DNA of 24,955 nt from a virus, in IMG/VR virus record IMGVR_UViG_3300008050_000292, positions 1-24,955 of that record; one strand, written 5' to 3'. The notes under the pieces were generated by a model. It ran no database searches. It worked only from the letters and a program-made list of their open reading frames with translations, and had not been told where the DNA came from. Both the position numbers and the translations under genes were made by a program. Below, piece by piece: positions 1-24,955 of this stretch (its first letter is position 1; each line of letters begins with the position of its first letter).

Positions 1-3
1 AAA

Positions 4-198
4 ATGAAATTATCTGATCAAGCAATGGGAGCCATTATGATGGCGCTTCAAAAATCCCTCATGGAACAAACGGACATTGTCCCTGTTCTTAAAAACTTCG
101 AACTTCAGCTTATGGATGACGGAGAGCTATTAGTAACAAACCCTCCGGTTGTTAAAGCTGATAAAAAGCCTGTAATTCTCACAGGTAAAGAGGATTAA
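4..198 (+). CDS. Small conserved phage protein, unknown function (64 aa)
   Basis: This is a 64-residue protein without a signal peptide or membrane segment. The N-terminal half (about residues 5-30) reads as an amphipathic helix rich in Met and Leu, and the C-terminal half is mixed and ends in a Lys/Asp-rich tail. From memory, proteins with a similar start (MKLSD, then a run of MMALQKSLMEQTDI type) occur next to the structural genes of T4-like marine phages, without a known function. The ATG lies three bases from the window edge, so its ribosome binding site is not visible. The start is chosen because MKLSD is the natural start of this protein type. The stop codon overlaps the ATG of the next gene (TAATG), which suggests translational coupling. 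No catalytic motif is visible. Confidence 0.7.
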   Translation: MKLSDQAMGAIMMALQKSLMEQTDIVPVLKNFELQLMDDGELLVTNPPVVKADKKPVILTGKED

Positions 199-446
199 TG
201 CCTCGTTATTTTTACGAATGCTCAAAGTGCAACAGTCAATTTAAGACTGTTCACGGCATGAGCGAAACACAAGACCACTGCGAACTGTGCTTCTCATCCA
301 GTTGTCTTACACGAATACCTCAGATTACCAGAACCCTCAAGCCGATTTCTGATGAGGAAAAACGAGTTCATGAAGCTATCAAAGAAAACAAACAAATTCT
401 TGATGCTATGGATAAAGAAGCAAGGAACCAAACTTATGACGATTAA
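198..446 (+). CDS. FmdB-like small zinc-ribbon protein (82 aa)
   Basis: The N-terminus matches the FmdB/CxxC-CxxC zinc-ribbon pattern: a Pro-Arg-Tyr-Phe-Tyr-Glu start, Cys8-x-x-Cys11, then Cys28-x-x-Cys31, with an extra Cys36 before an Arg-Ile turn. Four cysteines in two knuckles should bind one zinc ion. Residues 40-82 are charged and helical, with no second domain. FmdB-type ribbons occur as small proteins in bacteria and phages. Their role is poorly defined, and nucleic-acid or protein binding is the usual assumption. GAGG at about 190-193 serves as ribosome binding site within the end of the preceding gene. The last 11 bases overlap the next gene. The zinc-ribbon call is well supported, but the biological role is not. 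Confidence 0.8.
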   Translation: MPRYFYECSKCNSQFKTVHGMSETQDHCELCFSSSCLTRIPQITRTLKPISDEEKRVHEAIKENKQILDAMDKEARNQTYDD

Positions 447-831
447 CATTGCACTCACACTTGGTCTAATAATGTCCACAATACTTAACCTTTTTGGTCT
501 CTGGTATGTCCGAGCACTACTAGGTAGACTAACTTGGATTAGTGAGAACATTAATGATCTGGTGCAAATAATTGAAGTATACAGAGCAAACCTACAGGGT
601 GTGCACAATTTGGAGCAGTTTTATGGAGATCAACAGATCAAAGATCTAGTTCTCCACACCGCTTCTCTTCTTGATGTTTTGGAAGATTATCAAGAAGCGG
701 TTCTAATTACGGAACCAATAGAATTTATAGAAGATGAGTCGGAAACCCCAACACAGGAAAAATTAAATGCCGAGACCCAAGTCCAAGAAGAACATGTATT
801 TTACGCAGGTTCACGAAGACGCAATAGTTGA
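436..831 (+). CDS. Single-pass membrane protein, unknown function (131 aa)
   Basis: Residues 3-25 form one strong hydrophobic segment (Ile, Leu, Thr, Phe, Trp) followed by Arg26 and Arg32. This suggests an N-terminal signal anchor with a soluble helical C-terminal part. Around residues 65-72 there is a Leu-Glu-Gln-Phe-Tyr-Gly-Asp motif, and the tail from about residue 95 is Glu-rich. I recall similar small membrane proteins beside the late sigma gene in T4-like marine phages, with no assigned function. The start at 436 is preferred to an in-frame ATG at 352 because AGGA lies at 423-426 with good spacing. The upstream extension would also lie inside the zinc-ribbon gene and place a basic stretch before the membrane segment. 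The 3' end overlaps the sigma factor gene by 65 bases in another frame. Confidence 0.65.
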   Translation: MTINIALTLGLIMSTILNLFGLWYVRALLGRLTWISENINDLVQIIEVYRANLQGVHNLEQFYGDQQIKDLVLHTASLLDVLEDYQEAVLITEPIEFIEDESETPTQEKLNAETQVQEEHVFYAGSRRRNS

Positions 832-1456
832 ATATTGCCAACCAAATACAACTTTCTTAAGAAGATCTGAATTATATGAGGATCTCATTCAACCCGCTTT
901 CAACGAAATGGTTGATAAGATTGTGTTTACTTATAGATTCACAACATTACCAAACATTGATGAATTGCGAAATGATTGCAAAGTATGGCTAACCACTATT
1001 TTAGCAAAGTATGATCCAAATAGAGGTTCTAAAGCCTTCTCATACTTCTCAGTGATAACTAAGAACTGGTTCATTCATCAGGTTAAGAAGACCACTAAGC
1101 GTGCCAAACGAGAAGTGGAATACGAAAAGGTTGGAAAAGAAATTAACGATGCAATGCAGACCTCTAACAACCCAATTGTAGAGGGATACATAGAGAAAGA
1201 ATTCTGGCAAAATTTCCACAAAGAGATTGACTCTTGGGATTCTAAGAAAATGTCTGAAAACGAATTGGCGGTATACAATGCGATTCGTCAACTATTTGCA
1301 TCTGTTGACGAACTAGACATGCTGAACAAAAAGGCCATTTATCTTTATCTCCGAGAGATTACTGGATTAAACACTAAGCAAATTGTATCACAGCTCAATA
1401 AAATGAGAAAAAGATATAGAATCTTTCGCAAGAACTGGGATAATGGTAAAATCTAG
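767..1456 (+). CDS. gp55: Late-transcription sigma factor, T4 gp55-like
   Basis: This 229-residue protein resembles the gp55 family, sigma-70-related factors that direct host RNA polymerase to phage late promoters, in T4 together with the sliding clamp gp45 and coactivator gp33. The clearest signature is residues 82-94, Tyr-Asp-Pro-x-Arg-Gly-Ser-Lys-Ala-Phe-Ser-Tyr-Phe, followed by an aromatic/basic helix (Trp-Phe-Ile-His-Gln-Val-Lys-Lys). This is the region 2-type core-binding and promoter-melting helix. A basic stretch follows at about 108-116, and a C-terminal helical region contains a Thr-x-x-x-Ile-x-x-x-Leu-x-x-Met pattern. T4 gp55 is shorter (185 residues), and marine relatives tend to be longer. 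AGGAAA at 755-760 sets the start at 767, inside the upstream membrane-protein gene. An internal ATG at 794 is less likely. It probably drives the operon that follows. Confidence 0.82.
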   Translation: MPRPKSKKNMYFTQVHEDAIVEYCQPNTTFLRRSELYEDLIQPAFNEMVDKIVFTYRFTTLPNIDELRNDCKVWLTTILAKYDPNRGSKAFSYFSVITKNWFIHQVKKTTKRAKREVEYEKVGKEINDAMQTSNNPIVEGYIEKEFWQNFHKEIDSWDSKKMSENELAVYNAIRQLFASVDELDMLNKKAIYLYLREITGLNTKQIVSQLNKMRKRYRIFRKNWDNGKI

Positions 1457-1473
1457 ACGCACCTATTTACGGT

Positions 1474-1761
1474 ATGAGTAAAAAAATAGATAAATACATC
1501 GACGAGGTTGTTGAGAACATTCGCAAAGATCGAGAAGTTACCAATGACCTTTTAAAAGATGCCATCGGCTATTTAGCCAAAGACGAATCAAGGCACCGTG
1601 ACATCGGCCTTGTTCTATCAAAGTATGTTGAAACATTACAGCGATCAAACGAGCAGCTAGTGAAGATTACTTCTTTAATTGCAAAAGAAGAGACAAAAGT
1701 GGAAGGCTTAACAGAGAAGGACATGGAAGAAATTTATTCCGCTATAAAGGGCGAAGAATAA
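1474..1761 (+). CDS. Helical small protein, unknown function (95 aa)
   Basis: I do not recognise a named family. The protein is highly charged and predicted almost entirely helical. It has heptad-like Leu/Val/Ile spacing across residues 5-70 and a conserved-looking centre (Lys-Tyr-Val-Glu-Thr-Leu-Gln-Arg-Ser-Asn-Glu-Gln). No cysteines, membrane segment or catalytic motif are present. It lies between the late sigma factor and the spike genes. Its stop overlaps the next start (TAATG), so translation is likely coupled. The 17-base gap upstream has no good Shine-Dalgarno sequence, only a weak ACGG just before the ATG. A scaffolding or chaperone-like role in tail assembly, or a transcription accessory role, is possible but has no direct support. 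Confidence 0.6.
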   Translation: MSKKIDKYIDEVVENIRKDREVTNDLLKDAIGYLAKDESRHRDIGLVLSKYVETLQRSNEQLVKITSLIAKEETKVEGLTEKDMEEIYSAIKGEE

Positions 1762-2924
1762 TGGCTTCAATAAGCAATGCTATAACGGCTGCTATGGAGT
1801 TTCTAACAAGTCCTGTTTCTTCTTACAAGTTTCGTAAGAGTATACAAGATGAATCATTAGAAAGAACCCTGACGGATGTGATAAAACAAAGATCCATCCT
1901 TCAGGGTATAATAGTATCTGATGGGGACCAATCAACTGATAATACGATTTCGCAAGAAGCACAGCTAGATGGCAAACAAACTGGTGTTTACAGAGCAGCA
2001 AAAGTAAGGATTTTAGGAATTCATGATATGATTTTGCCTGATCCTGTTGCATTCTTTAAGCAAAAAAAAACTTATAACCAAATTGAAAGATTAATTGAGT
2101 GTCATCCAATCATTTATTCAAAAAACAAAGTTGAAGGTGGAACCTCCCTAAATAGAGGCTCCATAGTTGAAATAGAATTTGTTGATGGTATACCAAGATT
2201 TACTCCAACTGGTGGCTCTAATAGTGATTATTTTAGAATTTCTATTCCGCCGGAAGCTTCTCTCAATACCAAGCCCTCTGGACCAGCACAAGCAGCATTT
2301 GATAACCAGAGCGAAATCGTAACGATGGAAGATATAACTGTCCCTGTTGGATGGAAACTTAGTACAAAATTAACCAATCAAGGAAAGACAGCCACACCTG
2401 CTATGATTTCATTTTTAGATAGCTTCGCAAGGAACCTTCAAACATACACAGAGTTCAAAGGATATGAAGTAGTTGTAACTTCTGTGCAACGGACAATCCG
2501 CGAACAAGCAATTGTGGTAGTAAATGGTGTGGATAGTAATGCTAATTGGTGGCCCTACAAAAAACCGTATTGGAAGCCGTTTAGAGAAGCGGCTAAAAGT
2601 GATCAAACTCGCGAAAACAGAATTCAGAAGTTAGAAGAACTCATAAGGAATGCAATTACTAATGATAATAGATACATGTCCGAACACTTGAGAGCCGGTG
2701 CCATGGATTTAAGAACAAAGAACATTCTCGGTGGTGATGTTGCCACAAAACTAGCAAAGTTCAAAAAAGCAGCGGAAGACACCAAGCTAGCAAAATCAAT
2801 CCAAATTGAATATTATGAAGAAACCACTTTCCGAGATCAAAAAGCAAAAAGAGATGCCGAAGGCACACCGGCTAAAAACGAACATATGCACTTGAATTTA
2901 TTACAAAGTACAGCCGGAGAATAA
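1761..2924 (+). CDS. Baseplate hub/spike protein with M15-type zinc peptidase
   Basis: Residues 1-60 are poorly defined. Residues about 75-165 look like the OB-fold region found at the start of gp5-type hub proteins, with beta strands around KVRILGIH and RGSIVEIEF. Residues about 225-380 fit a peptidase of the M15 (VanX/VanY/T5 endolysin) group. Thr240-Ser-Val-Gln-Arg244-Thr matches the Ser-Gly-Tyr-Arg element. Ser307-x-His309-x4-Ala314-x-Asp316 matches the SxHxxGxAxD motif, with Ala312 in place of Gly. Glu374-x-x-His377 matches the ExxH motif. The inferred zinc ligands are His309, Asp316 and His377, and the catalytic base is Glu374. The 7- and 61-residue spacings equal those of VanX. The likely job is local peptide cleavage in peptidoglycan during tail penetration, which T4 performs with the gp5 lysozyme. 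It overlaps the upstream gene by one base, and the downstream gene starts two bases after the stop. Confidence 0.72.
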   Translation: MASISNAITAAMEFLTSPVSSYKFRKSIQDESLERTLTDVIKQRSILQGIIVSDGDQSTDNTISQEAQLDGKQTGVYRAAKVRILGIHDMILPDPVAFFKQKKTYNQIERLIECHPIIYSKNKVEGGTSLNRGSIVEIEFVDGIPRFTPTGGSNSDYFRISIPPEASLNTKPSGPAQAAFDNQSEIVTMEDITVPVGWKLSTKLTNQGKTATPAMISFLDSFARNLQTYTEFKGYEVVVTSVQRTIREQAIVVVNGVDSNANWWPYKKPYWKPFREAAKSDQTRENRIQKLEELIRNAITNDNRYMSEHLRAGAMDLRTKNILGGDVATKLAKFKKAAEDTKLAKSIQIEYYEETTFRDQKAKRDAEGTPAKNEHMHLNLLQSTAGE

Positions 2925-2925
2925 A

Positions 2926-3897
2926 ATGCCAAAACAAAGCCCCGTATTAAATAAATCAACTATTGAAGAAGAAGAGCTTATAGAGCTTGGCAATCTCGTT
3001 GGTGCTTTAAACACTGAAGTTCCAACAGAAAGAGAACCAACATACGAACAAGCACAAGCAGAGATAGTGTTGCCCTTGGCTAGAAAAAGAGGAATGAATT
3101 CCAGAATAATCTTAGGAAAAGATCGGCTATCCACATTCTCTTCCGGTTATGGTGGAAAAGGCACTCCTGCATCTAATGCAATCGATCTAGTGGTTGGCTT
3201 GGGTTCTTCTTATAGAGATAAAGGCTTGAGCTTGGATCAAGATACCGTTGTTGGTAAAAACCCATTTACCGACGCAGCCAGAATCTATATTTCACAAAGA
3301 ACAGACCTAGACACAGCCTTTGGCATAACCGAAGGAACCAAATTTGCTATTGATAAGCCACAGAGATCAAGTGGTGGAGGGGTATCCGGAATAGGAATAA
3401 AAGCCGACACAGTATTGGTAGTGGGCCGAAGAAATGTGAAGATAAAAGCAGGAAAGTCTGATGCTGTAAGTCTTGGAAAAGATGGAGAAACCGATGCTCA
3501 TGGAAGAAAGATAGATACTGCTGATAATAAAATAGAGCTTATCGGAGCCCAAGGCTTAGAGCTAGAACCTATGGTATTAGGAAACAAACTAGCTTCTGCT
3601 CTAGAGAAGATGAATGCTTCAATAAACAAAAACAACCTATCAATACAAAAGATGATTTTAGAAATCATGCAATTGAGATTGATGCTAATCTTACACATTC
3701 ATGGCGATCCACTAACCGGAGTAACACTTCCATCACCGGATTTGGCTATTGGTCTGATAAACAAGCTACCTAAAGATTTGCAAGACCAAGCAGAGGGTTA
3801 CATAGACGCATTAAATAAAATAATCGATGATCTAAACACATCCCAAATACCAAACAAAGATAGTTACATTCTAAGTAAGACTGTATTTACAACCTGA
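2926..3897 (+). CDS. Probable baseplate spike/hub-associated structural protein with HxH motif
   Basis: This 323-residue protein has a charged helical N-terminus (1-45). A beta-rich central region (about 60-215) shows recurring strand-turn units such as Ile-Asp-Leu-Val-Val-Gly, Ala-Arg-Ile-Tyr-Ile-Ser-Gln-Arg-Thr-Asp and Gly-Ile-Gly-Ile-Lys-Ala-Asp. A helical segment follows (about 222-255), then His257-Ile-His259-Gly-Asp-Pro and a Thr/Pro-rich turn. Histidine-x-histidine near the end of a beta-rich protein is known from membrane-piercing spike tips such as P2 gpV, where it binds iron. The analogy here is inference, because about 64 residues follow the motif. I recall similar proteins as virion structural proteins of T4-like marine phages. 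GGAGA at 2916-2920 gives a strong ribosome binding site. Its place two bases after the OB/peptidase gene suggests that both form the central spike. Confidence 0.6.
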   Translation: MPKQSPVLNKSTIEEEELIELGNLVGALNTEVPTEREPTYEQAQAEIVLPLARKRGMNSRIILGKDRLSTFSSGYGGKGTPASNAIDLVVGLGSSYRDKGLSLDQDTVVGKNPFTDAARIYISQRTDLDTAFGITEGTKFAIDKPQRSSGGGVSGIGIKADTVLVVGRRNVKIKAGKSDAVSLGKDGETDAHGRKIDTADNKIELIGAQGLELEPMVLGNKLASALEKMNASINKNNLSIQKMILEIMQLRLMLILHIHGDPLTGVTLPSPDLAIGLINKLPKDLQDQAEGYIDALNKIIDDLNTSQIPNKDSYILSKTVFTT

Positions 3898-3905
3898 GAA
3901 AAACA

Positions 3906-6900
3906 ATGGCGGAATCAAAATTTAAAAATCTTCAAAACGAAGTGTGCGAACTACCACCGGAGCCACCAAGTTCTGTAAAGGTGTGCCCAACTTGCACAAT
4001 CGATCCAGATTATGTTGAACCCACTTGGTGGGAGACAACAGATCCGTATTTAAATCTTAGTGTTTGTGAATATCAAGTAGCGATACTTTCTTCCGAAAAT
4101 CCCAGAAATTTATCACAAGCGGAAATAAACTATTTAGCACAAAAGTCCGTTAAAAAAGGGATTAGAAAAATTCTAAGACAATACTCTAAGCTTGAATTAG
4201 ATTCGGTTGTTTGTGCTTTCCCTCCTAAGAGATCCTCACAGGTTTGCAGATTGTACCTACCACCAGAACTGATAATTCAGTTGGATGAAATTGAAAGCCT
4301 ATCTGGCCAAATGAAATCAGATGTTGACTACAATAAGCAAGACCCTGAGAATCGTTTTAATCTAGAAGCATTAGAGATCAAAGCGTTCGTTAAAGACATC
4401 TACTATGGTGATAGTTTCGAAAGATTTCAAATTCTAGTCTCAATCCCAGCAGAGGCAATTGATGTGTTGGTCAATGCCCCGTTCGGTGACGAGGAACAGG
4501 ATGAGATAGAAGTAAACACTCAAACTGATAAAGTCGTGGTATTGGACGGACGAGCATTCAAGAATAACATCCTTCAGATGAAAGCGATTTTTAAACTTTA
4601 TTCCAGATACCAGTCTCTATATTACATGCTTCAGCGACTTTCTTTATTACAGGATGTCGGCGACACTACTAAGAAATTTAGACTTACAAAGTTTCCAAAT
4701 TTATTTGAAAAGTTCAAAGATTCTCTAGAGGAGCTATTAGAAGACAATAATTACAAATTGCGTCGTCGCAAAGGAGTAAGAACCGCTCATAAGATAAAGA
4801 TTGTTTTTGACAAAAGAGACCCCACAAGGCCGTATCTTATCAAATCAATTCAGGCTAAGTATAAGGGGTGTCCATATAAGAAACTTAGAGGTCTAGGTTC
4901 CTTTCGCGAAAAAGAAGAGGTCAAGAATCAAACCCTCATGCACTACATTTCAAATTTAAATGATATGTTGAGCGAAATCGAAAATTCATCTGAACCTGTG
5001 CCGTGGCTGGATTTTGTAGCGGACCATACTTACCCACCTTTGACAATAGACTTTGGCTCTGTTGACTCTACCAACGAAGAGCTTGATTCCTGCATTAGCG
5101 ACACGTATTTATCAGAAATCAGAGATGGTTTGCTGGAAGAGGCTCTAAGCTTTAGAGAAATGATAGAATTCACTTTCAGTACACGCAATTGTCAAACCAT
5201 TGAAGAATACAGAAACAACAACTTGGTAACTAAAACCAAAGAAAAAATAAAAAAGGAAAAGCTAACAAAAGAACAGCGAACCACCAGAAGAAAAAATCGT
5301 AGAATAGACAAAGAAGCTGTTAAGCAAGAGAAACAAAGAATACAGTCATTTATTACTGCCCGCGAGGAGCAAATTTTAAACTTTGATTTCTCTAATCCAG
5401 AGGCATTAATCCAAGGATACGTTGATCTCGAAGCAGTTGATGATGATTTGGAAATTGTAAAAATCCTAAAAACAGAGGTAAAAGCCCTTAAGTCTATTAT
5501 AAGTAATGCCAATAGGGCCCTGTCGGGACTTCTACTAAGTGTTGATGAGAGAACTTCTGAGGTTGATCTTTATGAACAAGCCACGCTTAGATTTGTAGAG
5601 GAACAACAACAGATTCTTAATTTAAAACAAGAAGAACTGAAAGAGTTAAAAAGAACACAAAGGCACACAAAATTCCCAGTTACAGAAGCATTGTCTTCCG
5701 AAAATTTAAAAAGACTATGGGCCGAAGCCAAAGGCCCAGAAACAGAGGAGCCCTCATTAGCAAAGAAGCTTGCCGCTCGTGCTAGCACAGAAGGTAAGGC
5801 ACAAAGAATATCAAAAAATGCCGGCAGAAGTTTAATTTCAAAAATAAACCCATGCAGTTGGGAAGGGGTTCTATTTGATGTAATAGAATGCTTGCTCGGT
5901 GGCATGTCACTAGCAGAGGCTATACCGATAATTGTAAAATCTACACTAAGTAAGACTTCGCCATTTGTATTGCAGAAGGTTCTACAAGGACTACCACCAG
6001 AAACTCAACTTGAAGTCGAAGAGAAAGTAAAAGAAGAATTAGCAAACATTTCTGCTGATGCCGCTGCTGCATTTAAGACTCCTTGGGATGCGGCAAGCGA
6101 ACAAGCAGCAAAAGAAGAACTATTCGATAATACAGCAGATAGAGATAAGCAATTGAACGATCTTAGTGAAACTGTCGAGATAGTTTTTGATGCATATGTA
6201 GAAGCAATTATAGAGCTGGCAGGTATTGACCGATTGGTTGAGATGCTTGATAAGATTCCCGGTGCGAATGTATTCAAAAAAGTGTTTCTACAAGCTGCAT
6301 GTCCGTCTGTCAACAATCTGACAGTTGGAATAGACGATCTATTTGGCTCTCTTAAGATTGGCTTTTGTGAAGATGGAGCCAATGGCTATATCCTACCAGA
6401 AATACCCAATTTACCTTCTTTGAGAATGATTGGTGTTAAAGGTGTGATAAACATCTTATTACAGGAATTCAGAGAAAAAATTGTTGAGCTAATAGATAAG
6501 CTGATTTTAATTCTTTTTGTTAAAGTTTTGGAACTATTAGACAATTCGCTATGCAGATCAATAGGAGCATTGGGCTCTTTGTTGGCAAACCAAATCTCAG
6601 GTCAAGATACGACTAGAAATGGCCTGTTAGATGCAATAAATGATGCGTTTTGTAACTTTGATGGAAATGCTAATGATACACAGGATGATTTACTAAGCCG
6701 AGCAGGTATGCCAGATTCTGCTAAATCATCAATTGCAAATAGTATCTCTAGAGCAATGTCTCCAAATGAGATTAAACAAGCACTTTTAGATTGTTCCTCA
6801 GTGCCATCTCGTGTATGGAAAGCAATTTATGCAATCATACAGGTAACTTATCCAGATCTCTTAGAAATTATAAACGGCCCTGATGATGTAAAAGAGATCT

Positions 6901-9900
6901 TTTGTATAATGGGTTCATTATTATCTCCAGAACAAAGAGGCCGTTTAGAAGATAGTTTTGACACTGAATCTCCTCTTGCAAATAGACCAATGGATAATAG
7001 TATTTGTCTTACAAATTCAGAAAGAGTGGTATGGGATCAAAGAAGAATAGAGTTTTATCAAAATGACGGCTTGGATTCTGATGCCGCTGAAGATTTTGTA
7101 AATGGCCTTAATGATAAAATGTTATCAGATTTAGCAGACCTAATGGACTTGCTTGCAAATGGCCCTGAAGGGGTCTTGGAAGATCTTTTTGGAAAAGCAT
7201 TTGAACCAAGCCCTGATCCGGAGTGTATTGAGAGTTTAAACATCCTACCTCCTCCACCAGAAGAAATAAAGCAACTCCAAGCACAGATTTCTGAAGGTAT
7301 CTTTGGCACTCTTTCAAGTGCCTTCACAAGAGATATGATAGGTCACAGGCATGCATTTATTGATAACATTTTGGCAGATTCTCGTGGAAAAAGACTAACC
7401 GGTTTTCTCCAGCATGAATCAAGAGTTGGATTTGATTTATTGTTCCCTAATGCAGCAAATTCGATTGAAGATCATAGGGACAAATACGATCAATCCGGAT
7501 ACATAACGAAAGCCATCATGGCCCAAAAGCTTTTTCCGGAAGACACATTTGAGGGCAACCAAGAAACAGAAGATGGAATAACAACACCGGAAGCAAATCA
7601 TCTTTTTCCAGATACCATTTCAATCTATGCCAGAAAACAGCTTATGGACTCCACACAGGAAATAGAATTCACAACAGGTCCGGATAGTCCATCTTTTATT
7701 TTAAATTTCAAAGACATTAGCGAAAAACCCGAAGATTATGAGTTTGATAAAGGTTTTAACTTAGTTTATAAAAACAATACGAATTCAGATGATAGCTTTA
7801 AAAGAGACGGATTATACGTTATAAGAAAAACAGACCTGAACAGAATAAAAGATAACAACATTCAAAGAACTCGCGATTTTAGATTAAGAATACCTTATGG
7901 GCTTGAAAATAATAGTAAGCTCGTACAACAAATAGATTCGGGAGAGAACACATTAAATCAACCGTATGTCAATTTCCTATTCTCAGAGTATATCAAGAGA
8001 ACTTGGTCTCGTGCTGGTGTCAACAACTTACAAAATACAGATACCCTTTATGACAAAATGAATACAGGAATTGCCGGACCCCTTATACACTCTCTTTTAG
8101 AAGATTCCAGAGAACCAGATGGGATTCCTACTGGTTTTAGATTTGGCTACAATAACGATAAAATAACATATGAAGATTTGTTATATGTGAATCCCGAAGC
8201 CACCGACGATACAGATACTTGGGAATATACATATGAAGAAGAGGACAAGACCTTGGGCAAGTCCGCAACAGGAAACAAAAGAGTTAAATTCTTAGATCCG
8301 GCAAAGTACGGAGGCAGATACACAAAACCAAAACTGTATCTTGAACCAACCGAACATGATGGATGGTATAGAGTATTGCAAATAGTAGTCCCAGAACTTG
8401 ATGGATGTGATCCAAGAAGATCGGACTTTCTTTATCTAACAGAAATCTCAGATAAGGTTTCTAGTTTGCAAAACACTCTGCCAACGGATAAAAGAATGGA
8501 ATTAGATGAATCCTGTACTCAAGAACCAGCATTTGATAAACTTTTATCACCAAGTAGCACTGCCTACATGGAAGGTGTTATTACTGCAACCATAAGAGCC
8601 TATTGCTCTGAGGCCATTTTAAGAACGATGCCGATGGTTTCACAATTAAAGCTAGACTTTAAAAGAAATTATGATGATGCTTTTTTATCTTTGATAGTAG
8701 AGAAGATGGAAGAAGAAATGACAGAGCAGGGCGGCATTGGCGACGGGTTTACATTTTCAAGAATCAAAGAGTATACATATTGGCTTCTATTTTTAGAGCA
8801 GGTTGTGCAATCATCTTATAGAAAAGTCAAAGAAGGAACTTTGCCGAGAGAACCTTTGTTGCTAAGTATGCTGCGTGACACCAATAGAATCTCCAAGAAC
8901 TATCTCAGACCAGAGTTAGAAGACATAAGATTGATAAGAGCAATAGGATCTTATTCATTAGATTTTGAAGGGAACATAGTCGCGGTACAATTCAAGCGCA
9001 ACCAGTCCTCTCAAAAGGCACAGAATAGGGGAATTCGTCTGCTAAATGCCCTTGCTTTTGGTGCATACGGAAAAGACTATAGGGATACACTACTTAAGAA
9101 AAAGAAAGACGAAAGAAGAGTAAGGATCAAGGTTCTTAGCCTAAAAAGACTAAAAACGATCACAAGGGAATTTGACCTACACAACAGCATGATGCTTAGT
9201 AAGTCAATTTTAAGATTTCACATAAGAGCAGAACTAGAAGGTTATTCTGATAAGCTAGATGAATTCTTCGTCCCGCAGCCTTATATCTTTGATCTTAGCA
9301 AATTTTTTATTGGTGCTAGCAACATTTGTAAAAATCACACAATACAAGCTGGCCTTTCGGAAGTCGAAAGACCGGTAGGGGAATCCTCTCTTCCGTATGG
9401 TGACATAAATGAAGTAGTACAAGATCCTTCTGTACAAAATCCTTTAGAGGATTTAGAAATTACAGATGAGATCAAAAACAATGGAGTTTTCTTTTTAGAA
9501 AAGTATGCAGTGGTGACACCCAAAGGAACCAGAAGCAGTAGTTTCACAACACTTCTAAATGGAGTGGTTTCAATAACAGAGCTACAAAGTGAAATAAGAA
9601 ACTTTCGTGGAGATAAAGAAATATTAATTTCCGAAGCGCTTGGAGATGCAATAGAAGTATTAGATGAGAATGGAAATGTATTAACTTATGACGGCAGCAT
9701 TGGTATTAAGTTTGGAGTCAGGTTATGTTATGCACCTCCGAGCAATTTTGCTGTTCCAAATGCAATTGAATTTGACAGAGCATTTAAAGCCAAGCCTGTG
9801 GAAGGTTACGCCGGCTCTGCTCATTATTTTCCAATTGCAAAGTTTGAACAAGATATAATAGACAGAAAGCTTAACGAAATAGACCTACAAGATACGAATC

Positions 9901-10364
9901 TTGGTGAAGACCTAAAATGTTATGTTGACAAGCTTGTTTCTACAAGCGAATTTGACCTTGTTATTAACAATCTTCTGATAACCAGAAGGATTTCCGGATT
10001 AATGTCAATTTATATGTATGATGCCTTTATAGATTCACTAGGCTTAGATTCATCAGAAAGAGAAGAAGGCTCGGAGAATAGAGGAAACCAAAAATGGAAA
10101 GGAAACATTCTGGATGATACAAAAGACCAGTGTAGAGCGCTTTTCGCCTCTTTTTATCGCTCAATGGACTCTGACGACGACAGTCTTGATGAGACAAAAG
10201 AGAAAAATAGGAAAAAGCTATTCTCTAATTTACTTCCCAATGGCTTATTTAATATAGATAGATCTGTAAAGTGGTGGCAACTCCGTAGAAGATTAGAAGA
10301 TCGACCATTTAATAAAGATGGCGAAGATTGTGTAAATGACTTAGCAGAGATTTTTGGAGGATAA
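3906..10364 (+). CDS. Giant 2152-aa protein of unknown family, probable baseplate/tail structural protein
   Basis: I cannot assign a family. The N-terminus holds Cys14, a Pro-rich stretch and Cys27-Pro-Thr-Cys30. Residues about 440-492 are extremely Lys/Arg/Glu-rich and likely a coiled coil, with a second coiled coil near 554-589. Residues about 645-900 alternate Ala-rich helices with hydrophobic cysteine-containing stretches. A strongly hydrophobic helix lies near 850-883 (Ile-Leu-Ile-Leu-Phe-Val) but is flanked by charges, so it is more likely buried than transmembrane. Pro-rich turns occur near 1115-1120 (Pro-Pro-Pro-Pro-Glu-Glu). The last 900 residues are mixed alpha/beta, and the C-terminus is charged. 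About 27 cysteines are spread along the chain. It lies between the spike pair and the gp25 wedge gene and is within 10 bases of both, which points to a hub or baseplate role. It could substitute for several small T4 hub proteins. No enzymatic motif is visible. Confidence 0.75.
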   Translation: MAESKFKNLQNEVCELPPEPPSSVKVCPTCTIDPDYVEPTWWETTDPYLNLSVCEYQVAILSSENPRNLSQAEINYLAQKSVKKGIRKILRQYSKLELDSVVCAFPPKRSSQVCRLYLPPELIIQLDEIESLSGQMKSDVDYNKQDPENRFNLEALEIKAFVKDIYYGDSFERFQILVSIPAEAIDVLVNAPFGDEEQDEIEVNTQTDKVVVLDGRAFKNNILQMKAIFKLYSRYQSLYYMLQRLSLLQDVGDTTKKFRLTKFPNLFEKFKDSLEELLEDNNYKLRRRKGVRTAHKIKIVFDKRDPTRPYLIKSIQAKYKGCPYKKLRGLGSFREKEEVKNQTLMHYISNLNDMLSEIENSSEPVPWLDFVADHTYPPLTIDFGSVDSTNEELDSCISDTYLSEIRDGLLEEALSFREMIEFTFSTRNCQTIEEYRNNNLVTKTKEKIKKEKLTKEQRTTRRKNRRIDKEAVKQEKQRIQSFITAREEQILNFDFSNPEALIQGYVDLEAVDDDLEIVKILKTEVKALKSIISNANRALSGLLLSVDERTSEVDLYEQATLRFVEEQQQILNLKQEELKELKRTQRHTKFPVTEALSSENLKRLWAEAKGPETEEPSLAKKLAARASTEGKAQRISKNAGRSLISKINPCSWEGVLFDVIECLLGGMSLAEAIPIIVKSTLSKTSPFVLQKVLQGLPPETQLEVEEKVKEELANISADAAAAFKTPWDAASEQAAKEELFDNTADRDKQLNDLSETVEIVFDAYVEAIIELAGIDRLVEMLDKIPGANVFKKVFLQAACPSVNNLTVGIDDLFGSLKIGFCEDGANGYILPEIPNLPSLRMIGVKGVINILLQEFREKIVELIDKLILILFVKVLELLDNSLCRSIGALGSLLANQISGQDTTRNGLLDAINDAFCNFDGNANDTQDDLLSRAGMPDSAKSSIANSISRAMSPNEIKQALLDCSSVPSRVWKAIYAIIQVTYPDLLEIINGPDDVKEIFCIMGSLLSPEQRGRLEDSFDTESPLANRPMDNSICLTNSERVVWDQRRIEFYQNDGLDSDAAEDFVNGLNDKMLSDLADLMDLLANGPEGVLEDLFGKAFEPSPDPECIESLNILPPPPEEIKQLQAQISEGIFGTLSSAFTRDMIGHRHAFIDNILADSRGKRLTGFLQHESRVGFDLLFPNAANSIEDHRDKYDQSGYITKAIMAQKLFPEDTFEGNQETEDGITTPEANHLFPDTISIYARKQLMDSTQEIEFTTGPDSPSFILNFKDISEKPEDYEFDKGFNLVYKNNTNSDDSFKRDGLYVIRKTDLNRIKDNNIQRTRDFRLRIPYGLENNSKLVQQIDSGENTLNQPYVNFLFSEYIKRTWSRAGVNNLQNTDTLYDKMNTGIAGPLIHSLLEDSREPDGIPTGFRFGYNNDKITYEDLLYVNPEATDDTDTWEYTYEEEDKTLGKSATGNKRVKFLDPAKYGGRYTKPKLYLEPTEHDGWYRVLQIVVPELDGCDPRRSDFLYLTEISDKVSSLQNTLPTDKRMELDESCTQEPAFDKLLSPSSTAYMEGVITATIRAYCSEAILRTMPMVSQLKLDFKRNYDDAFLSLIVEKMEEEMTEQGGIGDGFTFSRIKEYTYWLLFLEQVVQSSYRKVKEGTLPREPLLLSMLRDTNRISKNYLRPELEDIRLIRAIGSYSLDFEGNIVAVQFKRNQSSQKAQNRGIRLLNALAFGAYGKDYRDTLLKKKKDERRVRIKVLSLKRLKTITREFDLHNSMMLSKSILRFHIRAELEGYSDKLDEFFVPQPYIFDLSKFFIGASNICKNHTIQAGLSEVERPVGESSLPYGDINEVVQDPSVQNPLEDLEITDEIKNNGVFFLEKYAVVTPKGTRSSSFTTLLNGVVSITELQSEIRNFRGDKEILISEALGDAIEVLDENGNVLTYDGSIGIKFGVRLCYAPPSNFAVPNAIEFDRAFKAKPVEGYAGSAHYFPIAKFEQDIIDRKLNEIDLQDTNLGEDLKCYVDKLVSTSEFDLVINNLLITRRISGLMSIYMYDAFIDSLGLDSSEREEGSENRGNQKWKGNILDDTKDQCRALFASFYRSMDSDDDSLDETKEKNRKKLFSNLLPNGLFNIDRSVKWWQLRRRLEDRPFNKDGEDCVNDLAEIFGG

Positions 10365-10366
10365 GT

Positions 10367-10750
10367 ATGGCTATAAAGAATATAACAGTTGAGTTTCCAC
10401 TCAAAGTAGGACCAGAGGGCTATTTGGTATCTATAACAGAGGAAAATGTTGCTGAATCAATAAAATTTAATCTTAAAAACATTTTGTTAACGATTCCGGG
10501 AGAAAAGCTCTCCGACTCTAATTTTGGTGTTGGCTTATTGAGATACTTATTTTTAAATAACAACGAGGATTTAAAGCCTCTCAAATTCGTCATCAGAGAA
10601 CAGATAAAGAGATATTTCAATGTTTTTAGCAATTTGGACATTGAAACCGACATAAGCCGAATGAATGAGCAAGTTTTAAAAGTAAAGCTTGTTTATGTGA
10701 TAGATGAAATTAAACTATCGGACGAGTTGGAAGTTGAAGTTTCTCTGTGA
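10367..10750 (+). CDS. gp25: Baseplate wedge protein, T4 gp25-like
   Basis: This is a 127-residue protein (T4 gp25 is 132) of the gp25/TssE-like family, a sheath-initiating wedge component shared by contractile phage tails and type VI secretion systems. The family core is visible: a Phe-Pro-Leu start, then Ala-Glu-Ser-Ile-x-x-Asn-Leu-x-x-Ile-Leu-Leu-Thr-x-Pro-Gly-Glu-Lys at about 29-46. After this come a Phe-Gly-x-x-Leu-x-x-Tyr-Leu-Phe turn (about 52-62) and a C-terminal beta region. In T4, gp25 binds the gp6-gp7 heterotrimer and nucleates sheath polymerisation. GGAGG at 10356-10360, six bases before the ATG, is the clearest canonical ribosome binding site in the window and lies inside the end of the preceding gene. 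The gp6-like gene follows after a 46-base gap. Confidence 0.85.
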   Translation: MAIKNITVEFPLKVGPEGYLVSITEENVAESIKFNLKNILLTIPGEKLSDSNFGVGLLRYLFLNNNEDLKPLKFVIREQIKRYFNVFSNLDIETDISRMNEQVLKVKLVYVIDEIKLSDELEVEVSL

Positions 10751-10796
10751 AATTAACGAGCAAACTATTTATTTTTGATGTGAAGGAATCTGCTAC

Positions 10797-12596
10797 ATGC
10801 CCAAAAACAAAAACATACCTATAAAATATACAAATAGAGATTTTGATACAATCAAGCAAGACTTGATAGATTATGCAAAAAGATACTACCCAAATACTTA
10901 CAAAGATTTCAGTGATGCCTCATTTGGTTCAATGGTTTTTGACATGGTTGCATACGTCGGAGATAACTTATCTTTTTATTTAGATTACCAAGCGAATGAA
11001 TCATTTCTAGATACATCTGTTGAATTTTCTAACATACGAAAGCATGCTCGGTCTATGGGCTATTCATTTGCTGGTGTACCTGTGTCTTATGGCTTGGCAT
11101 CATTTTTTATCTTGATACCTGCTAATGCAGATGGAAATGCACCAGATCCTCTTTACATACCAACTTTAAAGAAAAATACATCTCTTCGATCAGCTTCTGG
11201 TGTATCCTTTTTGCTATTGGAAGATGTTGATTTTTCAGATCCCAAAAATGAAGTTGTAGAAGCACAATACAATAGTACAACTGGTGGCGTTACTTATTAT
11301 GCTATTCGTGCCTACGGCCAAGTCTCATCAGGTAAACTGCAGTCAGTTGATATTAATCTGGTTAATGCTTCGTTTGAAAAATTTAGAAAAGTAAGAATAG
11401 GCGCCTCCGCTATTTCAGAAGTAGTAAAAGTCGTCGACTCAGAAGGAAATGTCTATTACGAAGTAGACTATTTGAGCCAAGAAACAATCATGATAGAAAC
11501 AACAAACCCAACTGCTTTGTCTGATGGCGTAAGATCTATTATGAAACCATTTGTAACAGCAAGAAGATTTATTATTGAGCAAGATAATACCGGAACTTAT
11601 TTACAATTTGGCTTCGGATCGGAGGATGACGATGATTCTGGACTAGCAGACCCCTCAGCGGTTGCGTTGAATCTCCATGCTAGGGATGCGATAACTGCCA
11701 CGTCTATTGATCCTTCAAAACTATTAGGGACTGACAAATTTGGAATCTCTCCTTATGGAACCACTCTGAAGGTAATTTATCGGGTTAATGACTCAACAAA
11801 TGTTAATGTTGGTGCAAACCAGCTTGATAGAGTTATTTCGCCTGTTGTAAAATTCAATGACCCAACAAGTTTGAATTCTGCCACAGTGGCATACATAAGG
11901 GGTTCTCTCGAAGTTACAAATGAAGATCCAATAAGTGGACAAACAGTCGAGATCTTATCAGATGAGCTTAAAGTTAGAGCAAAGAACTATTATGCCACAC
12001 AGAACAGAGCAGTTACAAAACAGGACTATGAATCGATTGCATATAACATGCCAAATAAGTTCGGGTCAATAAAAAGAGTTAATGTGGTAAACGATCCTCT
12101 GTCAACAAATAGAAAACTAGCCCTGTATGTTATTTCAGAAAATCAAAATGCAGAATTGATAACTACAAGTGCAAGAATAAAAGAAAATTTAAAATCTTGG
12201 CTAACACAGTACAAGTCTATAAACGATCAGATGGAAATCTTTGATGCAAAAATAGTAAATTTTGGAATAGATTTCGAAGTATCGGTTGATAATAGATATA
12301 GTCGTGATGAAGTGATCACTAATGCCATAAATAATTTAGCGAACAGGTATTCTCCAAAGTTTTATATAGGAGAAGCCATCTACTTAACAGAGATCTATAA
12401 CATTCTGGTAAAGACAACTGGAATTATTGATGTTAAGAAGGTTGAGGTCTTCAATAAGTATGGGGGAAATCATTCCTCGATTCCGTTTGACTTTGACAAA
12501 GTTAGTTCAAAAGACGGCTCATACTATAAAATTCCAAAAAACGTGATCGTTGAATTAAAATTTCCAAATGAAGACATAAAGGGTGCCGCCAAATGA
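10797..12596 (+). CDS. gp6: Baseplate wedge protein, T4 gp6-like (gpJ family)
   Basis: This 599-residue protein (T4 gp6 is 660) has the signature order of the gp6/gpJ wedge family. The N-terminal Tyr-Thr-Asn-Arg-Asp-Phe-Asp-Thr-Ile (about 10-19) is followed by Ser-Phe-Gly-Ser-Met-Val and Val-Ala-Tyr-Val-Gly-Asp-Asn-Leu-Ser-Phe-Tyr (about 41-63). A central beta-rich region follows, with Gln-Phe-Gly-Phe-Gly-Ser at about 271. Near 403-412 is Arg-Ala-Val-Thr-Lys-Gln-Asp-Tyr-Glu, the conserved entry to the C-terminal domain. The C-terminus then has the typical Leu-x-x-Trp-Leu helix and alternating strands. In T4, gp6 dimers form the inner ring of the baseplate and change conformation on sheath contraction. 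GAAGGA at 10782-10787 supports the start. The stop overlaps the next ATG (ATGA), so the DNRLRE protein is translationally coupled. Confidence 0.87.
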   Translation: MPKNKNIPIKYTNRDFDTIKQDLIDYAKRYYPNTYKDFSDASFGSMVFDMVAYVGDNLSFYLDYQANESFLDTSVEFSNIRKHARSMGYSFAGVPVSYGLASFFILIPANADGNAPDPLYIPTLKKNTSLRSASGVSFLLLEDVDFSDPKNEVVEAQYNSTTGGVTYYAIRAYGQVSSGKLQSVDINLVNASFEKFRKVRIGASAISEVVKVVDSEGNVYYEVDYLSQETIMIETTNPTALSDGVRSIMKPFVTARRFIIEQDNTGTYLQFGFGSEDDDDSGLADPSAVALNLHARDAITATSIDPSKLLGTDKFGISPYGTTLKVIYRVNDSTNVNVGANQLDRVISPVVKFNDPTSLNSATVAYIRGSLEVTNEDPISGQTVEILSDELKVRAKNYYATQNRAVTKQDYESIAYNMPNKFGSIKRVNVVNDPLSTNRKLALYVISENQNAELITTSARIKENLKSWLTQYKSINDQMEIFDAKIVNFGIDFEVSVDNRYSRDEVITNAINNLANRYSPKFYIGEAIYLTEIYNILVKTTGIIDVKKVEVFNKYGGNHSSIPFDFDKVSSKDGSYYKIPKNVIVELKFPNEDIKGAAK

Positions 12597-14023
12597 GTAT
12601 AAAAAGATACACAGCAATAGCAGATAACACAATCACAAATGCCTTTGAGAGCGATTTGTCCACCAGAGCTACTGGGTCAAATGCCGGAGCAGCCGATGTA
12701 ATAGAGATTTTTTCAATTTATGGTCAAGCGACAACTAGCTCTGCTGAGGCATCTAGAGCACTTGTACAATTTGACACATCACAGATTTCAGCTGATAGAA
12801 CCGCTGGATTAATTCCGGCCAATGGGTCAGTTTCGTTTTATTTAAAAATGTTCAACACTGAACACATCGAAACAACACCAAGAAGTTTTACATTAGCTGT
12901 ACAAGCAGTTTCACAGTCTTGGGAAGAGGGGAATGGATTAGATCTTGATTCTTATACTGATTTAACTTATAACAACATAGGTTCAAATTGGATAAAAAGA
13001 TCAGGCAATAACAGCTGGGTTGCTCAAGGGGGTGATTTTCACACAACACCAGTATTTACAGCGACATTTGACAAAGGATCAGAGGATCTTGAAATCAATG
13101 TAACTTCGCTAGTAGAAGAGTGGATTGCTGGAACCAAAGATAACTACGGTTTTGGCATCTTCTTATCCGGATCATATGAATCCGGAACAACATCTTATTA
13201 TACAAAAAAGTTCTTCGCTAGATCAAGCGAATTCTTTTTTAAAAAGCCGATCATAGAAGCAAGGTTCAACGACGACATCAAAGATGATCGTGGTAATTTT
13301 TATTCCTCTTCTTCCCTCGCACCTGCTGAGGACAACCTTAATACAATTTATCTATACAACTATGTTAGAGGAAGGCTTAGAAATATACCGTCAATTGATA
13401 CCGGCAACATCTATGTTGATTTTTATCAAACCCTAGGCGGAACAGCAGAGACACTATGTATTGATACACCAGCCACAGGCGGGTATGTCTCTGCTGGTAT
13501 CTATTCTTGTTCTGTTTGTGTTTCCACAACCGCCACCACTCTTAGAGATGTCTGGCACGATGGATCAGGAACACAATTTCATACAGGAACTATTTCTGTA
13601 AATTCTCTCGCATCAGAGACACATAGTACAAACCAAAGGTATGTCCTATCAATAAGTAACATGAAAAGCCAATATAGCAATCAAGAAACTGCAAGATTTA
13701 GATTATATGCACGTGTAAAAGATTGGTCTCCAACAATTTATACTGTTGCCTCTGCAGCTCCGGAAAACTTAATAATACCATCGGCATCTTATGAGGTTTG
13801 CCGTACATCAGATGGAGCCAGAGTTATACCTTTTGGAACCGGCTCTGATTGGCATACCGGCTTGGCACATGATGTTAGCGGAAATTACTTTGATCTAGAC
13901 TTATCTATGCTTGAAGCCGGTTATTCGTATGATATAAAATTTGCCTTTTATAATGATTCGGTAACCGACTGGGAAGTTCAGCCGTACAACTTTAGATTCA
14001 AAGTGAGAGAAGATGAGTACTAA
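12593..14023 (+). CDS. DNRLRE-domain tail/baseplate protein (476 aa)
   Basis: Residues about 1-215 fit a DNRLRE-type jelly-roll domain, known from secreted and surface carbohydrate-associated proteins. Visible marks are Ala-Asp-Asn-Thr-Ile near the N-terminus, Arg-Ala-Leu-Val-Gln-Phe-Asp at about 55-61, Gln-Ser-Trp-Glu-Glu-Gly at about 108-113, and Val-Thr-Ser-Leu-Val-Glu-Glu-Trp followed by Asn-Tyr-Gly-Phe-Gly-Ile at about 170-187. Residues 215-476 are a second beta-rich part with several cysteines and no family I recognise. There is no signal peptide, as expected for a virion protein assembled in the cytoplasm. The gene starts in an ATGA overlap with gp6 and overlaps the following ORF by 11 bases. 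Its position between gp6 and the gp7-like gene suggests a baseplate-mounted structural or host-surface-binding protein. It takes up a place where T4 has no such gene. Confidence 0.7.
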   Translation: MSIKRYTAIADNTITNAFESDLSTRATGSNAGAADVIEIFSIYGQATTSSAEASRALVQFDTSQISADRTAGLIPANGSVSFYLKMFNTEHIETTPRSFTLAVQAVSQSWEEGNGLDLDSYTDLTYNNIGSNWIKRSGNNSWVAQGGDFHTTPVFTATFDKGSEDLEINVTSLVEEWIAGTKDNYGFGIFLSGSYESGTTSYYTKKFFARSSEFFFKKPIIEARFNDDIKDDRGNFYSSSSLAPAEDNLNTIYLYNYVRGRLRNIPSIDTGNIYVDFYQTLGGTAETLCIDTPATGGYVSAGIYSCSVCVSTTATTLRDVWHDGSGTQFHTGTISVNSLASETHSTNQRYVLSISNMKSQYSNQETARFRLYARVKDWSPTIYTVASAAPENLIIPSASYEVCRTSDGARVIPFGTGSDWHTGLAHDVSGNYFDLDLSMLEAGYSYDIKFAFYNDSVTDWEVQPYNFRFKVREDEY

Positions 14024-14927
14024 ACCGATTTTTGCAAAATCCGCTAATTCCGGATCAGAAGGAACAGAGTCTCCCGATTTTATTGTAGCCAAGTCCAAAG
14101 ATTTAGATACATATATTCCTCCTATTGACTTCTCAACAGCATCTAACTTTGTTCGTTTTGGTTCTGGTGAAGAATATTATGCCGAGAGTATTAAGAGGAT
14201 TTATAACGATTATCCGTATGATGGATCAGCTAAAGAAAAGACAAACTTCTATCTAAGCTCTTCTTATTTAGATAAATGGATGATTGATAATAAGTATCCA
14301 AGATATTCAGGATATGCTGCTTTTGATGGAACATCTTACTTGCAAGTAAACAGGGGTTATCAAGAAGCAACAGTTCCATCGTCAACTAAGCTCTCAACAC
14401 TCTTTGGTTCCAAGAAGGTTATACAAGATACAACAAAAAGAAGAAAACAAACAGCTTATTTTGATTTTGATGATGGTGTAACTTGGGAATGGAGAATGAA
14501 GATTGATGGATTTAATGGCTCATATAGTGGATCTTATTTGTATAAATTTTCTTCCGATGTGGGCTTTATCAATGTGGCATTAATTCATCAAGATCATCCC
14601 GTCAGCCCTACAGGCCAAAGTGTATTTAATCTTAATATGTCCTCATCAGCAGGTTGGTTTGGAGCAACAATTTCAAATGACAACACTGTAACCACTTCGT
14701 CAATTGCAGACGGCTCATGGCACCATTATGCTATAAGTCTTTTTAGACTTGGATCTGATCTGGTATGTGATTTTTACTTTGATGGAAAGATAAATAAAAG
14801 AAAAGCGATAACAGCAGCCACATTTCCAAATCTGACCAGCTCTGTTACAAGCTTTATAATGTCCGGCTCTTGGAGTGTAGGTGCAACACCTTACGGCTCT
14901 GGTCCCTCAATTGACTTTGGAGGTTAA
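14013..14927 (+). CDS. LamG-domain ORF, possibly the 5' part of a split tail gene (304 aa)
   Basis: Residues about 1-95 are an N-terminal linker region with aromatic residues. Residues about 100-304 form most of a LamG/concanavalin A-like domain: Ala-Ala-Phe-Asp-Gly-Thr-Ser-Tyr-Leu at about 103-111, Trp-Glu-Trp-Arg-Met near 158, Gly-Ser-Trp236-His-His-Tyr-Ala, and Phe-Tyr-Phe-Asp-Gly-Lys near 255. The domain is missing its final strand, Asp-Glu-x-Arg-x-Trp. That strand is the first thing encoded after the next ATG, in the same reading frame, beyond TAA-AAA-TAA at 14925-14933. The ORF therefore looks like the front end of one longer protein, or one half of a fold completed by two chains. The start ATG lies 11 bases inside the upstream gene. 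The ORF is clear; its status as a complete gene is not. Confidence 0.65.
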   Translation: MSTKPIFAKSANSGSEGTESPDFIVAKSKDLDTYIPPIDFSTASNFVRFGSGEEYYAESIKRIYNDYPYDGSAKEKTNFYLSSSYLDKWMIDNKYPRYSGYAAFDGTSYLQVNRGYQEATVPSSTKLSTLFGSKKVIQDTTKRRKQTAYFDFDDGVTWEWRMKIDGFNGSYSGSYLYKFSSDVGFINVALIHQDHPVSPTGQSVFNLNMSSSAGWFGATISNDNTVTTSSIADGSWHHYAISLFRLGSDLVCDFYFDGKINKRKAITAATFPNLTSSVTSFIMSGSWSVGATPYGSGPSIDFGG

Positions 14928-14939
14928 AAATAATTTATG
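14919..14939 (+). promoter_or_regulatory. Stop-Shine-Dalgarno-restart junction inside a LamG reading frame
   Basis: GGAGG at 14919-14923 encodes the last two glycines of the upstream ORF and is a strong ribosome binding sequence. It is followed by TAA (14925-14927), AAA, a second in-frame TAA (14931-14933), TTT and the ATG at 14937. Spacing from GGAGG to ATG is 13 bases, longer than ideal but usable. Both ORFs share one frame, so termination and re-initiation could yield two polypeptides at a fixed ratio. Confidence 0.5.
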
Positions 14940-17900
14940 GCTATTACACTTACTATACATTCTTGTTCATTTGACGAGTTTCGTTTTTGGAATAAAAAAC
15001 GAACACCAGAAGAAATTTATAGAAACTATCAATCAACAATTGATGGCGGCGCTTCAACAGACGACTACAAGACAGAACTTTCAATGTATTTTAAATTCAA
15101 TGAAGGTAACACAGGCACAGACTCTGAGGACAGAGTAGTCCTTGACTATTCCGGAAGAATTTCAAATGCATATTGGCAGGATTATTCTGCTGGTCTTCGT
15201 GCCACTGGTTCTTCTTTAACCTCTGAAAGAGGCGATCTGATTATAAGATCCAGTCACCCAGATGTTATTGCTCTAGAGACTGAAATGCAAACTAGCGGAT
15301 CTAATCATGATGCTAATAATAACATGTATTTGTATGATCTGACGCCACAATGGATAAGAGATGAAGATGAACAAAATGGAAAAGAGTTCAAGAAGCTTGT
15401 TCAAATAATTGGTTCTTATTTTGATACTCTATACGCACAAGTGGAAAGACTACCGGAACTTCGTGATAAGGGCTATACAACTTCGAATAACAAAGCAAAG
15501 CCATTTGCGAATCGTCTTCTAAGCGATAAAGGGTTTAATGTTGAGGATGTTTTAACCAATCGATCAATTTTGGAATTTTTCAATTCCCGCGATCTGAATG
15601 GTAATAAATACGAAAAAGAAATTACAGAGATAAAGAATCTAATTTATCTCAACATTTACAACAACCTCGAACACATTTACAAATCAAAAGGCACCGAAAA
15701 ATCATACCGAAATCTTCTTCGGTGCTTTGGCATAGATGATGAAATAGTAAAGCTTAACCTCTATACAGACAATGCAACACAATATCTTGTTGACAAGACC
15801 AAACACACCTCACAAAAGACCAAGCATATTGATTTTTCTAGACCTGCTCGTTTCGGAGCAACAGTGTACCAACAGAATTTCATTTCTGGCTCAAAACTTG
15901 AGAGATTAGAGAAGAATTTAGCACTAACTGCCGAAGTTGAGGTATTAGTACCGGTAAAACCAAAGCAAACAGATTCTTCTTATTTTTACACAAGTTTTCA
16001 ATCATCTTCGGTATTTGGACTTGATGCAGTAGATTCATCCGGAGTTCAATATAGTGGATCAAATCTCCACGACAACTTTCAATTATATTTGGTTAAAGAT
16101 GCCGTGGAGAGTACACGAGCCAAATGGGTTCTAGAACAAATAAATCATGGCACATCCACAACCTCAATTGTATTGACTTCTTCTTATTATGATGAGATCT
16201 ATAACAATCAAAGATGGAACTTGGCGGTTAGAGTATACCCTGAAGGTTATCCCTTTGCTGGTTCATACCTAACTTCATCTAATCCTTCATACACTTTGGA
16301 ACTTTATGGAGTTTCTCACAATTTAGACGAAGTCTTGCATGAATTTAATGTATCAACGACTCTATTACATGAAACAGGCTCATCACTATTATCAGCTGAT
16401 AAGAAAGCATATGTTGGTGCTCGTCGCACCAATTGGTCTGGCTCGGTTGTTACCAATAGTGATGTTAAGATCGCTGCGACCTCAATTTACTTTGATAAGC
16501 TCAATAATAAATCAATAAAACAGCATAACAAAGATCCCATGAATTATGGGCATGATAAAGTATTTGGAAATCCAACGCTTTTTGCTACAAACCAAAGCGG
16601 AGTTCACATTCCAGCCCAAGATAGCTTGGCACTTCATTGGGATTTTCAAACGGTATCAACTTCTGATTCAAGCGGAGAGTTTGTAGTTGAGGATTACTCA
16701 AGCGGCTCTTCAACAGGAAGATATGGATGGCTTGAAAATGTAATCAAAGCAGAACACAAAGGAACCGGAGATGAATTTCCAGTTTCTTCAACAGCTGTTG
16801 TATCAAACGAGTTTATTTTCGCTTCAAAGAAAGAGCTTCCAGAGATCTCCTTTACATCCGACACAATAAAGATAATGGGAGATGCCGATACCTTTCTCTA
16901 TGAAGATGAAGACGTTACCGACAACATTTTTTCATTTGAAAAGAGTATGTATCAATCAGTATCAGAAAACATGCTAAACATGTTCTCAACAATCGTTGAG
17001 TATTCTAATCTATTTTCAAAGCCAATTGATAGATACAGACAGGATTATAAGAGATTAGACCATGCTCGCCAAATCTTTTTCGAAAGAGTAACAGGTGACA
17101 TGGATTTGGACAAATTCACAGAGTATTTTAAGTGGATTGATCGATCAGTTTCCTATTTTTTAGAACAGCTTCATCCGGCTTCTGCCAAGTTCAATGCAGG
17201 ACTGTCGGACATGGTTGAATCTCATATTCTCGAGAGACCAAAGTACCAACATAGGTTTCCATCAATTGAATCTAAAACAATAACCGACAGCGGAGTCAAA
17301 GGCGGAATCAAAGGTATAGCAGAGCGCCGTTATAATTGGCAATACGGACATGCTCCGGATTATAAAAACGAAGACTACAATGCAAAAGCAGTTAGCCTTG
17401 CATCCACATGTTGTTTACAATATGCAGATAGAACCGTATTTACCGGTTCTTCCGGAGCACTTTCAATAGGGTTTTGGTTTAAGCCTGCGAACACCACCAT
17501 TGGCCGAGTTATAATTGACTTTGGTAATAATTTAAAAATCTCACAAAATGCTACAAACAAAATAGTTGCAACGATTGTCACGTCTGGTGGAGTATCAGTC
17601 GGAACAACTACTGCCAACCCAGTTACAACCGATGCATTTATTTTAATTTCTTGGGACCATGCTGATCCGACTAATGGAGATGTTAACATATATATTCGAG
17701 GCTCTGTGGAAGAAGACATGGCATATAGCGCAGGAGCAACCGCATTTAGGGCCCTAGACGCTGGGTCTTTACAAATTGGATCAGCAGCGGTTGATGGCGA
17801 TGTATTTGATGAAGTGTCCATTTGGGACAAAATAATGACAGCAGCTGATGCCACAAGCATCTATAATTCTGGTGTTGCACAAAATCTTTTAAATCACCCA

Positions 17901-19844
17901 TCCGCATCTAATCTCGTATCTTATTACAGAATGGGAGACCACCCAGATGACCCAGATGATGACCCATATAAAGGCTTGACGCTGAAAGATTCAAAAAGCG
18001 GATATCACCTATCTGTAAAAGGTGTCGGCTCTACTTACACGACTGCTATTCCTACATCTTTTAAAGTGCCAAATACAAACAAAAATATTCATTGTTTATG
18101 GCATAATGATAGAGAAGAAAGATCCGGAACAAACAGTCCGGACCGAGAGCAAATTAGAAAAGTATTGACGACACAAAAAGATGCTGTTGGGCCTAGTTTT
18201 GGAGACAATAGTCAAAACATTTATACTGGTGGCACTTATGCTTTGAGAAGATTTGCAAATCCTTATAAGTTTAGTGCCGAAGAGCAAAGAACCATACATG
18301 GCGGAACAAACTATGCGACACCAAAAGATCGCGATTTCATAAAGCCACTTGTAGCACCCCACGGAACTACTTCTGATGGTGCCCCACAGAATGTCGTTGT
18401 TTTAGGTGTGGGAACAGGTCAAGGACTAATAGATCCCTCTCCTTGCGAAGACGTTGAGCTTGGCCCAACAGAGAAGGAGAAATATAATTCAGTTGCGATC
18501 GTAGGTGTTTATTCTAATTTCGACGGGTCTGCTCCTGCTTCTGGATCAAGTGTATATGCTACACCAGAATTTGCGTATAACATAAAAGGCGAAAAGATCT
18601 TTCCTTTCAACCTAATCAAAGGTACTAACGATAGTGGCTATAATTCAACAATCCACAATCTTTATGAAAAAGATGCAATTCTAACCAACCTACATTCAGA
18701 TACAACTGACTATACCAACGAAATACCAATTCAAGGCCCATTTACAAATCAATGGGTTGGTGGAAGACAATCCAGACATGTTGGCATTAATTTAGGAACA
18801 GACGGAGCCACTTCGAGACCTGAAGAGTGGAGAATTTTAGTTGGAGAGCATGAGTCACTAGATGTCGTTGACGGTGCTCTGGGCTTTACTGGTCCTGATT
18901 ACGGAGGACCATATCCCGATGCCACCCGCCCATGGGCTATTCGTTATCGTGACACCCGTGCAAAAAGACCGGTCAATGTTGCAAATGTTAGTGGATCACA
19001 ATACAATTTAGGAAACTACCAGAGAAACTATGAAGTAATAAATGTGGTAGGTAGAAAAGAAAACAATAGAATCTTCCGAATCAGTGGCTCAATAAGAAAT
19101 TATTTAGCAACAGACATTTCAGTATTACCAGAAACTACAAACCAAATAGGGTTATTGGGCATAGATTCCTCAACCAACGGAAACACACAGCTTAATTTCG
19201 AAGGGACAAATAGGATTTCCGATGGGGTGAAACAACAGTCTGATTGGGAAAACAATTCTGCTGGCAATGAAACCGTGATTGTAAGTCGCTTCTCTGCTCC
19301 CGGCGGTATTGAAACCGGCCCTGCTTATATGGATGTATATTCAAAAGAATACTCCCCCTATAACTCTTTGAACTATAGAAACTATACTGTTATTGGACGA
19401 GCAGACACTGGATCTGCTGGAAACAGTGGAGAATCTGGTACAATCAGAGTTAATTCGCATGCTGACCGACGAGAGGGCTTGAATCATCTTCATGCAAGGC
19501 ATTCTGGTAAGTTTGGTATTGATTCACTACATGGAGCGGTTTCCGCAACAGACTATGTGGTCGAACCATCGTTTCACAAAATACATAGAAATACAGCATT
19601 ACGACCAATCAGTGGATCATCTGCAATAGATGAAATTCATGACAACTTCTTTATTCAATCAGTTTTGCCACAATCTGACTACAATTATAGTTGGGTAACT
19701 TCTTCATTAGGAAGTAATTACTCTGTTAGAAGCGGAACACAAAAAGTCTTTGGATTTTGGCCTAAGAGCGGCATCTTATCCTCTTCAAGTGGATTTGATT
19801 CGGCCATTTCGTTTCCATCTGCATCACAAATATACGGGAGTTAA
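14937..19844 (+). CDS. Large tail/baseplate protein, gp7/gpI-like region with inserted LamG domain (1635 aa)
   Basis: The chain opens with the terminal strand of a LamG fold (Asp13-Glu-Phe-Arg-Phe-Trp18), then a Tyr51-Phe-Lys-Phe linker motif. Residues about 125-285 resemble the gp7/P2 gpI baseplate wedge region: Leu-Thr-Pro-Gln-Trp, a helix around a Phe-Asp-x-Leu-Tyr-Ala-Gln-Val core, and the typical Tyr248-Lys-Ser-Lys-Gly-Thr-x-Lys-Ser helix-turn followed by Leu-Leu-Arg-Cys-Phe-Gly-Ile. Residues 290-670 are beta-rich and Ser/Gly-rich. A helical stretch at about 670-760 precedes Tyr-Asn-Trp-Gln-Tyr-Gly-His near 799. A second LamG domain spans about 815-985. The C-terminal 580 residues carry many Gly-Ser-Gly turns and end in a Trp-Val-Thr-Ser-Ser-Leu-Gly-Ser motif. 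I infer a baseplate wedge protein enlarged by receptor-binding modules. T4 gp7 is 1032 residues. Confidence 0.7.
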   Translation: MAITLTIHSCSFDEFRFWNKKRTPEEIYRNYQSTIDGGASTDDYKTELSMYFKFNEGNTGTDSEDRVVLDYSGRISNAYWQDYSAGLRATGSSLTSERGDLIIRSSHPDVIALETEMQTSGSNHDANNNMYLYDLTPQWIRDEDEQNGKEFKKLVQIIGSYFDTLYAQVERLPELRDKGYTTSNNKAKPFANRLLSDKGFNVEDVLTNRSILEFFNSRDLNGNKYEKEITEIKNLIYLNIYNNLEHIYKSKGTEKSYRNLLRCFGIDDEIVKLNLYTDNATQYLVDKTKHTSQKTKHIDFSRPARFGATVYQQNFISGSKLERLEKNLALTAEVEVLVPVKPKQTDSSYFYTSFQSSSVFGLDAVDSSGVQYSGSNLHDNFQLYLVKDAVESTRAKWVLEQINHGTSTTSIVLTSSYYDEIYNNQRWNLAVRVYPEGYPFAGSYLTSSNPSYTLELYGVSHNLDEVLHEFNVSTTLLHETGSSLLSADKKAYVGARRTNWSGSVVTNSDVKIAATSIYFDKLNNKSIKQHNKDPMNYGHDKVFGNPTLFATNQSGVHIPAQDSLALHWDFQTVSTSDSSGEFVVEDYSSGSSTGRYGWLENVIKAEHKGTGDEFPVSSTAVVSNEFIFASKKELPEISFTSDTIKIMGDADTFLYEDEDVTDNIFSFEKSMYQSVSENMLNMFSTIVEYSNLFSKPIDRYRQDYKRLDHARQIFFERVTGDMDLDKFTEYFKWIDRSVSYFLEQLHPASAKFNAGLSDMVESHILERPKYQHRFPSIESKTITDSGVKGGIKGIAERRYNWQYGHAPDYKNEDYNAKAVSLASTCCLQYADRTVFTGSSGALSIGFWFKPANTTIGRVIIDFGNNLKISQNATNKIVATIVTSGGVSVGTTTANPVTTDAFILISWDHADPTNGDVNIYIRGSVEEDMAYSAGATAFRALDAGSLQIGSAAVDGDVFDEVSIWDKIMTAADATSIYNSGVAQNLLNHPSASNLVSYYRMGDHPDDPDDDPYKGLTLKDSKSGYHLSVKGVGSTYTTAIPTSFKVPNTNKNIHCLWHNDREERSGTNSPDREQIRKVLTTQKDAVGPSFGDNSQNIYTGGTYALRRFANPYKFSAEEQRTIHGGTNYATPKDRDFIKPLVAPHGTTSDGAPQNVVVLGVGTGQGLIDPSPCEDVELGPTEKEKYNSVAIVGVYSNFDGSAPASGSSVYATPEFAYNIKGEKIFPFNLIKGTNDSGYNSTIHNLYEKDAILTNLHSDTTDYTNEIPIQGPFTNQWVGGRQSRHVGINLGTDGATSRPEEWRILVGEHESLDVVDGALGFTGPDYGGPYPDATRPWAIRYRDTRAKRPVNVANVSGSQYNLGNYQRNYEVINVVGRKENNRIFRISGSIRNYLATDISVLPETTNQIGLLGIDSSTNGNTQLNFEGTNRISDGVKQQSDWENNSAGNETVIVSRFSAPGGIETGPAYMDVYSKEYSPYNSLNYRNYTVIGRADTGSAGNSGESGTIRVNSHADRREGLNHLHARHSGKFGIDSLHGAVSATDYVVEPSFHKIHRNTALRPISGSSAIDEIHDNFFIQSVLPQSDYNYSWVTSSLGSNYSVRSGTQKVFGFWPKSGILSSSSGFDSAISFPSASQIYGS
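17377..18080 (+). other. LamG domain-plus-linker cassette inserted in the gp7-like protein
   Basis: This covers codons about 814-1048 of the 1635-residue protein. It begins after Gly-His-Ala-Pro-Asp-Tyr-Lys-Asn-Glu-Asp and encodes a compact LamG fold: Leu-Gln-Tyr-Ala-Asp, Ser-Ile-Gly-Phe-Trp-Phe, Phe-Asp-Glu-Val-Ser-Ile-Trp and Ala-Thr-Ser-Ile-Tyr-Asn-Ser-Gly. A linker follows with Tyr996-Tyr-Arg-Met-Gly-Asp1001 and an Asp/Pro-rich loop. The host protein resumes at Cys-Leu-Trp-His-Asn-Asp-Arg-Glu-Glu-Arg, a stretch that in the related proteins I recall follows closely on the GHAP motif. The boundaries are approximate. Confidence 0.5.
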
Positions 19845-19846
19845 TA

Positions 19847-22800
19847 ATGCCAATTAATTTGGATTTAGTGGGACTGAATACACTTGTCAATGAGCCAATC
19901 ACTTCATCAACGAATACGATAGGTTACCAACCGCACGAACATATCGTTCGCCGCGCATTAGCAAATAAGTATGTAGACGATGGAGGTTCTGCCTCAGATT
20001 ACTACATAGCCAGTAAAGAAACTGGTTTTAGCGGATATACAACGACTGGTCCATTGTCAATTACATTTTGGGCAAAAATAGATTTAGACGAATCAGTGCG
20101 AAGCGAGCACAATTCACATGTATTATTGGCAACTGATGGGGCCAATAATTCATTAGCAATTGTCTTCCACCACACAGCACAAGACAGTGGCAATTATACT
20201 GGTGGTAAGATTATTTTTAGTGTTCTAGAAGGCTCAAATGTAAATCAATTTTATTGGACCTCACTTAGCACTTCTTGGAGTATACTGGGTTCACTAAACC
20301 ACTTTGCTTTAGTTTGGGATGGGGACAAAGATTCAAATCCTGTTCTCTATATTAACGGTGAACAAACTGTTGATTCACAATTTCTATTTTCGGTATCTAA
20401 TAGAAATATGACTACAAGCACGAGAAACAACATCGATCTATTGCGAGTTGGCGGGTCGGCCCAAGATGAAAATAATTTGCATGGCTCCATGTCTGAATTG
20501 GTTTTATGGAAGAAGCAACTTTCTTCTGCCGAAGCTAGATCGTTCTATAGAGAGCGAAGATTTGTTGACTACTCAATTTATTCATCCGATATTATAGACT
20601 ATTGGAAGTTAGGCGAAGATCTAGCGAGTACTTTTAAAATCGGAGACTCTGTTGCATTGAGTACCACAATTAGTTCCGCGATATCAAACAATGATCTAAC
20701 AACATCTGCCAACACAACAGTGGCCAAAGGTCTTGTCTTTGATTCTATTGTTAATTTGAATGTTGGAATTATAAATGCAGATGATTATCTGGTAGCACTC
20801 AACATACATCGAAATGGGTTGTATGGCTATCCCATATTCAAGCAGATAAGAGCAGGGCAAAATCCTCTTACAAGGTATCATAACAACAACTCTATCTTTT
20901 CGTATGTTTCGGAAGTTGGAGAGATCAAACAGAAATTTAATGGTTCTCAATTGATTCAAACCTATAGAGAAAAACGAGGAAGCTTATATCAAATAACCGA
21001 ATCTGTTGTCATTTCTTCAAATAAGCCAATCATGCTCGTAGGATCCGTACAAAGAGGTGATGATGATAATGGAGAATTGGACAGAGTAGAGATTCTAACA
21101 TCTTTCAATAATGAAAACCAATACTTTGCAAATGAACAGGCCAACAGACATCATGGCATCATTTACGATGTAGTAGAAGGATACGATGAGCTAAGCGACA
21201 TTTATTTAGATGGTGGATTAGACGGAGACAATTCTCCTTTAGATCAATTTGAATTGTTGAAATATTCACAAACAATTTATCCAAAAGCCGGAAACAGTTA
21301 TCTGAACGAAGTAAGGGGTCGCCCTAACTTTGAATCTGGCTATTGGAGAGATCTCCGAACCAATAGAAATGAAACAGGGGCAATAGATAACGGCTTTGGC
21401 TTTACAATTCCATCACAATCTGTGTGGGTATTAGACACAGAAGATAATTGGGCTGCAAGAACCCTATCTGCCTCTGTTGGTTCATTTACAGCATCAATTG
21501 GATGCGATTTTGATTTTAACACATCCTCGGGTTCTGCCGGTGGTTTCGAGTTCGGAGCAGCAGAGATCTCTTTCTTTGCTTATGATGCCGATGGTAATGA
21601 TCCCGGTGTTATTTCGGATTACACCACAGCACAAGTTGGTGACATCGTCGGTTATAGAATAACTGCCGAGAAGTATTCATTGAACTCGGTTGATGGTACC
21701 GCAAGATTCTGGAATGCATGGTCTAATGCAATGGATGCTGGTAACTTTAGAGTTGATCCATATACTGCGAATTACATCACAAGATCTGCATACACATCGA
21801 CTGGCAATGATGATTCTGATCCGTTTTACCTACAAGTCAATTCATCTACATTTAATGAAGCAACTTGGAAATCAGAATTTGATAATCTTTATCTTCACTT
21901 TTGGGCAAAGGACATTTCTTCAACAACAGAAGGGTATCTTTATCGTGAAGTGGACTCAACACAAATCAACAGAAGATCAGTGTATTTCAGTGGCTCTACA
22001 ATAGAGGTATTACATTCCACCGTATTTAATAATCAATTTGAAGATGGAGCAACATCTATTCACACCGGCTCAACGAAAGCACTTGGTGCCGTAGCCATAT
22101 CACATGATTTAGATGCAGAGTCCACCTCTAGGGGTCAAGAGTGGAATAACCACATAATAAAGTTATCTAGTAACTCTGGATCTATAAGTCAAACAAGTGA
22201 TATAAACTTTAAATTGAATGGCAATTTGAGATTTAGTCCGAACTGGAGTGCGACTTCTATAAGCGACACACTAAACTTTTACACTGCCAACAAGACCGCA
22301 ACAACTTTATTTACAAGTACAACAGCACAAGGCAAAAACACCAATGATAGTTTCACCAACGGATCGGGACCGTACAATCTTTCTATGGGATCAGCAGATA
22401 GGCTTATAACATTTTTTCTCAAAGTAATCGGAACCACAACCCAAACTATTTTCAAGTTCTATACCAACTCTAACAATTTCATATTTGGTCAAATTAGTGG
22501 AACAACCTTGACAATCTCTATTTTTAGCACTTCTAGCGGATCGCTCAAAACTAGAGTCTATACATATGATGTTTCCGATCATATAGGAACTCTCACCAAA
22601 TACATAATTTTTGATGAGACCGCTGCAGGACAGTATGTCCCATTGAAGCTTTATGCCTACACCACCAGCGGACTGGTTGAAATAGCAGGCAGCGAAGCTT
22701 ACTCAGACCCTCTTCCTAGAGCCGCTCTTGCTACCACTTTTCAACAATACAGCTTGTATTCAATTGATTCCGATTCGTACGGAGGAGGGCAAATCCTAGC

Positions 22801-24955
22801 AGATTTCGCAATTATAACGGGCTCCGCCTTTACAGAAGCACATCTCAATTTATTGGCAAATTCTGGTTCGACAATAGACCTTACAAGTTCTTATTGGACA
22901 GGCCCAGATCCTGTCGCATGGTGGAGATTAGGCAATGGATCCAGCGATCCAGCAAACTATGATGGAAATGATGGTTCAAAAGATATTTTGCATGATTATG
23001 CTGGGTATGCTGGTGGTCCTTATCACATTACGGCATCAGTCGGTTTTACCACCACTGCTAATACAGGCCCTCCAAGAAACCTCACAGACCGCATCGGTTA
23101 TCACACATCTTCCGTATCCGAAGTATTTGTTATGTGTGCGACCTCAAGCACCAACAATGTAGCAACAGATTACTTTAAGAACGGAAACATCGCAGAATTA
23201 GCACTGTTTTCTGGCTCAACAAGCTTCAATAGTTCTGAATTAGCAGTGTCTCCAAAGTATTGTTATGTGGATCTCACAAGCTCAGCAGTGACAGGACAAA
23301 CAGCATCACTGTGGTATGCTTTCAGTGGTTCTTCAGATTTCTTCGCAGCAACAAGCAGTGTTGTCGCAAACATAGGAACAGGACTATCAGCAACCTACAC
23401 ACTGTCATCATCTTATACCAGCACTTCTCCATCCGGATCCAAGACACAAGGCTTGGTCACTGGTGGTTCCGCCGTATTTACATTCAAAGCCAACCAACCG
23501 CTACAAGGACAAGGAACCAATCAGGCCCTGCCCGGAAGCGGTATACTAAACTTTGTTTCTTCTGCTGTTGCTGGTGATGCTTTATCTGATACATTTTTCT
23601 TAGGAGCGACCTACAATGCTTCCGGAAGTCCCGGAATACTTCAAAATTCCTATAATTCATTCAATGCCGAAGTGCTTGACACTACTTTAAACTTGGATGA
23701 TCAGCTCTATGCCGCACCTTCATATACTCGGAGACATTCGTTGAAGATTTCAAGTTCATTTGGAAATCCATTTGGAATCAACCCACAGATAGGTGCCACA
23801 AGAAACCTTTTAGAATTTGAATTATTCCAAGGAACCGCTTTTTGGGATGTCCCGACACAATCAGGTAGAAATCCGTTTTATGATTCTTATGATGCTTATG
23901 CTGAAAACATTAGGCTTTTTGCAAAAGACCATACGGTGGTACCGGAATTTAAGATCTCAAATCATATAGATAGATATTTGAATTCCGGAGATACTGATTT
24001 TGGCGCCAACGATCTCCCGCTTCTGGAAATCACCGGCGGTAAATCTGGTGCCTCTAATTCCGATGAAGCAGAATTCTTCGAGGTTTATTCAACTACGGAC
24101 TTTTTGAAGAACTTTGAAATCATACAAGACGATCATAAGGGTTTTGTCGACCCATTGGCACTTACACTTAAGTGCAAAGCGGTCAAGAAGCTGCTACCTT
24201 ATGAAGGCTTTTATCCGGCACAGAGAACAGTTGATATTGCAAAACAGTTTTACGATTCATACGGACAACACTTAAACTTCAGCTCTTCCTTTGCCGACGG
24301 CACAGGTGCCGACTATGCAACACAGTTCCTTCTTCAACCTCTATTTTCTCCCGGAATCTTGTTCAATTCAATCAAATCTGGGATAGCATGTGATTATCCA
24401 ATGATGACAGGATCATTCACCACTTCATCAATAGAGCTAGATGGTAACACCACCGGATCTTATTACATCAATGAACAATTCCACAGAAGAGTGCCATTTG
24501 AAGCCCTCCTAGAACCAGAAAAACACCTAGCCAATTTTACCATGGGGTCGCAAGAACCAGATCCTAGGGGTTCTGTTGACGCCACTGTTAATTGGAGCGG
24601 CCAAGGCGATCAGAAATACAGATTAATGATTTCAAACTTTTTATCTGAGGTCGGAGGTTTCTTTTTAGAAAATGAAAATTATACAACAATAGCCTCGCTC
24701 CCACAAGCCGATCCAAACTTCGGAAATGCAGAAGCAGGGAAGGCATACATGATGAGAATATCACTATACCGATCCACACAAGGGCCCAAAGATGTTTGGA
24801 CAACAGATCCAGCAAAATCTTATTATTCACCATCACCATCAGATCGGTTCGGTCTACCGCAAGACACAGGAAGCATAAACGAAACCATCACAATGTATTC
24901 TAGGCCAAGCGGATTTGGCCCACCACAAAGACTCCATCTGTCCGGTGCATCGGGC
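19847..24955 (+). CDS. Giant multi-LamG tail/baseplate protein, partial at the window edge (at least 1703 aa)
   Basis: The frame opened by ATG at 19847 has no stop through the last base, giving 1703 codons and a missing 3' end. GGGAG at 19836-19840 with six-base spacing supports the start, which is two bases after the previous stop. Residues about 43-233 are a LamG domain with Ile-Thr-Phe-Trp-Ala-Lys, Phe-Ala-Leu-Val-Trp-Asp-Gly, Tyr-Ile-Asn-Gly and Met-Ser-Glu-Leu-Val-Leu-Trp, followed by a Tyr-Trp253-Lys-Leu-Gly linker. Further LamG-like units lie at about 840-1010 (linker Trp1025-Trp-Arg-Leu-Gly) and, degenerate, near 1110-1160. Residues about 1290-1600 carry a different conserved-looking region (Asn-Pro-Phe-Tyr-Asp-Ser-Tyr-Asp and Pro-Glu-Phe-Lys-Ile-Ser), which I recall from other large phage tail proteins. 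It is probably a host-recognition or baseplate-rim component working with the preceding gene product. Confidence 0.72.
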   Translation, partial: MPINLDLVGLNTLVNEPITSSTNTIGYQPHEHIVRRALANKYVDDGGSASDYYIASKETGFSGYTTTGPLSITFWAKIDLDESVRSEHNSHVLLATDGANNSLAIVFHHTAQDSGNYTGGKIIFSVLEGSNVNQFYWTSLSTSWSILGSLNHFALVWDGDKDSNPVLYINGEQTVDSQFLFSVSNRNMTTSTRNNIDLLRVGGSAQDENNLHGSMSELVLWKKQLSSAEARSFYRERRFVDYSIYSSDIIDYWKLGEDLASTFKIGDSVALSTTISSAISNNDLTTSANTTVAKGLVFDSIVNLNVGIINADDYLVALNIHRNGLYGYPIFKQIRAGQNPLTRYHNNNSIFSYVSEVGEIKQKFNGSQLIQTYREKRGSLYQITESVVISSNKPIMLVGSVQRGDDDNGELDRVEILTSFNNENQYFANEQANRHHGIIYDVVEGYDELSDIYLDGGLDGDNSPLDQFELLKYSQTIYPKAGNSYLNEVRGRPNFESGYWRDLRTNRNETGAIDNGFGFTIPSQSVWVLDTEDNWAARTLSASVGSFTASIGCDFDFNTSSGSAGGFEFGAAEISFFAYDADGNDPGVISDYTTAQVGDIVGYRITAEKYSLNSVDGTARFWNAWSNAMDAGNFRVDPYTANYITRSAYTSTGNDDSDPFYLQVNSSTFNEATWKSEFDNLYLHFWAKDISSTTEGYLYREVDSTQINRRSVYFSGSTIEVLHSTVFNNQFEDGATSIHTGSTKALGAVAISHDLDAESTSRGQEWNNHIIKLSSNSGSISQTSDINFKLNGNLRFSPNWSATSISDTLNFYTANKTATTLFTSTTAQGKNTNDSFTNGSGPYNLSMGSADRLITFFLKVIGTTTQTIFKFYTNSNNFIFGQISGTTLTISIFSTSSGSLKTRVYTYDVSDHIGTLTKYIIFDETAAGQYVPLKLYAYTTSGLVEIAGSEAYSDPLPRAALATTFQQYSLYSIDSDSYGGGQILADFAIITGSAFTEAHLNLLANSGSTIDLTSSYWTGPDPVAWWRLGNGSSDPANYDGNDGSKDILHDYAGYAGGPYHITASVGFTTTANTGPPRNLTDRIGYHTSSVSEVFVMCATSSTNNVATDYFKNGNIAELALFSGSTSFNSSELAVSPKYCYVDLTSSAVTGQTASLWYAFSGSSDFFAATSSVVANIGTGLSATYTLSSSYTSTSPSGSKTQGLVTGGSAVFTFKANQPLQGQGTNQALPGSGILNFVSSAVAGDALSDTFFLGATYNASGSPGILQNSYNSFNAEVLDTTLNLDDQLYAAPSYTRRHSLKISSSFGNPFGINPQIGATRNLLEFELFQGTAFWDVPTQSGRNPFYDSYDAYAENIRLFAKDHTVVPEFKISNHIDRYLNSGDTDFGANDLPLLEITGGKSGASNSDEAEFFEVYSTTDFLKNFEIIQDDHKGFVDPLALTLKCKAVKKLLPYEGFYPAQRTVDIAKQFYDSYGQHLNFSSSFADGTGADYATQFLLQPLFSPGILFNSIKSGIACDYPMMTGSFTTSSIELDGNTTGSYYINEQFHRRVPFEALLEPEKHLANFTMGSQEPDPRGSVDATVNWSGQGDQKYRLMISNFLSEVGGFFLENENYTTIASLPQADPNFGNAEAGKAYMMRISLYRSTQGPKDVWTTDPAKSYYSPSPSDRFGLPQDTGSINETITMYSRPSGFGPPQRLHLSGASG

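Follow-up and report, generated by a model that had tools for sequence, protein, structure and literature searches.

Here, we describe a giant protein of 2,152 residues, encoded directly upstream of two baseplate wedge genes of an uncultured virus, and propose that it is probably a lineage-specific scaffold of the contractile-tail baseplate, stapled by cysteines and directed with a loop of its middle part toward the cell wall. Judged from sequence comparison, it is not an orphan, but a member of a large undescribed family in uncultured marine phages. Its assignment as a lineage-specific baseplate component is supported by our analysis, and its interpretation as a fusion of hub proteins is not.

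Gene, locus, and family of the giant protein

The window, i.e., the whole stretch of 24,955 bases analyzed here, is a fragment of a larger virus sequence, and it is contained with 22 mismatches over its full length in the near-identical 96.4-kb contig G001. The reading frame of the giant gene is open and complete from its ATG start, whereas many stops interrupt the opposite strand (Table 1). As originally predicted, it is the largest closed reading frame in the window; the last gene, starting at position 19847, is longer (2,225 amino acids) but runs off the window edge and is whole only in G001. Neighbors with a family match in the window are a late sigma-like protein (phrog_234) and the wedge proteins gp25 (PF04965) and gp6 (phrog_10646). 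Near the end of G001 begins a tail-sheath-like gene, labeled by eye from its N-terminus and from its equivalent in the 154.9-kb sister contig G002, which precedes the tube gene. The product of the gene preceding the giant gene had been called a spike. It is a conserved partner gene, but this label found no counterpart in PHROGs, Pfam, or among solved structures. The neighboring protein encoded at 1761 to 2924 showed no homology to solved structures either.

Table 1. Coordinates of features of the giant gene and its neighbors in the window
Feature	Position	Strand	Evidence or remark
Upstream neighbor, 323 aa, conserved partner gene	2926..3897	+	Synteny; no family match
Giant protein gene	3906..10364	+	2152 aa, 19 near-invariant cysteines
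Four-cysteine stretch C14, C27-P-x-C30, C54, candidate metal site	3945..4067	+	Every one retained in ≥51 of the 51-53 sequences that cover it
N-terminal alpha/beta domain, residues ~31-385	3996..5060	+	AlphaFold2 pLDDT mostly 83-96; common to distant giants
Charged helical pair, residues 432-585	5199..5660	+	AlphaFold2 low confidence; occupancy 0.09-0.28 over 481-600
Helical core, residues ~640-1150	5823..7355	+	C650, C662, C799, C821, C883, C916, C1034, C1107 invariant
Insertion hot spot after residue 730	6093..6098	+	Other members: coiled coils or peptidoglycan-binding domain
C-terminal alpha/beta region, residues ~1115-2152	7248..10361	+	AlphaFold2 model, conservation
gp25-like baseplate wedge protein	10367..10750	+	PF04965 E 2.8e-10, phrog_261
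gp6-like baseplate wedge protein	10797..12596	+	phrog_10646 E 6.5e-21, phrog_219, phrog_6

The expectation that the giant protein would fall into no recognizable family was confirmed in all collections searched. Up to E = 1, neither PHROGs nor Pfam contained a match to it, NCBIfam contained none, tblastn against 50,697 phage records returned nothing for it or for a second family member, and a profile search of PDB sequences with the giant family gave nothing at E ≤ 0.001. A scan of viral contigs with the single protein recovered only the same virus. With gp6 as a bait, 36 loci were obtained, and an alignment-based profile scan of uncultured viral contigs detected 306 stretches of related sequence, 80 of which were fetched. 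At gp6-bait loci with gp6 43 to 68% identical, the gene preceding gp25 was a giant wherever it was visible whole, ranging from 1,863 to at least 3,181 amino acids. Some of these positional giants lacked blastp similarity to the window protein. Profile comparison ties several of them to it via residues ~760 to 1150 (E 1e-12 to 5e-9, three groups), and the profile of 79 members recovered L017, L008, L013, and L012 (E 4e-28 to 2e-13), with the N-terminal domain included in the matches of L017, L013, and L012. The loci L014/L016 and L023/L025 remain positional counterparts, their homology to the giant being unproven. Full-length members comprise 1,988 to 2,909 amino acids, and their sequences drift to 20 to 30% identity outside 19 conserved cysteines. 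One 4.6-kb contig from the genome-contig scan is filed under a Flavobacteriales MAG, a weak hint at the host.

In 90 of 90 fetched relatives, gp25 directly follows the giant gene, and of the 61 loci that extend far enough upstream, 60 have the spike-like gene directly before it, the sole exception being L136, where the giant is split into two reading frames. This place of the giant gene within the baseplate operon, next to gp25 and gp6, is expected of a T4-type baseplate component, and the original prediction of a large baseplate-region protein without known family is supported, the gene adjoining gp25-gp6 in each relative that was fetched. Outside this group, phages with gp6 30 to 34% identical (Flavobacterium phage immuto, Microcystis phage Mel-JY01, and IMG/VR contigs) carry one or two small genes at this place, encoding ~90 to 260, mostly 110 to 190, amino acids, and often a protein of 110 to 190 amino acids that starts with an amphipathic helix. 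In profile comparisons, the small genes of immuto and Mel-JY01 had no similarity to the giant. A single branch (support 100) splits a gp6 tree into the 65 giant-bearing rows and the 12 outgroup phages, which have small genes only at this place. The giant/small trait changes once on this tree, compared to 11.4 changes expected by shuffling, with the provisos that the tree stems from a quick search and carries a long-branch warning for the outgroup rows. Because the split falls on one branch, the simplest reading is a single gain of the giant, in the common ancestor of a clade that would comprise uncultured marine T4-type phages. The conserved operon position and the essential baseplate role that had been predicted from it therefore need to be confined to this clade: the position is conserved and the role plausible within it, but the outgroup phages have the same gp25-gp6 machinery and manage without a giant.

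Domain organization and conserved cysteines

AlphaFold2 modeling of the C-terminal region with 79 sequences (residues 1100 to 2152, 1,053 residues) yielded a pLDDT of 85.2 and a pTM of 0.87 and bore out the mixed alpha/beta architecture that had been predicted for this part. The most conserved block of the protein, residues 1441 to 1640, is situated here. A Foldseek search of the PDB with this model found no match (best E 0.53). The whole model is matched by the BFVD entry A0A516M7H3 (E 3e-43, TM 0.69/0.66), and the viral structure library contained one further, weaker match. A0A516M7H3 is itself a predicted viral structure, an uncharacterized and unnamed relative of the giant, and hence not an explanation of it. 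The model of residues 1 to 1180 was poor overall (pTM 0.40), although it includes the N-terminal domain, in which residues ~110 to 150 and ~190 to 205 are the low spots. The model of the N-terminal half had no Foldseek match in the PDB, a comparison weakened by its low-confidence regions. Homology to T4 gp27, gp29, gp48, and gp54, for which the original prediction had suggested looking, was not detected at E ≤ 0.001 by the PDB profile search or by Foldseek, the latter with the same restriction for the N-terminal half.

Between the two alpha/beta regions lies a fast-evolving helical middle. Two long coiled coils had been predicted for the protein; helices at residues 432 to 491 and 516 to 585 are indeed modeled, albeit with low confidence, but most relatives lack them, occupancy among relatives at residues 481 to 560 being 0.09 to 0.13. 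A part of the helical core is detectable even in the most distant giants. The postulated cysteine-bearing hydrophobic helices exist, residues 857 to 883 and 655 to 677 being the most hydrophobic stretches. Many members carry insertions of charged, coiled-coil-like stretches after residue 730. At the same site, a minority of members, belonging to two lineages, acquired a peptidoglycan-binding domain: PG_binding_1 (PF01471) was found in L084, L095, and L094 (E 7e-12 to 4e-14, above the curated cut-off), and endolysin-type PHROG matches were found in L097 and L095. L095/L084 and L097 occupy separate places in the gp6 tree, and such a domain may therefore have entered the residue-730 loop twice.

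The 19 near-invariant cysteines (positions 14, 27, 30, 54, 322, 396, 429, 650, 662, 799, 821, 883, 916, 1034, 1107, 1501, 1537, 2005, and 2142) stand out against the drift of the remaining sequence. They include the predicted N-terminal CxxC, C27-C30, kept in 51 of 52 to 53 relatives. Across 87 sequences, 1,276 of 1,320 covered alignment cells (96.7%) are cysteine, and 74 sequences retain every conserved cysteine that they cover. No residue type is better conserved than cysteine (mean 0.75 versus 0.60 for tryptophan); at 18 of 26 cysteine positions, 90% or more of the weighted family retains it. Held-out relatives, whose nearest family member is ~28% identical, kept 15 of 16 or 15 of 15, and L087 possesses precisely the 19 cysteines and none extra. 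In the window, gp6, gp25, the spike-like protein, and a 95-amino-acid protein have zero cysteines. Cysteines of the other tested genes are mostly variable, except that C71 is conserved in the sigma-like protein and C263, though less strictly, in a 1,635-amino-acid protein. The cysteine content of the giant is 1.25%, compared to mostly 0 to 0.9% in large structural proteins of G001.

Where conserved cysteines are missing, they tend to be missing in sets, though some losses coincide with gaps and are possibly misalignments. C322 and C1537 were lost together in L005, L120/L122, and L134, and the set of C429, C799, C1501, and C2142 was lost in these loci and in L083; in L120/L122 and L134, C322, C429, C799, C1537, and C2142 are lost and position 1501 falls in a gap, and L083 kept C322 and C1537. 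L143 lost both C396 and C916; L083, in which C396 is lost and C916 kept, is an exception to this pairing. Single losses affect C429 in L103, C54 in L185/L187/L192, and C27 in L081 and L088. Disulfides or metal sites would be expected to produce such mutually dependent sets, and the concerted losses suggest that the cysteines form paired or clustered staples of one of these two kinds. Disulfides would require a later oxidation step, as the particle is assembled in the reducing cytoplasm, which is a point against them. The odd count of the conserved cysteines likewise counts against the staple reading.

Proposed role and its alternatives

The tail genes of G002 help to delimit the role of the giant. 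In this contig, the sheath gene is followed by genes for the tube (phrog_4542), the baseplate hub (phrog_150), and an 820-amino-acid tape-measure-like protein (phrog_167; a weak match, E 8e-4). After the latter come genes encoding 350 amino acids, a LysM-like protein of 113 amino acids, and 1,852 amino acids; the 350- and 1,852-amino-acid genes and a further one of 444 amino acids, all in the stretch directly behind the tape measure, are of unknown family. The LysM-like label was assigned by eye, the PDB matches being weak (LysM-domain protein, E 0.12; baseplate protein, E 0.28), and the match of a VanY-like hub protein of G002 was likewise weak, below the cut-off. In immuto, the gene at the equivalent place is annotated as a tape measure. 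These separate genes indicate that the giant is distinct from the tape measure and does not stand in for the tube, hub, tape measure, or LysM-like part, all of which are present elsewhere in G002.

A function as the tape measure, which sets the length of the tail from within the tube, would agree with the length of the giant, its helical stretches and hydrophobic helices, and the length variation among members, and one of 21 members had a tape-measure PHROG match (E 8.3e-7), which was not traced to a member in scans of eight complete members and of portions of ten others. However, the giant gene precedes gp25 and the tape-measure-like gene of G002 follows the tube, as annotated likewise in immuto; hhalign of the 79-member giant family against tail proteins of immuto, Mel-JY01, and G002, tape measures included, detected nothing significant; the tape-measure proteins in the G002/immuto comparison are devoid of cysteine; and the C-terminal half of the giant adopts a compact alpha/beta fold in the model. 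A tape-measure function is therefore extremely improbable. The original prediction had named as possibilities a new hub scaffold and a protein that fuses or replaces several hub proteins; the latter would apply to the T4-type hub and tube-initiator proteins gp27, gp48, and gp54. In line with this, the giant gene adjoins the spike-like gene, and a family search of G002 identified no one-to-one equivalents of these three proteins, but the 350-, 1,852-, and 444-amino-acid genes of G002 sit where such proteins are expected, neither half of the giant matches PDB folds, profile similarity is absent, and the outgroup phages possess the same gp25-gp6 set and no giant. A hub replacement is thus unlikely and was not borne out.

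We consider it doubtful to a similar degree that the giant is a host-binding tail fiber or adhesin on the baseplate. Rapid divergence, variable length, and the peptidoglycan-binding inserts of some members are compatible with such a function, yet adhesin, lectin, or fiber domains were absent from the scanned members, a LamG-type domain is located instead in a downstream giant gene, and the C-terminal core, the cysteines, and the gene position are conserved across lineages. The 110- to 190-amino-acid amphipathic-helix protein at the same position in outgroup phages could be an assembly factor, and by analogy the giant could help to assemble the baseplate, as a scaffold or chaperone that is not part of the virion; we rate this as quite unlikely, given that the small protein of immuto and Mel-JY01 has no detectable homology to the giant and that the peptidoglycan-binding inserts suggest contact with the cell wall.

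We favor the cysteine-stapled baseplate scaffold over these roles. In the virion, the giant would sit at the tail tip, with its folded N-terminal domain and the ~1,000-residue unmatched C-terminal region linked by the helical middle, and would form an additional scaffold packed around spike/hub and gp25-gp6 wedges. The 19 cysteines would staple the long chain, either by disulfides maturing in released virions or by metal sites, and the loop at residue ~730, to which some lineages added the peptidoglycan-binding domain, would project to the cell wall. It is tempting to go further and picture a clamp, covalent or metal-stapled, over spike and wedges, with the cysteine network acting as a redox or metal latch that is oxidized and locked in seawater and released at the host envelope, and with the ~730 loop anchoring the tail tip to peptidoglycan. 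This would amount to a new baseplate architecture in a clade without an isolate in the searched collection, but we regard this elaboration as fairly unlikely.

Relation to known contractile tails

The adjacent gp25- and gp6-like genes, with their family matches, resemble the wedge module of T4. The giant differs from the T4 baseplate in that it matches no solved structure by profile or fold, and to our knowledge, T4 has no counterpart of the giant gene. In the annotated marine T4-like phages S-BM3 and Melnitz-3, the large gene of unknown function in this region is found downstream of gp6, whereas the giant gene is upstream of gp25. VrlC of pelagimyophages and cyanomyophages is described as a baseplate protein substituting for T4 gp7 (PMC7029224). 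As proposed for the giant, it is a baseplate protein of marine T4-like phages. The closest parallel for the cysteines is Agrobacterium phage Milano, whose disulfide-locked baseplate was resolved by cryo-EM and requires a reducing agent for contraction in vitro (PMC10811340). Both systems have conserved cysteines in a structural-gene product of a contractile-tail baseplate, with a proposed stabilization of the particle. In Milano, the bonds join many separate sheath, wedge, and receptor-binding proteins (PMC10811340), where they were seen by cryo-EM, whereas here such bonds would be concentrated in one giant protein, with a putative pairing.

As far as we found, the component is undescribed, and the machine to which it would belong, the contractile tail, is already known. 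Its predicted fold is unmatched and it is absent from the phage records searched. Current descriptions of contractile tails lack this conserved giant baseplate component, which occurs in hundreds of uncultured viral contigs. The cysteine pattern provides a testable prediction on how the tail is stabilized outside the cell and how contraction is possibly gated, and it would extend the Milano-type disulfide-locked tail.

Divided reading frames

In the window virus, the region downstream of gp6 is divided into three ORFs, of 304, 1635, and 2225 aa, and contig G001, which is near-identical, shows the same division. Relatives, e.g., at locus L005 and in the sister phage contig G002, seem to have a single long ORF (2800-3250 aa or more) that includes both the 304-aa and the 1635-aa protein. 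At L136, the locus of another relative, the giant gene seems to be present as two ORFs (3-971 and 1617-3992), of 322 and 791 aa, both of which match the giant's family profile. A split gene, a frameshift, or a fault in the assembly would account for this arrangement.

Features located in the window and in related phages
Feature	Position	Remark
ORF	352-831	overlaps zinc-ribbon gene, different frame
ORF, 304 aa	14013-14927	
ORF, 1635 aa	14937-19844	
Sugar cluster	L062-L063, G002 contig, about 35847-43000	by eye
Outgroup gene at giant's position	L040:19154-19573 and equivalents	

The ORF overlapping the zinc-ribbon gene encodes a membrane-helix-like stretch at residues about 29-60, so its true start is probably internal.

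Sequence features of the giants and of the outgroup product

Some giants carry an inserted histidine-rich motif, found in the C-terminal third at L026 (GYYHVH...G..H....H..L) and at the C terminus at L008 (GHFHVH...). It reads like the YHYH-type motif, which is reported from structural proteins of marine phages. The outgroup product encoded at the giant's position is often an unannotated protein of 110-190 aa whose N terminus is amphipathic and conserved (KLxELRKxIREEVK...).

Putative sugar cluster of the sister phage

Upstream of the sister phage's tail module lies a putative sugar cluster with a sialic-acid-synthase-like and a CMP-sugar-transferase-like gene. These assignments, both made by eye, raise the possibility of phage-borne nonulosonic acid biosynthesis.
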